Source of the DNA: Nitrospira sp. KM1
GTDB taxonomy: Bacteria > Nitrospirota > Nitrospiria > Nitrospirales > Nitrospiraceae
Assembly (NCBI RefSeq): GCF_011405515.1
Contig: NZ_AP022671.1
Span: forward strand, 3,844,001-3,908,000
Direction: 5' to 3'
DNA: 64,000 bases
Below the pieces are notes generated by a model. The model worked only from the letters and a program-made list of their open reading frames with translations. It was not told where the DNA came from and ran no database searches. Positions within the stretch are counted from its first letter, which is position 1, and each line of letters opens with the position of its first letter. This document shows, in pieces, positions 1 through 64,000 of the stretch. The position numbers and the translations under genes were made by a program.

Positions 1-256
1 GATTGCATCGCTGGAAGTCGCTCTGACGAATTTATCCGAACGGACAAGGTCCGTCTTTGTCTTGCGGAGGGTTTACGGATATTCGTATCAGGAAATCGCC
101 GTGCAGTTGGGCATATCCGAACGGTCCGTCGAGAAACACCTCGTCAAAGCCATGACGCACTGCCAGCAGATGTGTCTCAACGAAGATGAGCCTCCGGCGG
201 ATGACACCTCGGGGGGTGGCGATCCCGATGACACGTCTTTAGGAGAGAGGGTATAG
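1..256 (+). CDS. ECF sigma factor, FecI type, C-terminal part (triad T1)
   Basis: Only the last 84 codons are in the window; the reading frame is open from base 2 and the start lies upstream. The visible part is sigma region 4: a helix rich in charged residues, then YGYSYQEIAVQLGISERSVE as the helix-turn-helix that reads the -35 element, followed by KHLVKAM. The tail (DDTSGGGDPDD) is acidic and low complexity. It directs RNA polymerase to iron-uptake promoters in this family. The stop codon TAG shares its last base with the GTG start of the following fecR gene, so the two are translationally coupled. Function beyond family level is inferred from the neighbours. Confidence 0.9.
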   Translation, partial: IASLEVALTNLSERTRSVFVLRRVYGYSYQEIAVQLGISERSVEKHLVKAMTHCQQMCLNEDEPPADDTSGGGDPDDTSLGERV

Positions 257-1302
257 TGATCGGCTCATTGTCGATGACGCTGTTCGGCAAGTTAGGCAAG
301 GTGCGCATGACTCCGTCAGATACGAATCAAAATGGCGGTGCTAAACTCGATCAACGTCTCATGCGCGAAGCCACCGAATGGTTCATGCGCCAGTCGGCAT
401 CCGATTTTTCCATGGATCAACGTGCGAGGTTGGAAGCCTGGCGGCGGACCAGCGCCGCGCACGATCGCGCGTATAAGAAAGTGGCCGCGCTATGGGAAGC
501 ACCGGAAATGACTCTGGCTGCCAAACGGGTGGCGGGGACCGCCGTCCCGGCTGATATCGCGCGCATCTCTCGTTCCGGAAGGTGGAAACAGCAGCGGATC
601 GCGGCAGTCGCGGCGACGGTCTTGCTGCTGAGTCTCGCGCTCTGGTCGAGTGATCTCCTGACCTGGTGGAAGGCCGACTATGCGACTGCCGTCGGAGAGC
701 GCCGCGTCGTGACATTGACGGACCAATCGACCGTCACGTTGAACACCGATTCAGCTATCGCGGTGCGGTACGAGGCGGGCCGGCGCTTGATTCGCCTTCT
801 GCACGGTGAAGCTTCGTTTGCAGTCCAACCGGATGCGGCCCGTCCCTTTACTGTCGAGACACATGGCGTGACGGCGACGGCCCTGGGAACGGAATTTCTG
901 ATCCGCGACCGGCAAGACGATGTGCAAGTCACAGTCCTGCACGGTTCGGTGCAAGTGGATGACTCGAGAACATCGGCGGCCTCACCCGTTCGACTGGTCT
1001 CCGGGGATCAGGTCACAGTCGGCCCGCAGGGTCCGGGAGCCGTCGTGCAGGTCGATGCCGCCAGTCAGGTTGCGTGGCTTCAGGGACGGCTTGTTTTCGT
1101 GAGAGCGCCGCTCGCTGAAGTGGTGCGGGAATTGTCCCGTTACCACCGCGGCTATGTTGCGGTGTGGAATTCTTCGCTCGACTCTCTGCCGGTTACCGGG
1201 ATCTACAATCTCAACGATCCCGCCCGCGTCATCACGACGTTGGCCGATACGCTTCCGATTCACCTCGTGCGGCTCACGGATCACGTCATCGTCATCCGAT
1301 AA
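256..1302 (+). CDS. FecR-type anti-sigma/sensor (T1)
   Basis: Inner-membrane regulator that holds the cognate sigma factor and passes the receptor signal to it. Order seen in 348 residues: cytoplasmic FecR N-terminal domain (about 32-80, with ATEWFMRQ and the AWRR motif), one membrane segment (about 115-131), periplasmic FecR domain starting at VGERRVVTLTDQSTVTLNTD, and a C-terminal STN-like domain ending LTDHVIVIR. The GTG start overlaps the sigma stop by one base; an ATG at 307 preceded by AAGG is an alternative that would remove 17 residues. Family features are clear; the specific partner (sigma ending at 256, receptor at 1513) is inferred from order. Confidence 0.92.
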   Translation: MIGSLSMTLFGKLGKVRMTPSDTNQNGGAKLDQRLMREATEWFMRQSASDFSMDQRARLEAWRRTSAAHDRAYKKVAALWEAPEMTLAAKRVAGTAVPADIARISRSGRWKQQRIAAVAATVLLLSLALWSSDLLTWWKADYATAVGERRVVTLTDQSTVTLNTDSAIAVRYEAGRRLIRLLHGEASFAVQPDAARPFTVETHGVTATALGTEFLIRDRQDDVQVTVLHGSVQVDDSRTSAASPVRLVSGDQVTVGPQGPGAVVQVDAASQVAWLQGRLVFVRAPLAEVVRELSRYHRGYVAVWNSSLDSLPVTGIYNLNDPARVITTLADTLPIHLVRLTDHVIVIR

Positions 1303-1414
1303 CTCATAGTCTTACTGTCTTCCGGTTTCCCGTCGTCTCTTCCCATCGCATTCTCGTGAGATTGGTTTAGTCCCAGCCGGTATTTCTCTCAGCCTTGTTT
1401 GTATCCGGAGAGGG

Positions 1415-1462
1415 GAGGGGGGAATTTTTCAACTCCATACGTCCAGCATGCAGGGGTGAGAG
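1415..1462 (+). promoter_or_regulatory. Receptor leader block shared by T1 and T9
   Basis: GAGGGGGG, then CGTCC 17 bases later, then GGGTGAGAG. The same three words in the same order occur before the T9 receptor (47129-47174), with 19 bases between the first two. CGTC is a typical -10 word of ECF sigma promoters, so this is a candidate sigma-T1 promoter for the receptor at 1513. No experimental support. Confidence 0.4.
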
Positions 1463-1512
1463 GGCAAAACAGCGATGGCCATCCACACGCAAAAAGAGAA
1501 CCGGAGGCTGGC

Positions 1513-4122
1513 ATGCAGTTAAGTATTGCGGGCAGTCGTTGCAAAACGAGTCGTGACGGGCGGGAAACCGTGTTCACGCTAAACATAAGAGCCTGCACGA
1601 TGCTGGTTCTGGGCCTGTGGATCATGATCGGACAGGCGCTTCCGGCATTCAGTGAAACGGGAGCGGCTTCATCGACGAGCGCCGGCTCGAAGATCAACTA
1701 TGACATCGCGGGTCAACCGCTCAATACCGCGCTACGGGATTTTGCATTGGCATCAGGGCTTCAAGTGAGCTTTCACGACGATCTTGCCAACGGCCTGACA
1801 TCGCCCGGGGTGCGCGGTTCCTACACGGCGGAAGAAGCGCTGACGCAATTGCTGGCAGGCACCGGCTTGGGCTTTCGTTTTACGAGCGCTGATACGGTGA
1901 CGTTGGAACGATCGAACGGGTCGTCTCTCGCGCCGGTGCCGCTGGTGGGAGCGGCCGCTGGAGGAGCAGCCGGAGCAGGTATCAGCGAAGCAAATTCCGG
2001 ATCAACAGCACAAAAGCCGGTTAAAGTGCCTGAGATTCTGGTGAAAGATGTGAACCAACGCGACGACGACACGAAGTCGTATGTCGCGGAAGACGCCAGT
2101 ACAGCCATGCGCACGGACACGCCGATTCGCGATACACCCCAGTCGATACAAGTGATCACGCGCAAAGTGATCGAAGAGCAACGCGCAATTAGACTCGATA
2201 CCGCGCTTCAGAATATCAGCGGTATTTTTTCGTCGGCGCTCAGCAACGATGTAAACGATGACTGGTTTATACGAGGATTTAATGCAAACAACAACAACAT
2301 CGTCCGCAATGGTCTATTCGATCCCTTCTCTGCAACGAATGCGTCCGATCCCTATAACGTTCAGCGATTGGAGGTATTGAAAGGCCCATCATCCGTGCTC
2401 TACGGCCTTGGCGATCCCGGAGGCATCATCAACATCGTAACCCGTAAACCCCTGTCAGAGGCCGCCTACTCCGCCAATGTCATCCTTGGCAACTATAATC
2501 TGTACCGGTCGGAGCTCGACGCGACTGGTCCGCTGAATGCCAGCAAAACGCTGCTCTATCGGATGACCGTTGTCGGTCAAAAGGCGAATAGCTTCATGGA
2601 TTTTGCAGACCGCAATGTGGTGGGAATAACTCCCTCCGTCACCTGGCTCATGAGCCATCGCACAACCCTGACCGTGGACGGTGAATATTTAAAACGTTGG
2701 ACCCAACGGGTCACCGGCGTTCCGGCGGAGGGTTCGGTACTGCCTAATATCAATGGGCCGCTCCCACGAAATCTTTTCACCGGGATGGGCGGTTTTGGCC
2801 GGAATGATCGAACCGTCTACCGAATAGGGTACGATCTGACTCATCAGTTCAACAACGACTGGTCCATCCGGAACATGTATCGCTATGCCATTGAAGATAT
2901 TAATCAAGTCAATGGTGGCCCCTTGGCCATAGATCCTGATCAAAGGACGATCCAACGATTCTGGTTTGGAGCCGAAACGAGTCTCGCTCGATCGCACTAT
3001 CACAGCATGATCACGAACGTGATCGGCCATTTCAAGTTGTTGGACATGGACCATACGTTATTGACCGGGGTGGAACTACGACAACAGCGGAGCAACCCTT
3101 CGCAGCAGATTCTACGCCTGGGTTCCTCACTGAGTTTCGACCTCTATGCTCCGGATTACAGTATTAATCCATATACCGCTCCAATTGTGAGCAACAGTAA
3201 GTTCGATCAAGGGCTAAGTTTGGTAGGCGTCTACTTTCAGGACCAAATCGCTCTCTTGCGTAATCTGAAACTCGTCGGCGGGGTCAGGTTTGACTACGTG
3301 TACCAATGGGGAAAGAACGGGCCCTATTTGGAAAATCCTCCTAAACAAAATTCCGATGATACGGGTGTGAGTCCACGGCTGGGCCTCGTATATCAGCCTA
3401 TCGAGCCCGTATCGCTCTATACCTCCTGGATGCGAGGATTCTTACCTAACTCTCCCGGTGCGTTTAATCCTACCGGTGCGCTGTTCAAGCCTGAACGGTC
3501 CACGCAGTATGAAGTCGGGATCAAGACTTTCTTCTTGCAGAATCGACTATCCGCGACCTTGGCCTGGTATCACCTCACCCGAGAGAATCTCACAACCCAG
3601 GATCCGTTTATTCCGGGATTTTCCGTCCAAACCGGTGAACAGCGTAGCCAAGGCATTGAATTCGATGTCACCGCTAGTTTGATCACCGGCTGGAACGTCA
3701 TCGCGAGCTATACGTACACCGATGCTGAAGTCACCAAGGACAACGATCCGGAGTTAGTGCACAAACGTCTTGGAAGTGTTCCGTATAACAAAGCCACGCT
3801 TTGGTCCACTTACCACTTTCAAGAGGGGCTGCTTAGAGGATTCGGGCTTGGCGGCGGCGTGATCGGCTATACGAGTCGGAACGCGTCTATTTTTGGGCCT
3901 GGGGAGGTGAATATCCCTGGTTACGTAATCGCAAATGCGGCAATGTACTATAACCACGACTTGCAAACAGGGAACTGGTTAGGAGCGAAACAAATAAACG
4001 TCTCCGTAAATCTTCAGAATCTACTCGATCAGCGATACGTCACAAACGGCTTCAACACCACGACCGGGTTCTTTTTCGGCGACCCGCGCACCGTACTGGC
4101 AACGGTGGGCCTGCGGTTCTGA
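1513..4122 (+). CDS. TonB-dependent siderophore receptor with STN signalling domain (T1)
   Basis: Outer-membrane ferric-siderophore receptor and signal transducer, 869 residues. I place the start at ATG 1513 because GGAGG lies 5 bases upstream and a secretory signal follows (hydrophobic stretch about 29-45, ending PAFSETG). STN domain about 61-132 (YDIAGQPLNTALRDFALASG); Gly/Ala-rich linker about 140-158; TonB box about 172-178 in KVPEILVKDV; plug with VLKGPSSVLYGLGDPGGIIN; 22-strand-type barrel ending in VGLRF. Closest relative in the window is the T4 receptor (shared SGIFSSALSNDVND-type plug loop). The 96-bp spacing from fecR to the open frame holds its own promoter-like block. Ligand unknown. 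Confidence 0.95.
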   Translation: MQLSIAGSRCKTSRDGRETVFTLNIRACTMLVLGLWIMIGQALPAFSETGAASSTSAGSKINYDIAGQPLNTALRDFALASGLQVSFHDDLANGLTSPGVRGSYTAEEALTQLLAGTGLGFRFTSADTVTLERSNGSSLAPVPLVGAAAGGAAGAGISEANSGSTAQKPVKVPEILVKDVNQRDDDTKSYVAEDASTAMRTDTPIRDTPQSIQVITRKVIEEQRAIRLDTALQNISGIFSSALSNDVNDDWFIRGFNANNNNIVRNGLFDPFSATNASDPYNVQRLEVLKGPSSVLYGLGDPGGIINIVTRKPLSEAAYSANVILGNYNLYRSELDATGPLNASKTLLYRMTVVGQKANSFMDFADRNVVGITPSVTWLMSHRTTLTVDGEYLKRWTQRVTGVPAEGSVLPNINGPLPRNLFTGMGGFGRNDRTVYRIGYDLTHQFNNDWSIRNMYRYAIEDINQVNGGPLAIDPDQRTIQRFWFGAETSLARSHYHSMITNVIGHFKLLDMDHTLLTGVELRQQRSNPSQQILRLGSSLSFDLYAPDYSINPYTAPIVSNSKFDQGLSLVGVYFQDQIALLRNLKLVGGVRFDYVYQWGKNGPYLENPPKQNSDDTGVSPRLGLVYQPIEPVSLYTSWMRGFLPNSPGAFNPTGALFKPERSTQYEVGIKTFFLQNRLSATLAWYHLTRENLTTQDPFIPGFSVQTGEQRSQGIEFDVTASLITGWNVIASYTYTDAEVTKDNDPELVHKRLGSVPYNKATLWSTYHFQEGLLRGFGLGGGVIGYTSRNASIFGPGEVNIPGYVIANAAMYYNHDLQTGNWLGAKQINVSVNLQNLLDQRYVTNGFNTTTGFFFGDPRTVLATVGLRF

Positions 4123-4263
4123 GTTAATGAAAGGAGTGGCGCAGAAGCGATAGCTTGGAGAAAGACGTAGGTTTACGAACGGAGAACCTGACGCGCGGCT
4201 TCTTTCAACACCAAATCCACCGATGGTGCAGTGGCTCCAAGCCGTGTGGGGGACAGAAATATG

Positions 4264-4274
4264 GGGGACATTCT
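4264..4274. repeat. GGGGACATTCT repeat word
   Basis: This 11-base word recurs at 4911-4921 and 55984-55994, with close variants at 55922 and 62984. At this site it sits exactly where the vapB homology begins, as if an element end replaced the front of that gene. Confidence 0.45.
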
Positions 4275-4448
4275 ACAGCGGTTATCGAAGATGCGCTCCG
4301 TCATCTCCTCTCACGCCGCACGGCCAAGACGTCTCACAAGAGGGTCACTCTCCCGACCATTTCTGGCAAGGGGGTACGTCCAGGGATCGATCTCGACGAT
4401 TCCGCAGCCCTCATGACGTTTATGGAAGAACCGCATGGTTCTTCTTGA
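4275..4448 (+). pseudogene. vapB antitoxin remnant
   Basis: The frame from 4275 reads TAVIEDALRHLLSRR and then LPTISGKGVRPGIDLDDSAA, matching the C-terminal half of VapB antitoxins paired with PIN-domain toxins. Upstream in frame the sequence (from 4155) has no resemblance to the usual beta-strand DNA-binding N-terminus, and the GGGGACATTCT repeat lies at the junction. I infer the front was lost. Its last 14 bases overlap the vapC start, the normal arrangement for a coupled pair. Confidence 0.55.
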
Positions 4449-4885
4449 TGTCAACGTACTCATCTATGCCCACCGCGAGGATGCTCATGATCATCGAGCC
4501 TACCTCGAGTGGCTCGAAAATCTGATCAATTCCGACCAAGCCTATGGGGTTTCCGATCTCGTTCTGAGCGGCTTTCTCCGAGTGGCGACTCATCCCAAAG
4601 TCTTCAATCCACCCAGTTCGATGACTGCCGCCATCACGTTTGCTCGAGCACTTCGGGAGCCCTCCAATTGCACTGTGATTGCACCAGGTCCTCGTCATTG
4701 GGAAATCTTTTCCCGCTTATGTGGCCGGCGTCAAAGGCAACTTGGTTCCCGATGCGTATCTCGCGGCGCTGGCCATCGAAAGTGGAAGCGAATGGATCAC
4801 AACCGACCGGGATTACTACCGCTTTCCCGGGCTTCGCGTTCGACATCCCTTCAAAGAAAGTTCGTCTTGGCGTCCATCCTCCTAA
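4435..4885 (+). pseudogene. vapC: vapC-like PIN-domain toxin, frameshifted
   Basis: PIN-domain ribonuclease toxin broken by a frameshift. The first frame gives MVLLDVNVLIYAHREDAHDH with the first catalytic Asp, and continues to HWEIFSRLC near 4722. The homologous continuation is in the next frame: AGVKGNLVPDAYLAALAIES then EWITTDRDYYRF, which carries the other acidic active-site residues. One missing base near 4722-4728 would join them. After RVRHPF the natural end of the family is passed and the frame runs on to 4885. Probably inactive; a sequencing error is possible but the neighbouring antitoxin is also damaged. Confidence 0.65.
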
Positions 4886-4910
4886 CGATAATCCGATGAG
4901 CTTAATTTAA

Positions 4911-4921
4911 GGGGACATTCT
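4911..4921. repeat. GGGGACATTCT repeat word
   Basis: Second copy of the word at 4264, here just downstream of the broken vapC. The two copies bracket the vapBC remnants in the same orientation. Confidence 0.4.
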
Positions 4922-4987
4922 GCTACCTTGAGTCCGCATTCAACCCAAGCACGCGCTCTTCAATGGTGAATGATCGCTGGCGGGCTG

Positions 4988-5233
4988 CTAGCGATTCACA
5001 GTGACGGCGAGACGAAATCCCAAGGCATGAAGAAGAATATCGAGACTCCGGAACTCAGGATTGCCATGCGGAGGAAGCATTTTATAGAGGCTTTCACGAT
5101 CGAGTTTGGTTTTGTCGGCCAGCTGCGCCATATCTCCTTGGGGGCCTCCGCCACATTTCAGATATTCTTCGGCTTCACGGACATCACGTAGGGTCTTGAT
5201 CAGCTTTGCCTGATAGGCGGAGCTCTTTTTCAT
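4988..5233 (-). CDS. HigA/COG3636-like antitoxin, shortened
   Basis: 81 residues resembling the addiction-module antidote family (HTH proteins partnered with RelE/HigB-like toxins). Seen: an N-terminal helix (AKLIKTLRDVREAEEYL), then MAQLADKTKLDRESLYKML as the helix-turn-helix, and GNPEFRSLDILLHALGFRLA at the end. Family members are usually near 100 residues; about 20-25 residues between EEYL and MAQLA appear to be missing (GGGPQGD stands in their place), suggesting an internal deletion. No toxin gene adjoins it on the - strand, so it is an orphan. It lies in a stretch of decayed toxin-antitoxin genes. Confidence 0.55.
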   Translation of the reverse strand: MKKSSAYQAKLIKTLRDVREAEEYLKCGGGPQGDMAQLADKTKLDRESLYKMLPPHGNPEFRSLDILLHALGFRLAVTVNR

Positions 5234-5436
5234 GACTCCCCCTTATACGCACGCCTCTGCATGAACATGCCTGGGGGCGTGAACGCGAAATTGTAACGTT
5301 GACGAATGCTGGTATGCCGGCGAGTGGACCTTCCATCTTGACCGTTCTACCTATTCAGTGTCGATGCACACAATCCACTTGACTGACTACACAGGTTGGA
5401 ATTGGCCTGAAGAAAAGTAGAATGATACTGTTCGAA

Positions 5437-5693
5437 TTAATCCGTGTAAAAATGATTTCGAAGGTCGCTCTCAGCTACGAATCGCGAAGCTTGTCTCACG
5501 ATGGCTCGCAACGTGCCAATGTCAAGTTCCTGATGGAGGGGAGATGGAGGGGAATGGTTAACGTTTGAGCTTCCTGTGCGGGTCCCTTTCGACGAAGCTT
5601 CACATGACTGCCGCGCTGGGAGTATGTCGTAAACCCAAATTGGACGAGGATAGCGATGACCCGTTCTCCAGACAACCGTCTCAGTCTAGGCAT
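5437..5693 (-). pseudogene. hicA: hicA mRNA-interferase toxin, frameshifted by an 11-bp duplication
   Basis: HicA toxins are small double-stranded-RNA-binding-fold ribonucleases. From ATG 5693 the frame reads MPRLRRLSGERVIAILVQFG, then RGSHVKLRRK containing the active-site His, then QTLTIPLH. Here an exact 11-bp tandem duplication (5532-5553) throws the frame into a stop at 5496. In the other frame the family ending resumes: QELDIGTLRAIVRQASRFV, ending at 5437. Removing one 11-bp unit gives an intact protein of about 81 residues, the normal HicA size. The start overlaps the hicB stop by 8 bases. Inactivation by replication slippage is the simplest explanation. Confidence 0.8.
5532..5553. repeat. 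11-bp tandem duplication inside hicA
   Basis: GATGGAGGGGA occurs twice with no spacer (5532-5542 and 5543-5553). One unit is enough for a continuous HicA frame, so the second is the likely mutation. Confidence 0.9.
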
Positions 5694-5913
5694 GAGCCAG
5701 GTCAAATTCCATTGTCACAAGAAGAGTGGGATTCGGTGCAAGTCCCAGTTCGGCCAGATCCTCTCCTTGCAGATGCAGTTCGACAGCCTCATGTAGATTC
5801 TTCATGGTTTCGTCCAACGATTTGCCTTGCGTCACTACGGCGATTTCCAGGCATTCAGCCACATAATGACTCTCTCGCTTCCGAACAACAGCTTTTCGGG
5901 CGATGCGAGCGCT
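5686..5913 (-). pseudogene. hicB: hicB antitoxin remnant without a start codon
   Basis: The frame ending at 5686 reads VVRKRESHYVAECLEIAVVT, then GKSLDETMKNLHEAVELHLQ, then a C-terminal segment ending MEFDLAHA, matching the short HicB antitoxin type that folds as a degenerate RNase-H-like domain. It is open for 76 codons after an in-frame TGA, but no ATG, GTG or TTG precedes the conserved part; the first in-frame candidate is a GTG inside the conserved core. A TTG in the neighbouring frame just upstream (TTGAAGCGC) suggests a frameshift near the start. It overlaps hicA by 8 bases (ATGCCTAG), the usual coupling. Order is hicB then hicA. Confidence 0.65.
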
Positions 5914-5997
5914 TCAACTTTGTTATGTAGGCGGGGGATGGAGCCTGAAGAAAGACGTTTTGGTGAAGAGCTTTCCAATTCTCACTCCTTGACCCCG

Positions 5998-7404
5998 TCA
6001 AAGTTGTTCCGACTCTACATCAGGTGAGATCGCGGATGAGACTTGTCTGTGAGATTGTTCGGGACTGTCCTGACCGAGTCGTCTGACCATCCAACCCAAC
6101 AGCACCCCGGCCGCCAATGCCGTGAGGTCGACTCCGGCTACTGCCCATTGTCCTCTCGGCACGCTCACCAGTAGATGACTCTTGGTCGTGAAGGCATTGA
6201 GCAGCGGCAGACTTCCCAACAGCAAGGCCGCGACAGAGAGTTGGCGTTTCCATGCGAACGTGTTCCCGCCCCGCAGCAGGCTATGCATGAGGCAAAATCC
6301 CCATGCCAGAAAAAAGCAGCGTACTTCCCATGATGCCCGCCCGGGAAGCGGGAGCGGCAACAAGCGATTGGCCCATAAGAACGCTCCGATCGCGACGAGC
6401 AATCCCGCCACCGCAGCGACGTTGAGACTTTCCATGAGACGAGTATGCATGGCACGCGGGCGGCTCATGTCATACCTCCGCCGCTTGGTGGTCCATGACA
6501 GAAGACTCGTGGCGATCATGATGCTCGACGTCAATCCCAAGATGAAGTAGACCCACCGTATGGCGGCGCTTCCGAACTGGGCGAAATGCAGATCGAATAG
6601 GAGTGACTGGGATGTCTCGCCGACGGGCGATTGGGCAGGCGGTCTGTCACCGGTTAAGCCATCTGCCAGACCCACGAGAACGGGTGCTGCGCGATCGCTC
6701 GTCATGTCCTGGACGTCGAATGCATGCTGAACCGGCGCCATGCCGGAATCTTCTTGGGACGAGATCGGTAATCCTGCAGACAGATAGATGGACCAGAGGA
6801 CGACCAGACCGGTGAAGGTGATCATGAGGTGAAAGGGAGTCGCCAGTACGCCGGTGATGTTGTGCGTGTCCAGCCAGGCGCGGTAGGGAAAAGACTGAGA
6901 ACGGAATGAAAAAAAATCCTTGAAGATCCTGCGATGAATGACCAGACCGGTGAACAGCGCCACGAGCATGGCGACTCCGGATGCGCCGACGATCCACGCG
7001 CCGGGTTGTCCCAACAATAGCTCATAATGGAAGTGGTAAAAGAAATCGCCGCCTTGAGTGTCCCGATACGTCACCAGTTGACCGGTGAGGGGGTCGATCG
7101 TTTGACCCGAAAACGTTCGGTTCTCCTGCCATTTGACCTTTAAGACCGGCAGGTCGGTAATGGATCCTTCTCCGGGTTGACGAACAGCCAGCATGGCCGG
7201 CCGCACTCGATATCCGGGATCCGGAGCACGTTCTCTCATGAGAGCCGATGTCACCTCTTGCAGTTCGGGCTGCATCCAAGCGGTGATTTCGTTGTCGAAG
7301 ACAGTGAGCGTTCCCGTGAGAAAAACTGCAAACAACACCCAGCCGGAGAGCAGCCCGCTCCAAGAATGGAGACTGTTGATGGATTGAGTGAAGCCTTGGT
7401 TCAT
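5998..7404 (-). CDS. PepSY-associated transmembrane protein, FoxB/PiuB type, with shortened PepSY domain
   Basis: Inner-membrane protein of the family linked to ferric-siderophore reduction and iron uptake. 468 residues from ATG 7404 (MNQGFTQSINSLHSWSGLLS); an upstream-extended frame to 7653 would cross the promoter region of T2 and has no signal. Seen: TM1 about 16-36, the FHYELLLGQPG and HRRIFKDFF motifs, THNITGVLATPFHLMITFTG with family histidines likely to bind haem, and several C-terminal membrane segments. Against its paralogue at 54362 the region between the second and third membrane blocks lacks about 50-60 residues that form the inner PepSY domain. Divergent from T2 (231-bp gap), which hints at joint control. 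Confidence 0.82.
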   Translation of the reverse strand: MNQGFTQSINSLHSWSGLLSGWVLFAVFLTGTLTVFDNEITAWMQPELQEVTSALMRERAPDPGYRVRPAMLAVRQPGEGSITDLPVLKVKWQENRTFSGQTIDPLTGQLVTYRDTQGGDFFYHFHYELLLGQPGAWIVGASGVAMLVALFTGLVIHRRIFKDFFSFRSQSFPYRAWLDTHNITGVLATPFHLMITFTGLVVLWSIYLSAGLPISSQEDSGMAPVQHAFDVQDMTSDRAAPVLVGLADGLTGDRPPAQSPVGETSQSLLFDLHFAQFGSAAIRWVYFILGLTSSIMIATSLLSWTTKRRRYDMSRPRAMHTRLMESLNVAAVAGLLVAIGAFLWANRLLPLPLPGRASWEVRCFFLAWGFCLMHSLLRGGNTFAWKRQLSVAALLLGSLPLLNAFTTKSHLLVSVPRGQWAVAGVDLTALAAGVLLGWMVRRLGQDSPEQSHRQVSSAISPDVESEQL

Positions 7405-7521
7405 GACCCGGCAGGCTGTCCAAAAGTAATGCTGATTGGGAGCGACACTATAACATAGCCGGTCTTTCTCACTTTTTCCTTGTCGAATAGTGAGCATCCT
7501 CCTCCCACAAGAACTTCCCGA

Positions 7522-7569
7522 TTTTCCGGCGGTTGAACATGGCCTGCCGAGAGGCATCGTCCCTATACT
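7522..7569 (+). promoter_or_regulatory. Shared sigma-gene promoter block (T2)
   Basis: TTTTCCGG, then GAACAT at 7535-7540, then TATACT at 7564-7569 (29 bp start to start). The same block precedes all ten complete sigma genes in the window. TATACT would be a sigma-70-type -10, and GAACAT would lie near -41, where an activator or repressor could bind. Confidence 0.65.
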
Positions 7570-7600
7570 GCCTTGCAAAACTCTATCGTGTACCGGCCGG

Positions 7601-7628
7601 ATTAAGACCCGACCAGGGGTTATTCGTC
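7601..7628 (+). promoter_or_regulatory. ECF-type promoter, T2-specific copy 1
   Basis: ATTAAGAC, 16 bases, CGTCTA, followed by AGA. An identically spaced copy lies before the T2 receptor (9249-9276). The likely transcription start is only a few bases before ATG 7636. I infer autoregulation of this sigma gene. Confidence 0.65.
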
Positions 7629-7635
7629 TATATAG

Positions 7636-8166
7636 ATGAGAGAGCAAAACCAATCATTCATGTTGGAAGAACTGTTTCTCAGCCAACGCCACACGCTCGT
7701 CATGACGATCGCGCGGATGGTCGGATGTCCTCACACGGCCGAAGACCTCGCGCACGAGGCGTACGTGCGAGTCTCGTCCGCCGTCAGTACGCGCCCGATT
7801 CTCAACCTCCAGACATTTCTATTCCAAACCGCCCGTAATCTGGCGATCGATCATCTGAGACGTGAACGGACGCGCCGCCGCTTCATGACAAATGAGGTCG
7901 ACTCGGAAGCGTGGATGGAGGTGGCCTCTACCCAGCCCTCTCCTGAGACGCAGACGATGGACGGGCAGCGCCTTGCCATGTTCGATGCGGCGCTCTCGAA
8001 GCTCCCGCAACGGGCTCGACACATCTTGTTGCTCAACAAGATTCATGGGATGGGGTATCCGGAAATTGCGGCGCAGCTGGGAGTGTCCGAGAGCACCGTC
8101 TACAACGACATCCGCATGGCCCTGGCGCATTGTCTGACGGCCATGATGGACAAGGACGCACTGTAA
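7636..8166 (+). CDS. ECF sigma factor, FecI type (T2)
   Basis: 176 residues. Region 2 is seen as HTAEDLAHEAYVRVSS and LFQTARNLAIDHLRRERTRR; region 4 as HGMGYPEIAAQLGVSESTVY. The recognition-helix end reads TVYNDIRMAL in place of the VEKH seen in most sigma factors here, and this module also has its own promoter word (ATTAAGAC-N16-CGTC), so the change may define specificity. ATG 7636 follows that promoter almost directly; Met-9 (7660) is an alternative start. The TAA stop overlaps the fecR ATG (TAATG). Confidence 0.93.
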   Translation: MREQNQSFMLEELFLSQRHTLVMTIARMVGCPHTAEDLAHEAYVRVSSAVSTRPILNLQTFLFQTARNLAIDHLRRERTRRRFMTNEVDSEAWMEVASTQPSPETQTMDGQRLAMFDAALSKLPQRARHILLLNKIHGMGYPEIAAQLGVSESTVYNDIRMALAHCLTAMMDKDAL

Positions 8167-9215
8167 TGGCCAAGTCACGTTGGGGGTTACACCTGTCCGG
8201 ATGGAAAACTCGACGGGAAATGCATGCCGGAGTGTCTCAACGATTCCGATCTGGCGATGGCAAACAACCTGGGCTGAATTCGGTCATGGATCAGGCATTG
8301 GACTGGTTTTTGCGGTTGAAGCAAGCGAACGTTTCTACGGCAGAGAGACGATCGTTCGAGGCATGGCAGAAGGCCGACGCTCGTCATGCCGATGCCTATC
8401 GATCAGTCGTCAGAATGTGGGACTCTCCTGAATTCGCCGATGCGGTGATGAGACATGGACAGGAAGAGGTCGCCTCGGTACCGCCGAAAAGGGACCGCAA
8501 TCGGCTGAGATCTCGTGCCATCATCGCGGTCACGGTCGTCATGGCCATCGCATTGATGAATGTCACGGCGATTCGGATCGCACTGGAGTCGGATCACAAG
8601 ACCGGTACCGGGCAACGGGAAAAGTTTTCGCTGTCGGATGGTTCCATCGCGACCCTGAATACCGGGTCTGCCGTCAACGTCCAATTCTCAGCCTCAACCC
8701 GCAGGCTCGAACTGCTCAAAGGCGAGACCTATGTCGAAGTCACACGCGATCCCGAGCGTGCGTTCGAACTGATTGGCGGCCAAGCCTCGGCTCGCGTATT
8801 GGGGACAGCCTTTTCGATGCGGCGGGAATCGCAGGCGACCATCGTCACGGTCAAACGTGGTGAAGTGGCTGTGCGGCACGTGGATGAAAACAGCTCGGCG
8901 ATGCTCCTCCAAGCCGGCGATCAAGTCAGAGTGACGGACAATGGGCTTGAACCGTTGCGCCGCGTCGATCCCGAAGAGGTCTTTGCGTGGGTCGAGGGAA
9001 GGCTCCGATTTCATGATCGGACGCTGGACGAGGTCGTCGCGGAATTGAGCCGGTATCACGCGGGAATCATTGTCATTGCGAATTCGAAGCTCAAGACGAT
9101 GAGGGTCAGCGGGAACTATCGGCTCGACAATCCGGTGGCGGTGATGACTTCCCTCGCTGACGCCACGCACGCCAGGCTCACCAGACTTTCCGATTATCTG
9201 TTGATCCTCAACTAA
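8166..9215 (+). CDS. FecR-type anti-sigma/sensor (T2)
   Basis: 349 residues from ATG 8166, which overlaps the sigma stop by one base; this coupling decides the start over a TTG at 8130. Cytoplasmic domain about 41-90 (ALDWFLRLKQ, FEAWQKAD), membrane segment about 118-137, FecR domain from GQREKFSLSDGSIATLNTGS, and the STN-like end RLTRLSDYLLILN. The N-terminus is about 20 residues longer than in T5 and T6 before the anti-sigma core. It should pair with the sigma at 7636 and sense the receptor at 9341. Confidence 0.93.
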   Translation: MAKSRWGLHLSGWKTRREMHAGVSQRFRSGDGKQPGLNSVMDQALDWFLRLKQANVSTAERRSFEAWQKADARHADAYRSVVRMWDSPEFADAVMRHGQEEVASVPPKRDRNRLRSRAIIAVTVVMAIALMNVTAIRIALESDHKTGTGQREKFSLSDGSIATLNTGSAVNVQFSASTRRLELLKGETYVEVTRDPERAFELIGGQASARVLGTAFSMRRESQATIVTVKRGEVAVRHVDENSSAMLLQAGDQVRVTDNGLEPLRRVDPEEVFAWVEGRLRFHDRTLDEVVAELSRYHAGIIVIANSKLKTMRVSGNYRLDNPVAVMTSLADATHARLTRLSDYLLILN

Positions 9216-9248
9216 GCGTTCAGCCAACGCTTGTCCTTCACCATTCCA

Positions 9249-9276
9249 TTAAGACTTTGTCCTGCTCCGTTCGTCT
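9249..9276 (+). promoter_or_regulatory. ECF-type promoter, T2-specific copy 2
   Basis: ATTAAGAC, 16 bases, CGTCTA, then AGA, identical in layout to 7601-7628. It lies 65 bp before the receptor start and is the probable sigma-T2 promoter. Confidence 0.65.
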
Positions 9277-9340
9277 AGGTAGAGAACCCTTGATCTCAAG
9301 TCAAAGATTCTGGGGAACAACTATCGACGAGGAGCGTGAG

Positions 9341-11866
9341 ATGATATTCAAGGTTCGATCGAAGATACGTGGTGCCATGGTCGCAGGCCTGCTGGTCGGA
9401 GAGCTGGGTTCGATAGCGTATGGTGCCTCTCCAACCCAGCCTGTCCAGTCCGATCAAACGTTCGCCTTTGAAATTCCGTCGCAGCCGTTGCCAAGCGCAT
9501 TGGATGCGTTCATCAAGGTGACGAACTGGCAAGTCGGCTACGGATCTGATCTTGCACAGGGAGTGGTTTCCCCCGGCGTGACCGGCCAATACCCTCCAGG
9601 GGAAGCGCTGACCCGCATTCTGGACGGAACGGGATTGACCTATCGGTCGATCAATGGGGATACGGTGACATTGGAACGGACGAACACGTCGGCCGCTTCT
9701 GCAGCCGCAGCAGTTGGAGTGGGTGCCATGGCTGCCGCCGAAGGTATGTCCTCAGGCGGTGCAGGCTCCCAAAGTAAGCCGGTCAAGGTGCCGGAGATTT
9801 TCGTGAAGGACGTGCGCGAGCGTGAAAATGACACCAAATCATACGTGGCTGAAGAAGCGAGCACCGCCACGAGAACCGACACGCCGATCCGTGACGTGCC
9901 GCAATCAATTCAGGTGATCACGCGAAAGGTCATTGAAGAGCAGCGAACGTTTCGCTTGGCCGATTCGCTCCAGAACATCGCCGGTATCGTGACCGATCGC
10001 AATACTCAGGGACTCAACGATGCCTTCCTCATTCGCGGATTCAGCGTCACCAACATTTATCGTAACGGTTTAATCGATCCCAGCAACATCAATAACGCGA
10101 CGGATAACTACAATGTCCAGCGTTTAGAGGTGCTCAAAGGACCGGCATCCGTGCTCTACGGGCAGGGAGATCCGGGCGGGATCGTCAATCTGGTGACGAA
10201 GAAGCCGCTGGCCGATCCGTACTATTCCGCAAACGTCATGATCGGGAGCTACAATTTTTATCGGACTGAGCTCGACGCGACCGGTCCTCTCAATGCCAGC
10301 AAGACGGTCTTGTATCGAATCAATTTTGCTGGACAGAAAGCGGAGAGCTTCGTCGATTATGTGAAGCGGGATCTGATCGCCGTGTCGCCTGCGATTACGT
10401 GGCTGATTGGCGCAAAAACGACGTTGACGGTGGAAGCCGATTACTTGAAACGACAGAATCCCGATTACGGCGGTCTTCCCGCGCTTGGAACGGTCCTTCC
10501 CAACATCAATGGCGCACTGCCGCGCAATCGCAATACGACCCTCGGTGAGAAGGAGCGGTATGAGCGAACACAGACCAGGGTCGGATATGACCTGACCCAT
10601 CAATTCAACAACGACTGGGCCATTCGCAATGCCTATCGATACACCATCTTTGAAGAGAACCAACTCTTGAGCGCGTTTCCGACCGGGTTGCTGCCGGATC
10701 AGCGTACGCTGACCCGGGCCGGCATTGAAGGGGGTTCTACCGGATCGATTTGGCACCGGCATTTTCACAACATGTTTACGAATGTGACCGGTCATTTCCC
10801 ATTGCTTGGAATGGATCATCGGCTGCTCATGGGGTTTGAACTGAGGCAGGACAAAACAGATCCGACTCAGGGGGTATTCCGTACGGCTCCCAATCTGGAT
10901 CTATTTGCTCCTTCCTATGGCCAAGGACTTGGCGAACAGACGTTCGCCTTCTTTTCAAAGTCGGACTCCAAGATGGCCGGCGCCTATCTCCAAGACCTCA
11001 TCGAATTATTGCCAAACCTCAAATTTCTCGGAGGTGTCCGCTTTGATTACGTCCATCAAAGTATCAATCCGACGCCGAGCAGCCAGTTAACCTCCGATGA
11101 TACGGCCGTGAGCCCGCGGTTGGGATTGGTGTATCAACCCATCGAACCGGTGTCGCTGTATACGTCATGGACGCGCGGGTTTCTGCCGAATACCGCAGAT
11201 ACACTGAATCCGAGCGGGCAATTGTTCAAGCCGGAGCGTTCGACGCAGTACGAGGTCGGTATCAAGACATTCTTTCTGGACAATCGAGTATCGACGACAT
11301 TGGCCTGGTACCATTTGACGAGAGAGAATCTGCTCACGCCTGATCCCACACTCGGTCCCCTCGGGTATTCCCTGCAGACGGGCGAGCAGCGAAGTCAGGG
11401 GATCGAGTTGGACGTTACCGCGAGCCTCACGAGCGGCTGGAACGTCATCGCGAGTTATGCCTATACCGATGCGGAAGTCACCAAAGATAACGATCCATCG
11501 CTCCTCCACAAGCGATTGGGATTTGTGCCGTATAACAAGGCCACGCTCTGGTCGACCTACTATTTTCAGGAGGGTCTGCTTCAGGGATTCGGCGTAGGTG
11601 GCGGTGTGTTTGGGTACACGAGCCGTAATGCCTCAATCTTCGGGCCCGAACTCAATATTCCAGGGTTCGTCCGCGTCGATGCGGCGCTGTACTACAACCA
11701 TAATCTGCCGGTGGAAAACTGGCTTCATGCCAAGCAGGTCAATCTTGCCGTGAATTTCCGCAATCTCTTCGACCAGGGCTATATTGAGTCTGCATTTAAT
11801 TCGACAACACGGCTCTTTTATGGCGAGCCGCGCACCGTCCTGGCCACGCTCGGCTTGAAGTTCTAG
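9341..11866 (+). CDS. TonB-dependent siderophore receptor with STN domain (T2)
   Basis: 841 residues from ATG 9341 (GAGGAG 7 to 8 bases upstream; signal peptide ends near IAYGAS, residue 29). STN about 42-112 (FEIPSQPLPSALDAF); Ala/Gly linker about 118-142; TonB box in KVPEIFVKDV, where Phe replaces the usual Leu. Plug loop GIVTDRNTQGLNDAFLIRGF and YRNGLIDPSN mark a subgroup shared with T3 and T5, and the last 34 residues (LFDQGYIESAFNSTT, then VLATLGLKF) are almost the same as in T3. Barrel ends in Phe as needed for outer-membrane assembly. Substrate not predictable. Confidence 0.95.
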   Translation: MIFKVRSKIRGAMVAGLLVGELGSIAYGASPTQPVQSDQTFAFEIPSQPLPSALDAFIKVTNWQVGYGSDLAQGVVSPGVTGQYPPGEALTRILDGTGLTYRSINGDTVTLERTNTSAASAAAAVGVGAMAAAEGMSSGGAGSQSKPVKVPEIFVKDVRERENDTKSYVAEEASTATRTDTPIRDVPQSIQVITRKVIEEQRTFRLADSLQNIAGIVTDRNTQGLNDAFLIRGFSVTNIYRNGLIDPSNINNATDNYNVQRLEVLKGPASVLYGQGDPGGIVNLVTKKPLADPYYSANVMIGSYNFYRTELDATGPLNASKTVLYRINFAGQKAESFVDYVKRDLIAVSPAITWLIGAKTTLTVEADYLKRQNPDYGGLPALGTVLPNINGALPRNRNTTLGEKERYERTQTRVGYDLTHQFNNDWAIRNAYRYTIFEENQLLSAFPTGLLPDQRTLTRAGIEGGSTGSIWHRHFHNMFTNVTGHFPLLGMDHRLLMGFELRQDKTDPTQGVFRTAPNLDLFAPSYGQGLGEQTFAFFSKSDSKMAGAYLQDLIELLPNLKFLGGVRFDYVHQSINPTPSSQLTSDDTAVSPRLGLVYQPIEPVSLYTSWTRGFLPNTADTLNPSGQLFKPERSTQYEVGIKTFFLDNRVSTTLAWYHLTRENLLTPDPTLGPLGYSLQTGEQRSQGIELDVTASLTSGWNVIASYAYTDAEVTKDNDPSLLHKRLGFVPYNKATLWSTYYFQEGLLQGFGVGGGVFGYTSRNASIFGPELNIPGFVRVDAALYYNHNLPVENWLHAKQVNLAVNFRNLFDQGYIESAFNSTTRLFYGEPRTVLATLGLKF

Positions 11867-11964
11867 CTGGAGACAAGATTTCAATGCCGGCGATTCGCTA
11901 TGGGCAGTCTAGGCAAACAATGAGCGGCATGATAGTTGTTCCCTCGCAAAACACCACGTGCTTT

Positions 11965-12012
11965 TTATCAGGAAACTAAACATGTTCTTTCGATCGTCAT
12001 CAGTGCTACGTT
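11965..12012 (+). promoter_or_regulatory. Shared sigma-gene promoter block (T3)
   Basis: CAGGAAACTAAACAT (AAACAT at 11978-11983) and TACGTT at 12007-12012, again 29 bp start to start. The sigma ATG lies only 18 bases after the TA, so the mRNA would have almost no leader. Confidence 0.6.
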
Positions 12013-12024
12013 GCCGGTCACGAT

Positions 12025-12546
12025 ATGTCCACGCACGACTACTCAGAGCATCCTCTCCTGGCCTCCTTTCTCAACTGTTATGACGAGCTGACCCGCTTTC
12101 TCACCAGAAAACTTGGCTGCAAAGAATTGGCGGCCGACATCGTGCAGGATACCTACCTGCGTGTGACGCGCGTGGATCACGACACGGACGTCACGCATCC
12201 ACGCGCATTCTTGTTCCGGACAGCCGCCAATCTGGCGACGGACGCCATGCGCCGCCAGCAGCTGCGTTCGGTTTATGAAGCAGGCGACGTGGCGACTGAG
12301 GCCATTGCCAGCCAGGCCCCGTCGGCTGAAACCGTATTGGAAGCGCAGCAGCAATGCCGTTTGCTGCAAGAAGCCGTGGCCACCTTGCCGCCCAAGTGCC
12401 GTACGGTGTTTCTGCTTCACAAAGCGCAGCATCTATCTTATGGCGAAGTTGCGGCACAGCTGAACATTTCAAAGAGCGCCGTCGAAAAGCACATGAGCAA
12501 GGCGTTGGCGCATTGCCGTGATTATATGGAGCGTGGCGGTAGATGA
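12025..12546 (+). CDS. ECF sigma factor, FecI type (T3)
   Basis: 173 residues. N-terminus STHDYSEHPLLASFLNCYDE resembles that of T7 (HPLLDPFLGCYDELARFL), marking the two as close relatives. Region 2: CKELAADIVQDTYLRVTR and LFRTAANLATDAMRRQ; region 4: HLSYGEVAAQLNISKSAVEK then HMSKALAHC. Expected mRNA leader is very short (promoter block ends at 12012), and no clear ribosome site is present. fecR follows 13 bases after the stop if its GTG start is right. Confidence 0.93.
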   Translation: MSTHDYSEHPLLASFLNCYDELTRFLTRKLGCKELAADIVQDTYLRVTRVDHDTDVTHPRAFLFRTAANLATDAMRRQQLRSVYEAGDVATEAIASQAPSAETVLEAQQQCRLLQEAVATLPPKCRTVFLLHKAQHLSYGEVAAQLNISKSAVEKHMSKALAHCRDYMERGGR

Positions 12547-12559
12547 GAGGTCGCAGACT

Positions 12560-13600
12560 GTGGTAACACTCGATTCGCTCGTCATGCAGAGTAGGCGCCT
12601 GCTTCGGCATGGACATCACGTGACGCCGGATGATCGTACATTATCGGACGAAGCCATTCACTGGAGGGTCCGCCTGCAATCGGAGGATCTGACTCCCGAG
12701 GAGCACCGCTCCTTCGAGGAATGGAAGAATCGAACCCCAGACCATCGTGCCGCTTTCGACAAGGTCGATAACCTCTGGCGGGATCTCGATGCGCCCAGCC
12801 GTCTTGTGTGGGAGGAGGCCAGCCAGGGAATCAAATCATCCAAAGTCCTTTCACCGGGTGTAGGGCTGAAATGGAAATGGGGGGCTCTTGCTGCGTCGAT
12901 CGCATTGGTCGTGCTCGCCGGACTATGGTTCTCCGAATATCTGGATCAGTGGACGCCGGGTATGATTTCCACTGCCAGAGGACAACGTTTGAGCATAACT
13001 CTGGAAGATGGATCGACCGTCCATCTGAACACGGACTCGACGATCTCCGTCGAATTGACCGAACGACGCAGGTTTATCCGTCTAAAGAAGGGTGAAGCCA
13101 CGTTTTCAGTCGCACCGGACAAGTCTCGTCCGTTCGACGTTGAATCTGCGGGCGGCATTACGCGGGCCGTGGGGACAGAGTTCAACGTCAGGCGGCACGA
13201 TGATGAAGTGACGGTGACGGTGACAGAAGGGACCGTGGAAGTATCTAAGTTAGACCAGGCGAATCGCCAAGCCAATCCATCACAGGTGACAGTCGGTGAA
13301 CAGATCGGGTACAGCCGTCGCACGGGTATCGGTGCCGTATCGCAGGCCGACCTGGTGCAAGCAACGGGTTGGCGCAGGGGACAATTGGTCTTCGATCTCA
13401 AACCGCTGGGAGAAGTCGTCGAAGAAGTCGATCGGTATTGGCCGGGTAAAATCCTGGTGATCAGTCCCGGCCTCCGTCAGCATCGCATCAGCGGTGTCTT
13501 CAAGACAGGTGATCCTGCGGCGGTCGTGCATGCCTTGGAAACGACATTCCATGTCAAATCAGTGACGGTCGCCGGATATCTCGTCGTTCTCTACCAATAG
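12560..13600 (+). CDS. FecR-type anti-sigma/sensor (T3)
   Basis: 346 residues from GTG 12560, chosen because GAGAGG lies 10-15 bases upstream and it avoids overlap with the sigma gene; the open frame extends back to 12518 and an ATG at 12584 is also possible. Anti-sigma domain about 31-75 (DEAIHWRVRLQSEDLT, FEEWKNRT), membrane segment about 107-124, FecR domain from RGQRLSITLEDGSTVHLNTD, end VKSVTVAGYLVVLYQ. The C-terminal domain has VDRYWPGKILVISPGL where most copies have an S/NRYH motif. Confidence 0.9.
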   Translation: MVTLDSLVMQSRRLLRHGHHVTPDDRTLSDEAIHWRVRLQSEDLTPEEHRSFEEWKNRTPDHRAAFDKVDNLWRDLDAPSRLVWEEASQGIKSSKVLSPGVGLKWKWGALAASIALVVLAGLWFSEYLDQWTPGMISTARGQRLSITLEDGSTVHLNTDSTISVELTERRRFIRLKKGEATFSVAPDKSRPFDVESAGGITRAVGTEFNVRRHDDEVTVTVTEGTVEVSKLDQANRQANPSQVTVGEQIGYSRRTGIGAVSQADLVQATGWRRGQLVFDLKPLGEVVEEVDRYWPGKILVISPGLRQHRISGVFKTGDPAAVVHALETTFHVKSVTVAGYLVVLYQ

Positions 13601-13628
13601 CCTCAGGCTGCTTTCCAAACATCCCGAT

Positions 13629-13674
13629 AAAAATTTCTTCGCAACCACTTGGGGTGGTACCGAGCTCGTGCGTC
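13629..13674 (+). promoter_or_regulatory. A/T tract 42 bp before CGTC (T3 receptor promoter)
   Basis: AAAAATTT begins at 13629 and CGTC at 13671, exactly 42 bp apart as in T5, T6, T7 and T11. The tract would sit where an UP element binds the polymerase alpha subunit, and CGTC at -10 of an ECF promoter. Confidence 0.55.
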
Positions 13675-13710
13675 TTACGGGCGAGGACCGAACTTATCCA
13701 AGAGGGTTGC

Positions 13711-16182
13711 ATGAACAGGTGGATGCTCTGTGCCGGCGTGCTATTGGTGTGCGCGTTAGCGGTAGTCGGCGGTCCGGAATATGTACTTGCCGAGCCGATG
13801 GATTTCGAAATCGCTGCGAAGCCACTCGCGGGCGCATTGGCCGAATTCGCGGCAAAGACGAATCTTCAAGTCCTCTACAGCGGCGAGTTGACGAAAGGCC
13901 TGAATACGAACGGAGTTCACGGCCTGCACGAGCCGGAAGAAGCATTGAAGATTCTCTTGAAGGACAGCGGGTTGACCTATCGATTCACTGACGCCGAGAC
14001 CATCACGCTCGAGCGCGATGGTTCCGCGAATGCTCTGCCCGCAGCCGGGATCGCCGGAGCCGCGGGGGTGGCCGCAACAATGGAATCGACACCATCAGGG
14101 CAGGGATCGCAAAAGCCGGTCAAGGTGCCGGAGATTCTCGTGAAGGAGGTTCGGGAGCGCGACAACGATACGAAATCCTATGTGGCCGAAGAAGCGAGCA
14201 CTGCCACGAGAAGCAATACGCCGGTTCGTGACGTGCCGCAGTCGATTCAGGTGATCACCCGGAAAGTCATCGAAGAACAGCGGACGTTTCGTCTACAGGA
14301 CAGTTTGGAAAACGTATCCGGCCTGGTCACCAATCGCAGTTCCCAGAACCTCAACGATTCGTTCCTCATCAGAGGATTTCAAGTCAACAATGTGTACCGT
14401 AATGGTCTCATCGATCCCAGCAATATTCTGAACGGGACAGATAGTTACAATATCCAGCGACTCGAGGTGCTAAAAGGACCGGCCGCGGTCCTGTATGGAC
14501 AGGGTGATCCCGGAGGCATCGTCAACCTCATCACGAAGAAACCGCTGCCCGATCCGTATTACTCCATCAATGCGACATTCGGAAACTACAACTTCTACCG
14601 ATCCGAGATCGAAGCGACCGGCGCACTCAGTCCCGGTAAGACGCTGCTTTACCGCCTCAACGTTGTCGGACAGGATGCGGGAAGCTTCGTCGATTACGTG
14701 AGGCGAGATCTGGTAGGCATCGCTCCCTCCTTCACGTGGTTGATGAACAATCGCACGACACTTACGGTGGAAGCCGACTACTTTAGACGATGGATGCCTC
14801 GGTACAGTGGAGTTCCTGCCCTTGGAACCGTGCTTCCGAATATCAACGGCGCGCTCCCACGCAGCCGGAATGCATCGCTTGGCGACTTCGAGAAGGACAC
14901 GCGACAGCAGACTCGGGTCGGCTATGACCTGACGTATCAATTCAACAACGATTGGGCGGTTCGCAATGCGTATCGCTATACGGTGTTTGAACGGACCGAA
15001 CTCGTGACCGCAAATCCGGGCGTCCTGCAAGCCGATGAGCGGACGCTGACCCGCTTTGGCCAAGAAGGCACGTGGCAACGCCACTTCCACAACATGTTCA
15101 CGAATCTGACCGGCCGATTCAAGCTGTTGGAAATGGAACATAATCTGCTCGCCGGCTTCGAACTGCGGCAGGACAAGACGGACCCCACCGAAGGGGTGTC
15201 GCGAACGGCCCCCAATATTGATCTCTATGCGCCGAACTACTCACAGGGGTTGGGGCCGATCACGGCTCCGTTCCTTTTAAAGGATGATAGCAAGATGGCA
15301 GGGGTCTATCTGCAGGACATGATCGCCTTGTTGCCAAATTTGAAATTTATGGGAGGAGTCCGCTTTGACTATGTGCATCAGAGTATCAACCCCACGTCCA
15401 GCACTCAGGACACCTCTGACGATACCGCTGTCAGCCCCCGGCTAGGCTTGGTGTATCAACCTATCGAACCGGTTTCGCTCTATACCTCTTGGACCAGAGG
15501 CTTTCTTCCCAATACTCCTTCTGTGTTCAATCCCACTGGGCAATTGTTTAAACCTGAACGATCGACGCAATATGAAATCGGCATCAAATCTTTCTTCTTG
15601 GACAATCGAGTATCAACAACGCTTGCCTGGTATCATCTCACGCGAGAGAATTTACTCACTCCGGACCCCTTCAATCCTCTTGCCCAGGTCCAGACCGGGG
15701 AGCAACGCAGCCAGGGTGTTGAGTTTGATGTGGCCGCCACTCTAACCAGCGGATGGAATGTCATTGCAAGCTATGCCTATACCGATGCCGAGGTCACGCA
15801 GGACAATGATCCGACACTGGTCAACAAACGCCTCGCCTTTGTTCCATATAATAAGGCCACGTTGTGGTCGACGTATTATTTTCAAGAAGGAGTGCTGCAG
15901 GGGTTTGGAGTTGGCGGCGGTGTATTCGGCTACTCGAGTCGCAATGCTTCGCTGTTTGGGCCACAGTTGAACGTGCCAGGCTTTGTGCGAGTGGACGCCG
16001 CCTTGTACTACAACCACGATGTGCACTCCGGCAACTGGCTTCATGCAAAACAAGTCAATCTCGCGCTGAATTTCCGCAATCTCTTTGATCAGGGCTATAT
16101 CGAATCCGCTTTTAACTCCACCACTCGACTCTTTTACGGCGAACCTCGCACCGTGCTGGCCACTGTGGGGCTGAAATTCTAA
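13711..16182 (+). CDS. TonB-dependent siderophore receptor with STN domain (T3)
   Basis: 823 residues from ATG 13711 (AAGAGGG just upstream); signal peptide MNRWMLCAGVLLVCALAVVG followed by cleavage near VLAEP. STN about 29-100; short Ala/Gly linker with IAGAAGVAATMES; TonB box in KVPEILVKEV. Plug VLKGPAAVLYGQGDPGGIVN. Shares the GLID-type plug loop and the C-terminal FDQGYIESAFNSTTRLFYGE with T2, so this pair looks like a recent tandem duplication. Barrel loops (RRWMPRYSGV, TANPGVLQADER) differ from T2, consistent with different ligands. Confidence 0.95.
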   Translation: MNRWMLCAGVLLVCALAVVGGPEYVLAEPMDFEIAAKPLAGALAEFAAKTNLQVLYSGELTKGLNTNGVHGLHEPEEALKILLKDSGLTYRFTDAETITLERDGSANALPAAGIAGAAGVAATMESTPSGQGSQKPVKVPEILVKEVRERDNDTKSYVAEEASTATRSNTPVRDVPQSIQVITRKVIEEQRTFRLQDSLENVSGLVTNRSSQNLNDSFLIRGFQVNNVYRNGLIDPSNILNGTDSYNIQRLEVLKGPAAVLYGQGDPGGIVNLITKKPLPDPYYSINATFGNYNFYRSEIEATGALSPGKTLLYRLNVVGQDAGSFVDYVRRDLVGIAPSFTWLMNNRTTLTVEADYFRRWMPRYSGVPALGTVLPNINGALPRSRNASLGDFEKDTRQQTRVGYDLTYQFNNDWAVRNAYRYTVFERTELVTANPGVLQADERTLTRFGQEGTWQRHFHNMFTNLTGRFKLLEMEHNLLAGFELRQDKTDPTEGVSRTAPNIDLYAPNYSQGLGPITAPFLLKDDSKMAGVYLQDMIALLPNLKFMGGVRFDYVHQSINPTSSTQDTSDDTAVSPRLGLVYQPIEPVSLYTSWTRGFLPNTPSVFNPTGQLFKPERSTQYEIGIKSFFLDNRVSTTLAWYHLTRENLLTPDPFNPLAQVQTGEQRSQGVEFDVAATLTSGWNVIASYAYTDAEVTQDNDPTLVNKRLAFVPYNKATLWSTYYFQEGVLQGFGVGGGVFGYSSRNASLFGPQLNVPGFVRVDAALYYNHDVHSGNWLHAKQVNLALNFRNLFDQGYIESAFNSTTRLFYGEPRTVLATVGLKF

Positions 16183-16248
16183 CGGCTAGCTCACGGAGGC
16201 GATTGTGTTGCAAAAATTCTGCGTGTCCGAGGTTCCTAGCCCTGCCCC

Positions 16249-16374
16249 AAACTGGGGTCAGTTCTTGACTTTGCATGCGGCAAAAACTCGGACTTGGTGA
16301 GGCGAACGGGGTGCGGCTTCGATTGCCGTCTGAATTTTCGAGACTCGCGACAGGGAGATTCGAAAGCGAATCGA
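16249..16374. repeat. Duplicated 3' end of the RAYT element, copy 1
   Basis: About 125 bp beginning AACTGGGGTCAGTTCTTGAC, nearly the same as 16382-16505, which contains the true 3' end of the transposase gene. The element thus has a tandem duplicate of its tail. Ends in GAATCGAATTC against GAATCGCGACG in copy 2. Confidence 0.85.
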
Positions 16375-16381
16375 ATTCAAA

Positions 16382-16505
16382 AACTGGGGTCAGTTCTTGA
16401 CTTTGCATGTGGTAAAGACTCGGACCTGCTGAGGAGAATGTGATGCGGCTTCGATCGCCGTCTGAATTTTCGAGACTCGCGACAGGGAGATTCGAAAGCG
16501 AATCG
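16382..16505. repeat. Duplicated 3' end of the RAYT element, copy 2
   Basis: Matches copy 1 with scattered substitutions; covers the last codons of the transposase (stop at 16390 on the - strand) plus the terminal AACTGGGGTCAGTTC word. Confidence 0.85.
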
Positions 16506-17331
16506 CGACGGTCTGCAGCGGTTCATTCGCCACGCGCCGCAGCAAGTATACCGCTGTGTGATAGGCCTCGCGGTGTGAACGCTCGAGGACGGCATGCACC
16601 GGTAATCGATACGTGGTGGCAACGCGCTCGAGGACTTCGTCTGGAGAGAGACGGGTGGGGCAGGTTTGAAGAGCGGGAACGTTGATCAGCGGCTTCCCTT
16701 GAACGAGTCGTTCGATGCGTTCACGGAAACTGAGGCTGCCAAGAAAGATTTGGCCTCGCAGGTCCTTCCACGGTGACGGCTGGTGAAGCCCTTCGGCAAC
16801 GAAGCGTCGGTAAGCGCTCCGAGCGGTTGATGTGTTGCGGTCGAAGAGGGACAGCACTGCAGAGACGGCAACCCAGTCTGGCGCGTCTTGCATGCCAGCG
16901 GTGGCTCGATAACTACTCCACGGCCACACCCCTGCCTCCGGCACCATGCCGGCTCGCACCGGATTCAACACGACATAACGGCAGAGTTCCTGGAGGTAGG
17001 GCTCCTTTTCCACAAGCAGACTTTTGAACCGGCCTTGCAGCAGGTGTCCCACGCGTTGATGGCCGCGATTGAACCATTGGGTGTAGGTGCCATGGAGTCG
17101 CCGGAGGCCACGACTGAGATTTGGCTCAGGCGTTTCAATCACGAGGTGATAGTGGTTCCCCATCAAGCAGTAGACGTAACAGTGCCAGCGCTGTTGCTGG
17201 ACCTCACGACTGAGTAGGCGGATAAATTGTTGCCGATCGCCGTCATCAAGGAAGATAGGTTGTTGAGCATTACCGCGCGCGGTGATGTGGTAGAGCGCGC
17301 CGGAAAATTCGAGGCGGAGCGGGCGGGCCAT
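16390..17331 (-). CDS. REP-associated tyrosine transposase (RAYT, Y1/HUH family)
   Basis: 313 residues. N-terminus MARPLRLEFSGALYHITARG is diagnostic; the HUH metal-binding motif is H60-Y61-H62 in CLMGNHYHLVIET; candidate catalytic tyrosines lie in YLQELCRYVVLNPVRAGMV (112-129). The C-terminal helix-turn-helix-like part (NEPLQTVAIRFRISLSRVSK) probably binds DNA. RAYTs act as single-strand nickases on palindromic repeats. Full length, opposite in direction to the triads, and bracketed by inverted words (CTGGGGTCAGTTCTTGAC on the left at 16250 and 16383; its complement at 17364-17380), so this may be a recent, still mobile unit. Confidence 0.92.
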   Translation of the reverse strand: MARPLRLEFSGALYHITARGNAQQPIFLDDGDRQQFIRLLSREVQQQRWHCYVYCLMGNHYHLVIETPEPNLSRGLRRLHGTYTQWFNRGHQRVGHLLQGRFKSLLVEKEPYLQELCRYVVLNPVRAGMVPEAGVWPWSSYRATAGMQDAPDWVAVSAVLSLFDRNTSTARSAYRRFVAEGLHQPSPWKDLRGQIFLGSLSFRERIERLVQGKPLINVPALQTCPTRLSPDEVLERVATTYRLPVHAVLERSHREAYHTAVYLLRRVANEPLQTVAIRFRISLSRVSKIQTAIEAASHSPQQVRVFTTCKVKN

Positions 17332-17831
17332 GGGACGAGACGATAGGGCGTAGCTGATGCGAAGTCAAGAACTGACCCCATTGTGCCTTCTGACCCCCAT
17401 TGTGCCTTCAAGAACTGACCCCATTGCGCATTGTGCCTTTCGGCATTGAAACCTGTCTCAGCCTGGACTAGGATCAACAGGGCTTCCAAGCGGCCGGAGG
17501 GTCTCGAATCCCGGAGCCTGTGTCCACAATAAGGATCACGAGACCATGATCAAAACATCCGTCGCTGTTGAACGCACGGTGGCTTGCTTCGATAGAAACC
17601 GTCGTCATACCTTGCATCCTCAATCCAGCGCTGTGCTTGACGATTTCGCCTCACGCTGAAGCGTGGGGGGCGGTGGGGTCCTGTCTTTGAGCGGGTAGCT
17701 TGTTCATGCTCTAGAGCGTTGTTGCGCGATCGAGCGAGAGCTGAAGCACGTGGCGTCACAACGGCTGCTTATACGCGGCAGTCTGACGCCATCGCGGTTG
17801 TGCTGAGACTTCAAGGGCCGAGAGGTCGTTC
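17332..17831. other. Intergenic region between the RAYT and the efflux genes
   Basis: 500 bp. It starts with the right end of the RAYT unit: GTCAAGAACTGACCCCA at 17364-17380 and a second TCAAGAACTGACCCC at 17409, with TTGTGCCTT repeated three times between 17381 and 17440. A perfect small palindrome CACGCT-GA-AGCGTG lies near 17652-17665. A 37-codon open frame from ATG 17546 has AAGGA upstream but no recognisable product. No promoter for the efflux genes is obvious. Confidence 0.5.
17364..17426. repeat. Right terminal repeats of the RAYT element
   Basis: Two copies of AAGAACTGACCCCATTG-type sequence, inverted relative to the left copies at 16250 and 16383, separated by repeated TTGTGCCTTC. 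They define the outer edges of the element. Confidence 0.75.
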
Positions 17832-18899
17832 ATGTCACGTCGATGGATCGGACTGGCGGTTCTCCTCCTGGTGCTCGTCGGCCTGGCCACGATGCTCATG
17901 TCTCTGCGAAGCGGGCGCGCGACCGGCGAGCCCCGCGTAACTGGACCGGAGGAGCAGAGGACGCTCGTCGAGACGGCGTGGGTGCAGGTCGCCCCGATCG
18001 CCGAAACCGTCACGGCGGTCGGCAGTCTCGACGCCAATGAATCCATCCTGATTCGTCCGGAGGTCGCCGGCCTGATCACCCGCATCCACTTCCAGGAAGG
18101 ACAGTCGGTCGAAACGGGCACCCTGTTGCTCGAGCTGGACGATTCCGAATTCCAGGCTCAAGCGGCCCAAGCGGCCGCGCAGGAACGGATCGCGCGGTTG
18201 ACGTATGAGCGGCTCAAGCGGCTCGGCATCAATCAGACCACGATTGTTCCGGCTCAACAACTCGACGAAGCCTGGAGCCTGTTGCAGGCCGCCGAAGCCA
18301 ATCGCCTGCTGTATCAGATGCGGCTCAAGAAAACGAAGATTCGCGCGCCCTTTGCCGGGACGGTCGGCTTGCGCCGCGTGTCTCCGGGCGACTATGTCCA
18401 GCCGGGACAGGACGTAGTCAATCTGGAGGACCTCCGGACGCTCAAGATCGATTTCAAGGTTCCCGAGACATACCTCAGCCGCCTGGCGCTCGGGCAACAC
18501 GTGACGCTCTCGACCGATGCCTATCCGGACCGGACGTTCAGCGGCGAGGTGTATGCCGTTGATCCACGGGTCGAGGCCACTAATCGGGCCGTCCATGTCC
18601 GCGCACGCATGCAGAACGAAGACGGGCGACTCCGTCCTGGCCTCTTTGCCACAGCGGCGCTCCTGCTGGCGAGCCGGAATGAAGCGTTGCTGGTTCCCGA
18701 GGATGTGGTCGTGTATCAACTGAACAAGACGTTCGCGTACCGCGTCGTGAATGGATCGGTTCATCTCACGGAAATCACGCTGGGCCAGCGCGCGCACGGC
18801 CGCGTGCAGGTCGTGTCAGGTCTTCAGCAGGCGGATATGGTCGTCCGGGCCGGCCACCACAAGCTCAAGGACGGGGCGCGCGTCGTCATGGCCCAATAA
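17832..18899 (+). CDS. RND efflux periplasmic adaptor (membrane fusion protein)
   Basis: 355 residues that would link an inner-membrane RND pump to an outer-membrane channel. N-terminal membrane anchor about 5-24; barrel-sandwich halves around EVAGLITRIHFQEGQSVETG and IRAPFAGTVGLRRVSPGDYV; alpha hairpin about 105-165 rich in Ala/Gln/Leu; beta-barrel and membrane-proximal domain to the end (VRAGHHKLKDGARVVMAQ). GAGAGG lies 8 bases before ATG. The pump gene follows after 33 bp, so the two form an operon. No outer-membrane channel gene follows. GC content and codon use look higher than in the adjoining triads, which fits independent origin. Confidence 0.92.
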   Translation: MSRRWIGLAVLLLVLVGLATMLMSLRSGRATGEPRVTGPEEQRTLVETAWVQVAPIAETVTAVGSLDANESILIRPEVAGLITRIHFQEGQSVETGTLLLELDDSEFQAQAAQAAAQERIARLTYERLKRLGINQTTIVPAQQLDEAWSLLQAAEANRLLYQMRLKKTKIRAPFAGTVGLRRVSPGDYVQPGQDVVNLEDLRTLKIDFKVPETYLSRLALGQHVTLSTDAYPDRTFSGEVYAVDPRVEATNRAVHVRARMQNEDGRLRPGLFATAALLLASRNEALLVPEDVVVYQLNKTFAYRVVNGSVHLTEITLGQRAHGRVQVVSGLQQADMVVRAGHHKLKDGARVVMAQ

Positions 18900-18932
18900 G
18901 ACTCGCCGCCGATCCATACACACACCTCGCCC

Positions 18933-21545
18933 ATGACCTTGTCTGACATCTGCATCCGCCGTCCGGTTCTCGCCACCGTGATGACCCTGCTGCTGTGTCT
19001 GTTCGGAGGGCTGGCGTTCACGGCGCTGCCCGTCCGCGAGTATCCCGCCGTCGACGCGCCGATCGTGGCCGTCGGCACGACCTATCCCGGAGCCGATGCC
19101 CGCATCGTCGAAACCGAAGTCACCACTGTGCTGGAAGATGTGCTCAGCGGGATCGAAGGGCTTCGCACCATCCGATCCAGCAGCCGTGAGGAGGTCTCGT
19201 GGATCACGTTGGAGTTTTATCTGTCGCGGGATCTGGACGCGGCCGCCAACGATGTGCGGGACCGCGTCGCGCGCGTGAGCCGCCTGCTTCCCAAGGATAT
19301 CCAAGCTCCTCTGGTATGGAAATCGGACGCTGATGCGGAGAACATCCTGTTTCTGGCCTTGCTGAGCGACCGTCACAGCGAACTGGAGATTACCGACTTT
19401 GCCGAGCGCCACATCAAGGATCGGCTGGGAGCTCTGCCCGGTGTGGCGAACATCACCTTGGACGGGGAACGCCGGTATGCCATGCGCCTCTCGCTGGATC
19501 CCGACCGCCTCGCCGCGCGGCGCCTCACGGTGCACGATGTCGAAGAAGCCTTGATGGAGCAGAACGTCGTGATTCCGTCCGGGCGCATTGAAAGCGAGCG
19601 CCGCGAGTTCAGCGTCCGGACCGAGGGCGCGCTCCGGACGGCCGAGCAGTTCGATCGGCTGATCATCGCCTATCGCGACGGCTACCCCGTGCGCCTCCGT
19701 GAAATCGGACAAGCCGAGGTGGCCGCGGAAGACGACCGAAAAATCATCCGGGTCAACGGCCGGCGGGCCGTCGGGATCGGCGTGATCAAGAACTCGCAAG
19801 GCAATACGCTGGAGGTCGCCGAGGCGGTGAAGCGCGAAGTGGCCCTGTTGCGCACGACGCTGCCGGACGGCATGGCGCTGATGGTGCCGTTCGACAGCTC
19901 GATCGCCATCGATCGGTCCATCCGTGAAGTCTTCCGCGCGATGGGGTTGTCGCTATTGCTTGTCGTCGCGGTGATTTTTCTTTTTCTGCGGAGCGGGTTC
20001 GCGACCCTCATTCCGGCGGTGGTAATTCCCGCCTCGATTCTCGGCACGTTCGCAATCATGCAGAGCATGGGCTTTTCGATCAACGTGCTCACGCTGTTGG
20101 GGTTCGTGCTCACGATCGGGCTCGTGGTGGACGACGCGATCATCATGATGGAAAACATTCATCGGCGGATCGAGGACGGCGAGCGGCCGTTCGAAGCCGC
20201 CCGCGCCGGCAGCCGCGAGATCGGCTTCGCCGTCGTGGCCACGACGCTGGCGCTGGTCGCCGTCTTCCTGCCCATCGTCTTTCTGCCGGGCATGACGGGC
20301 CGGCTGTTCGCTGAGCTGGGTGTCGCGGTTGCCGGGTCCGTCCTGCTCTCCGGCTTTATCGCCTTGACGCTGACGCCGATGATGTGCGCGCGGCTGCTCC
20401 GCCCGCCGGCCGATTCGCGGATGAACCGGGCTGCGTCCTCGCCGGTGTTCGACGCCGTCTGCAACGGCTACCGGCGCCTGCTGCACGCCTCGTTTCACCT
20501 TCGGGGCGCTGCGATCGGAATGGGCGTTTTGGCGCTCGGGCTCGGTCTGGCGTTGATCGTCACGCTGCCGTCCGAGTTGGCCCCGTTGGAAGATACGGGA
20601 TGGTTTACCGTGCATCTCATCGCCCCGGAAGGCGCCACCCTGCGCTATACCGACGAATACACCCGCCGGTTCGAAGCGCTGTATCAACGCATTCCCGAGC
20701 TGGCATCCTCCTATACGGCAGTAGCGCGCGGGGGCAGACCCACACAGGTGAGCCGTGCCGCGAGCTGGGCGGCGCTGAAGGACTGGGATGCGCGCGAACG
20801 GACGCAAGCAGAGATTCTCGAAGACCTTCAGCCGTCGCTCCCCGGCATTACAGGCATGACGGTCTTTGCCGTCAGCCCGCAGCCGTTCAATCAGGGATCC
20901 AACCGGCTGCCTGCCCAACTCGTCATCGGCGGCGCCTCGTATGAGGAATTGAGTCTCGTTGTGTTGCGGATCAAGGAGGAGGTGGAGACCTCGGCCATCC
21001 TCGCGATGTTCGACTCAGATCTGGAGTTGAACAAGCCGGAGCTGGTCGTCTCGGTGAACCGCGATAAGGCCGCGGATCTCGGCGTCTCGATCGGAACCGT
21101 CGCTCGAACGTTGGAAACGCTGCTCGGCGGGCGGAAGGTGACCACCTTCGTTCGGGACGGCAAAGAGTATCCGGTCATCGTGAAGATCAGGGACGAGCGT
21201 CGTATCCGTCCGGCAGACATCGACAACGTCCACGTGGCGGCCAAAGCCGGCGACTTCATTCCCTTGGCCAGCCTCGTGGCGCTCAAGGAATCGGTCTCGC
21301 CCAGACAGTTGAATCACTATAACAAGCTGCGCGCCGTGACGGTCAGCGCCGGTCTCGCGCCGGGGCATACGCTGGGGGAGGCCGTGGATGAATTGGAACG
21401 GATCACGCGGAAATATAGTCCGCAGGGAGCCACGATCGCGTACACGGGTTCGACACAGGAATATAAAGAATCCAGCCGCCGGCTCGAGGTCACGTTCGTT
21501 CTGGGCCCTCGTGGTCATCTATCTTGTCATGGCCGCCCAATTTGA
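18933..21545 (+). CDS. RND efflux pump (AcrB/MdtB type), N-terminal 84 percent, frameshifted
   Basis: Proton-driven drug/metabolite exporter. MTLSDICIRRPVLATVMTLL is the usual RND start; the TM4 proton relay GLVVDDAIIMMENIH with paired Asp is intact; porter and funnel domains are present up to TQEYKESSRRLEVTFVL. There the frame leaves the family at the GGG at 21503-21505 and ends in an unrelated GPRGHLSCHGRPI. Deleting one G restores FVLALVVIYLVMAAQFESF and yields exactly 1036 residues, the family length. So either a real one-base insertion or a base-call error. If real, the protein lacks TM9-TM12 and should not pump. Confidence 0.85.
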   Translation: MTLSDICIRRPVLATVMTLLLCLFGGLAFTALPVREYPAVDAPIVAVGTTYPGADARIVETEVTTVLEDVLSGIEGLRTIRSSSREEVSWITLEFYLSRDLDAAANDVRDRVARVSRLLPKDIQAPLVWKSDADAENILFLALLSDRHSELEITDFAERHIKDRLGALPGVANITLDGERRYAMRLSLDPDRLAARRLTVHDVEEALMEQNVVIPSGRIESERREFSVRTEGALRTAEQFDRLIIAYRDGYPVRLREIGQAEVAAEDDRKIIRVNGRRAVGIGVIKNSQGNTLEVAEAVKREVALLRTTLPDGMALMVPFDSSIAIDRSIREVFRAMGLSLLLVVAVIFLFLRSGFATLIPAVVIPASILGTFAIMQSMGFSINVLTLLGFVLTIGLVVDDAIIMMENIHRRIEDGERPFEAARAGSREIGFAVVATTLALVAVFLPIVFLPGMTGRLFAELGVAVAGSVLLSGFIALTLTPMMCARLLRPPADSRMNRAASSPVFDAVCNGYRRLLHASFHLRGAAIGMGVLALGLGLALIVTLPSELAPLEDTGWFTVHLIAPEGATLRYTDEYTRRFEALYQRIPELASSYTAVARGGRPTQVSRAASWAALKDWDARERTQAEILEDLQPSLPGITGMTVFAVSPQPFNQGSNRLPAQLVIGGASYEELSLVVLRIKEEVETSAILAMFDSDLELNKPELVVSVNRDKAADLGVSIGTVARTLETLLGGRKVTTFVRDGKEYPVIVKIRDERRIRPADIDNVHVAAKAGDFIPLASLVALKESVSPRQLNHYNKLRAVTVSAGLAPGHTLGEAVDELERITRKYSPQGATIAYTGSTQEYKESSRRLEVTFVLGPRGHLSCHGRPI

Positions 21546-22044
21546 AAGCTTCGTGCATCCCTTCGTCATCCTGCTGTCTGTTCCACCGGCCGTGGTGGGA
21601 GCCGTCCTCGCCCTGAAGCTGAGCGGCGGGACTTTGAACATTTATAGTGAAATCGGTCTGGTGATGCTGATCGGCCTGGTGAGCAAGAATGCCATTCTCA
21701 TCGTCGAGTTTGCCAACCAACTGCGCGCCCGCGGGGCGGCGCTGGAACGCGCCGTGCTGGAGGCTGCGACGCTGCGGTTGCGCCCCATCCTGATGACGAC
21801 GGCCGCGACGCTGCTCGGGGCTCTGCCGTTGGCATTGGCGACGGGGGCCGGGGCCGCAGGACGCCGCCAAATCGGCCTGGTCATCGTCGGCGGGCTGGTG
21901 GTCTCCACCTCGCTGACGCTGTTTCTGGTGCCGGCGGTATATCGGTTACTCGCCCGCAGATCGCATCATCCGGAGCCGGCTGCATATGAGCCATCGTCTC
22001 CACCGGTCTGCGAGCCGGAGTCGTCTGTCGCCGAACTCCGGTGA
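21529..22044 (+). pseudogene. RND efflux pump, C-terminal part after the frameshift
   Basis: Continuation of the pump from about 21503 in the +1-shifted frame; 21529 is the first in-frame ATG after the shift (MAAQFESFVHPFVILLSVPP). It carries TM9-TM12, including GLVSKNAILIVEFANQLR with the conserved Lys of the relay, and PILMTTAATLLGALPLALAT. The tail after LVPAVYRLLARR is Pro/Ser/Glu-rich. It is unlikely to be translated well alone, having no ribosome site. Confidence 0.8.
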
Positions 22045-22130
22045 TCCGGCGAACGGGAGAATAAACTGATCTACTAATGGACGGGACGGAACTGCAAAGA
22101 CCTCCTGCCCATACATCTGGCTGTCAGAAC

Positions 22131-22177
22131 CCACCTGGCGTTTGAACATGGTCTTTCCGAACCGATTGGTCTACGCT
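22131..22177 (+). promoter_or_regulatory. Shared sigma-gene promoter block (T4)
   Basis: GGCGTTTGAACATGGTCTTT with GAACAT at 22144-22149 and TACGCT at 22172-22177 (28 bp). The CCGGAA part seen in T7-T11 is missing here; GAACATGGTC is kept. Confidence 0.55.
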
Positions 22178-22208
22178 CGGCCTCCTTTGGGGAGATTCCT
22201 GGGGTGCC

Positions 22209-22724
22209 ATGACCTCGGCAGACATCGAACAGCTCTATCGTGAACATCAACCCACGTTGGTGCGCTGGCTCGCGCGTCTCGTCGGGTGTCGGGAAACAGC
22301 GGCCGACCTGGCGCAGGAAAGTTATTTGCGCATCGCCGGAATGGACGGCCTGAAGACGGTCGATCATCCCAGGGCGTTCTTGTTTCGCACGGCCCGGAAC
22401 CTTGCCTTCGACCACCTACGAAAAACGAATACGCGCAGCAAGACAGTCGAGCCGCTCGACGACGCGCTGGATGTTCCCAGTGCGCAACCGTCGGTCGAAC
22501 AAATCTTATTGGATCGCCAACAGGTCGATCTGTTCACCAAGACGCTCGAGGCACTTCCCGACCGGTGCCGGGAAGTCTTTATCCTCCATCGATTCCATCA
22601 TTGTTCGTACGACAGTATTGCCCGGCAACTCGGCATCTCAAAGAGCACAGTCGAGAAGCACATGATCCGGGCATTGCAGCATTGCCGAAAGGCCATGCTT
22701 GAATACGAGGCGTCCAGCCGATAG
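22209..22724 (+). CDS. ECF sigma factor, FecI type (T4)
   Basis: 171 residues from ATG 22209 (GGGGAG about 14 bases before, a second GGGG 5 bases before). Region 2: CRETAADLAQESYLRIAG and LFRTARNLAFDHLRKT; region 4: HHCSYDSIARQLGISKSTVE then KHMIRALQHC. A conventional VEKH recognition helix. It lies directly downstream of the efflux pair but has its own promoter block. Stop TAG at 22724 is followed 16 bases later by the fecR start. Confidence 0.93.
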   Translation: MTSADIEQLYREHQPTLVRWLARLVGCRETAADLAQESYLRIAGMDGLKTVDHPRAFLFRTARNLAFDHLRKTNTRSKTVEPLDDALDVPSAQPSVEQILLDRQQVDLFTKTLEALPDRCREVFILHRFHHCSYDSIARQLGISKSTVEKHMIRALQHCRKAMLEYEASSR

Positions 22725-22740
22725 AGGGATTACCCAAGGC

Positions 22741-23775
22741 ATGCGTCTAGGAGATATACTTCACATTTCCCATACAGGTGGCATGTCGCTGACGATGACG
22801 GACGACCGCTCTCAAGATGAAATGGATTCAATGGGTTCGCCGGCAGGCCCATCCGATGAAGCCATCGTGTGGTTCGCCAGGTTGTCTTCGGGTGAAATGA
22901 CAGACCGGGAACGGACGAAGTTTTGGGAGTGGCGAAACCACAGTGCCGACCACGAGCAGGCATTTGTGGAGATCTGCAGGCTTTGGGATAAGCCCGAATT
23001 GATGGAAGCGGCGGGAGCACTGGCAGGATTAGGCACGCAGGCGGAGAGCCGGAGTATCCCGGAGCGGCATTGGGTTCGGGCGCTCGTAGCGGCGGTCGTC
23101 CTGCTGATTGTGAGTGCCGTGGCATACCAATTCGACGTGCCGATTCGTTTCCAGGCAGACTGGCTCACGGCCGTTGGAGAGCGGCAGACGATTACGTTGG
23201 CGGATGAATCGACCGTCATCCTGAATACGAACTCTGCCATCGCATCCAACTATCGTCCGGACAGCCGCCGGGTGCAGTTACTCAAGGGCGAGGCGATGTT
23301 CAAGGTGCAGCCGGATGCGACGCGGCCATTCTTGGTTGAGCATGGCGGGTTGGTCGCTCGGGCCGTTGGTACCGCGTTTGTCGTGCGGGAGTCCGGCAAC
23401 ATCACCCACGTTTCGGTCGTGGAAGGAGTGGTGTCGGTGGAATCATCGACGGCTTCTCAGGTCACCCTGGAGGCCGGTCAGCGGGCGATCATGAATGCTG
23501 ACGGCAAGATCTCCGTGCAATCGATCGATACCGATGTGACGTTGGCCTGGCTGCAAGGTCGACTGGTATTTGAAAACACGCCGTTCGTTCAAGTGATTGA
23601 GGAAATCTCGCGATATCACGGAGGCTATATCGGCGTCTGGAATCCCTCGCTGGCCGGTCTCGCCGTCAGCGGAACCTACAATCTCTCGAACCCCACCACG
23701 ATTTTAGCGACGTTAACGAAAACTCTCCCCGTACAGATGACCCGTATAACCGACCGGTTCGTCGTCTTCCGATAA
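22741..23775 (+). CDS. FecR-type anti-sigma/sensor (T4)
   Basis: 344 residues if the ATG at 22741 is used; ATG 22783 (AGGTGG just upstream) would give 330 and ATG 22795 is also in frame. The open frame extends back into the sigma gene, which I discount. Anti-sigma domain about 37-82 (DEAIVWFARLSSGEMT, FWEWRNHS), membrane segment about 111-128, FecR domain VGERQTITLADESTVILNTN, end RITDRFVVFR. The overall sequence, especially the C-terminal SRYHGGYIGVWNPSLAGLAV, is close to T1, paralleling the similarity of the T1 and T4 receptors. Confidence 0.91.
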   Translation: MRLGDILHISHTGGMSLTMTDDRSQDEMDSMGSPAGPSDEAIVWFARLSSGEMTDRERTKFWEWRNHSADHEQAFVEICRLWDKPELMEAAGALAGLGTQAESRSIPERHWVRALVAAVVLLIVSAVAYQFDVPIRFQADWLTAVGERQTITLADESTVILNTNSAIASNYRPDSRRVQLLKGEAMFKVQPDATRPFLVEHGGLVARAVGTAFVVRESGNITHVSVVEGVVSVESSTASQVTLEAGQRAIMNADGKISVQSIDTDVTLAWLQGRLVFENTPFVQVIEEISRYHGGYIGVWNPSLAGLAVSGTYNLSNPTTILATLTKTLPVQMTRITDRFVVFR

Positions 23776-23873
23776 TCGAGACTGACTCCGGTGGTTATAG
23801 GGCCTGTCCCGTTCTTCAATGATCCGGGTCCTGACGCACCCTGTCCAGTCTCCCCTACAGATCTCCGGCACAG

Positions 23874-23917
23874 AATAATTTCTAAACACGATAGAGGTAG
23901 GGCCTCCTTCGTCCGTC
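23874..23917 (+). promoter_or_regulatory. A/T tract and CGTCCGTC block (T4 receptor)
   Basis: AATAATTT from 23874 and CGTC at 23910 and 23914 (36 or 40 bp away). It resembles the 42-bp arrangement of five other receptors but is slightly shorter. Confidence 0.35.
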
Positions 23918-23977
23918 AAGGCAGCACGCAGAACGAAAAATTCCTACGTGAGGCATGGCAGGCAAGGGAGGTGCTGG

Positions 23978-26602
23978 ATGGTGCGAAGGCCGACACAGGC
24001 AGAGCAGTCATGTAGTCTGAGCGACAGGAGACGGCAGGTGAGGGGACGGCCACAATGGACGATCGCCACTGTGACCATGGTGTGTGTGTTCATGGTGGGC
24101 GGCATGGTTGACATCGCCGCTGCGTCCTCGCCGGTACTCCTTGCTCAAGACCAGCAGTTCTCTCGAAGCAAAACGCCGATGGAATTTGATATCGCTTCAC
24201 AGCCGCTGACGTCGTCGCTCAGTAAATTTGCTGCGGTGACAGGTCTGCAAGTGAGCTATAACGCAGAACTGGCGAGCAACTTACAGTCCCCGGGCGTCGT
24301 TGGTCGTCTTACCCCGGAGGAAGCCCTGACGCAACTATTATCCGGTACGGGGTTGGGCTTCACTTTCGTGGATCAGGATACCGTGACCCTGCAACGAACA
24401 AACGGATCTCCACAGAGCGCCGTGCCGCTTGCGGCTGGGGCAGGAGCGGTGGCCGCCGCAGAAGGCGGCGCTTCCGCCGCTACGGCGAATCAGAAGCCCG
24501 TCAAGGTGCCGGAAATTCTCGTGAAAGAAGTACGAGAGCGGGATACCGATACCAAGTCGTACGTGGCTGATGAAGCCAGCACCGCCATGCGAACCGATAC
24601 GCCAATCCGTGACACGCCGCAATCAATTCAAGTAATTACGAGGAAGGTCATCGAAGAACAGCGGGCAATCAGGCTAGACGACGTGCTTCAAAATGTCAGC
24701 GGTATTTTCTCTGCCGCCCTCAGTAATGATGTCAATGATGGATTTTTTATTCGTGGCTTTGCTGTGAGCAATAATCAATTCGTGCGCAATGGCCTGATCG
24801 ATCCCTTTTCTGCATTGAATGCATCCGATCCCTATAACATCCAGCGACTGGAGGTGCTGAAAGGTCCCTCTTCGGTTCTCTATGGAATTGGTGATCCCGG
24901 TGGCGTGATCAATATCATCACGAGAAAACCACTCCCCGATGCGACTTATTCTGCCAATGTCATCCTAGGTAATTTCAACCTCTATCGCTCTGAGCTCGAC
25001 GCCACGGGCCCACTGAATGCCAGCAAGACACTACTTTATCGGATGACCGTGGTCGGCCAAAAAGCCGGTAGCTACATGGACTTCGCCAACCGAGATGTTG
25101 TAGGGATTACTCCAGCCATGACCTGGATCGCAGGGTCTCGTACCACGCTGACCATCGAAGGGGAATATTTCAAGCGCTGGACGCAGCGTGTTTCCGGCCT
25201 TCCAGCGGAGGGCACGGTGCTGCCTAATATCAATGGACCCCTCCCTCGGAATCTTTTTACTGGGATGGGCGATTTCGGGCGTAATAATCGAACGAACTAT
25301 CGAGTTGGGTATGATCTGTCTCACCAATTTAACAACAATTGGTCCATTCGAAATATGTATCGCTATTCGATCCAAGATATCAGTCAAGTCAATGGTGAGC
25401 CCGTAGCCTTGGATGCTGATCAACGGACCTTCCAGCGAATATGGTTTGGATCTGAGACGAGTATTGCTCGAGCGCATTATCACGACATGATCACGAATGT
25501 GATTGGTCATTTTAGAATTTTCGAGATGGACCATACGTTGTTGACTGGATTGGAATTGCGACAAGAGCGTAGCAATCCCTCCCAGCAGGTTCTTCGCATG
25601 GATCCCTCATTGAGTCTGGACCTCTACGCACCGAACTACGGTATTAACCCGTATAATGCGCCCATCGTGAGCAATAGTCGGTTTGATCAGGGTCAGAGCC
25701 TCGCTGGGGTCTACCTTCAAGATCAAATCGCTCTGTTCCACAATCTCAAACTCGTCGGCGGCATCCGTTTCGACTATGTACATCAGTGGGCAAAGAACGG
25801 CCCCTACCTGGATAATCCGCCTGAGCAGAATTCCGACGACACGGGGGTGAGTCCGCGTGTTGGATTGGTGTATCAACCCATCGAGCCGGTTTCGTTGTAT
25901 ACCTCATGGATGCGTGGGTTCTTGCCCAATGCTCCTGGTTTTTTTAATCCTACCGGTGCGCTTTTCAAGCCTGAGCGATCGGAACAGTATGAAGTCGGGA
26001 TGAAGACCTTCTTTCTGCAGAATCGTGTGTCCGCGACGCTGGCCTGGTATCACCTGACCCGGCAAAATCTTGTTACACCCGATCCGTTCCTCCCGGGGTT
26101 CTTAGTCCAGACCGGTGAGCAGCGCAGTCAAGGCATCGAGCTGGATGTCACAGCAACTCTTGCAACAGGCTGGAACGTCATTGGAAGTTATACATATACC
26201 GACGCAGAAGTCACTCAAGACAACGATCCGGCGCTTGTGAACAAGCGCTTGGGGCTGGTTCCGTATAACAAAGCGTCGATCTGGTCTACCTACCACTTCC
26301 AAGAGGGAGCCCTGAAAGGATTTGGTCTTGGCGGAGGGGTATTGGGCTATACAAGCCGGAATGCGTCGATCTTTGGGCCGGGGCAAGTGGAAATGCCAGG
26401 CTATGCCATCGTGAATGCCTCGCTTTACTATGATCACGATCTGCAATCTGGAAATTGGCTAGGGGCAAAGCAAGTGAATATCGCAGTGAATTTCAGGAAT
26501 TTGTTCGATCAACGTTACGTGGCAGTTGCTGAGAACAGCACAACTCGTTTTTACTTCGGCGATCCCCGCACGGTACTGGCCACAGTCGGCTTGCGGTTCT
26601 GA
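23978..26602 (+). CDS. TonB-dependent siderophore receptor with STN domain (T4)
   Basis: 874 residues from ATG 23978, chosen over 23948 because AAGGGAGG lies 6 bases upstream. The signal peptide has an unusually long basic front (about 26 residues with RRRQVRGR) before the hydrophobic core (about 27-47). STN about 67-137; Ala-rich linker (AGAGAVAAAEGGASAATA); TonB box in KVPEILVKEV. Plug and barrel are very close to T1 (GIFSAALSNDVNDGFFIRGF; KRWTQRVSGLPAEGTVLPNI). Ends VGLRF. A truncated - strand gene begins five bases after the stop, marking a recombination junction. Confidence 0.95.
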   Translation: MVRRPTQAEQSCSLSDRRRQVRGRPQWTIATVTMVCVFMVGGMVDIAAASSPVLLAQDQQFSRSKTPMEFDIASQPLTSSLSKFAAVTGLQVSYNAELASNLQSPGVVGRLTPEEALTQLLSGTGLGFTFVDQDTVTLQRTNGSPQSAVPLAAGAGAVAAAEGGASAATANQKPVKVPEILVKEVRERDTDTKSYVADEASTAMRTDTPIRDTPQSIQVITRKVIEEQRAIRLDDVLQNVSGIFSAALSNDVNDGFFIRGFAVSNNQFVRNGLIDPFSALNASDPYNIQRLEVLKGPSSVLYGIGDPGGVINIITRKPLPDATYSANVILGNFNLYRSELDATGPLNASKTLLYRMTVVGQKAGSYMDFANRDVVGITPAMTWIAGSRTTLTIEGEYFKRWTQRVSGLPAEGTVLPNINGPLPRNLFTGMGDFGRNNRTNYRVGYDLSHQFNNNWSIRNMYRYSIQDISQVNGEPVALDADQRTFQRIWFGSETSIARAHYHDMITNVIGHFRIFEMDHTLLTGLELRQERSNPSQQVLRMDPSLSLDLYAPNYGINPYNAPIVSNSRFDQGQSLAGVYLQDQIALFHNLKLVGGIRFDYVHQWAKNGPYLDNPPEQNSDDTGVSPRVGLVYQPIEPVSLYTSWMRGFLPNAPGFFNPTGALFKPERSEQYEVGMKTFFLQNRVSATLAWYHLTRQNLVTPDPFLPGFLVQTGEQRSQGIELDVTATLATGWNVIGSYTYTDAEVTQDNDPALVNKRLGLVPYNKASIWSTYHFQEGALKGFGLGGGVLGYTSRNASIFGPGQVEMPGYAIVNASLYYDHDLQSGNWLGAKQVNIAVNFRNLFDQRYVAVAENSTTRFYFGDPRTVLATVGLRF

Positions 26603-26606
26603 ACGT

Positions 26607-26834
26607 TCATAGATTTCGATGGTAAACATGCCGTGCCAGTGGAGTGAAGGCAAGCTGGGTGGTGAGCGCAAGAAGACCCGAAACACGATCAACATCAATG
26701 CCCAGCGTGACGTCGATATCTCTCGTCAGGCGCGGCTCGCCGTACAACAAGACCGCTTGGCCGCCGATAATCATGTAGGGAATTCCGGCGCGGTCGAGTG
26801 CGGTGGCCAGCCGTTCAAGCAGTTGTGTGAACAT
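26607..26834 (-). pseudogene. Nucleotidyltransferase (MNT/AbiEii-like) remnant
   Basis: 75 residues from ATG 26834 (MFTQLLERLATALDRAGIPY). The nucleotidyltransferase signature is seen: IIGGQAVLLYGEPRLTRDID, with Gly-Gly and the Asp-x-Asp metal ligands. The frame then reads ALTTQLAFTPLA and stops five bases from the end of the T4 receptor; family members are about twice as long or more. The C-terminal part is absent, so this is a fragment cut by whatever event placed T4 next to T5. Confidence 0.65.
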
Positions 26835-26924
26835 TGAGCGCTCTGGCCAGGCGTATATCTGTGTCGATACCGTCGAGCTACGGGATCTGAACGCCAACAC
26901 TGTACACGGTAAATTCTCTGCATG

Positions 26925-26970
26925 TTCCTGGCGTAGGAACATTCCTGCATGGTCATCATTTTGCTAGATT
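26925..26970 (+). promoter_or_regulatory. Shared sigma-gene promoter block (T5)
   Basis: GTAGGAACATTCCTG with GAACAT at 26937-26942 and TAGATT at 26965-26970 (28 bp). The GGAACATTCC core is itself a short palindrome. Confidence 0.55.
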
Positions 26971-27009
26971 GGACGCCATTGTGGCATTCCGTCTTCCGCA
27001 ATTGCGTCT

Positions 27010-27528
27010 ATGAGCACATCCTCTCCGTCCGATCTCGAAGGATTTTTTCAGGACTATCAGTCCGAGTTGCTTGCGCGATTGAAACGTATCGTCGGCTGTG
27101 CCGATACCGCCGCGGACCTCGCACAGGAGACATATTTGCGCCTGATGCGCACGCCGCATGTGAGGGACATTGCGCATCCGCGTGCCTACCTGCATCGCAT
27201 CGCGACGAATCTCGCGCTCGATCATCTTCGCAAAGAGAAATTGCGCCTGCCTCTGCATGCCACTTTGGAAGATGCGAGCGTCGTCCCCAGCAGCGCACCG
27301 GCGCCGCTCGATGAGATTTACGGCAAGCAGCGGCTGGCCGTGTTCCAGGATGCATTTCAATCTCTGGAAGCAACGACCCGCAACGTGCTGTGGCTGCGCC
27401 GTGTACAGGGCTGCTCGCATGAAGTCATCGCGGATCGGTTGAAATTGACGAAGCGGCAAGTGGAAAACCATCTGGCGAAAGCGCTATATCATTGCCAGAA
27501 GGCCCTTGACGATGAGGCAGGGGCATGA
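27010..27528 (+). CDS. ECF sigma factor, FecI type (T5)
   Basis: 172 residues. Region 2: CADTAADLAQETYLRLMR and YLHRIATNLALDHLRKEK; region 4: QGCSHEVIADRLKLTKRQVE then NHLAKALYHC, with Asn in place of the usual Lys before the conserved His. It is linked to fecR by a four-base ATGA overlap at 27525-27528. Promoter-like TAGATT lies 40 bases upstream. Start at ATG 27010 agrees with other family members (SSPSDLEGFFQDYQSELLAR). Confidence 0.93.
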   Translation: MSTSSPSDLEGFFQDYQSELLARLKRIVGCADTAADLAQETYLRLMRTPHVRDIAHPRAYLHRIATNLALDHLRKEKLRLPLHATLEDASVVPSSAPAPLDEIYGKQRLAVFQDAFQSLEATTRNVLWLRRVQGCSHEVIADRLKLTKRQVENHLAKALYHCQKALDDEAGA

Positions 27529-28496
27529 TGCTGGTTACTATGGCAGAACCCAAAAGGGATGTTCTCGAAGAAGCCACCGAGTGGTTTGCTCGATTGGATT
27601 CAGGGGACTTTACGCAGGAGGACATTCAACAGTTCGAAGCGTGGCGCCTGAAGAGTCCGGCACATGACGCCGCGTTCGAGCGTGTGCAGCGGACGTGGGC
27701 CGCACCGGACATGGTCATGGCACTTGAGCCCTTCTCTCCGGAGGTCGAACCGGTTCGCCGCAACCGGCTTTCTTTTCGCTCGACGCGATGGCTCCCTGCT
27801 GCGAGCATCGCGGCGTCGGTCCTGATCGCTGGCCTATGGTTCATGGGCGATCCCATTCTCATGGCATTGCGGGCCGACGTTCTCACGTCAGTGGGCGAGC
27901 AGAAAACCGTTCGACTGCCGGACAAATCTTCAATGATTCTCAACACGAATACGGCCGTCGTCACTCATGTCGATGGGAAGGAACGCCGCGTCGAATTACT
28001 GAAAGGCGAAGCGTTCTTCCAGGTGCAGGCCGATCCGAATCGTCCATTTACCGTCCAGCATGCGGAACATCAGGTACAGGTGCTGGGGACCGAGTTCATC
28101 GTGCGAGAACGGCAAAAAGAAACGACGGTCACAGTTGTCAAAGGGCTCGTGCGGGTGTCGGGATCCGTTTCCCAGTCGCGTGAACTAATCCCAGGGCAGC
28201 AAATCTCTATTGGCACGGACGGCGAGCTTGGGCCGATTCGCGACGTGGCAGCGACCGATGCGATGGCATGGACACGCCGGCGATTGGTCGTATCGGATAC
28301 CCCTCTTTCCGACGTGATCGCTGAAATTCAACGGTATCATCCCGGATACGTGCTGATCTGGAATGACGAGATTCGATCGATCCGTGTCACGGGCATCTAC
28401 GATCTCGCAAACACGGCGGAGACGTTGAGCATCCTCGCCAAGACGCTGCCCATCCAGTTGGATAAGCTCACCGACCGCTTCATCATCCTCCGTTAG
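27525..28496 (+). CDS. FecR-type anti-sigma/sensor (T5)
   Basis: 323 residues, the shortest complete copy in the window. Start ATG 27525 sits in the ATGA overlap with the sigma stop; Met-6 at 27540 is an alternative. Anti-sigma domain about 14-60 (EEATEWFARLDSGDFT, FEAWRLKS), membrane segment about 89-106, FecR domain VGEQKTVRLPDKSSMILNTN, end KLTDRFIILR. Two bases after the stop a large hairpin element (28499-28681) begins, which could stop or reduce transcription from fecR into the receptor gene. Confidence 0.93.
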   Translation: MMLVTMAEPKRDVLEEATEWFARLDSGDFTQEDIQQFEAWRLKSPAHDAAFERVQRTWAAPDMVMALEPFSPEVEPVRRNRLSFRSTRWLPAASIAASVLIAGLWFMGDPILMALRADVLTSVGEQKTVRLPDKSSMILNTNTAVVTHVDGKERRVELLKGEAFFQVQADPNRPFTVQHAEHQVQVLGTEFIVRERQKETTVTVVKGLVRVSGSVSQSRELIPGQQISIGTDGELGPIRDVAATDAMAWTRRRLVVSDTPLSDVIAEIQRYHPGYVLIWNDEIRSIRVTGIYDLANTAETLSILAKTLPIQLDKLTDRFIILR

Positions 28497-28498
28497 GA

Positions 28499-28681
28499 CA
28501 GGATGCTGAAAAGGTCCGCCAGCTTTGTTCTCGCGTCGTTCAGAAGCTCAACGTGCAGAAGGACGCTCTTGAGGAACGGAACCTATCCGCTCGCATGTGA
28601 TCGGAGCGAGCGGATCAAGCGAAGCTTGGTATGTACCTCCTCGGACCTTCGCTCGCTGAAGGCTTTTTTGAGCATCCTGCT
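28499..28681. repeat. Hairpin/MITE-like element A after fecR (T5)
   Basis: 183 bp. Left end CAGGATGCTGAAAAGGTCCG and right end TTTTTTGAGCATCCTG are inverted repeats of each other. A second member is at 37480-37602, in the same place after the T7 fecR stop. Inner inverted words AGCGAGCG and CGCTCGCT plus a run of six T near 28664 make it a plausible attenuator or terminator. Confidence 0.8.
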
Positions 28682-28705
28682 GGCTCTCTAAAAATCTACT
28701 GCCTC

Positions 28706-28751
28706 AAAAATATTTTTTCTTCCGTTCCCGGATTGTCCCTTCCCATACGTT
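28706..28751 (+). promoter_or_regulatory. A/T tract 42 bp before CGTT (T5 receptor promoter)
   Basis: AAAAATATTTTTT starts at 28706; CGTT at 28748. Located just after hairpin element A, so the receptor can be transcribed independently of fecR. Confidence 0.55.
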
Positions 28752-28858
28752 AACCCACATAGCAGGCATGGGAGGGTCAGGCGAAGAGCCGCATGCGATC
28801 CGACGCGGGCGCATGATTGAACTCCCATACATCGGGCGACGAATTGAGGAGGCTTCTT

Positions 28859-31375
28859 GTGAACAGAACGCCAGCGGGTCGGTCTGCCTTCGACAGACCG
28901 GCCGTTCTTCGAGTCATAGCGGTGATCGTGCTGCTGAGCATGGTGCTGGTCGGACATCCGTCGCATGCACAACCGGCTGATGCCTACGACTTCGATATTC
29001 CTTCGCAGCCGCTGGATCAGGCCTTGAAGGCGTTTGCCGAAAAGACCGATCTGTTGTTGAGCTATGAAGCCGGCATGACGGCAGGACGCCGATCGGCGGG
29101 CGTTTCAGGCCGTTATACGTCTGAAGAAGCCTTGCGACGCTTGCTGAGCGGTACCGGGCTGGACTATCGCTTTGCGAACGACAAGACCGTGACGCTGCAG
29201 CCCGCTGACGGTTCGATGATTGTGCCGATCATTCCGCCACCTTTGAGTGAGGCGTCCAGTGCGGAACTCGGCGCAGTTCAGAAACCTGTGAAAGTGCCAG
29301 AGATTCTTGTAAAAGACGTCCGCGAGCGGGACAACGATACGAAATCGTATGTGGCCGAGGAGGCCAGTACAGCGACGAGAACCGATACACCTATTCGGGA
29401 TGTGCCGCAATCGATTCAAGTCATTACAAGGAAGGTGATCGAGGAGCAGCGGGCGTTTCGTCTCGCTGAGGGGCTGCAAAATGTATCCGGTGTTATCACA
29501 AACCGTCCATCACAAGGACTTAACGATTCCTTTCTGGTTCGTGGGTTTGCCGTCGATACGCTCTACCGCAATGGACTTGTTGATCCTGCGAATATCCTGG
29601 TTGGAACAGACAGCTATAACCTCCAACGGCTGGAGGTGCTAAAGGGACCAGCATCAGTGCTCTATGGTCAGAGTGATCCGAGCGGCATCATCAATGTCGT
29701 CACCAAAAAACCTCTTGCGGATCCCTACTACTCGACCAATGTCATGTTTGGCAGCTACAATTTTTACCGGACCGAACTCGATGCAACCGGTCCACTCAAT
29801 AGCAAAAAAACATTGCTGTATAGAATCAATGTGGTCGGACAGAAAGCTGAGAGCTTCGTGGACTATGTCAAACGGGATTTGGTAGCCGTGGCGCCAGCTC
29901 TCTCGTGGCTTATCGATTCACGCACAACTTTGACCGTGGAAGCGGAATATATGCGGCGATGGGTTCCCTCGTACAACGGCGTCCCGGCATTGGGAACTGT
30001 GCTCCCCAATATCAATGGCGAAATTCCCCGCAACAGAAATACTTCCTTGGGAGAAGCGGAGCGGCAGGAGCGGGCGATGACTCGGGTAGGCTACGATCTG
30101 ACTCACCAGTTGAACAACAATTGGGCCATTCGCAACGCCTATCGTTATACAGTCTTCGAGGGCATCAAACTCCTTGATGCTTTCCCGCTTGCCCTCGCAC
30201 CCGATCAGCGCACTCTCTCCCGTGCTGGAATCGATATCGGCAATTCTGCAGGATCCATGTGGCACCGCCACTTTCATAATACGTTTACGAATCTGACCGG
30301 GCACTTCGATCTGCTGGGAATGGACCATCGTCTTTTAGCCGGGATCGAGCTACGGCAGGACAAGACAGATCCTAGTCAAGGTTCATCAAGAAACGCTCCA
30401 GACTTGGATATCTTCGCACCAAATTATTCCCTGACACTGAGCGGCCCCACGGATTCATTTCTCATCAAGTCCGACATGAAAGCCGCTGGCGTGTATCTTC
30501 AAGATCTGATGGCCATCTTGCCGAATCTCAAATTCTTGGGCGGTGTCCGCTTTGACTACGTCCATCAGAGCGTCAATCCGACCGAGGATACGCTTGCCAA
30601 CTCCGACGATACAGGTATTAGTCCTCGACTCGGCCTCGTATACCAGCCGATCGAACCAGTGTCCCTATACACGTCATGGACTCGAGGCTTTCTTCCCAAT
30701 GCACCTAACAGCATCAATCCGAACGGTCAATTATTCAAACCGGAACGGTCGACGCAGTACGAAATGGGGATTAAATCATTTTTTCTCAATGATCGTATTT
30801 CTACCACATTGGCCTGGTATCACTTGACGAGAGAAAATCTGCTGACGCCGGATCCAACGCTCGGTGGACTGGGGTTCATGGTTCAGACCGGCGAGCAGCG
30901 GAGTCAGGGAGTTGAATTCGACGTGACAGCCAGTTTGACTGATGGATGGAACATAATCGGTAGCTATGCCTACACTGACGCGGAGGTGACAAAGGACAAT
31001 GATGTGAATTTGCTGAACAAACGTCTGGCTATGGTTCCCTATAATAAGGCGACGTTGTGGTCTACATATTTCTTCCAGGAAGGGACTTTAAGCGGCTTCG
31101 GCGTCGGTGGTGGAGTATTTGGTTACACGCGAGGTAATGCTTCGATTTTTGGTTCGCAGGTCAGTGTGCCTGGTTATGTCAGAGTGGATGCAGCCCTCTA
31201 CTATAATCACGACTTGAAGGCGGGCAATTGGCTCCATGCCAAGCAGGTCAATATGGCGGTTAACTTCCGCAACATTTTCGATCAGGGGTATATCGAGACC
31301 ACCTTTAACTCTACTACCCAGTTTTTTTTCGGCGAGCCGCGTACCGTCCTGGCTACAGTCGGATTGAAGTTCTAA
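28859..31375 (+). CDS. TonB-dependent siderophore receptor with STN domain (T5)
   Basis: 838 residues from GTG 28859, chosen because GAGGAGG lies 6 bases upstream and the protein then begins VNRTPAGRSAFDRPAVLRVI, a normal signal peptide. STN follows (YDFDIPSQPLDQALKAFAEK). The linker is short and Pro-rich (PIIPPPLSEASSAE), unlike the Ala/Gly linkers of other copies. TonB box in KVPEILVKDV; plug has YGQSDPSGIIN, with Ser for Gly. Plug loop VITNRPSQGLNDSFLVRGFA groups it with T2 and T3. Ends VGLKF. Confidence 0.95.
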   Translation: MNRTPAGRSAFDRPAVLRVIAVIVLLSMVLVGHPSHAQPADAYDFDIPSQPLDQALKAFAEKTDLLLSYEAGMTAGRRSAGVSGRYTSEEALRRLLSGTGLDYRFANDKTVTLQPADGSMIVPIIPPPLSEASSAELGAVQKPVKVPEILVKDVRERDNDTKSYVAEEASTATRTDTPIRDVPQSIQVITRKVIEEQRAFRLAEGLQNVSGVITNRPSQGLNDSFLVRGFAVDTLYRNGLVDPANILVGTDSYNLQRLEVLKGPASVLYGQSDPSGIINVVTKKPLADPYYSTNVMFGSYNFYRTELDATGPLNSKKTLLYRINVVGQKAESFVDYVKRDLVAVAPALSWLIDSRTTLTVEAEYMRRWVPSYNGVPALGTVLPNINGEIPRNRNTSLGEAERQERAMTRVGYDLTHQLNNNWAIRNAYRYTVFEGIKLLDAFPLALAPDQRTLSRAGIDIGNSAGSMWHRHFHNTFTNLTGHFDLLGMDHRLLAGIELRQDKTDPSQGSSRNAPDLDIFAPNYSLTLSGPTDSFLIKSDMKAAGVYLQDLMAILPNLKFLGGVRFDYVHQSVNPTEDTLANSDDTGISPRLGLVYQPIEPVSLYTSWTRGFLPNAPNSINPNGQLFKPERSTQYEMGIKSFFLNDRISTTLAWYHLTRENLLTPDPTLGGLGFMVQTGEQRSQGVEFDVTASLTDGWNIIGSYAYTDAEVTKDNDVNLLNKRLAMVPYNKATLWSTYFFQEGTLSGFGVGGGVFGYTRGNASIFGSQVSVPGYVRVDAALYYNHDLKAGNWLHAKQVNMAVNFRNIFDQGYIETTFNSTTQFFFGEPRTVLATVGLKF

Positions 31376-31388
31376 CAAACTTATTTGC

Positions 31389-31436
31389 AAATCCGGAATC
31401 TAAACATGGTTTTCCTGCCGTCTTTGTGTCTAACTG
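31389..31436 (+). promoter_or_regulatory. Shared sigma-gene promoter block (T6)
   Basis: ATCCGGAATCTAAACATGG with AAACAT at 31402-31407 and TAACTG at 31431-31436 (29 bp). Its position rules out translation from the GTG at 31426. Confidence 0.6.
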
Positions 31437-31473
31437 GCGCCGTCGATCCGCACACCAGTGGATTGCAGCGCCC

Positions 31474-31992
31474 ATGGACGATCAGCACTCATTGCCGTTG
31501 CCGGCCACGATCGAGCGGCACTACAGCGAACTCACGGCTTTCCTGACGCGCAAGCTCGGCTGTCCGACGTTGGCGGCGGAGCTGGTGCATGAAGCCTATA
31601 TCCGTGTTCGAAATGTCGGGACAAAGGCGTCCATCGACAATCCGTTGGCCTACCTCTATCGCATCGTGCACAATCTCGCCAAGGATCATCGCCGTGGCTT
31701 GCTGCGCCGCGCATCTCACATCAGCGATGAGTCTGTCCCTGAGAATATCGCGGACGAGCGTCCCAATATCGAAGTCCATCTCGACGAACAGCGGCGAATG
31801 GCGATGCTTCAGCAGGCGGTGAACGAGTTGCCGCCGCGCTGCCGCGAAGTCTTCGAACTCAGAAAATATCACTCGATGGAGCAGGACGCGATTGCGGAGC
31901 ATCTGGGCATCTCTCGCAGCATGGTGGAAAAGCACCTGAGGAAGGCTTTATTGTATTGCCGTCAACGTGTCCAGGAACTGAGCGGCTCATGA
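31474..31992 (+). CDS. ECF sigma factor, FecI type (T6)
   Basis: 172 residues from ATG 31474; the open frame reaches back to GTG 31426, but that lies inside the promoter block whose -10 is at 31431. Region 2: CPTLAAELVHEAYIRVRN and YLYRIVHNLAKDHRRG; region 4: HSMEQDAIAEHLGISRSMVE then KHLRKALLYC. Ends in an ATGA overlap with fecR at 31989. The region-2 core has VHEAY where most copies have VQET. Confidence 0.92.
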   Translation: MDDQHSLPLPATIERHYSELTAFLTRKLGCPTLAAELVHEAYIRVRNVGTKASIDNPLAYLYRIVHNLAKDHRRGLLRRASHISDESVPENIADERPNIEVHLDEQRRMAMLQQAVNELPPRCREVFELRKYHSMEQDAIAEHLGISRSMVEKHLRKALLYCRQRVQELSGS

Positions 31993-32978
31993 TCGTGAGC
32001 GACGACCGGAAAGACACCGAGTTTGCCGATGAGGCGGCGCAGTGGTTCGTGCGGCTGGATGCGGGACCGCTGAACCCGGATGAGCAGCGTGCGTTCGATG
32101 CGTGGCAAGCACAGAGTCCGAAGCACCGGCAGATGTTCCAGGAAATGACCGATCTCTGGAGCAGCTTCGATCGGTTGCCGGAGAACAGGTCATCACTTCC
32201 GGCAAGCACTTCGTCCGCGCGTCTGTCGCTGGCAGCCGACAGGCGCGGCCGCTCCTTCTCACGCTGGGCAAGTGGTGCTGCCGTAGCCGCATCGGTCGGA
32301 TTGTGCCTGTTCTGGCTGGCCGGCGAATGGCCGGTCATGACGGCCGACTACCGGACATCCGTCGGCGAGCAAAAGACCGTGACGCTTGCCGATGGCTCGA
32401 TCGTTCATATGAACACCTCTTCGGCGCTCTCGGCTGATTTTACACCCGGGGGGCGCCACCTCACCTTGATCAAGGGCGATGCCGTGTTCGACGTCGCGCC
32501 GGACGCGTCACGGCCATTCCGTGTCGAGGCGGGAGGTCTCAGGGCCACGGCGCTGGGAACGCAGTTTTTTGTACACCGCGAAGGCAGCCATGTATCGGTG
32601 ACCGTACTGGATCATCGTGTGGCGGTGGCGACGTCGAGCGCCGATGGTCAGTCGAACGTGACATTGGAACCGGGTCAACAGATCTCCTATGAGCCGTCGC
32701 AGGGCTTGAGTCACATTCGCGAAGCGGATCTTCGAGCTGCCGTGGCCTGGCGCCGGGGCAAGATCATCTTCGAAGGGGAGACGCTCGGGACGGTCATCGA
32801 CCAGTTGAACCGCTACCATCGAGGAAAGATCGTGATCGTCGATCCCGGTCTGCGAAATATGCGAGTCAACGGCGTGTTTCAGACCGCCGACCCCATACAA
32901 GTCATTACAGCTTTGGAAGAAACGCTGCAGATCAGCTCTACGCATTTGACGGACTACTTCATCTTCTTGCATCGGTAG
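31989..32978 (+). CDS. FecR-type anti-sigma/sensor (T6)
   Basis: 329 residues from ATG 31989 in the ATGA overlap. Anti-sigma domain about 12-58 (DEAAQWFVRLDAGPLN, FDAWQAQS), Ser-rich spacer, membrane segment about 92-110, FecR domain VGEQKTVTLADGSIVHMNTS, C-terminal LNRYHRGKIVIVDPGLRNMR and end HLTDYFIFLHR. The C-terminal domain resembles that of T3 and T11 (VFQTADP, VFDIHDA), a subgroup of paralogous sensors. Confidence 0.93.
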   Translation: MIVSDDRKDTEFADEAAQWFVRLDAGPLNPDEQRAFDAWQAQSPKHRQMFQEMTDLWSSFDRLPENRSSLPASTSSARLSLAADRRGRSFSRWASGAAVAASVGLCLFWLAGEWPVMTADYRTSVGEQKTVTLADGSIVHMNTSSALSADFTPGGRHLTLIKGDAVFDVAPDASRPFRVEAGGLRATALGTQFFVHREGSHVSVTVLDHRVAVATSSADGQSNVTLEPGQQISYEPSQGLSHIREADLRAAVAWRRGKIIFEGETLGTVIDQLNRYHRGKIVIVDPGLRNMRVNGVFQTADPIQVITALEETLQISSTHLTDYFIFLHR

Positions 32979-33003
32979 GTCCTCGTCAGTTTCCCGTACC
33001 TCC

Positions 33004-33049
33004 AAAAAAAGTTGTAACTCGGCATCCTTTTTTGGGCTGCACCGGCGTC
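33004..33049 (+). promoter_or_regulatory. A/T tract 42 bp before CGTC (T6 receptor promoter)
   Basis: AAAAAAAGTTGTAAC starts at 33004 and CGTC at 33046. It lies 25 bases after the fecR stop and 78 bases before the receptor start. Confidence 0.55.
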
Positions 33050-33123
33050 AAAAGATATAAGCCGGTCATTCGAATGCAGGCCGGCCACGTTAGCTAGCGA
33101 ACAGGCACAGGAGGAGGAACGGC

Positions 33124-35715
33124 ATGGAAGGGGCTGTGATGGACTTGTGTGTGCGATGGCGAGTGTGGGGCAGATCTTGTGTACATGCGTTCCGAATTCC
33201 GTTGTACACGCTGTTCACGTGGATCATCACGATGGGTTGTCTTTCGGGACTGGCTTGGGCGCAGGATCAATCGGTACGGCAATTCGATATTCCAGCCGGC
33301 TCTCTGGCACCGGCTCTGAACCGCTTCGCCGACGAAACCAGTCTGCAACTTGTCTATGACACAAAACTTGCCGATGGCCGTACGACGGCCGGCATCTCCG
33401 GGAGCTACACCGTAGACCAGGCGCTCAAGTTGTTGCTTGTGGGGACCGGACTTGATTATCGCTTCGCCAACGACCGAACCGTGACGTTGCAGCAGGCCGA
33501 AGGTTCTGCGGTGATCGTACCCCCGGTCGTCGCAACAGAAGGGACTTCATCCGGAGCCGGCATGAGCTCACAGACCGGACAGAAGCCGGTCAAGGTGCCA
33601 GAGATTCTCGTGAAAGAAGTGCGAGAGCGTGACAACGACACAAAATCGTATGTGGCCGAAGAGGCGAGCACGGCCACACGAACCGATACCCCAGTTCGCG
33701 ATATCCCGCAGTCCATTCAAGTGGTCACGAGAAAAATCATTGAAGAGCAGCGGGCTTTTCGACTACAGGAAGCATTGCAAAACGTCAGCGGAATCACACC
33801 TTCTTTCCCAGTCACTCAGCAATTCGACAATATTATTATTCGCGGTTTTCAAGCGAACAATAATAATTTCTTCCGGAATGGTCTATTTGATCAGTTCAAT
33901 GCGCAGTCAGGTTCGGATACTTACAATATCCAACGTCTCGAAGTGTTAAAGGGGCCATCGGCGGTGCTTTATGGCTTGGGGGATCCAGGAGGAATTATCA
34001 ATATCGTAACGAGCAAGCCGCTGCCTGACCCTGCGTATGCTGGCAACGTCACGTTGGGGAATTTTAATTTCTACCGGTCAGAGATCCATGGGACAGGTCC
34101 GCTCAACGCTGACAGGACACTCTTATGGCGATTAGATGTTGCGGGGCAGAAAGCTAACAGTTTCGTCGATTTCGCCAACCGTGACTTGATGGCCTTCGCG
34201 CCATCAATCACATGGCTCATGAGTCACAAAACTACCCTAACGGTACAGGCCGAATACATTAAGCGCTGGTACAACAATCTGGCAGCGCTTGGCGTACCAG
34301 TAGAAGGTTCTGTCCGACCAAACATTAATGGAGAAATTCCAAGAAATCGTTTTACAGGCTTCGGCGATTTCGATAAGAACAATCGGACCACCTATCGAGC
34401 GGGGTATGATCTCACTCATCAATTCAACAACAATTGGTCAGTTCGGAACGCATATCAATATTCCATTCTGGAAAGTGATCAAATCGCAGGATTTGGGCTG
34501 GCTTTGTTAGCAGACCAGCGTACTCTCACTCGAGGTGTAGGTACGGGAGTGGAATCTAGTCTCAATCGGCAACATCTACACAGCATGGTGACCAATCTCG
34601 TAGGGCATTTCAAACTGCTCGAAACTGACCACACGCTCTTGACTGGGGTTGAACTGAGGCAAGTCCGGCAAAATCCTGTACAGATAACGAACCGCCGGAG
34701 TCCCGCTTCAGATCCGAGTCTTCTGAACCTTGACCTCTTTGCCCCAAGCTACGGGGTGAATCCGTTAAGTGCGCCCGTCACTACGAATAATCTCTTTGCA
34801 GGGGATCTTAAGCTCGTAGGAGTGTATATCCAGGACCAGATCGCGCTGTTGTCGAATCTCAAGTTCATCGGGGGGGTACGATTCGACTATGTGTATCAGT
34901 CTTCGACATCAGGTGCGGTTGCATCGAATCCTTCCGAACAGACATCGGACAGTACAGGGGTTAGTCCGAGACTTGGACTCGTGTATCAGCCAGTCGAACC
35001 TGTTTCGCTATATACGACCTGGATGAGAGGGTACCTGCCGAATTCTCCAGGCAATTTCAATCCCGGCGGAAAGCTATTCGATCCAGAGCGGTCCACATTG
35101 TATGAGATCGGGATGAAAACATTTTTCTTTCAAAATCGTCTTTCAACAAATTTGGCTTGGTTCCACTTAACAAGAGAAAACTTGCTGACGCCTGACCCAT
35201 TTATACCGGGTTTCCAAGTTCAAACCGGAGAGCAGCGAAGTCAAGGTATTGAATTTGACGTTACAGCGAGTTTAGCCGCCGGTTGGAACATAATAGCGAG
35301 CTATGCATATACGGATGCAGAGGTGACAGCCGACAATAATCCAACCCTAATTAACAAGAGGCTAGCACTGGTGCCCTATAATAAAGCGACCCTTTGGTCG
35401 ACGTATCACTTTCAAGAGGGAGTCCTAAAGGGTTTCGGTCTTGGCGGAGGCGTATATGGGTATACAAGTCGCAATGCTTCGATCTTTGGGCCAGGGCAAG
35501 TTGAAATACCAGGGTATGTACGGGCAGATGCGGCACTGTACTACAATCACGACCTTCAGGTCGGGAATTGGCTAGGAGCTAAGGAAGTCAATATTGCGCT
35601 AAATTTCAGAAATCTACTCGATCAACGATATGTGGAGGCTGCTGGGAACACTACGACTTTATTTTACTTTGCGGAGCCCCGTACCGTGCTGGCCACGGTG
35701 GGGCTGAGATTTTGA
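33124..35715 (+). CDS. TonB-dependent siderophore receptor with STN domain (T6)
   Basis: 863 residues from ATG 33124 (GGAGGA 8 bases upstream); signal peptide ends near LSGLAWAQ (about 40). STN about 47-117; linker Gly/Ser-rich (TEGTSSGAGMSSQTGQ); TonB box KVPEILVKEV. Plug loop GITPSFPVTQQFDNIIIRGF and FRNGLFDQFNAQSGSDTYN set it near T10. From about 33780 the codons become visibly AT-richer (ATTATTATT, AATAATAATTTC) than in the first 600 bases and in neighbours, which suggests that the plug and barrel have a different history from the signalling domain. Ends VGLRF. Confidence 0.95.
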   Translation: MEGAVMDLCVRWRVWGRSCVHAFRIPLYTLFTWIITMGCLSGLAWAQDQSVRQFDIPAGSLAPALNRFADETSLQLVYDTKLADGRTTAGISGSYTVDQALKLLLVGTGLDYRFANDRTVTLQQAEGSAVIVPPVVATEGTSSGAGMSSQTGQKPVKVPEILVKEVRERDNDTKSYVAEEASTATRTDTPVRDIPQSIQVVTRKIIEEQRAFRLQEALQNVSGITPSFPVTQQFDNIIIRGFQANNNNFFRNGLFDQFNAQSGSDTYNIQRLEVLKGPSAVLYGLGDPGGIINIVTSKPLPDPAYAGNVTLGNFNFYRSEIHGTGPLNADRTLLWRLDVAGQKANSFVDFANRDLMAFAPSITWLMSHKTTLTVQAEYIKRWYNNLAALGVPVEGSVRPNINGEIPRNRFTGFGDFDKNNRTTYRAGYDLTHQFNNNWSVRNAYQYSILESDQIAGFGLALLADQRTLTRGVGTGVESSLNRQHLHSMVTNLVGHFKLLETDHTLLTGVELRQVRQNPVQITNRRSPASDPSLLNLDLFAPSYGVNPLSAPVTTNNLFAGDLKLVGVYIQDQIALLSNLKFIGGVRFDYVYQSSTSGAVASNPSEQTSDSTGVSPRLGLVYQPVEPVSLYTTWMRGYLPNSPGNFNPGGKLFDPERSTLYEIGMKTFFFQNRLSTNLAWFHLTRENLLTPDPFIPGFQVQTGEQRSQGIEFDVTASLAAGWNIIASYAYTDAEVTADNNPTLINKRLALVPYNKATLWSTYHFQEGVLKGFGLGGGVYGYTSRNASIFGPGQVEIPGYVRADAALYYNHDLQVGNWLGAKEVNIALNFRNLLDQRYVEAAGNTTTLFYFAEPRTVLATVGLRF

Positions 35716-35771
35716 TCTGAAGGCCTACATTGCCAAGTTACTTGAGCTGACCGATTCTCTAGAGCGCGGCA

Positions 35772-35819
35772 ATTTCCGGAAACTGAACATGGTCTTTTGC
35801 CCACCGGAGCTGGTAGGAA
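35772..35819 (+). promoter_or_regulatory. Shared sigma-gene promoter block (T7)
   Basis: TTTCCGGAAACTGAACATGG, GAACAT at 35785-35790, TAGGAA at 35814-35819 (29 bp). The sigma ATG is only 15 bases after the TA, so transcription would start at or next to the start codon. Confidence 0.65.
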
Positions 35820-35828
35820 TCGGATTCG

Positions 35829-36341
35829 ATGGGCAATTCAGCCGACCATCCGCTGCTCGATCCGTTTCTCGGTTGCTATGACGAGCTGGCTCGCTTTCTT
35901 ACGCGTAAGTTAGGCTGCAAAGATCTCGCGGCCGAACTTGTTCACGAGACGTATCTCCGCATCACTCGAATCGCGCCGTCTGAACAGATCGCGAATCCTC
36001 GCGCGTTCTTCTTCAGGATGGCGGCCAATCTGGCCATCGACCACCAACGCAAAGCGAGCTACCGAACCACCTGTGACATTGACGGGGAGATGCCGCTTGA
36101 AACCGCGGACCATCGCCCGACGGCTGAGGCCGTGGTCTTCGGGAAGCAGCAGGTCGACCTGTTGATACAGGCGGTCGGCGAACTGCCGCCAAAATGCCGG
36201 GAAGTCTTCATCTTGCATAAATTCAAGCACTTGAGTTATGCCGACATTGCCGAGCGTCTCGACATTTCAAGAAGCACGGTGGTCAAACACATGGTGAAGG
36301 CGTTGGACTATTGCAAACGCAGGGTCGAGGGAGACCTGTAG
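35829..36341 (+). CDS. ECF sigma factor, FecI type (T7)
   Basis: 170 residues. Region 2: CKDLAAELVHETYLRITR and FFRMAANLAIDHQRKA; region 4: KHLSYADIAERLDISRSTVV then KHMVKALDYC. Promoter spacing implies a leaderless or nearly leaderless mRNA. Unlike T1, T2, T5, T6 and T9, it is not overlapped with fecR; an 85-bp gap follows. N-terminus groups it with T3. Confidence 0.93.
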   Translation: MGNSADHPLLDPFLGCYDELARFLTRKLGCKDLAAELVHETYLRITRIAPSEQIANPRAFFFRMAANLAIDHQRKASYRTTCDIDGEMPLETADHRPTAEAVVFGKQQVDLLIQAVGELPPKCREVFILHKFKHLSYADIAERLDISRSTVVKHMVKALDYCKRRVEGDL

Positions 36342-36426
36342 CAATGATGTTCGACCGGTTCTCATGCAGCCGCCATGCGTCATATAATATGAACCTTCAC
36401 ATGAGCCCATGCTCTGATACGGTGCC

Positions 36427-37479
36427 ATGGCTGTGATCACGAACGAAACCGAACAAGACCGATGGCGTGAGGCCTCGAGCGAGGCATCGTACTGGATTGC
36501 CTTGTCTGCGGAAGAGATGAGCGCGGACGATACGGCCCGATTCACCGAATGGCTGGCAACCGATCCCTTACATGAACGGGCGTATCAGGACGTGGCCCGA
36601 TTCTGGGGGGCGTTGGATCGCATTCCACCTGAGGATGCCCGGCAGCTCGATCAGTATGTCGAGGTGCCGGTTCGCAACCCCTCAGAGACTGTGCCGGTAG
36701 AATCTTCATCCACTACCCGTCTCCTGAGAAAACATGGTCGGACGATCAGCGGCAGGCGACTTGCTCTCGTCGCCGCTTCTATAGTGTTGGTGCTTGGAGT
36801 TTGGTGGGTCGCCGGTGCATTCCATATGACGGCGGATTATCGCACTGCCACCGGGGAATTGCGCTCTATCACATTGGATGACGGCACGCGGGTCGATCTT
36901 GGACCGCGGACTGCGCTTTCCGTCGCTTTCGATGCCGGCTTTCGTAAGGTCACGCTTCATGAGGGCGAAGCATTTTTCCAGGTGGCGCCGGATGCGGCAC
37001 GGCCTTTTGAAGTCGAGGCAGGGTGGGGAAGCATCAACGCCCTCGGTACGGCGTTCAATGTGCATCGATACGCCGATCACGTGATGGTCATGGTTTCAGA
37101 GCATGCCGTGCGGGTGGCGACGACCGCCGATCCGTCGAATGGACTGCGTCTCGAAGCCGGAAATCGCGTCCGCTACGACGACACGGGTCGCATCGGAACT
37201 GCGGAAGCAGCGGATACCCGCCGCGAATTGGCATGGAAACGGCAGCGGCTCGTTTTTGAGAATCAGCCGCTGGAGGATGTCATCGAAGATTTGAATCGTT
37301 ACCGAAGCGGCTGGATCATCGTCCGAGATAGCACGCTCAAGCGGCTGTCGATCACGGCCTCGGTCGATACGGGTCATCCGGATCGAGCCCTTCGCATGAT
37401 TGAGGAAACCCTTCCGGTCTCGTCTCTCCGTATTACGGATCGAGTCGTACTGCTGTCCCGCGGCACCACCTTTCACTAA
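36427..37479 (+). CDS. FecR-type anti-sigma/sensor (T7)
   Basis: 350 residues from ATG 36427; the ribosome site is weak (GATACGGTG). The 85-bp gap before it contains TATAAT at 36383-36388 but no good -35. Anti-sigma domain about 15-64 (EASYWIALSAEEMSADD, FTEWLATD), membrane segment about 111-129, FecR domain TGELRSITLDDGTRVDLGPR, where LGPR replaces the LNT of other copies, and end RITDRVVLLSRG. A hairpin element starts at the base after the stop. Confidence 0.92.
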   Translation: MAVITNETEQDRWREASSEASYWIALSAEEMSADDTARFTEWLATDPLHERAYQDVARFWGALDRIPPEDARQLDQYVEVPVRNPSETVPVESSSTTRLLRKHGRTISGRRLALVAASIVLVLGVWWVAGAFHMTADYRTATGELRSITLDDGTRVDLGPRTALSVAFDAGFRKVTLHEGEAFFQVAPDAARPFEVEAGWGSINALGTAFNVHRYADHVMVMVSEHAVRVATTADPSNGLRLEAGNRVRYDDTGRIGTAEAADTRRELAWKRQRLVFENQPLEDVIEDLNRYRSGWIIVRDSTLKRLSITASVDTGHPDRALRMIEETLPVSSLRITDRVVLLSRGTTFH

Positions 37480-37602
37480 CAGGATGCTGAAAAAGTCCGC
37501 CAGCGGCGTTCTCACTTCGCTCAGAGGCTCAACGTACCGAAGCGTATGCCTCGCCTCTTCGCTCGCTGCGGCCTTGCTGGACGGCCTTTTTGAGCATCCT
37601 GC
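37480..37602. repeat. Hairpin/MITE-like element B after fecR (T7)
   Basis: 123 bp. The terminal inverted repeats are about 25 bases long with few mismatches (CAGGATGCTGAAAAAGTCCG left; TTTTTGAGCATCCTG right). Shares GTTCTC, TCAGA and GCTCAACGT in order with element A (28499-28681). Insertion right at the fecR stop is the same as in T5. Confidence 0.82.
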
Positions 37603-37681
37603 ATGGCGTACGCCTGTTATTCCAGACGTCTCGGCCAGTGCAATTCCGGCGTACCCACAGGGTTTTTTCGCAGTCTCCTAA

Positions 37682-38039
37682 CAGGCTGTTGACAAAGTCG
37701 CTCATATCACCCACCCGCCCGGACGCGCCGAGACGCGTCTTCACCAAGCTTTGTTCTCGCGGGACACTGCCGCCTCACTATGTTGGCGGCGTTCACAGGC
37801 GTGCCGTGCCTTATTCGGCACGGCGTGAACCTCAGAGGCTCAACGTACAGCCCGGGTAAGAGCAGCTTGGACCGCTCGGGGCGGGCGGGTGAGACCTGGG
37901 AAAACGACTGTTCTCACAGTCGGTGGGCGGACGGGTAAGAAACGACCTTTCTGAACAGCCTGCAAGGCATGCTAATGATGCCCGTGACCTCAGACGCGAC
38001 TCCATTTCCGAGGTCATCACGTAGTTTGTCAACACACTG
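37682..38039. repeat. Inverted-repeat element C
   Basis: 358 bp bounded by CAGGCTGTTGACAAAG on the left and GTTTGTCAACACACTG on the right (imperfect inverse of each other). An inner AACAGCCTG at 37954-37962 also inverts the left end. Contains a strong stem GCCGTGCC-N6-GGCACGGC (37803-37824) and the CTCAGAGGCTCAACGTAC word shared with elements A and B. No coding capacity; it resembles a composite of small non-autonomous repeats. Confidence 0.65.
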
Positions 38040-38048
38040 CTAATTCAG

Positions 38049-38094
38049 AAAAAATATTTTCACCGAACTAGACCTCCCATCACGCCCATCCGTC
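38049..38094 (+). promoter_or_regulatory. A/T tract 42 bp before CGTC (T7 receptor promoter)
   Basis: AAAAAATATTTT from 38049, a close match to an UP element, and CGTC at 38091. It begins 10 bases after element C ends, so the receptor promoter survives despite the inserted repeats. Confidence 0.6.
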
Positions 38095-38143
38095 TCAGGA
38101 TGTGATGTCCAAGTGTCACAACAGGGCGAACGGGAGGTTGGTA

Positions 38144-40612
38144 GTGAACAATGTTGCAGGTCTGAGAGGGTCGAAGAACGGGATACGAATTGCTTCAATG
38201 AGATGGCCGGCCATCTGGGGATTTACCGTCCTCATGATGATCTGGATTGCCGCGGCGTTTGCAGAACCGCTTTCCGATCAATCGCCTCGGTCGTTTGAGA
38301 TTCCTCCACAGTCGCTTTCCTCAGCCTTGCTCCAATTTTCCGAAGCGACCAATCAGGAATTGATGGTTGATGCGTCGCTGACACAAGGCCTGCAAAGCCA
38401 GGGGGTCAGTGGTGAGCATACGCCAGCGGCCGCATTATCCGCCATTCTGGCAGGGACCGGTCTGACCTATCTCTTGACCGGCAGCGGCGCCATGACGGTG
38501 ATCAAAGCTCCTGTTCCTGCTGCCACCCCGGGATCTCCTTCGTCGGAACTGCCTGGCGACACGTCCCGCGCGGCAAATCAAAAACCCGTCAAGGTACCAG
38601 AAATTCTGGTCAAGGATGTGCGAGCACGCGACGACTACTCGACGTATGCGCCATCAGAGAGCACGACCGGGACCAAGACCGAGACACCGATCACCGAAGT
38701 GCCGCAATCGATTTCGATCATTACCCGCAAGGAGATGGATGCACGTGCCGTGACGAGCGTGGCCGATGCCGTGCGCTATACGCCGGGCGTTCAAGCCGAA
38801 GGGTTCGGGTTCGATAGTCGAGGCTTTGACTGGTTTTTCATGCGCGGCTTCGACGCGTTGGCAACCAACGACTACCGAGACGGCCTTCGCCAGGTGGGGA
38901 GGAATTTCACATTTTTTAGAACGGAGGCCTTCGGTTTGGAGCGAGTGGAGGTCTTGCGCGGACCCTCATCGATGCTGTTCGGGCAAGGTGATGCGGGCGG
39001 CGTCATCAATCGAGTCAGCAAGCTGCCCAGTCTCGATGCTCCGCGTGAGGTCCGATTGCGACTTGGCAATTTCGATCAGAAGCAGCTCGCCTTGGACGTG
39101 GGGGGAGCTGCGACCGACAGCGGATCGTTGTTGTACCGTTTTGTCGGCGTCGGGTTGGATACGGACACGCAAGATAGATATAGCAGCAGCAGTACGGTTG
39201 AAAATCGGCGCCTCTATATTGCGCCGTCCGTGACCTGGAACGTCACGAACAAGACTTCTCTCACCGTGCTGGGCGATGTCCTGATCAATCGCACTCCCGG
39301 GTTCAGCTTTAGCGGCACACCGCCGGATTATACGACCAACCTGCGATTTCTGACGGGAGACCCGAGTTACAGCAAGTTCAATCAGGATCAATACACGGCC
39401 GGGTACCGGTTCGAACACCGCTTCGACTCCGTCTGGACATTACGGCAGCATATGCGGCACGGGCAGGTCAACGTGGTGTATCACCGCCTCGATGGCGATG
39501 ATTTGGATGCGGACGGCAGGACGATCCTTCGATCTGCCGCGAACTTCAATGATCGTCTTCAACAATACGCGCTCGATACGCAGTTGATCGCCAAGTATGA
39601 CTTTGGCATCACTGAGCACACGACAATGGCAGGCGTCGATTGGTGGCGGGCCGATGCCACCACCCAGCAATACCAAGACGCGGCGCCGAGCCTGGACCTC
39701 CTGGTGCCGTTCTATGGGCAGGTGATTCCGACTCCGACCACACCCGTCATGAACATCAAACAAAACGTGCAACAACTCGGCTTCTATTTGCAGGAACAGA
39801 TGAAGATCGACCGGCACTGGTTGCTCACATTGGGGCTTCGGCACGATCGAACGTCGGTCGATTCGGACGATCGGTTGACCGCAACCGAACAGACACAGCG
39901 GAACAATGCGTTCACGTACCGGGCGGGACTGACCTACCTGACCGACTTCGGGTTGGCGCCGTATGTCAGCTATACCGAGTCCTTCTTGCCGCAAATCGGT
40001 ACGGATGTGAACGGTAAGCCGTTCGATCCGACGCGTGGGAAGCAATACGAAGCCGGCATGAAGTACCGGCTGTCGTCGTTCCCGGCTTTGTTCATCGTCG
40101 CGTTCTACGACCTGACCAAGACCAATGTCTTAACGCAGGACCCGACGACGCCGCTCTTCTCGCGGGAGACCGGACGAATCCGGTCACGCGGTATCGAAAC
40201 GGAGGCCAAGGCTTCGCTGGCGGAAGGGTTGGATCTGACGCTCGCGTATACGTTCAACGACATGCAGGTGACCGAAAGCAATGATGTCGATCTTGGGAAG
40301 CGGCCGGTCATCGTGCCAAAACACATGGCGTCGGGGTGGCTTGATTACACTTTGCAACAAGGCCTGCTGACTGGATTCGGAGGCGGCGCGGGGGTCCGGT
40401 ACATCGGCTCACGATACAACGATCTGGAAAATCTTTCGATTATGCCGTCCTATACTCTGGTCGACGCCGCTGTGCATTACAGCCGCGGCCCATGGTATTA
40501 CGCGCTGAATGCGAGCAATCTGCTCAATACTGATTATCTCGCTACCTGTTCGGGGGGCTGTTATCGTGGCTTTGAGCGCATGGTCATCGCCACGGTCCGA
40601 TACAGGTGGTAG
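38144..40612 (+). CDS. TonB-dependent siderophore receptor with STN domain, divergent type (T7)
   Basis: 822 residues from GTG 38144, chosen because GGGAGG lies 6 bases upstream; earlier ATGs at 38102 and 38105 lack one. Signal peptide about 1-38; STN FEIPPQSLSSALLQFSEATN; linker Pro/Ser-rich instead of Ala/Gly; TonB box KVPEILVKDV. Plug and barrel differ from the main group: ITEVPQSISIITRKEMDARA, VLRGPSSMLFGQGDAGGVIN, and ending TVRYRW with a terminal Trp. Two Cys near the end (TCSGGC) may form a disulfide. This is the ordinary FhuE/FpvA-like form, so T7 probably takes a distinct siderophore. Confidence 0.94.
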   Translation: MNNVAGLRGSKNGIRIASMRWPAIWGFTVLMMIWIAAAFAEPLSDQSPRSFEIPPQSLSSALLQFSEATNQELMVDASLTQGLQSQGVSGEHTPAAALSAILAGTGLTYLLTGSGAMTVIKAPVPAATPGSPSSELPGDTSRAANQKPVKVPEILVKDVRARDDYSTYAPSESTTGTKTETPITEVPQSISIITRKEMDARAVTSVADAVRYTPGVQAEGFGFDSRGFDWFFMRGFDALATNDYRDGLRQVGRNFTFFRTEAFGLERVEVLRGPSSMLFGQGDAGGVINRVSKLPSLDAPREVRLRLGNFDQKQLALDVGGAATDSGSLLYRFVGVGLDTDTQDRYSSSSTVENRRLYIAPSVTWNVTNKTSLTVLGDVLINRTPGFSFSGTPPDYTTNLRFLTGDPSYSKFNQDQYTAGYRFEHRFDSVWTLRQHMRHGQVNVVYHRLDGDDLDADGRTILRSAANFNDRLQQYALDTQLIAKYDFGITEHTTMAGVDWWRADATTQQYQDAAPSLDLLVPFYGQVIPTPTTPVMNIKQNVQQLGFYLQEQMKIDRHWLLTLGLRHDRTSVDSDDRLTATEQTQRNNAFTYRAGLTYLTDFGLAPYVSYTESFLPQIGTDVNGKPFDPTRGKQYEAGMKYRLSSFPALFIVAFYDLTKTNVLTQDPTTPLFSRETGRIRSRGIETEAKASLAEGLDLTLAYTFNDMQVTESNDVDLGKRPVIVPKHMASGWLDYTLQQGLLTGFGGGAGVRYIGSRYNDLENLSIMPSYTLVDAAVHYSRGPWYYALNASNLLNTDYLATCSGGCYRGFERMVIATVRYRW

Positions 40613-40779
40613 AGACCAGTTCTCTCCCGGTTCAACGGCCCCCTCCACCACAGCCCGACAATTCGCGCGCGTGCTTCGTCCAGATTCGTTCACGCTGGCT
40701 AGGCATATCCCTCGCCCACTAAGAAGAGATCACAGGTGGGACGGGCAACGACCTGTTCATTTGTGTGTCCTTCTCTCAG

Positions 40780-40804
40780 TGAAAATTATTCCGGCTCGTT
40801 CGTC
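40780..40804 (+). promoter_or_regulatory. T8-type ECF promoter, copy 1 (before sigma)
   Basis: TGAAAA, 15 bases, CGTC, with GCTCGTTCGTC at the end as in copy 3. It is 206 bp before the sigma start. Probable autoregulatory site of sigma T8. Confidence 0.65.
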
Positions 40805-40868
40805 TCTTAATAATGGGCTTCCGTTGCGGATTCATGATCGATTTCTCGAGACCCAAGCTGGAAGGTAA

Positions 40869-40916
40869 AAATCCGGAAACCGAACATGGTCTTCTGACCA
40901 GGCTTCTGGATAGACT
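40869..40916 (+). promoter_or_regulatory. Shared sigma-gene promoter block (T8)
   Basis: AATCCGGAAACCGAACATGG with GAACAT at 40882-40887 and TAGACT at 40911-40916 (29 bp). The sigma start lies 99 bases after the TA, the longest leader of the set. Confidence 0.6.
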
Positions 40917-41009
40917 CCCCATCCTCAAGCGGTCCTTGCGTATCTGTGCAGGCGCCGGCGATTTGACCTTGAAAGACTAGGACCCGTCTTTTATCTTAGG
41001 AACGATTCA

Positions 41010-41525
41010 ATGGACGACGAGCAGCAGAAGCTTGAGCTCTATCTCAATCATCGGGGCGAGCTGATCAACTATGCAGCCGGTATCGTTGGCTGCCGTATGA
41101 TGGCCGAGGACGTCGTGCAGGAAGCCTATTTACGTTTTCACAGGCCGAGTGAGCGTCCGGATGTCACGACACCCGTTGGATATCTTTTTCGCATCGTCCG
41201 CAATCTGGCTGTGGATTGGGCTCGGCGCCTCGCATTGGAGCGGCGGCATGTCGATATCGTAGAGGACCCGCCGGCCGTGGCCGAAGACCGCGCGACGCCG
41301 GAAGAAACCGCGAGTCATCGGCAGGAGTTGGCGTTGGTGCTGGAGGCGCTGGCGGAGCTTCCCGACCGGACACGCCAGGCGCTGGAGATGCACCGGTTCG
41401 GCGGGATGACATTGGAGGAGATCGGCCGAAGGTTGGAAATTTCTCCGGCTCTGGCTCATGGATTGATCCACAAAGCCTTGATCCATTGTCAGGCGCGGCT
41501 ACGGACGAAAAACCCTGATCGGTAG
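41010..41525 (+). CDS. ECF sigma factor, FecI type, divergent recognition helix (T8)
   Basis: 171 residues. Region 2: CRMMAEDVVQEAYLRFHR and YLFRIVRNLAVDWARRLALE; region 4: GGMTLEEIGRRLEISPALAH then GLIHKALIHC. The VEKH motif at the end of the recognition helix is replaced by AHGL, the strongest departure among the eleven copies. This fits the private promoter TGAAAA-N15-CGTC found three times in this module. An 88-bp gap containing one of those promoters separates it from fecR. Confidence 0.93.
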   Translation: MDDEQQKLELYLNHRGELINYAAGIVGCRMMAEDVVQEAYLRFHRPSERPDVTTPVGYLFRIVRNLAVDWARRLALERRHVDIVEDPPAVAEDRATPEETASHRQELALVLEALAELPDRTRQALEMHRFGGMTLEEIGRRLEISPALAHGLIHKALIHCQARLRTKNPDR

Positions 41526-41531
41526 CCAGAA

Positions 41532-41556
41532 TGAAAACAGCGGGGACATGTTCGTC
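41532..41556 (+). promoter_or_regulatory. T8-type ECF promoter, copy 2 (before fecR)
   Basis: TGAAAA, 15 bases, CGTC, preceded by GTT as in the other copies. It fills the unusual gap between sigma and fecR and would let the sensor be made from its own promoter. Confidence 0.65.
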
Positions 41557-41613
41557 GATACAGTATGAGGCGAATCGCTTTTGACGTGAAAGGGCGACAT
41601 CATTCTTATTGAG

Positions 41614-42615
41614 ATGACTGAAGAAGAAACGTCCCGGCAGGCGTTGGATTGGCTCATTGCGCTTCACGATCGGCCGGACGATCACGACATACGTGAGCGG
41701 TTCGAGGTATGGCTGACTATTAACGAGGCCAACGGAAAAGCCTGGGCCGACGCATGGCGACTGTGGAAGCTGATCGGCGAGACGCCTCCTGCGCATGCCG
41801 ATGCATGGGCGCCGAGGCCGGCTTCATCGATTCAAATCGATTCACCCGCCGTCGTGCCCGATCGAGCGAACAGACGAAGCAGCCGGCATATTCGCTATTG
41901 GCGGCCGGCAGCCCTGGCAGCGGGCCTGGCGGCCTGTTTGTTCTTTGCGCTTCCCAATATTCGAATCTACTGGCACGCCGATCATCGCACGGGAATCGGG
42001 GAATCAGCTCAAGTGACGCTCAGCGACGGCAGCATCATGCATCTGGCTGCGGATACGGCCGTTCGCGTAATTCACGATCCGATGACGAGGGGAGTCGAGT
42101 TGCTCAAGGGGGAAGCATTCTTCGAGGTCAAGCCGGATTCGTCACGGCCGTTTCAGGTCAAAGCGTCCGAATGGACGACCACGGTCCTCGGCACGGCATT
42201 CGACGTCAATCTCGGTTCGCAAACGGCATCCGTCGCGGTCGAGCAAGGAAACGTGCGCGTCGACCGTACCGGTGAGGGTCCTTCAGTAGAGCAGTCGCTG
42301 GAGGTTGGAGACTGGATCAGGGTCGAACGGGGTCGCGGCGTCACTGCCCAAGGACATGGCCAACCCTCGCAAGTGGCCGCCTGGCGCCTGGGCAGACTGA
42401 TCGTGAAAAGCCGGTCTATTAGTGACGTGATCGGCGAACTCGAACGTTATCATCGTGGTGTGATACTCGTGACGGATCCTCGTCTGAAAAGCCGTCTTGT
42501 CAGCGGTGTCTATGATCTCCGTCAGCCGATCGAGGCGCTGCGAGCCGTGGTCCAACCACATCGGGCCGTGGTCAGAGAAGTGACGCCGTATCTCATCATT
42601 GTCTCCGCTTCGTAG
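41614..42615 (+). CDS. FecR-type anti-sigma/sensor (T8)
   Basis: 333 residues from ATG 41614. Anti-sigma domain about 8-52 (ALDWLIALHDRPDDHDIRER, FEVWLTIN), Pro/Ala spacer, membrane segment about 96-113, FecR domain IGESAQVTLSDGSIMHLAAD, where LAAD replaces LNTD, and end EVTPYLIIVSAS. The last residues depart from the LTD-type ending of the other sensors. Like the sigma and receptor of this module it is an outlier, so the three genes seem to have evolved together. Confidence 0.92.
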   Translation: MTEEETSRQALDWLIALHDRPDDHDIRERFEVWLTINEANGKAWADAWRLWKLIGETPPAHADAWAPRPASSIQIDSPAVVPDRANRRSSRHIRYWRPAALAAGLAACLFFALPNIRIYWHADHRTGIGESAQVTLSDGSIMHLAADTAVRVIHDPMTRGVELLKGEAFFEVKPDSSRPFQVKASEWTTTVLGTAFDVNLGSQTASVAVEQGNVRVDRTGEGPSVEQSLEVGDWIRVERGRGVTAQGHGQPSQVAAWRLGRLIVKSRSISDVIGELERYHRGVILVTDPRLKSRLVSGVYDLRQPIEALRAVVQPHRAVVREVTPYLIIVSAS

Positions 42616-42656
42616 GTCAGACTCCCAAAAAGTTTGTGCGTTCTATCAAACACCTC

Positions 42657-42681
42657 TGAAAAAGTTCCGCGCTCGTTCGTC
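42657..42681 (+). promoter_or_regulatory. T8-type ECF promoter, copy 3 (before receptor)
   Basis: TGAAAA, 15 bases, CGTC; eleven bases up to the CGTC (GCTCGTTCGTC) are the same as in copy 1. It lies 62 bp before the receptor start. Confidence 0.65.
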
Positions 42682-42742
42682 GCTTGAATTGAGAGCTGCA
42701 CGGTGGAGTGAGCGCCGTGAAGGATTCAAACAAGGAGCGCAC

Positions 42743-45313
42743 ATGAACGTGTCCATACGAACGCACCGGCGGCTTGCCGGGACAATGATGAGAAGATTGG
42801 GCCTGCTCTGTGCGGTGTCGATGAGCATGGTCGTACCGGGCTTGGCTGCACCGAACGCGACGACTCACGCAACGGCAAAGCAGACGCTAGTCGCTCAAGC
42901 CAACGTGGCACGACCGTTCGATATTCCCGCTCAACCCTTGGAGGACGCCTTGGCGACGTTCGGTCTCCAATCGGGTCTTCAAGTGACTGTGGATTCTGCG
43001 CTCGCGTCCGGCGTGACGTCAGAGTCGATGCAGGGGAATTATGTACCGCAGGACGCCTTGCAGCACTTGCTGCAGGGAACAGGACTGACCTACCGTTTCA
43101 CCAGCCCTGACACGGTCATCGTCGAGCGCGATTCCTCGTCCGGCATCGTGCCGGGCGTGATGGGAGCTGCGGCCGCTGGTGCCGCGGCAGGAGCAGCCGC
43201 TGCCTCCAACGGCGACTCTTCCGGCGGCATGGCCGGCCAGAAGCCGATCAAAGTGCCCGAGATCGTCGTAAAGGATGTGAAACATCGTGAGGAATTGCCG
43301 CCGGAATATCCGGGAGGGGATGTCGCTACCGGCGGTAGGCTCGGTGTCTTAGGGAACCGCGACATCATGGACACGCCGTTTAACCAAACCAATTACACTT
43401 CGAAAGTGATTCAGAACCAGCAGATTCGCTATATGGCCGATGTCCTCAATAACGATCCGACGGCGCGCGCGAGCGCCTCTGAATCCACCGGCGCGGACGA
43501 CTTCAGCATCCGCGGATTTGCCGTTAATAACCAGGACATTCTCTTCAATGGCCTGTACGGCGTCGCACCTTCATTCTTCAACTCCATGATGGCTGAATCG
43601 ATCGAACGCGTTGAAGTGCTGAAGGGGCCGTCGGCTTTACTCAGCGGAGTCGCTCCGGGCGGCAGTATCGGGGGCATGATCAATTTGGTGCCGAAGCGTG
43701 CTGGGCTCGAACCCCTGACCCAATTCACCGGCACTTATATTTCAAGCACGCAGTTCGGAGGACATGCCGACCTCTCCAGGCGTTATGGTTCGGAGAAGCA
43801 GTTCGGCGTTCGCCTCAACGGTGTCTACCGAACCGGTGACACGGCCATTGACAATCAATCTCGAGAATCTGCGTTGATGGCACTAGGGCTAGATTATCAG
43901 GGTAAGAAATTTCGTCTGGCAGCAGACCTCGGGTATCAGTATCAGAACATACAGGGCATGCGAGACTTCACGACGGTCGTGGCAGGAGTGCCAGTTCCCC
44001 AACCACCCAACGTCCGGAGCAACTATGACGGTCCATATGATTTCAGCAAGCCGACGGTCTATTACGGTACGTTGCGCGGTGAATATGACTTGACCGACAA
44101 CTTGTCGGCGTTCGTTGCCGCAGGCGGCAGCGAACGGAGTACACGCTACAGCTTGGTGAACCGGACGATCATCAATCCTCAAGGCGATTTGTCAGCTGCC
44201 AACTTTGCCAGCTTGAATGCCGACCGGACGTCCGCCTGGACAGTAGAAACCGGCCTGCAGGGTCGCTTCGCCACGGGCCCCGTGAAGCATCAGATGGTCT
44301 TGGCCTACACCACTCTTCACAGGGACTGGCGGCGTGCCAGTGTCCCGATTCCCCGGCCCGCATCGAACATCTACAATCCGAATTTCGGACCGGCACCGAA
44401 TTTGGCATTGCAGCCGGATCCTAATTATGGGAAACCGTTGCAAGAGGCGGTGCTTTCGGGCGCCACGTTGGCGGACACGCTCTCCATCCTCGATGAACGG
44501 GTGCAATTGACGGCGGGGGCACGTTTTCAGATGATCGACATACAGCAATTCAACTTCACGACAGGCGTCAGGACCTCCAATTACGAAAAAGACAAGGCCA
44601 CACCTATGGTTGGTTTGGTCGTCAAACCCTGGAAGCACGTATCGCTCTACGCCAACTACATCGAAGGTTTGCAGCAAGGTCCTACGGCTCCACTGACTGC
44701 AGCCAATGCCGGCGAGGTCTTTGCGCCTTTCGTGGCTAAGCAATACGAGGTCGGCAGCAAGGTTGACTTCGGCCGCTTCGGCACGACCTTAGCGTTTTAT
44801 CAGATTGCCCAACCGACCGGCTTCGTCAATCCAACAGCCAACATCTTTGGGGTAGATGGTGAACAGCGTCATCGCGGCATGGATTTTAATGTCTTTGGTG
44901 AGGTGACAGAGGGGGTTCGGTTACTGGGCGGCGCGGCCTATATCGATTCGGAATTGACCAAGACGCAAGGCGGGGTCAACGACGGTCACAGAGGAATAGG
45001 GGTCCCCACGTGGCGGTTAGTACTGGGCGGGGAATGGGATACACCCTTCCTTCCTGGATTTACCGTTTTTGCCCGTGGCACTCGCAATAGCTCCATGTTT
45101 CTAGATGCGGCCAACACCCAAGAAATTCCAAGTTGGGCAAGACTGGATCTCGGCGCACGCTACATGTTCCTCCAACCGAACGGAAAGCCAGTGACGATCA
45201 GGGCCAACGTGACCAACGCTCTCAATAGTGGTTATTGGGATAGTAACACTTTCGGCCAACTGACATTGAGCGATCCACGAATATTCTGGCTGTCGGCGAC
45301 CGTCGATTTCTGA
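42743..45313 (+). CDS. TonB-dependent siderophore receptor with STN domain, divergent type (T8)
   Basis: 856 residues from ATG 42743 (AAGGAG 5 bases upstream). Signal peptide with hydrophobic core LGLLCAVSMSMVVPGLA; STN FDIPAQPLEDALATFGLQSG; long Ala/Gly linker (MGAAAAGAAAGAAAASNG); TonB box KVPEIVVKDV. Plug is unlike the main group: MDTPFNQTNYTSKVIQNQQI, VLKGPSALLSGVAPGGSIGG. Ends WLSATVDF. The decayed receptor at 63360-63986 is its closest relative here (MVGLVVKPWKHVS against MVGLVVKPWHHVS), and the 15-residue debris near 56.1 kb also ends LSATFDF. Confidence 0.94.
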   Translation: MNVSIRTHRRLAGTMMRRLGLLCAVSMSMVVPGLAAPNATTHATAKQTLVAQANVARPFDIPAQPLEDALATFGLQSGLQVTVDSALASGVTSESMQGNYVPQDALQHLLQGTGLTYRFTSPDTVIVERDSSSGIVPGVMGAAAAGAAAGAAAASNGDSSGGMAGQKPIKVPEIVVKDVKHREELPPEYPGGDVATGGRLGVLGNRDIMDTPFNQTNYTSKVIQNQQIRYMADVLNNDPTARASASESTGADDFSIRGFAVNNQDILFNGLYGVAPSFFNSMMAESIERVEVLKGPSALLSGVAPGGSIGGMINLVPKRAGLEPLTQFTGTYISSTQFGGHADLSRRYGSEKQFGVRLNGVYRTGDTAIDNQSRESALMALGLDYQGKKFRLAADLGYQYQNIQGMRDFTTVVAGVPVPQPPNVRSNYDGPYDFSKPTVYYGTLRGEYDLTDNLSAFVAAGGSERSTRYSLVNRTIINPQGDLSAANFASLNADRTSAWTVETGLQGRFATGPVKHQMVLAYTTLHRDWRRASVPIPRPASNIYNPNFGPAPNLALQPDPNYGKPLQEAVLSGATLADTLSILDERVQLTAGARFQMIDIQQFNFTTGVRTSNYEKDKATPMVGLVVKPWKHVSLYANYIEGLQQGPTAPLTAANAGEVFAPFVAKQYEVGSKVDFGRFGTTLAFYQIAQPTGFVNPTANIFGVDGEQRHRGMDFNVFGEVTEGVRLLGGAAYIDSELTKTQGGVNDGHRGIGVPTWRLVLGGEWDTPFLPGFTVFARGTRNSSMFLDAANTQEIPSWARLDLGARYMFLQPNGKPVTIRANVTNALNSGYWDSNTFGQLTLSDPRIFWLSATVDF

Positions 45314-45374
45314 GTCGTGCTCCGGAGTCCAGCCACGGTTTAATCGCTGACTTGCTCAGGCCTCTAGAGGTTCC

Positions 45375-45422
45375 TTTTCCGGAATCTGAACATTCCCATC
45401 CGTGCCCAAGCAGTGGTAACGT
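45375..45422 (+). promoter_or_regulatory. Shared sigma-gene promoter block (T9)
   Basis: TTTTCCGGAATCTGAACATT with GAACAT at 45388-45393 and TAACGT at 45417-45422 (29 bp). The ATG used (45431) is 14 bases after the TA. Confidence 0.62.
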
Positions 45423-45430
45423 CCAGCCCC

Positions 45431-45979
45431 ATGAGCGAGCAGGATGGTGTATACGCGGAGCCATTGCCGGCCTCTCCGTGGAGTGCCGCGTTCCGTCAAT
45501 ACGCCCAAGAACTGCAGCGGTTTCTGCTGCGCCGTATCGGATGTCCGGATACCGCAGCGGATCTCGTGCAGGAGACATTTCTCCGCGTCGCGCAACTGCC
45601 TCTCACGCCTCAACCCGATAATCCACGCGCCTTTCTGTTTCGCATCGCCTCCAATCTGGCGATAGACGAGCTGAGAAAAAACCAGGTTCGCAAGCCGTAT
45701 CAGGCGCCGCTCGAAGATGCCGAGCATGTGCCGAGTGCCGCTCCTACCGGCGAACAGGCGGTCTTCGACAAGCAGAGAATGGAACTGCTGCAACAGGCAC
45801 TTGATCAACTGCCGCCGCGCTGCCGCACGGTCTTTATCCTGCGCCGTATCGAAGGGTATAGCTATGAGGAAATCGCCTCGCGACTGGGACTCTCCGAGCG
45901 CATGGTTGCCAAGGAGATCAACCGCGCTCTGGCTCACTGTCAGGAGGTGTTGTTGAATAAGTTGACGGAGCTATCATGA
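45431..45979 (+). CDS. ECF sigma factor, FecI type (T9)
   Basis: 182 residues from ATG 45431; an earlier in-frame start at 45413 would lie in the promoter block. Region 2: CPDTAADLVQETFLRVAQ and LFRIASNLAIDELRKNQVRK; region 4: EGYSYEEIASRLGLSERMVA then KEINRALAHC. The recognition-helix end has AKEI in place of EKH, one of three departures (with T2 and T8). It joins fecR by an ATGA overlap at 45976. Confidence 0.92.
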   Translation: MSEQDGVYAEPLPASPWSAAFRQYAQELQRFLLRRIGCPDTAADLVQETFLRVAQLPLTPQPDNPRAFLFRIASNLAIDELRKNQVRKPYQAPLEDAEHVPSAAPTGEQAVFDKQRMELLQQALDQLPPRCRTVFILRRIEGYSYEEIASRLGLSERMVAKEINRALAHCQEVLLNKLTELS

Positions 45980-47043
45980 TCTCCGGGGACAGCCTCGGCG
46001 GCTGGTTCGTCACAAGAAGAAGGGGTATAGTCGGCTCTGCCATGACGGGTCAGGAACCAAAGGCCTATTCAGCGCCGAAGACAGAGGGCGCCCGCCTCCT
46101 GATGAAGGAGGCGACCGATTGGTTCGTGCGCTTGGGCGCCTCGGATGTCACGTCGCATGAGCGTGTGGAATTCGAACGGTGGCGTCTGCAAAGTCAAGCT
46201 CATGAACAGGCCTTCCGCGAAGTCACTTCGCTTTGGGATGAGTCGGAGCTCGAAGCCGCTGCTCTGCACACGAAAGCGGCTCTTGCCGAGATTCCGTACC
46301 GGCCCCGGCCGGGTCTGCGCGTCTCATGGGCATGGGGTTGGGGAGCAGCGGCGGCCATGCTTCTCTTGTGTCTCGGCTGGCTCGTGCACGACGCCATGTG
46401 GTTCAGATGGCAGGCGGATTTCATCACCGCGACGGCCGAACAACGGATGATCGAGCTTCCGGATCGTTCTACGGCGTTGCTCAATACCGGCAGCGCCATT
46501 GCGATCGACTTCAGCGGCGGAAGCCGGACCGTCCGCCTGCTGCGCGGTGAAGCGCTGTTCACGGTCCAGCCGGATGCGGGAAAGCCGTTCATCGTAAAGA
46601 GCGGAGCGGTAAACGCTCAGGCCGTGGGCACGGCATTCGCCGTACGGGCCAATGGTCATGATGTGGCCGTCACCGTCACGAGAGGTCTCGTGGACGTGTC
46701 GAGCGACCGGGCACCGGATTCGGCGGTGCGTCTCGAACAAGGGCAACAGGTATTCGCCGGCGATCAGGGAGTGGGCGCCGTCCATGCGGTCGACCTCTCA
46801 ATGGCCGTGGCATGGTCGCGCGGGCAGCTGGTGTTCGTGCGGACCGCTCTGTCCGATGTCCTGGAAGAAGTCAAGCGCTATTATCCCGGTTATGTATTGC
46901 TGTGGTCCTCCAAGGCGCAGCACGTGCCGGTCACCGGCATCTACAAGGTCTCTGATCCCGCTCGGATTCTGAATATTCTCGCAGAATCGCTCCACCTCGA
47001 ACTGACCCGCATGTCCGACCGCGTCATCGTCCTGCACGACTAA
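45976..47043 (+). CDS. FecR-type anti-sigma/sensor (T9)
   Basis: 355 residues from ATG 45976 in the ATGA overlap; Met-23 (46042) is an alternative start that would match other copies better in length. Anti-sigma domain about 43-90 (KEATDWFVRLGASDVT, FERWRLQS), membrane segment about 120-138, FecR domain starting ATAEQRMIELPDRSTALLNT, where the usual VGE is TAE, and end RMSDRVIVLHD. The C-terminal RYYPGYVLLWSSKAQHVPVT resembles T5 and T10. Confidence 0.92.
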   Translation: MISGDSLGGWFVTRRRGIVGSAMTGQEPKAYSAPKTEGARLLMKEATDWFVRLGASDVTSHERVEFERWRLQSQAHEQAFREVTSLWDESELEAAALHTKAALAEIPYRPRPGLRVSWAWGWGAAAAMLLLCLGWLVHDAMWFRWQADFITATAEQRMIELPDRSTALLNTGSAIAIDFSGGSRTVRLLRGEALFTVQPDAGKPFIVKSGAVNAQAVGTAFAVRANGHDVAVTVTRGLVDVSSDRAPDSAVRLEQGQQVFAGDQGVGAVHAVDLSMAVAWSRGQLVFVRTALSDVLEEVKRYYPGYVLLWSSKAQHVPVTGIYKVSDPARILNILAESLHLELTRMSDRVIVLHD

Positions 47044-47128
47044 TTCTGAACAAGCTTCGTTGTTTTTACGTCGGAAGAGCACCGGTGTTCATGCCCGCTC
47101 CTCTATCCGAAACCTTTTTCGGCGAGGA

Positions 47129-47174
47129 GAGGGGGGACAATGTTTCGCCGTGATCCGTCCTAGGTGGGTGAGAG
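47129..47174 (+). promoter_or_regulatory. Receptor leader block shared by T9 and T1
   Basis: GAGGGGGG, CGTCC at 47156, GGGTGAGAG at 47166-47174, the same words and order as 1415-1462. Candidate sigma-dependent promoter plus a conserved mRNA leader for the receptor at 47205. Confidence 0.4.
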
Positions 47175-47204
47175 ACGTGAACAATCTGCAAAAGGAGAAC
47201 GGAC

Positions 47205-49763
47205 ATGGTCGGTCGGGCAGTGGGAGTTTTGCGGTCAAAGTTGGGAATGTGCGCGGTGCTGTGCGTGGGGATCGTCCTTTTTGCGACGGCTCACAGTCGG
47301 CAGGCTGTTGCGGCCGAGGTCAATTCACGTAACACGGTTCAACAATTCGACATTCCCTCCCAGCCTCTCAGCGGCGCCCTCAAGGATTTCGCCCTTGCGG
47401 CTGGATTGCAGCTGAGCTTTAACGACGATCTTGCAGCAGGAAGAGTCTCCCCAGATGTAAGGGGCAGCTACACAAATGAACAGGCGCTGCAATTGCTGCT
47501 TGCAGGAAGCGGGCTTACCTACAGGTTCAGCGGCGGCGACACCGTGATTGTAGAGCGCGACTCCTCGTCCGGCATCGTGCCGGGAATGGTGGGTGCGGGA
47601 GCCGCGGGTGCGGCGGCAGGAGCTGCGGCTGGAATGACTGCCACGGTCCAGAAGCCGGTCAAGGTGCCGGAGATCATGGTCAAAGACGTGAAAGAGCGTG
47701 ATAACGATACGAAATCCTATGTCGCGGAGGAAGCCAATACCGCGACCCGAACCGATACGCCCATCAAGGATGTGCCGCAGTCCATACAAGTCATCACGAG
47801 GAAAGTCATCGAGGAACAGCGCACGTTCAGGTTGCAAAATACGCTGGAGAATATTTCGGGTATCAATGCAACGGAATCAGGTGCGTCACTCTACGACTCT
47901 CTCATCATTCGAGGGTTTACGGCTACCGACCGGAGTTATTTCCGGAACGGGCTGATCGATCCGTTCGCGCAGTTTACGGCTTCCGACACATACAATATCA
48001 GGCGCATCGAAGTGCTCAAGGGTCCCGCCTCGGTGCTGTATGGGCAGGGTGATCCGGGCGGTGTGATCAATCTCGTGACGAACAGGCCGTTGCCGAATGC
48101 GGCCTATATGGCCAACGTGACGCTGGGCAATTTCAATTTCTATCGGTCTGAACTCGACGCGACCGGACCGCTCAATGCGAGCAAGACGGTGATGTATCGC
48201 CTCAATGTGGCCGGGCAAAAGGCACATAGCTTCATCGACTATGCGAACCGAGACCTTGCGGCGATCGCACCGGCCGTCACGTGGCTCATGGGCTCGCGTA
48301 CGACATTGACCGTGGAAGCCGACTATCTGCGTCGCTGGAGCAACGATCCGTACGGACTTCCGGCCCAAGGCAGCTATCTTCCCAACATCAACGGTCCCAT
48401 CCCGAGAGAGCGGTCGGTCACGCTTGGCCCGTTCAGTACGTTCAATCGGACCTCGTACCGTGTCGGCTACGACCTGACGCATCAATTCAACAACGACTGG
48501 TCGATCCGCAACGCCTATCGGCATACGATCGCCGAAGATGATCGCAACAATCTGTACGCCAGCGGCACCACTCTCGATCCGGATGAACGGACGCTTCAAC
48601 GGTTTCAGGTCTTGCAGCCGGCTGTGAACCGGAGACACGCGCACTCCATGATCACGAACCTCGTGGGACACCTGCGCTTTCTGGAAATGGACCACACGCT
48701 TTTGACCGGCTTCGAATTACGGCAGGAAAAGGTCGACCAATTCCAATTTCAGTTCGACGCCGCGCCCCCGCTGGACCTGTTCGCTCCGAACTATGGGCTT
48801 CCGCCGCTGCCGTTTACCAATCCGCCGAGTTCATTGACCGGCGATACCCAGACTGCCGGGTTTTATGCGCAAGATCAGATAACGATCTTGCCGCAACTCA
48901 AGTTGTTGGCGGGCCTGCGATTCGACTATGTGCATCAAAGCACCAATAACAGCCCTGGCGGAACACAACCGGACCAGAAGGCCGACAACAACGCCGTCAG
49001 TCCAAGGGTCGGTGTCGTGTATAGCCCCATCGAGCCATGGTCGTTGTATGCGTCCTGGACCCGGGGGTTTCAGCCGAATTCTCCGTCGAACTTCAACCCG
49101 AACGGCGATCTGTTTAAACCGGAGCGATCCACGCAATACGAAATCGGGACCAAGTATTTCTTTCTGGACAACCGCGTGTCGGCCACCCTCGCCTGGTACC
49201 ATCTGACCCGTGAGAATCTGCTTACCCCCAGCCCGGACCCCGCACAGGCGGTGCAGGGCTTCTCCGTACAGACCGGCGAGCAACGCAGTCAGGGTATTGA
49301 ATTGGATGTGACCGCGCAGCTGACCTCGGGGTGGAACGTGATTGCGAGCTATGCCTATACGGATGCGGAAGTGACGAAGGACAATACGCCGGCGCTGGTG
49401 AACCAGCGTCTTTCCAACGTTCCCTACAATAAGATGACGCTCTGGTCGACGTATTACTTTCAAGAGGGTGCGTTGAAAGGCTTTGGAGCGGGAGGAGGAA
49501 TATTTGCCTATACCGGACGCAATGCGACCATCTTCGATCCCACGCTCCCTGAGATTCCCGGCTATGTCAGGGCCGACGGAGCGCTGTATTACAATCACGA
49601 ACTGCAGCCAGGAAATTGGCTGGGAGCAAAGATGCTGAATATTGCGGTGAACATGCGCAACTTGCTCGATCAGCGGTATGTGGCCACTTCGTACAACGGC
49701 TCGAACCAATTTTTCTTCGGCGAACCGCGCACTGTATTGGCGACTGTCGGCTTGAGGTTCTGA
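47205..49763 (+). CDS. TonB-dependent siderophore receptor with STN domain (T9)
   Basis: 852 residues from ATG 47205 (AAAAGGAG 7 bases upstream). Signal peptide with core VLRSKLGMCAVLCVGIVLFA; STN FDIPSQPLSGALKDFALAAG; longest Ala/Gly linker (MVGAGAAGAAAGAAAGM); TonB box KVPEIMVKDV. Plug loop GINATESGASLYDSLIIRGF and FRNGLIDPFAQFTASDTYN are its own. Ends VGLRF. It has higher GC at third codon positions by eye than T6 and T10. Confidence 0.95.
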   Translation: MVGRAVGVLRSKLGMCAVLCVGIVLFATAHSRQAVAAEVNSRNTVQQFDIPSQPLSGALKDFALAAGLQLSFNDDLAAGRVSPDVRGSYTNEQALQLLLAGSGLTYRFSGGDTVIVERDSSSGIVPGMVGAGAAGAAAGAAAGMTATVQKPVKVPEIMVKDVKERDNDTKSYVAEEANTATRTDTPIKDVPQSIQVITRKVIEEQRTFRLQNTLENISGINATESGASLYDSLIIRGFTATDRSYFRNGLIDPFAQFTASDTYNIRRIEVLKGPASVLYGQGDPGGVINLVTNRPLPNAAYMANVTLGNFNFYRSELDATGPLNASKTVMYRLNVAGQKAHSFIDYANRDLAAIAPAVTWLMGSRTTLTVEADYLRRWSNDPYGLPAQGSYLPNINGPIPRERSVTLGPFSTFNRTSYRVGYDLTHQFNNDWSIRNAYRHTIAEDDRNNLYASGTTLDPDERTLQRFQVLQPAVNRRHAHSMITNLVGHLRFLEMDHTLLTGFELRQEKVDQFQFQFDAAPPLDLFAPNYGLPPLPFTNPPSSLTGDTQTAGFYAQDQITILPQLKLLAGLRFDYVHQSTNNSPGGTQPDQKADNNAVSPRVGVVYSPIEPWSLYASWTRGFQPNSPSNFNPNGDLFKPERSTQYEIGTKYFFLDNRVSATLAWYHLTRENLLTPSPDPAQAVQGFSVQTGEQRSQGIELDVTAQLTSGWNVIASYAYTDAEVTKDNTPALVNQRLSNVPYNKMTLWSTYYFQEGALKGFGAGGGIFAYTGRNATIFDPTLPEIPGYVRADGALYYNHELQPGNWLGAKMLNIAVNMRNLLDQRYVATSYNGSNQFFFGEPRTVLATVGLRF

Positions 49764-49857
49764 GCGGCACGGACTCAGACCGATCGGTTTGCGATGGCTG
49801 ATTGTATGGCGAACGGTACCAGTTGAGTGAAAGTTCCGGACCGGGCTGGTGCCTGAC

Positions 49858-49905
49858 AATTCCGGAAACTGAACATTCCCTCCGCGCGGCTCTTTGTGCT
49901 AGCGT
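49858..49905 (+). promoter_or_regulatory. Shared sigma-gene promoter block (T10)
   Basis: ATTCCGGAAACTGAACATTC with GAACAT at 49871-49876 and TAGCGT at 49900-49905 (29 bp). It excludes the upstream start at 49896. Confidence 0.65.
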
Positions 49906-49946
49906 CGGCCTTCTTTGAACGGGATCGTGACGGAAGGCATGGGCCG

Positions 49947-50468
49947 ATGACGTTGTCGTTTGCGCATATCGAAAGCCTCTTTCATCAGTACCGTGACGAG
50001 CTGATGCGCCGATTGACCACCATGGTACATTCGCGCGACGCTGCGGCCGATCTGGTCCAGGAAACGTATCTACGGCTTGTCCGCTTGGCCGATACCCAAT
50101 CAGTCGAGCAGCCCAGAGCCTTGCTCCATCGAATTGCGACGAACCTGGCCATCGATCACATCAGAGCCAACCGCAGCGGACTGACGGCGCCGGAACCCTT
50201 GGAAGCCGCGCTGGAATATCCCTGTCCGCTTCCCTCCCAGGAACGGGTGCTGATCGGGAAAGAACGGCTCCGGGAATTCATCGGTGTCATCGAAGGGCTT
50301 CCTCCTCGCACGAAGGAAGCGTTCTTGCTCTATCGCGTCTACGGGTATTCGTACCGTGAAATCGCTCAGCGGATGGAGATTTCGCTTAGCGGCGTGGACA
50401 AACACATCAGGCGTGCGATCGAGCAAACCTGTGCTTCTCTCGACTCGCCCGACAACGAAGACGAGTGA
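49947..50468 (+). CDS. ECF sigma factor, FecI type (T10)
   Basis: 173 residues from ATG 49947; the open frame begins at 49896, which would be inside the promoter block. Region 2: SRDAAADLVQETYLRLVR and LLHRIATNLAIDHIRANR; region 4: YGYSYREIAQRMEISLSGVD then KHIRRAIEQTC. The Cys usually at the start of region 2 (GC before the Asp/Ala run) is Ser here. A 76-bp gap precedes fecR. Confidence 0.92.
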   Translation: MTLSFAHIESLFHQYRDELMRRLTTMVHSRDAAADLVQETYLRLVRLADTQSVEQPRALLHRIATNLAIDHIRANRSGLTAPEPLEAALEYPCPLPSQERVLIGKERLREFIGVIEGLPPRTKEAFLLYRVYGYSYREIAQRMEISLSGVDKHIRRAIEQTCASLDSPDNEDE

Positions 50469-50544
50469 GAATATTGGCGTGTCAACTCGTCACACTATAT
50501 ACTGGCCCTCCTTGTTGAAGCCTCTCAAGCGTTCGAGGGACCCT

Positions 50545-51540
50545 ATGCAGTCTCCGGAGAATCGCGAATACCGGGTGCCTTCGAAACCGGAACAACGCCT
50601 GATTCGCGAGGAAGCCATCGGATGGCTCGCGCGCCTGAGCGATCGGGAGGCCACTCCCGAAGACCGCCAGGCCTTCGAGCAATGGCAATCCCAAAGCCCG
50701 ACACATGCGACTGCCTATAAAAAAATTTCGCACGTATGGCGTGATCCTCAATTGGATCAGGCCGCTCTAGAGGTAGCGCAAGCGGAAAGGGCACTCGATC
50801 ATCAACATGTCTCGCCGTGGCGCCAGCGGCGCCAGATATATGCCATGGCGGCTTGTCTTGTCGTACTGCTCCTTGGGGCCATGTATTTCGATCTCGTGAC
50901 GACCCTGCGGGCCGATCAACAGACGGCGGTCGGTGAACGCCGGACTGTGCGGTTGCCGGATCAGTCACTGGTCACGCTGAATACACAGACAGCGATTGCG
51001 ATGGATTTCAGCGGAAAGGCACGCCGCGTGCGCGTGCTGAAAGGCGAAGCGTTTTTTCAGGTTCAGCATGATCCGAATCGTCCCTTCATCGTTGAAGGCG
51101 GGGAGACGGCGACCCGGGCCGTCGGCACCGAGTTCGTGGTCCGTCATGGACAGGGTTCCGACCGTGTCACCGTCGTCGAGGGTGTCGTCGAAGTCACTTC
51201 TCACGTCAGCGACAGCGTCTCGAAAGAGCGACTGGTCGCGGGAAACATGATCGAAAGTGACGGCGGACGATTAGGGCAGGTGAAGCCGGTCGATGCTTCC
51301 CTAGCCTCGGCATGGTTGCAGGGTCTGTTGATCGTCGACGACATCCCTCTGTCTGATGTCGTCGAGGAAATCAAACGCTATTATCCGGGCACGATCGTGT
51401 TGTGGAATCGCGAGATCGGTGCCCGGCACGTAACCGGAACCTACAAATTGGATGATCCCTCGAAGATTCTGTATCATCTCACCAAGACTTTTCCCCTCCG
51501 CACGGCCAACCTGGCCGATCGCGTCGTGATTCTTTTTTGA
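50545..51540 (+). CDS. FecR-type anti-sigma/sensor (T10)
   Basis: 331 residues from ATG 50545 (CGAGGGA 5 bases upstream); the much longer open frame from 50284 overlaps the sigma gene in another frame and is not protein-like. Anti-sigma domain about 21-66 (REEAIGWLARLSDREATP, FEQWQSQS), membrane segment about 98-114, FecR domain VGERRTVRLPDQSLVTLNTQ, end NLADRVVILF. The gap upstream contains CGTCACACTATATACT, a possible separate promoter. Confidence 0.92.
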   Translation: MQSPENREYRVPSKPEQRLIREEAIGWLARLSDREATPEDRQAFEQWQSQSPTHATAYKKISHVWRDPQLDQAALEVAQAERALDHQHVSPWRQRRQIYAMAACLVVLLLGAMYFDLVTTLRADQQTAVGERRTVRLPDQSLVTLNTQTAIAMDFSGKARRVRVLKGEAFFQVQHDPNRPFIVEGGETATRAVGTEFVVRHGQGSDRVTVVEGVVEVTSHVSDSVSKERLVAGNMIESDGGRLGQVKPVDASLASAWLQGLLIVDDIPLSDVVEEIKRYYPGTIVLWNREIGARHVTGTYKLDDPSKILYHLTKTFPLRTANLADRVVILF

Positions 51541-51638
51541 GCCTCAAAGAATAATTTTCTTCACCGGTTCCAAACCAGGTGCGAAAACCCGGGCCTCTTT
51601 CCGTCTACTGACACAGGGAACGGACAAGGAGGCGGTGG

Positions 51639-54224
51639 ATGCTTACGATCGGACGATGCGGGATTGCAAAACAGGCTTTTCAAAAACTGGCAATGGGAGT
51701 TGGTTTCTTCCTGGTAGTGGCCAGCGGCCCGCTGATCGGCAGCAGTCTGGCTCAGGAGGGGGGCGCAGAGCTGAAAAACGACACGGCGATTGATTTTCAC
51801 ATCCCCCCGCAACCCTTGGGTTCGGCGCTGAATGCGTTCGCCGTGGCAAGCGGCTGGCAGATCAGCGCATCGAGCGAATTGACGAAAGGGACTGATTCCG
51901 CCGGTGTTGTCGGCAACTATTCGCGTGAGCAAGGTTTGCATAACTTATTGTCCGGAACAGGTCTCACCTATCGGATGGATGGCCAGCAGATGGTTACGAT
52001 TGAACGGGATGCATCGTCCGGTGTCGTGCCGGGAATGATGGGTGCGGCAGGCGCTGGGGCAGCGGCCGGAGCAGTGGCGGCTGAAAATGCGGACGGTGCA
52101 GTAATGCAAAATCCTCAAAAGCCGGTCAAGGTTCCCGAGATTATGGTGAAGGACGTGAAACAGCGTGACGACGATACGAAGTCGTATGTGGTCGAAGAAG
52201 CGAACGCGGCAACCAGAACTGACACGCCAGTAAGAGATGTTCCGCAGTCGATTCAAGTGATTACACGCAAAGTGCTTGAAGAGCAGCGGGTGTTTCGAGT
52301 CCCAGATGTGCTGCAAAATATTGCCGGAGTGAACCCCAACAGTAACCCATCCGGCATATTTGACAGCGTGTTAGTTCGCGGTTTCCTGCTCTCGAATCGA
52401 AACTTTTATCGCAATGGGCTGTTCGATGGAACAGCCGGACAATTGGGGTCAGATACCTATAATATGCAACGCATCGAGATGCTCAAAGGTCCGTCAGCTG
52501 TCCTGTATGGACAGGGAGATCCCGGCGGGATTCTTAACATCGTGACCCGCAAACCGATGCCGAATCCCTCCTATGCCGGTAACGTGACGCTTGGGAATTT
52601 CAATTTCTATCGGTCAGAGATCGACGCCACCGGCCCGTTGAATGCCAGTAAAACGCTCATGTATCGCCTGGATGTTGTGGGTCAGAAAGCGAACACTTTT
52701 ATCGATTACGTTAGTCAGGATCTCGTTGGGATCGCACCGACGGTCACGTGGCTGATGGGTTCACGCACGACCCTGACTGTCGAAGCCGATTATCTAAAAC
52801 GGTGGAGTAACAATGTGAATGGGGTGCCGGCACAAGGATCGGTGCTCCCCAATATCAATGGAGAGCTCCCTCGGAATCTCTATGTGGGGCTGGGAGATTT
52901 CGACAAGAATAATCGAACCTCCTATCGCATTAGCTATGATCTGACGCATCAATTCAACAATACTTGGTCCATCCGCAATGCCTATCGCTATTCCCAGCTT
53001 GAATACGATCAGTTGACGGCATCGCCAGGAACTCTATCAGTAATAAACCAGCGCATATTGACCCGTTCTGGCTCGAACAATGCCTCAGGGCTTGCTCGTG
53101 AACATCATCACGACATGATTACGAACCTTGTCGGGCATTTTCGCATCTTTGAGATGGACCATACCTTATTAACCGGGGTGGAATTTCGGCAAGATATGGT
53201 TGATCCATGGGTGCGCACGAGTAATAGCGTCGCTCCGATTGATCTGTTTGCCCCTAATTATTCATTCGGACTTGGTACGGTTACAGGAACATCCTCCTTT
53301 AAAGGAGATACAAAGAACGCTGGTCTTTATCTGCAGGACCAAATCGCTCTTTTACCCAATCTCAAATTTATGGGAGGGTTTCGATTCGACTACATTCATC
53401 AAATGCAGAATCTAAACTGGCAGGCAGGTAGTCCCCAGCAGACATCTGACGATACCGGCATAAGCCCTCGCCTAGGCCTTGTTTACCAACCGATTGAACC
53501 CGTGTCCCTTTATACTTCTTGGATGCGAGGATTCTCAGCGAATGCACCGGGCTCGTTCAATCCGACAGGTGAACTATTTAAGCCAGAACGGTCGACCCAA
53601 TATGAGATTGGAGTCAAGACATTTTTCTTGGAGAATCGAGTATCCACCACGCTCGCTTGGTACCATTTAACGCGTGAAAATCTGGTTACACCTGATCCGG
53701 ATCCTGCTCGTGCCTTACAGGGCTTTTCGGTACAAACCGGCGAGCAGCGGAGTCAAGGAATTGAATTGGATGTCACGGCCAGTTTAATTGCTGGCTGGAA
53801 TATCATTGCTAGCTATGCCTATACCGATGCCGAGGTGACTCAAGACAACAATCCAGCTCTGCTGCACAAGCGTTTAGCAAATGTCCCCTATAACAAGGCA
53901 ACAATCTGGTCCACTTACCATTTTCAGGAGGGGGCTTTGAAGGGATTCGGTCTTGGTGGTGGCGTGTATGGCTACACGAGACGGAATTCCTCGATCTTTG
54001 GACCACAAGTCAATGATCCTGGGTACGTGCGCGTGGATACAGCGCTATATTACGACCATGACTTGCCGCAAGGTAATTGGTTGGGAGCCAAAGTGTTGAA
54101 CATGGCGGTGAATCTTCGCAATTTGTTAGATCAGCGATATATCGTGCAGTCTAGCAATAGTACTACGGCCTTTCAGTTTGCCGAACCACGGACGATATTA
54201 GCCACGGTGGGATTGCAGTTTTGA
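51639..54224 (+). CDS. TonB-dependent siderophore receptor with STN domain (T10)
   Basis: 861 residues from ATG 51639 (AAGGAGG 7 to 8 bases upstream). Signal peptide core MGVGFFLVVASGPLIGSSLA; STN FHIPPQPLGSALNAFAVASG; linker MMGAAGAGAAAGAVAAENAD; TonB box KVPEIMVKDV. Plug loop GVNPNSNPSGIFDSVLVRGF and FYRNGLFDGTAGQLGSDTYN place it nearest T6. An A/T tract (51546-51558) and CGTC (51602) are upstream but 56 bp apart rather than 42. Ends VGLQF, the only copy with Gln before the terminal Phe. Confidence 0.95.
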   Translation: MLTIGRCGIAKQAFQKLAMGVGFFLVVASGPLIGSSLAQEGGAELKNDTAIDFHIPPQPLGSALNAFAVASGWQISASSELTKGTDSAGVVGNYSREQGLHNLLSGTGLTYRMDGQQMVTIERDASSGVVPGMMGAAGAGAAAGAVAAENADGAVMQNPQKPVKVPEIMVKDVKQRDDDTKSYVVEEANAATRTDTPVRDVPQSIQVITRKVLEEQRVFRVPDVLQNIAGVNPNSNPSGIFDSVLVRGFLLSNRNFYRNGLFDGTAGQLGSDTYNMQRIEMLKGPSAVLYGQGDPGGILNIVTRKPMPNPSYAGNVTLGNFNFYRSEIDATGPLNASKTLMYRLDVVGQKANTFIDYVSQDLVGIAPTVTWLMGSRTTLTVEADYLKRWSNNVNGVPAQGSVLPNINGELPRNLYVGLGDFDKNNRTSYRISYDLTHQFNNTWSIRNAYRYSQLEYDQLTASPGTLSVINQRILTRSGSNNASGLAREHHHDMITNLVGHFRIFEMDHTLLTGVEFRQDMVDPWVRTSNSVAPIDLFAPNYSFGLGTVTGTSSFKGDTKNAGLYLQDQIALLPNLKFMGGFRFDYIHQMQNLNWQAGSPQQTSDDTGISPRLGLVYQPIEPVSLYTSWMRGFSANAPGSFNPTGELFKPERSTQYEIGVKTFFLENRVSTTLAWYHLTRENLVTPDPDPARALQGFSVQTGEQRSQGIELDVTASLIAGWNIIASYAYTDAEVTQDNNPALLHKRLANVPYNKATIWSTYHFQEGALKGFGLGGGVYGYTRRNSSIFGPQVNDPGYVRVDTALYYDHDLPQGNWLGAKVLNMAVNLRNLLDQRYIVQSSNSTTAFQFAEPRTILATVGLQF

Positions 54225-54361
54225 CCATTTATGGAGAAGATGACGTCCTGGGACAGGTAGTGGTCATGTGATAAACAACGCCGGAATCAAGGCAATGTCT
54301 ACATAAGAAGTGGCGATAGATAAACGACAAGATTTTCCGATTGATATCATGGGCGCCATCG

Positions 54362-55882
54362 ATGAAAGACAGCATCACCCAATCGATGGACTGGCTGCAC
54401 ACGTGGGGCGGGTTGCTCTCCGGCTGGCTGCTATTTGCGATTTTTCTCACCGGCACACTCACAGTCTTTGAAGAAGAGATCACCTATTGGATGCAACCCG
54501 AGCTGCATCCACTCCCTATTTCTTCTCCTCGTCTCGAAGCGGTGACGGATCAGTTGAGCCGGTTGGCCCCAAAGGCCGATTGGTGGCGGATTGAGCTGCC
54601 CAGCGATCGGATGCCAATCGCCGAAATCTGGTGGCAGTACCAAGGGCAACGTGTCCATCGCATCCTCCATCCTGCCACAGGGGATGTAGTGGTTTCACGG
54701 GACACGCGCGGCGGCGACTTCTTCTACCGGTTCCACTACCACTTGTTGTTGGATCGGCTTGGCATCTGGATTGTGGGGGCCGCCGCCATGGCGATGTTGA
54801 CCGCGTTGGTGACGGGACTGGTCATTCATCACCGGATCTTCAAGGACTTTTTTACGTTCCGGCCCCAGGCAGCATCGCATCGCGCCTGGCTGGATGCCCA
54901 CAATGTAACCAGCGTGCTGGTGCTGCCCTTTCATCTGATGATCACCTTTACCGGCCTGGTCATCATGTGGTCGATCTACATGCCGGCGGGGCTGCAGCTG
55001 GTATATGGGGGCGACGTGAATCAATTCTGGGCTGATATTGAGTCCCGCACGCCGCGCGGGCCGAGCCAGCAGGCGGCTCCCTTAGTCTCTCTCGCGGACC
55101 TTGAGCGGCGGGCTCGACCCTACTGGCAAGGCGGGCAGACCAAGCGGATCTTTGTAAGACATCCTGGAGACCGGCACGCGACTGTGGAAATTTCTCGCCG
55201 GTCGGATGATCGCTTAGCGCTGGTCCATGACCGGGTGAGCTTCGATGGCGTCACTGGGGAGATATTGGATGTCCAGACCACGTATGGACCGGCGTTCTTG
55301 ACCCAAACGGTGCTCTCCGGGCTGCATTTCGTGCAATTCGGCGGGCCTCCCATGCGCTGGCTCTATTTCCTCATGGGGCTGGCGGCCAGCGCCATGATCG
55401 CTACGGGGTTGGTATTGTGGATCATCAAGCGGCGAGAGCGTCAGGCACACAGTTCACCGGCGCTGAGTTTTCACCTGGTGGAAGCCTTAAACGTATCCGC
55501 CGTGGCCGGGCTACTGGTCGCGACTGGTGTGTTCTTCTGGGTGAATCGGTTGTTGCCCGTTGAGCTAGAGCAGCGCGCGCTGTGGGAGCTGCGTTGTTTC
55601 TTCATTGCATGGACCTTGTGTGCAATACATAGCTTTATGCGGCTCAACTCGGTCGATGCCTGGAAAGAACAACTCACGATCTGTGCGCTGTTGTTTGGAT
55701 TCTTGCCTCTGCTGAATGCTATGACCACAGGCACGAATTTAATGGCAAGCATCCCACACGGATTATGGAGTGTAGCAGGTATTGACCTGACAGCCTTGGC
55801 CATGGGAGTGCTACTTGGTTGGACGGCCTGGAGCCTCGGTAAATGTTCTTCGCACCATATTGCTGCTCTCAGATCGATATAG
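54362..55882 (+). CDS. PepSY-associated transmembrane protein, FoxB/PiuB type, full length
   Basis: 506 residues from ATG 54362 (MKDSITQSMDWLHTWGGLLS), aligned end to end with the protein at 5998-7404. TM1 about 16-36; FHYHLLLDRLG; HHRIFKDFF; AHNVTSVLVLPFHLMITFTG with the conserved histidines; a periplasmic PepSY domain (RRARPYWQGGQTKRIFVRHP onward) that the other paralogue lacks; then LHFVQFGGPPMRWLYFLMG and further membrane segments. Likely inner-membrane ferric-siderophore reductase or processing protein working with a nearby receptor, probably T10, 137 bp upstream and in the same direction. Ribosome site weak. Confidence 0.87.
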   Translation: MKDSITQSMDWLHTWGGLLSGWLLFAIFLTGTLTVFEEEITYWMQPELHPLPISSPRLEAVTDQLSRLAPKADWWRIELPSDRMPIAEIWWQYQGQRVHRILHPATGDVVVSRDTRGGDFFYRFHYHLLLDRLGIWIVGAAAMAMLTALVTGLVIHHRIFKDFFTFRPQAASHRAWLDAHNVTSVLVLPFHLMITFTGLVIMWSIYMPAGLQLVYGGDVNQFWADIESRTPRGPSQQAAPLVSLADLERRARPYWQGGQTKRIFVRHPGDRHATVEISRRSDDRLALVHDRVSFDGVTGEILDVQTTYGPAFLTQTVLSGLHFVQFGGPPMRWLYFLMGLAASAMIATGLVLWIIKRRERQAHSSPALSFHLVEALNVSAVAGLLVATGVFFWVNRLLPVELEQRALWELRCFFIAWTLCAIHSFMRLNSVDAWKEQLTICALLFGFLPLLNAMTTGTNLMASIPHGLWSVAGIDLTALAMGVLLGWTAWSLGKCSSHHIAALRSI

Positions 55883-55982
55883 CAGTGAATTCAACGGTTG
55901 TTCCGCTTCCTGGGGGATTGAAGGGGCATTCTACATTTTCACTGTGAACGTCGTGGTTGTTACGGCGTTGGGGAACAGATTG

Positions 55983-56042
55983 AGGGGACATTCTGATTGT
56001 GGTCGGCGGCTCACTCCACATGGTCGCAAATTCAGAATGTTT
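55983..56042. repeat. GGGGACATTCT...AGAATGT inverted-repeat element, copy 1
   Basis: About 60 bp: AGGGGACATTCT at the left, TGTGGTCGGCGGC and TCCACATGGTCGC inside, AGAATGT at the right (inverse of ACATTCT). Matches 62983-63049. Both copies lie next to fragments of the same receptor type. Confidence 0.7.
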
Positions 56043-56063
56043 ACGTTTGCACTCCCACTCCAA

Positions 56064-56108
56064 AGAGACCCTCGCACCTTTTTGCTTTCGGCCACGTTTG
56101 ATTTTTGA
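56064..56108 (+). pseudogene. C-terminal fragment of a TonB-dependent receptor
   Basis: RDPRTFLLSATFDF followed by a stop is a receptor barrel end; 13 of its residues recur at the end of the decayed receptor at 63360-63986, and T8 ends similarly. Nothing else of the gene remains. Confidence 0.65.
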
Positions 56109-56207
56109 TGCCGGCCGCCTAGGGACAGTTGCCTCTGTCAGCATCGCGGCCTGCAAAGTATCTCGATGGATCTTCACCGATATCGGTATGCTGCCCTTCC
56201 CCCTTTC

Positions 56208-56236
56208 TTGACAGGGTATCAGGTGGCCCGTATGCT
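56208..56236 (+). promoter_or_regulatory. Sigma-70 promoter of nfeD-slipin
   Basis: TTGACA at 56208-56213, 17-base spacer, TATGCT at 56231-56236. The best housekeeping promoter in the window, 54 bases before the nfeD start, and unlike any promoter of the triads. Confidence 0.75.
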
Positions 56237-56289
56237 CAACTAAAGAGATCCGCTGTACGTCCGCTCCGCTCGGTGGGGAGAACCTTTCG

Positions 56290-57624
56290 ATGTTCCACTC
56301 CTGCACCCGTCTCCGACGCCCGTTTCTCCTTCCGATTGTCTTGATTGTTGCGATTTTTACCGGGTTGCTGGCCGGGCCGCTTCCGGTGCGTGCCGAGCCG
56401 CTCGTCTTGGTGGCGACCTATGACGGCGTCATCAATCCGGTCTCCGCGGAGTACATTCACGATGCCATAGCGGCTGCGCAGGAGGGTGGAGTTCAAGCCC
56501 TGATCATCCGTCTCAATACGCCCGGCGGCCTCGACACGTCTATGCGGCTCATCATCAAAGACATCACGGGGGCCACGGTTCCCGTGGTCGTCTACGTGGC
56601 GCCGTCGAGCGGACGTGCCGCGTCCGCCGGCGTATTCATCACGATGGCGGCGCACGTGGCGGCGATGTCACCCGGCACGAATATCGGCGCCGCCCACCCC
56701 GTCGCCATGGGAGGGGGCGACATGGACAAAACGATGAAGGAGAAAGTCGAGAACGACTCGGTCGCCTACCTCAAATCCATCGCAGAGCAACGGAAGCGCA
56801 ATGTCGCCTGGGCTGAAGATGCCGTCCGGAAAAGTGTGTCCGTCACCGAGCGGGAAGCCATGAAGCTGAAGATCATTGATCTGGTTGCCGAAGACATGCC
56901 GGCGTTGCTGAAACAACTCGACGGCCGCACCATTGCGCTCTCGTCGGGTCCGATCGTGTTGCACACCGCGGGAGCCGCCACCAGAGAGTTCGCCATGGGT
57001 CCGCGGCTCGAATTTCTCAAGACGCTCAGCGATCCGAACATCGCCTATCTGCTGATGACGGTCGGGACGATCGGCCTGATGGCCGAATTATACAACCCCG
57101 GGGCGATTCTTCCGGGAGTCGTTGGCGCGATCAGTCTGATCCTCGCGTTTTACGCGTTCCAGTCATTGCCCGTGAACTATGCCGGTGTGCTGCTGTTTCT
57201 CCTGGGCATCGTCTTTTTTATTTTGGAAGCCACCGTCACGAGCTTCGGTTTGCTGGCCATCGGCGGGGTCGTCTCGATGATCCTCGGATCGGTGATGCTG
57301 ATCAAAACCGACGCCGAGTTCCTGCAGATTTCCTGGTCGGTCATCGTGCCCATGGTGGCGCTCGCCGCAGGCGTATCGCTCCTGCTCGTGGGAATGGGAA
57401 TGAAGGCGATGCGGCAACCCGCGATGACCGGACGTGAAGGAATGGTCGGTTCGGTGGGGGTCGTTAAAACGGCATTGATCCCACGCGGACAACTTGCCGT
57501 ACATGGCGAACTGTGGGAGGCTATCAGCGAGCAACCCCTTCAACCGGGCGACGAAGCTGAAGTGACGGGTGTGGAGGGATTGCGGTTGCACGTGAAACCT
57601 CTCTCTCAGAAGAAAGTCGTGTGA
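56290..57624 (+). CDS. nfeD: NfeD-family membrane serine protease (ClpP-like)
   Basis: 444 residues. Membrane protease that in studied relatives cleaves the C-terminus of its partner stomatin. Signal peptide about 1-35 (ending LPVRA); ClpP-class protease domain about 38-225 with NTPGG and the nucleophile Ser112 in [10 protein letters not shown]; the general-base Lys is probably Lys152, by alignment with the known 1510-N enzyme. Four or five membrane segments about 250-375; C-terminal OB-fold NfeD domain ([20 protein letters not shown] to the end). The slipin gene follows after one base, the conserved pairing. Unrelated to iron signalling; likely a resident housekeeping operon. Confidence 0.93.
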
Positions 57625-57625
57625 G

Positions 57626-58405
57626 ATGGATCTCTTCGCGAGCCCATTAGCGGTTCTGGCCCTCGTCGTCGTATCGATCCTGATGGGCTTCAACGTCCTC
57701 CGTGAATACGAACGAGCCGTGATCTTTCGATGGGGACGATTGGCTCGCGGACTTGTCGGGGGCAACGGACCGGGGGTGGTGATCATCATCCCATTCATCG
57801 ACAAGCTGGTTCGCGTCAGCATGCGGACAGTGACGATGGACGTCCCGCCTCAAGACGTCATCACCAAGGACAACGTCACCGTCAAGGTCAATGCCGTCAT
57901 TTATTTCAGGGTCGTGGACCAGGAGCAGGCCATCATTCAAGTCGAAGATTACCTCTATGCCACCTCCATGATGTCGCAGACGACCCTTCGTAGCGTGCTG
58001 GGACAGAGCCAGCTCGACGACCTGCTGTCGAAGCGGGAACAGATCAACGCCGACCTCCAACGCATCATCGACCAGCAGACCGAGCCCTGGGGCGTCAAAG
58101 TCACAGCCGTGGAAGTAAAAAACGTGGATCTTCCCCAGGAAATGCAACGGGCCATTGCGCGGCAGGCGGAAGCAGAACGCGAACGCCGCGCCAAAGTGAT
58201 CCATGCCGAAGGTGAATTTGAGGCTTCGCAACGTCTGGCCGACGCCGCGAATGTCATCAGCCGGAATCCGGCGGCCTTGCAGCTCCGTTACCTGCAAACG
58301 CTGGTCGAGATCGCCTCCGATAAGAATTCCACCACCATCTTTCCCATTCCCGTCGATACCATCGCGCCTTTCCTCGCCGGCCTGACGAAACGCACGGAGC
58401 CATAG
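57626..58405 (+). CDS. Slipin/stomatin-like SPFH protein
   Basis: 259 residues. Membrane-scaffold protein of the prohibitin-homology family. One N-terminal membrane segment (about 5-22), SPFH domain (about 26-190: [35 protein letters not shown]), then an Ala/Glu-rich coiled coil ([20 protein letters not shown]) for oligomerisation, and a C-terminal hydrophobic segment ([10 protein letters not shown]) that is the usual NfeD cleavage target. Starts two bases after the nfeD stop. Confidence 0.94.
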
Positions 58406-58567
58406 CGTTGCGCTCCGGCAGTCCTTTCACTCATGGAGAGATACATTGTGAAACCCCTAAGCAGGGAGAAGCAGGCATATGTTACGGCTGTTTTGGACGT
58501 TCATGAGCTTTTCCGACGGGTTTCGACTCGGCAGTCTGGTCTGCCGATACGCCTGGTCATGATCCTA

Positions 58568-58614
58568 CTTTCCGGAAACTGAACATTCCCTCCTTGGTCT
58601 CGTTCCACTATATT
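58568..58614 (+). promoter_or_regulatory. Shared sigma-gene promoter block (T11)
   Basis: CTTTCCGGAAACTGAACATT with GAACAT at 58581-58586 and TATATT at 58609-58614 (28 bp). It is the closest of all to a sigma-70 -10 box. Confidence 0.65.
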
Positions 58615-58648
58615 TGCCCTTGGCTGACTGGAAACCTGGTTCGACGCA

Positions 58649-59203
58649 ATGTTCGACCCAAAACCTGATTTCTGCCCGCATCCATTCACAGATTCACCCG
58701 TCTTCCACGTCTTCACATCATGCGTGAAGGAATTGCGGTCCTTTCTGACGAGAAGATTGGGTTGTCCCGAGACAGCTGCCGAACTCGTGCAAGAAACATA
58801 TATTCGGTTGGCGACGAGACAAGAACAGGATCCGCATGTCAATCCGCGCGCGCTGGTGTTCCGCGTGGCGTCGAATCTTGCGACCGATCATGCGAGACAT
58901 CAGAGCGTCAGAGAGCGGTTTGATGGAGGAACTATCGACGAAGATGCATTGGTGGCCCCCGTTCCGTCGCCGGATGCGGCGCTCGCGGAGGAGCAAGAGA
59001 GAAAACTTCTGAAGCTAGCCATTGCCGAATTGCCGGAGAAACGGCGGATGGTGTTCCTCCTACGCATGTCTCAGGAGCTGTCCTACAGCGAAATTGGGAA
59101 GCGTCTGGGCATATCGGTGAGTGCCGTTGAAAAGCATATCAGCAAGGCCGTCTTGCATTGTCGCGCTCATGTGGAACGCCATCGTGGGAGTCGGGCGGAG
59201 TGA
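58649..59203 (+). CDS. ECF sigma factor, FecI type (T11)
   Basis: 184 residues, the longest copy. N-terminus FDPKPDFCPHPFTDSPVFHV is an extension before the FTSCVKELRSFLTRRLGCPE core. Region 2: CPETAAELVQETYIRLAT and LVFRVASNLATDHARHQ; region 4: QELSYSEIGKRLGISVSAVE then KHISKAVLHC. A 40-bp gap separates it from fecR. Start ATG 58649 is 40 bases after the TA of the promoter block. Confidence 0.92.
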   Translation: MFDPKPDFCPHPFTDSPVFHVFTSCVKELRSFLTRRLGCPETAAELVQETYIRLATRQEQDPHVNPRALVFRVASNLATDHARHQSVRERFDGGTIDEDALVAPVPSPDAALAEEQERKLLKLAIAELPEKRRMVFLLRMSQELSYSEIGKRLGISVSAVEKHISKAVLHCRAHVERHRGSRAE

Positions 59204-59243
59204 GTGAGGCTTTCATCCGTATGATCGTTGTGTAAGGATAGGA

Positions 59244-60248
59244 ATGCAGAGCGCCTTCTTTGACATGATCGATCCGAGACCCTCTCAGCACACCCTCGTC
59301 GAGCAGGCTGTCGCGTGGCTCGTCCGCCTGCAATCAGATCACGTGACCGATGCGGATCGGGCACGATTCACTGCCTGGTATGAGACGAGTGACGCGCATC
59401 GGGTCGCGTATACGGAAGCGAAAGATCTTATGGGGCGGCTCCACCAACCGGCGCAAGAACTGTGGGATGAGCAGGTTCTGACCCCTGTTCCGGGAGCAGG
59501 GCAAATGGTTCGAGGACTCATTGGGCGGTGGATCCCTGCCACGGCAGTCTGCGCGGTTTTGGCCCTGGCCGTGTTCGTGCTTTGGAATGCCTTCACGATT
59601 GAAGCGCCTGGGACGATCAAGACCGTCAAAGGAGAACATCGTACGGTCAATTTGGAGGATGGATCGACTGTCTTGTTGAATGCGGAAACGACGGTGCGCG
59701 TCGCGTTCACCGATCAGCATCGCAGTATCGAATTGATCGCGGGAGAAGCGTCGTTTGTCGTCGCCAAGGATCCACAGCGGCCGTTCGAAGTCACAGCCGC
59801 TCATGGCATGTCGACGGCACTGGGAACCGAGTTCAATGTCCGGCTTCACCGATCGGCGACAACCGTCACCGTTGTCGAAGGGGTGGTGCAGGTGTCGCAG
59901 CAACGAGATCAGGCTCACGTCTCAGCACCAGTGCGCGTGCATCCCAGGGAGACCGTGAGTTATTCCAAAACTGGCGGCATAAGCGCCGTCGTTCCGAGCG
60001 ATGAAGTGATGAGCCTTGCCTGGCAGCGTGGTCAATTGGTCTTCAACAAAAAACCCCTGGCGGAAGTCGTCGAGGAATTGGACCGCCAGTGGACCGGCCA
60101 CATCTTCGTGGCCGGCACTCAGCTCAGACAGCTTCCGGTCAATGGTGTGTTCGACATTCATGACGCATCCTCCGCCGTGCGGGCTATCGAACGCATCCTG
60201 CATGTCCGCTCGGTGACTCTCCCGCTCAATGTCATTGTGATCTATTAA
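59244..60248 (+). CDS. FecR-type anti-sigma/sensor (T11)
   Basis: 334 residues from ATG 59244 (GGATAGG just upstream). Anti-sigma domain about 18-65 (EQAVAWLVRLQSDHVT, FTAWYETS), membrane segment about 95-115, FecR domain KGEHRTVNLEDGSTVLLNAE, C-terminal LDRQWTGHIFVAGTQLRQLP, end SVTLPLNVIVIY. The C-terminal domain is closest to T3 (RYWPGKI), where the tyrosine of RYH is also replaced. Confidence 0.92.
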   Translation: MQSAFFDMIDPRPSQHTLVEQAVAWLVRLQSDHVTDADRARFTAWYETSDAHRVAYTEAKDLMGRLHQPAQELWDEQVLTPVPGAGQMVRGLIGRWIPATAVCAVLALAVFVLWNAFTIEAPGTIKTVKGEHRTVNLEDGSTVLLNAETTVRVAFTDQHRSIELIAGEASFVVAKDPQRPFEVTAAHGMSTALGTEFNVRLHRSATTVTVVEGVVQVSQQRDQAHVSAPVRVHPRETVSYSKTGGISAVVPSDEVMSLAWQRGQLVFNKKPLAEVVEELDRQWTGHIFVAGTQLRQLPVNGVFDIHDASSAVRAIERILHVRSVTLPLNVIVIY

Positions 60249-60326
60249 GGAGCTGGCTCCGCCTTGCGGTGCCTGTCCGGTTCTCCCGCGCCGTTAACGA
60301 TACGCACGCCTTCAGAGGTCGCCTCC

Positions 60327-60372
60327 AAAAAAAGTTTTAATAGCCGGTGTGGGTTCAGTTTGGCTGTCCGTT
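60327..60372 (+). promoter_or_regulatory. A/T tract 42 bp before CGTT (T11 receptor promoter)
   Basis: AAAAAAAGTTTTAAT starts at 60327, almost identical to T6, and CGTT is at 60369. It lies 46 bases before the receptor start. Confidence 0.55.
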
Positions 60373-60417
60373 GTATCGCTATGAGATCAGCGGTCAACCT
60401 CTAGCCAAGGAATGTTC

Positions 60418-62925
60418 ATGCGGCCTTTCGGCGTCAGCGTTTCACTAATCGTGAGAATCGGTGTCTTCTGCCTTCTGGCCTTGGGGTGGGGGTTTTATGA
60501 TGTGCGGCCTGCCGCTGCGGCAGAGGAGAATCAGTCCTCCAGCTCTCGCCAGTTCGATATCGATGCCCAACCACTCGGCTCGGCCGTCGCCGCGTTTGCT
60601 GCCGCGACGCGGTATCAGGTGCTCTATGGCGAGGGGATCCACCAGGACACACCGACCAAGGGAGTCAAAGGCACGTTCACCCCGGAAGATGCGCTGAAAC
60701 ACCTTTTGGAGGGAACTGGAGTCACCTACCGGTTTACCGACGATACGACGTTCACCCTGGAACGGGATTCATCGTCCGGTCTGCCAGGCTTGGTGGGAGC
60801 CGGGGCAGCGGGCGTGGCTGCTGGCTCAATGGCTGCCGCTGATGGATCTGAGGAAGCGGCTCAATCTGTTCAGAAGCCGGTGAAGGTGCCGGAGATTACG
60901 GTCAAGGATGTGAAACAACGCGATGACGATGCGAAGTCCTATGTCGCCGAAGATGCCAGCACAGCGACTCGAACGAATACCCCGCTTATCGATGTGCCCA
61001 GTTCGGTTGAAATTGTAACCAGAAAAGTTATGGATGATCAGCGAGCTGTGAGATTGGAGCAGGCTCTTCGCAATGTCAGCGGAGTGGTCACCAATGAGAT
61101 CGTCGGGCGGGGAATCAACAATGACGTCACGGTCTGCCGCGGGTTCGCCTGCGGATATTTTAAGAACAACCTCCGCAACGACAATGGCCAGCAAGTGCTG
61201 ACCTATCGTGATGTCGCCAACATTCAACGTCTGGAGGTTCTGAAAGGGCCGCCATCCGTTCTATATGGACGCAGTGAGCCGTCCGGCATCGTGAACATCA
61301 TGACGAAACAACCCCAGGAAGAAAAGTACGCGTCGCTCGAAGCGATCTTCGGCAGTTATGGCCTCTACCGGCCAATGGTCGATATCACCGGACCGCTTAA
61401 CGAGGAAAAGACGTTGTTGTACCGGGTCAACGCCGCCTATGAAAACTCGGAGAGTTTTCGCGACATCGTACGCGGCCAACGATATTTTGTCGCGCCGGTC
61501 TTCACCTGGAAGATGGACAACAAGACCACGCTCACGATCGAAGGAGAATACATCAAGAACTATGCGACATTCGATCCGGGCCTTCCGGCGCTCGGATCAG
61601 GAGCGCCTGCCGTGCCGAACAGCCGGTATTTGGGAGAGCCATTTGCCCATCAGGATACGGAAGAAGGGCGAGCGGGGTTTGTGCTGACCCATCATCTGAA
61701 TAGCAGTTGGCGCATCGAGAGCCTGATGCGGGCTGATGTGACGCACAGGCGTACCCTGGCGGTCTTCACCAACGGGGTGCTGCCAGGCAACCAACTGGTG
61801 AGTCGGTCCGCGCAAGATACGATCAGCGATGCCCACAGCTATTATTGGCGGAACGACGTCATCGGGAACGTGGCGACGGGATCGGTGAAACACACTGTGC
61901 TTGGCGGAGTCGAACTGGGCAGGCAGGATCGTTCTTCGGCGCTGGGCGGGATTCTGATCAATCCTCTGAACATGTTCAATCCGGTGTACGGCCAGAATCC
62001 TCCCCTCAATATTCCTATTACGAACCGGAGCGATGCCTTTGCGAATGCCGCCGGCGTCTATCTCCAAGACCAGGCGGCGTTGCTCGATAATCTGCATCTG
62101 TTGATCGGCGCCAGAGGCGACTACTTCTATCAGCACAGTAGCGCGGGTATTGCGGCAAGAACGGAGACGAAGGCGGAGAATTGGGCGTTCAGTCCCCGGA
62201 TCGGCATGACCTTCCAGCCTGTAAAGCCGGTTGCTATTTATGCCAATGTCACTCGTTCCTTCAATCCACAGTTCAACGTATTGGGCAATGCGGACAACCA
62301 ATTCAACCCGGAGACGGGGACTCAGTATGAAGCCGGCGTCAAAACCGATGTGGTTCCAGGTCGCTTGACCAGCACGTTGGCGTTTTACCGAATCGTGAAG
62401 CGCAATGTCGTGACCGTGGATCCATTCAATCCGTTGCTGTCGGTTCAAACGGGGGAACAACGCAGTCAGGGCATCGAGTTCGACGTTGCGGCGCAATTGT
62501 TACCGGGATGGAAGGTCATCGCAACGTATGCCTATACGGATGCACGAATCACGTCCGACAATTTCTTTCCAGTCGGAAACCGTCTGCCGTTGGTGGCACG
62601 GCATACGGGTAGTCTCTGGTCGACCTATGACTTTCAGGCGGGGCTCCTTGAAAATTTCGGCGTCGGCGGCGGTCTGTTTGCCGTGGGCGAGCGTGCCGGT
62701 GATCTGAATAACACCTTCGAAATTCCAGGGTATGTGCGGGCGGATGCGGCATTGTACTATCGAAAACCAGACATATTTACGCATACCAATTTGATAGCCC
62801 AATTGAATGTGCAGAATGCGTTTGACCAGCCCTACTATACCGGCGGGGCTGGGAATCGGTCGGCCGGTTTCTTTCCGGGTGCTCCCCTGAGTTTCATCGG
62901 ATCCGTTAAATTGGAATTCTATTGA
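60418..62925 (+). CDS. TonB-dependent siderophore receptor with STN domain, divergent type (T11)
   Basis: 835 residues from ATG 60418; the ATG at 60412 is only one base from the AAGG ribosome site, so 60418 is preferred. Signal peptide core LIVRIGVFCLLALGWGFYDV; STN FDIDAQPLGSAVAAFAAATR; linker LVGAGAAGVAAGSMAAADG; TonB box KVPEITVKDV. Plug: IDVPSSVEIVTRKVMDDQRA, with a Cys pair in TVCRGFACGY that could form a disulfide at the exposed plug loop, and YGRSEPSGIVN. The conserved SVQTGEQRSQGIEFDV segment is kept. Ends VKLEFY, with Tyr after Phe. Confidence 0.94.
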   Translation: MRPFGVSVSLIVRIGVFCLLALGWGFYDVRPAAAAEENQSSSSRQFDIDAQPLGSAVAAFAAATRYQVLYGEGIHQDTPTKGVKGTFTPEDALKHLLEGTGVTYRFTDDTTFTLERDSSSGLPGLVGAGAAGVAAGSMAAADGSEEAAQSVQKPVKVPEITVKDVKQRDDDAKSYVAEDASTATRTNTPLIDVPSSVEIVTRKVMDDQRAVRLEQALRNVSGVVTNEIVGRGINNDVTVCRGFACGYFKNNLRNDNGQQVLTYRDVANIQRLEVLKGPPSVLYGRSEPSGIVNIMTKQPQEEKYASLEAIFGSYGLYRPMVDITGPLNEEKTLLYRVNAAYENSESFRDIVRGQRYFVAPVFTWKMDNKTTLTIEGEYIKNYATFDPGLPALGSGAPAVPNSRYLGEPFAHQDTEEGRAGFVLTHHLNSSWRIESLMRADVTHRRTLAVFTNGVLPGNQLVSRSAQDTISDAHSYYWRNDVIGNVATGSVKHTVLGGVELGRQDRSSALGGILINPLNMFNPVYGQNPPLNIPITNRSDAFANAAGVYLQDQAALLDNLHLLIGARGDYFYQHSSAGIAARTETKAENWAFSPRIGMTFQPVKPVAIYANVTRSFNPQFNVLGNADNQFNPETGTQYEAGVKTDVVPGRLTSTLAFYRIVKRNVVTVDPFNPLLSVQTGEQRSQGIEFDVAAQLLPGWKVIATYAYTDARITSDNFFPVGNRLPLVARHTGSLWSTYDFQAGLLENFGVGGGLFAVGERAGDLNNTFEIPGYVRADAALYYRKPDIFTHTNLIAQLNVQNAFDQPYYTGGAGNRSAGFFPGAPLSFIGSVKLEFY

Positions 62926-62982
62926 TGAACGGAGGCTGATTGAACTTCCTAGGATTTAACAGACACCGTTGAGAGGCAGATT

Positions 62983-63049
62983 AAGGAGCATTCTACATTG
63001 TGGTCGGCGGCCGAAGTCCACATGGTCGCGAAACTCAGAATGTCCCCGT
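62983..63049. repeat. GGAGCATTCT...AGAATGTCC inverted-repeat element, copy 2
   Basis: 67 bp: AAGGAGCATTCTACATTG, TGGTCGGCGGC and TCCACATGGTCGC, ending AGAATGTCCCC. Same inner words as 55983-56042. It lies just upstream of a relE remnant and a decayed receptor. Confidence 0.7.
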
Positions 63050-63099
63050 TCGTCAGCCGTGGAGGGTTCGTTTCTTCTCTGCTCTGACAGGAGGAGCGT

Positions 63100-63361
63100 T
63101 CACAGTTCTTCGTACACACTCCGACGGGGCCAGCAAAGATGACATCAATGCAGGATTCACGATCATCGAGCCGATAGATGATGCGATACGTCCGAATGCG
63201 ATAGGCCCGCAGCCCGGCTAATTCAAACCTAAACGCATGTCCGGCAACTTGGTGCTACGAGAAGTTCTTTGATCCCCTGCATGATCTCGCGCTTGACTTG
63301 AGGATCGAATTTCTACACGCTCGGTGGCTTCGCGAGTATAGCGTGCCCGATACCTATTCAC
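63100..63361 (-). pseudogene. RelE/ParE-type toxin remnant with several frameshifts
   Basis: Read on the - strand, three frames together spell a RelE-family ribosome-dependent mRNA interferase: VNRYRARYTREATERVE from 63361, then FDPQVKREIMQGIKELL, then RFELAGLRAYRIRTYRIIYR and LDDRESCIDVIFAGP, and finally SVYEEL with a stop at 63100. The order, length (about 87 codons) and the LAGLRAYRI-YRIIYR core match the family. At least three shifts make it non-functional. No relB antitoxin is recognisable beside it. No single frame here exceeds about 60 codons, so it is easily missed. Confidence 0.6.
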
Positions 63362-63986
63362 ACGCCCATGGTTGGGCTCGTTGTGAAGCCGTGGCACCAT
63401 GTATCAGTCTGCGGAAACTACATTGAAGCTCTGCAACAGGGTTCCACGGCACCGCTGACGGCCGCCAATGCAGACGAAGTCTTTGCACCATTTGTCTCGA
63501 AAGGATATGAAGCTGGCGTCAAGGCGGATCTCGGCCGCATTGCCTCCACATTGGCGGCCTTTCAGATCACAAGACCGAGCGCTTTCGTCGACCCTTCGAC
63601 CAATGTCTTCGGCGTTGATGGTGACCAACGCCATCGTGGATTGGAGTTCAGCGTCTTCGGCGAGTAATGGAGGGTGTTCGCCTTCTCGGCGGCACCAGCT
63701 CTATCGACGCCGAGTTGACGAAGACTCAAGGTGGTCACCAGTCGCGTCACACGCCTCCTCGCAATATGTTAATTTTGCAAATACGCAGAAGACTCGAGAA
63801 TGGACCCAATGGGATTTCGGTGCTCGATATCGGTTTGAGCGACCTGGCGGCAAACCGATCACAGTTCGCCTCAATATCGACAACCTGCTCAACACGAACG
63901 CATGGTACGGGGGAAATTTCGCTTCTGGCTGGATCACTGCACGCGATCCACGCACCTTCTTGCTCTCGGCGACCTTTGATTTTTGA
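63360..63986 (+). pseudogene. Decayed TonB-dependent receptor, C-terminal third
   Basis: From about 63360 the frame reads PMVGLVVKPWHHVSVCGNYI and continues with high similarity to T8 residues near its barrel end (ALQQGSTAPLTAANADEVFA; FGVDGDQRHRGLEFSVFGE) until a TAA at 63665. Later parts in other frames correspond to the T8 segments RLLGGAAYIDSELTKTQGG and the last strands, ending in GGNFASGWITARDPRTFLLS then ATFDF at 63986. The signal peptide, STN domain, plug and most of the barrel are missing. It is a remnant of a twelfth module related to T8. Confidence 0.8.
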
Positions 63987-64000
63987 AATGCGAATTGACA

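Follow-up and report, generated by a model that had tools for sequence, protein, structure and literature searches.

A FecI-like signaling module of Nitrospira sp. KM1 with predicted ECF promoters of one type before its sigma, fecR, and receptor genes

The window analyzed, a stretch of 64,000 nt of the Nitrospira sp. KM1 genome, contains an array of about eleven modules, all on the plus strand, each composed of a FecI-like sigma factor, a FecR protein, and an STN-containing (signaling-domain) TonB receptor. In one of these, designated T8, the word TGAAAA-N15-CGTC precedes the sigma gene, fecR, and the receptor gene (Table 1). We consider it likely that these three blocks are ECF promoters (-35 TGAAAA, 15-bp spacer, -10 CGTC) that are read by sigma T8 and form a self-amplifying loop. 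The first-pass annotation had proposed that sigma T8 drives its three genes separately. For fecR and the receptor this proposal is strongly supported by conservation in alphaproteobacteria and by joint drift of the -35 words, whereas for the sigma gene the case is weaker and comes from one other genome.

Table 1. Features of the T8 module and of other array modules, with positions in the 64,000-nt window (G001 is a congener of KM1)
Feature	Position	Strand	Remarks
Predicted ECF promoter before sigma T8	40780–40804	+	TGAAAATTATTCCGGCTCGTTCGTC; GTTCGTC form; predicted leader of about 200 nt
Predicted ECF promoter before fecR	41532–41556	+	TGAAAACAGCGGGGACATGTTCGTC; same gap in many alphaproteobacterial relatives
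Predicted ECF promoter before receptor	42657–42681	+	TGAAAAAGTTCCGCGCTCGTTCGTC; conserved block in G001 and alphaproteobacterial relatives
Sigma T8, FecI-like ECF sigma factor, PRK07037-like	41010–41525	+	Pfam Sigma70_r2 and r4_2, NCBIfam, tree
fecR, anti-sigma/sigma regulator	41614–42615	+	Pfam FecR, DUF4880
TonB-dependent siderophore receptor with STN, FemA/BauA-like	42743–45313	+	Pfam STN, Plug, barrel; TIGR01783; FemA/BauA
Element GGAAACCGAACATGGTC, then GATAGACT (possible -10)	40875–40891	+	Common to most array sigma genes
Further copies of GGAAWCYGAACATKSYC	11971, 31395, 35778, 45381, 49864, 58574		
A-rich box	About 33003 (M6), 42624 (T8), 60325 (M11)		Also at several other receptors
M2 word ATTAAGAC-N14-TTCGTC before M2 sigma gene	7601–7628	+	Same in G001
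M2 word ATTAAGAC-N14-TTCGTCTA before M2 receptor	9248–9275	+	Kept in G001
M4 word GATAGAGG...CGTC near fecR start	22720–22747	+	Score 7.9; partner at 23890 before receptor
M9 word GGGGACA...CGTC near fecR start	45985–46011	+	Score 7.6; partner at 47133 before receptor

By the criteria of sigma factor, FecR, and STN receptor, T8 can be classed from its sequence as a cell-surface signaling system of the FecI/FecR/FecA type. Because one promoter word precedes both sigma and fecR, it is assigned to a variant of this type and not to the classical E. coli form. Sigma T8 consists of regions 2 and 4 only (Pfam Sigma70_r2, Sigma70_r4_2) and matches the NCBIfam sigma70-ECF model above the cut-off, and the regulator encoded next to it carries the FecR domain PF04773 (score, 80 bits; cut-off, 24). 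The nearest solved relatives of the receptor are FemA and BauA. Its longest possible ORF spans 42599–45313, with the ATG at 42743 as the likely start; the third copy of the word lies within this longest ORF, yet it counts as upstream of the receptor because it is located 5' of the likely start. The receptor gene is followed by the sigma gene of M9, and hemophore or secretion genes of the HasI/HasS type are absent there.

The coordinates and strand given for the three copies by the first-pass annotation were exact, as was the GTT before each CGTC, and one copy does lie inside the sigma–fecR gap, which measures 88 bp as had been claimed (the sigma stop codon ends at 41525 and the fecR ATG is at 41614). 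The first copy is found 230 bp 5' of the sigma ATG. The window contained 4 matches to the word against 0.11 expected, a number observed in none of 100 shuffled windows; the fourth match, at 59128, lies within the M11 sigma coding sequence and ends with GGCCGTC. The genome search that had been proposed returned 19 matches in the 4.51-Mb genome, versus 3 for the reversed pattern, and the ending GTTCGTC was restricted to the three T8 copies. With a relaxed word followed by TTCGTC, T8 was the sole cluster of three in KM1, and the orthologous module was the sole one in G001. A wider regulon was considered and rejected: the 16 other genome matches fall mostly within ORFs, some of them on the opposite strand, and none ends with GTTCGTC, so that no larger T8 regulon is claimed. 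The genome match at 961354 has no ORF of 120 amino acids across the site. Rfam searches around the T8 module retrieved nothing credible, and the number of terminator-like matches around it (5, versus a shuffle mean of 1.9) was only weakly elevated.

As judged from its sequence, sigma T8 is not native to the array but groups with the FecI-like sigma factors of alphaproteobacteria, which would make T8 an incomer. Its best NCBIfam match is PRK07037, and that of the eight other array sigma factors scanned is PRK12527. Among 175 Nitrospiraceae genomes, matches at threshold were retrieved from three, including the source genome; the two other proteins are 82% and 71% identical, and N. defluvii NOB1 is the named relative in the family with a T8 ortholog. 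The next relatives are alphaproteobacterial, with 51 to 57% identity for most of them. In a midpoint-rooted tree, in which the program flagged long branches, the three Nitrospira T8 sigma factors were placed inside the alphaproteobacterial set (SH-aLRT 92), and a long, well-supported branch parted the T8 sigma factors from those of the other modules. The T8 receptor shares about 30% identity with the other array receptors, which, except for those of M7 and M11, show 56 to 73% identity to one another; among the loci fetched, the T8 receptor has its closest full-length matches in alphaproteobacteria (38 to 41%).

Forty alphaproteobacterial loci were fetched by the sigma protein alone and scanned for TGAAAA with up to one mismatch, followed by N15 or N16 and CGTC. 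The word was present at 17 sites in the sigma–fecR gap (4.8 kb) and at 16 in the fecR–receptor gap (7.0 kb), resulting in 33 sites in both gaps together. It was found neither on the reverse strand of these gaps nor on the forward strand of the upstream region, the sigma gene, and fecR in the same loci (75 kb in total). The -35 block was shared between the two gaps of a locus with a mean of 4.12, versus 3.21 after permutation, and 0 of 5,000 permutations reached this value; the test covered 43 loci, Nitrospira ones included, ignores relatedness among them, and left about a quarter unscorable since CGTC was not present in both gaps. The drift is paired: TGAACAT occurs twice in locus L060, CGAAAA twice in L075, GGAAAA with N14 twice in L068, and TTAAA twice in both L064 and L077. 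The conservation of the word in these gaps and the joint drift of the -35 block indicate that the predicted fecR and receptor promoters are an old, ancestral feature of this sigma lineage, which would most simply be read by the module's own sigma factor. Three Chelatococcus genomes (L029/L031/L036) also contain a further TGAAAA-N16-CGTC site (ATTCGTC) about 10 to 12 kb from the sigma module (G176:C11:46215, G178:C4:173357, and G183:C3:467831), possibly marking a further target gene.

The copy before the sigma gene has a different distribution. Within 400 bp before sigma, the T8 word was detected in 0 of the 40 alphaproteobacterial loci, and in N. defluvii it is absent at that place, where one N14 match with one mismatch occurs at -388. 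The G001 ortholog keeps all three T8 sites. That before sigma reads TGAAGA-N15-CGTC, with GTTCGTC intact, and is located at -240 (-230 in KM1); its surroundings have otherwise drifted, the other well-kept stretch being CCGGAAWCYGAACATGG, followed by GATAGACT. Since the site is present in KM1 and one congener and absent from the alphaproteobacteria, autoregulation, closing a positive loop, looks like a Nitrospira addition. Of the three sites, this one is weakest, as only two genomes support it. A small ORF of about 48 codons, seen by eye in the stretch from 40780 to the sigma gene and starting near 40835, was set aside, because the corresponding G001 sequence has diverged too far to indicate conservation of an ORF.

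Sigma T8 is probably not the sole input of its own gene, because a shared element (40875–40891) also precedes it. The element GGAAWCYGAACATKSYC is located directly 5' of most array sigma genes, with a TA-rich -10-like word about 23 nt later, and GGAANCNGAACATNNYC has 9 exact copies in the genome, of which 8 are in the array region, and forms a conserved block in G001. These sigma genes probably have one common regulator or promoter, and the element at 40875 probably sets the starting or basal level of sigma T8. Many receptors, in turn, are preceded by an A-rich box (such as CCAAAAAAAGTTTTAA) roughly 40 bp 5' of the CGTC word, a possible operator or UP element.

Shared bipartite words were also scored between gaps, and same-module pairs were compared with 466 pairs drawn from two modules each (99% quantile of the latter, 6.3; maximum, 6.9). 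Same-module scores were 7.2 to 7.5 for all three T8 pairs and 8.2 for the sigma and receptor gaps of M2; in both M4 and M9 the shared word is that of the fecR and receptor gaps. The score of 6.0 for M10 is only suggestive. Because these same-module scores exceed the cross-module null, T8, M2, M4, and M9 each seem to use a -35 word private to the module, whereas the CGTC -10 is common to them. The M2 word TTAAGAC-N14-TTCGTC has exactly two occurrences in each of the KM1 and G001 genomes, and the fecR-side copy of the M9 word is present in G001 too. With its own word before both sigma and receptor genes, M2 indicates that predicted self-drive is not confined to T8.

Receptor barrels have been swapped between modules and species, and the STN domain and the promoter remain with the sigma factor. 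In the receptor of the G001 T8 module, the STN domain is T8-like (68%, versus 35 to 47% for others), whereas the barrel is of the M2/M3/M5 kind (76% to M2 versus 24% to T8); the G001 M2 module combines an M2-like STN domain (64%) with an M9-like barrel (73%). The N. defluvii T8 receptor is 61% identical in the STN domain and 15% in the barrel. The receptors that show barrel exchange are the KM1 T8 receptor (42743–45313), two in G001 (L042 and L043), and L028. In both G001 modules the promoter word follows the sigma factor and not the barrel; the T8 word, for example, precedes a receptor with an M2-like barrel there. We tentatively suggest that sigma, FecR, STN domain, and private word may form a portable, self-amplifying cassette with an exchangeable barrel, and that the array, with its different -35 words, common CGTC, and shuffled barrels, may comprise some ten parallel switches with little cross-talk. 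An IS200-like Y1 transposase gene (16390–17331, minus strand; Pfam) is located between M3 and M4 and is a possible agent of array rearrangement. The short ORF at 63468–63986 matches no more than the final part of a TonB receptor barrel, below the Pfam cut-off; it is perhaps a receptor remnant.

In FecI systems, the loaded receptor signals via its STN domain and FecR to the sigma factor. In T8, the STN domain of the ligand-bound receptor would signal through FecR, and sigma T8 would be freed or activated; it would then initiate separate starts at the receptor gene, fecR, and, in KM1 and one congener, its own gene, the starting sigma level being provided by the element at 40875. Such a positive loop would coproduce its own regulator, so that the signal may be amplified with ligand present and shut down rapidly once the ligand is gone, with FecR, made in step, providing damping and reset. 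We infer sigma T8 as the reader, the direction of signaling, and the behavior of the loop.

An arrangement similar to that of HasI/HasS, in which function is limited to the promoters of fecR and the receptor, appears unlikely. The copy before sigma would then be without function, either a relic or duplicated from the receptor promoter, and sigma would be expressed from the 40875 element or a sigma-70-type promoter alone. Such an arrangement would agree with the distribution of this copy, missing in the 40 alphaproteobacterial loci and, at that place, in N. defluvii, with the resemblance of the 40780 spacer to that of the receptor site, and with a sigma-70-like match at 40969–40997 (0.7 expected by chance). 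The distance of 230 bp to the start codon speaks against the loop. However, G001 retains the site at a similar distance with GTTCGTC intact amid drifted surroundings, and M2, independently, carries a private word before the sigma gene that is also kept in G001.

Since the CGTC -10 is common to most modules, the T8 sites could also be real ECF promoters that are read by another array sigma factor or by several of them. We regard this cross-talk as improbable to a greater degree still: the -35 words are private to modules, and the T8 word accompanies T8-like sigma factors in alphaproteobacteria not known to possess the paralogs of Nitrospira. The word is short and was picked after reading the sequence, which leaves room for chance, but the probability of this is minimal given that the count in the window was never reached by shuffling and that independent loci have the same word in the gaps where it was predicted. 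The alphaproteobacterial loci refute chance for the copies before fecR and the receptor. We favor the self-amplifying loop read by sigma T8.

In textbook FecI-type systems, the start signal read by the sigma factor is found at the receptor only. According to a 2022 review, iron-uptake sigma factors do not activate their own gene or that of the anti-sigma factor, HasI–hasS being the exception (PMC9249621). The HasI/HasS/HasR heme signaling system of Serratia marcescens resembles T8 in its FecI-like sigma factor, FecR-like anti-sigma factor, and STN receptor, and HasI drives both the anti-sigma gene hasS and the receptor gene, as predicted for T8; hasI, however, is reported not to be autoregulated (PMC9249621), whereas the T8 sigma gene has, on sequence evidence, the copy at 40780 that is kept in G001. 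The -35 word of Has is also different (TTTACGGGTTT region), and the Has system includes hemophore genes, whereas T8 is directly followed by the next sigma module. The ferric citrate system FecI/FecR/FecA of E. coli has the three protein types, the domain layout, and an ECF promoter before the receptor in common with T8, but fecIR is Fur controlled and reported not to be autoregulated (PMC9249621), whereas T8 is predicted to have a separate ECF promoter for fecR and, very probably, another for the sigma gene. HemI of Stenotrophomonas (PMC12772443) and VreI of Pseudomonas (PMC4971064) are not autoregulated either. In Sinorhizobium meliloti, mapping placed putative transcript starts upstream of fecR as well as of the receptor gene of FecI/FecR/SMc04205, but no promoter motif was recognized there (PMC6180224). 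The available excerpt of an article on Leptospira interrogans describes LIC_12757/LIC_12756 as an ECF sigma factor and FecR-like partner with positive autoregulation of LIC_12757, similar to that predicted for T8, but that excerpt does not describe separate ECF promoters for anti-sigma and receptor genes (PMC12155086). Since iron-uptake sigma factors are reported not to autoregulate and HasI–hasS is only a partial precedent, the predicted combination of own promoters for sigma, fecR, and receptor appears new with respect to the open-licence literature, an earlier description elsewhere being possible.

Taken together, many alphaproteobacterial loci of a single sigma lineage are predicted to have anti-sigma promoters, which provides a testable general prediction. 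Full self-drive is predicted in Nitrospira, against the rule reviewed for iron-uptake sigma factors (PMC9249621). The array also offers a natural set of paralogous sigma–promoter pairs that bears on the choice of -35 words and on the avoidance of cross-talk among parallel switches.
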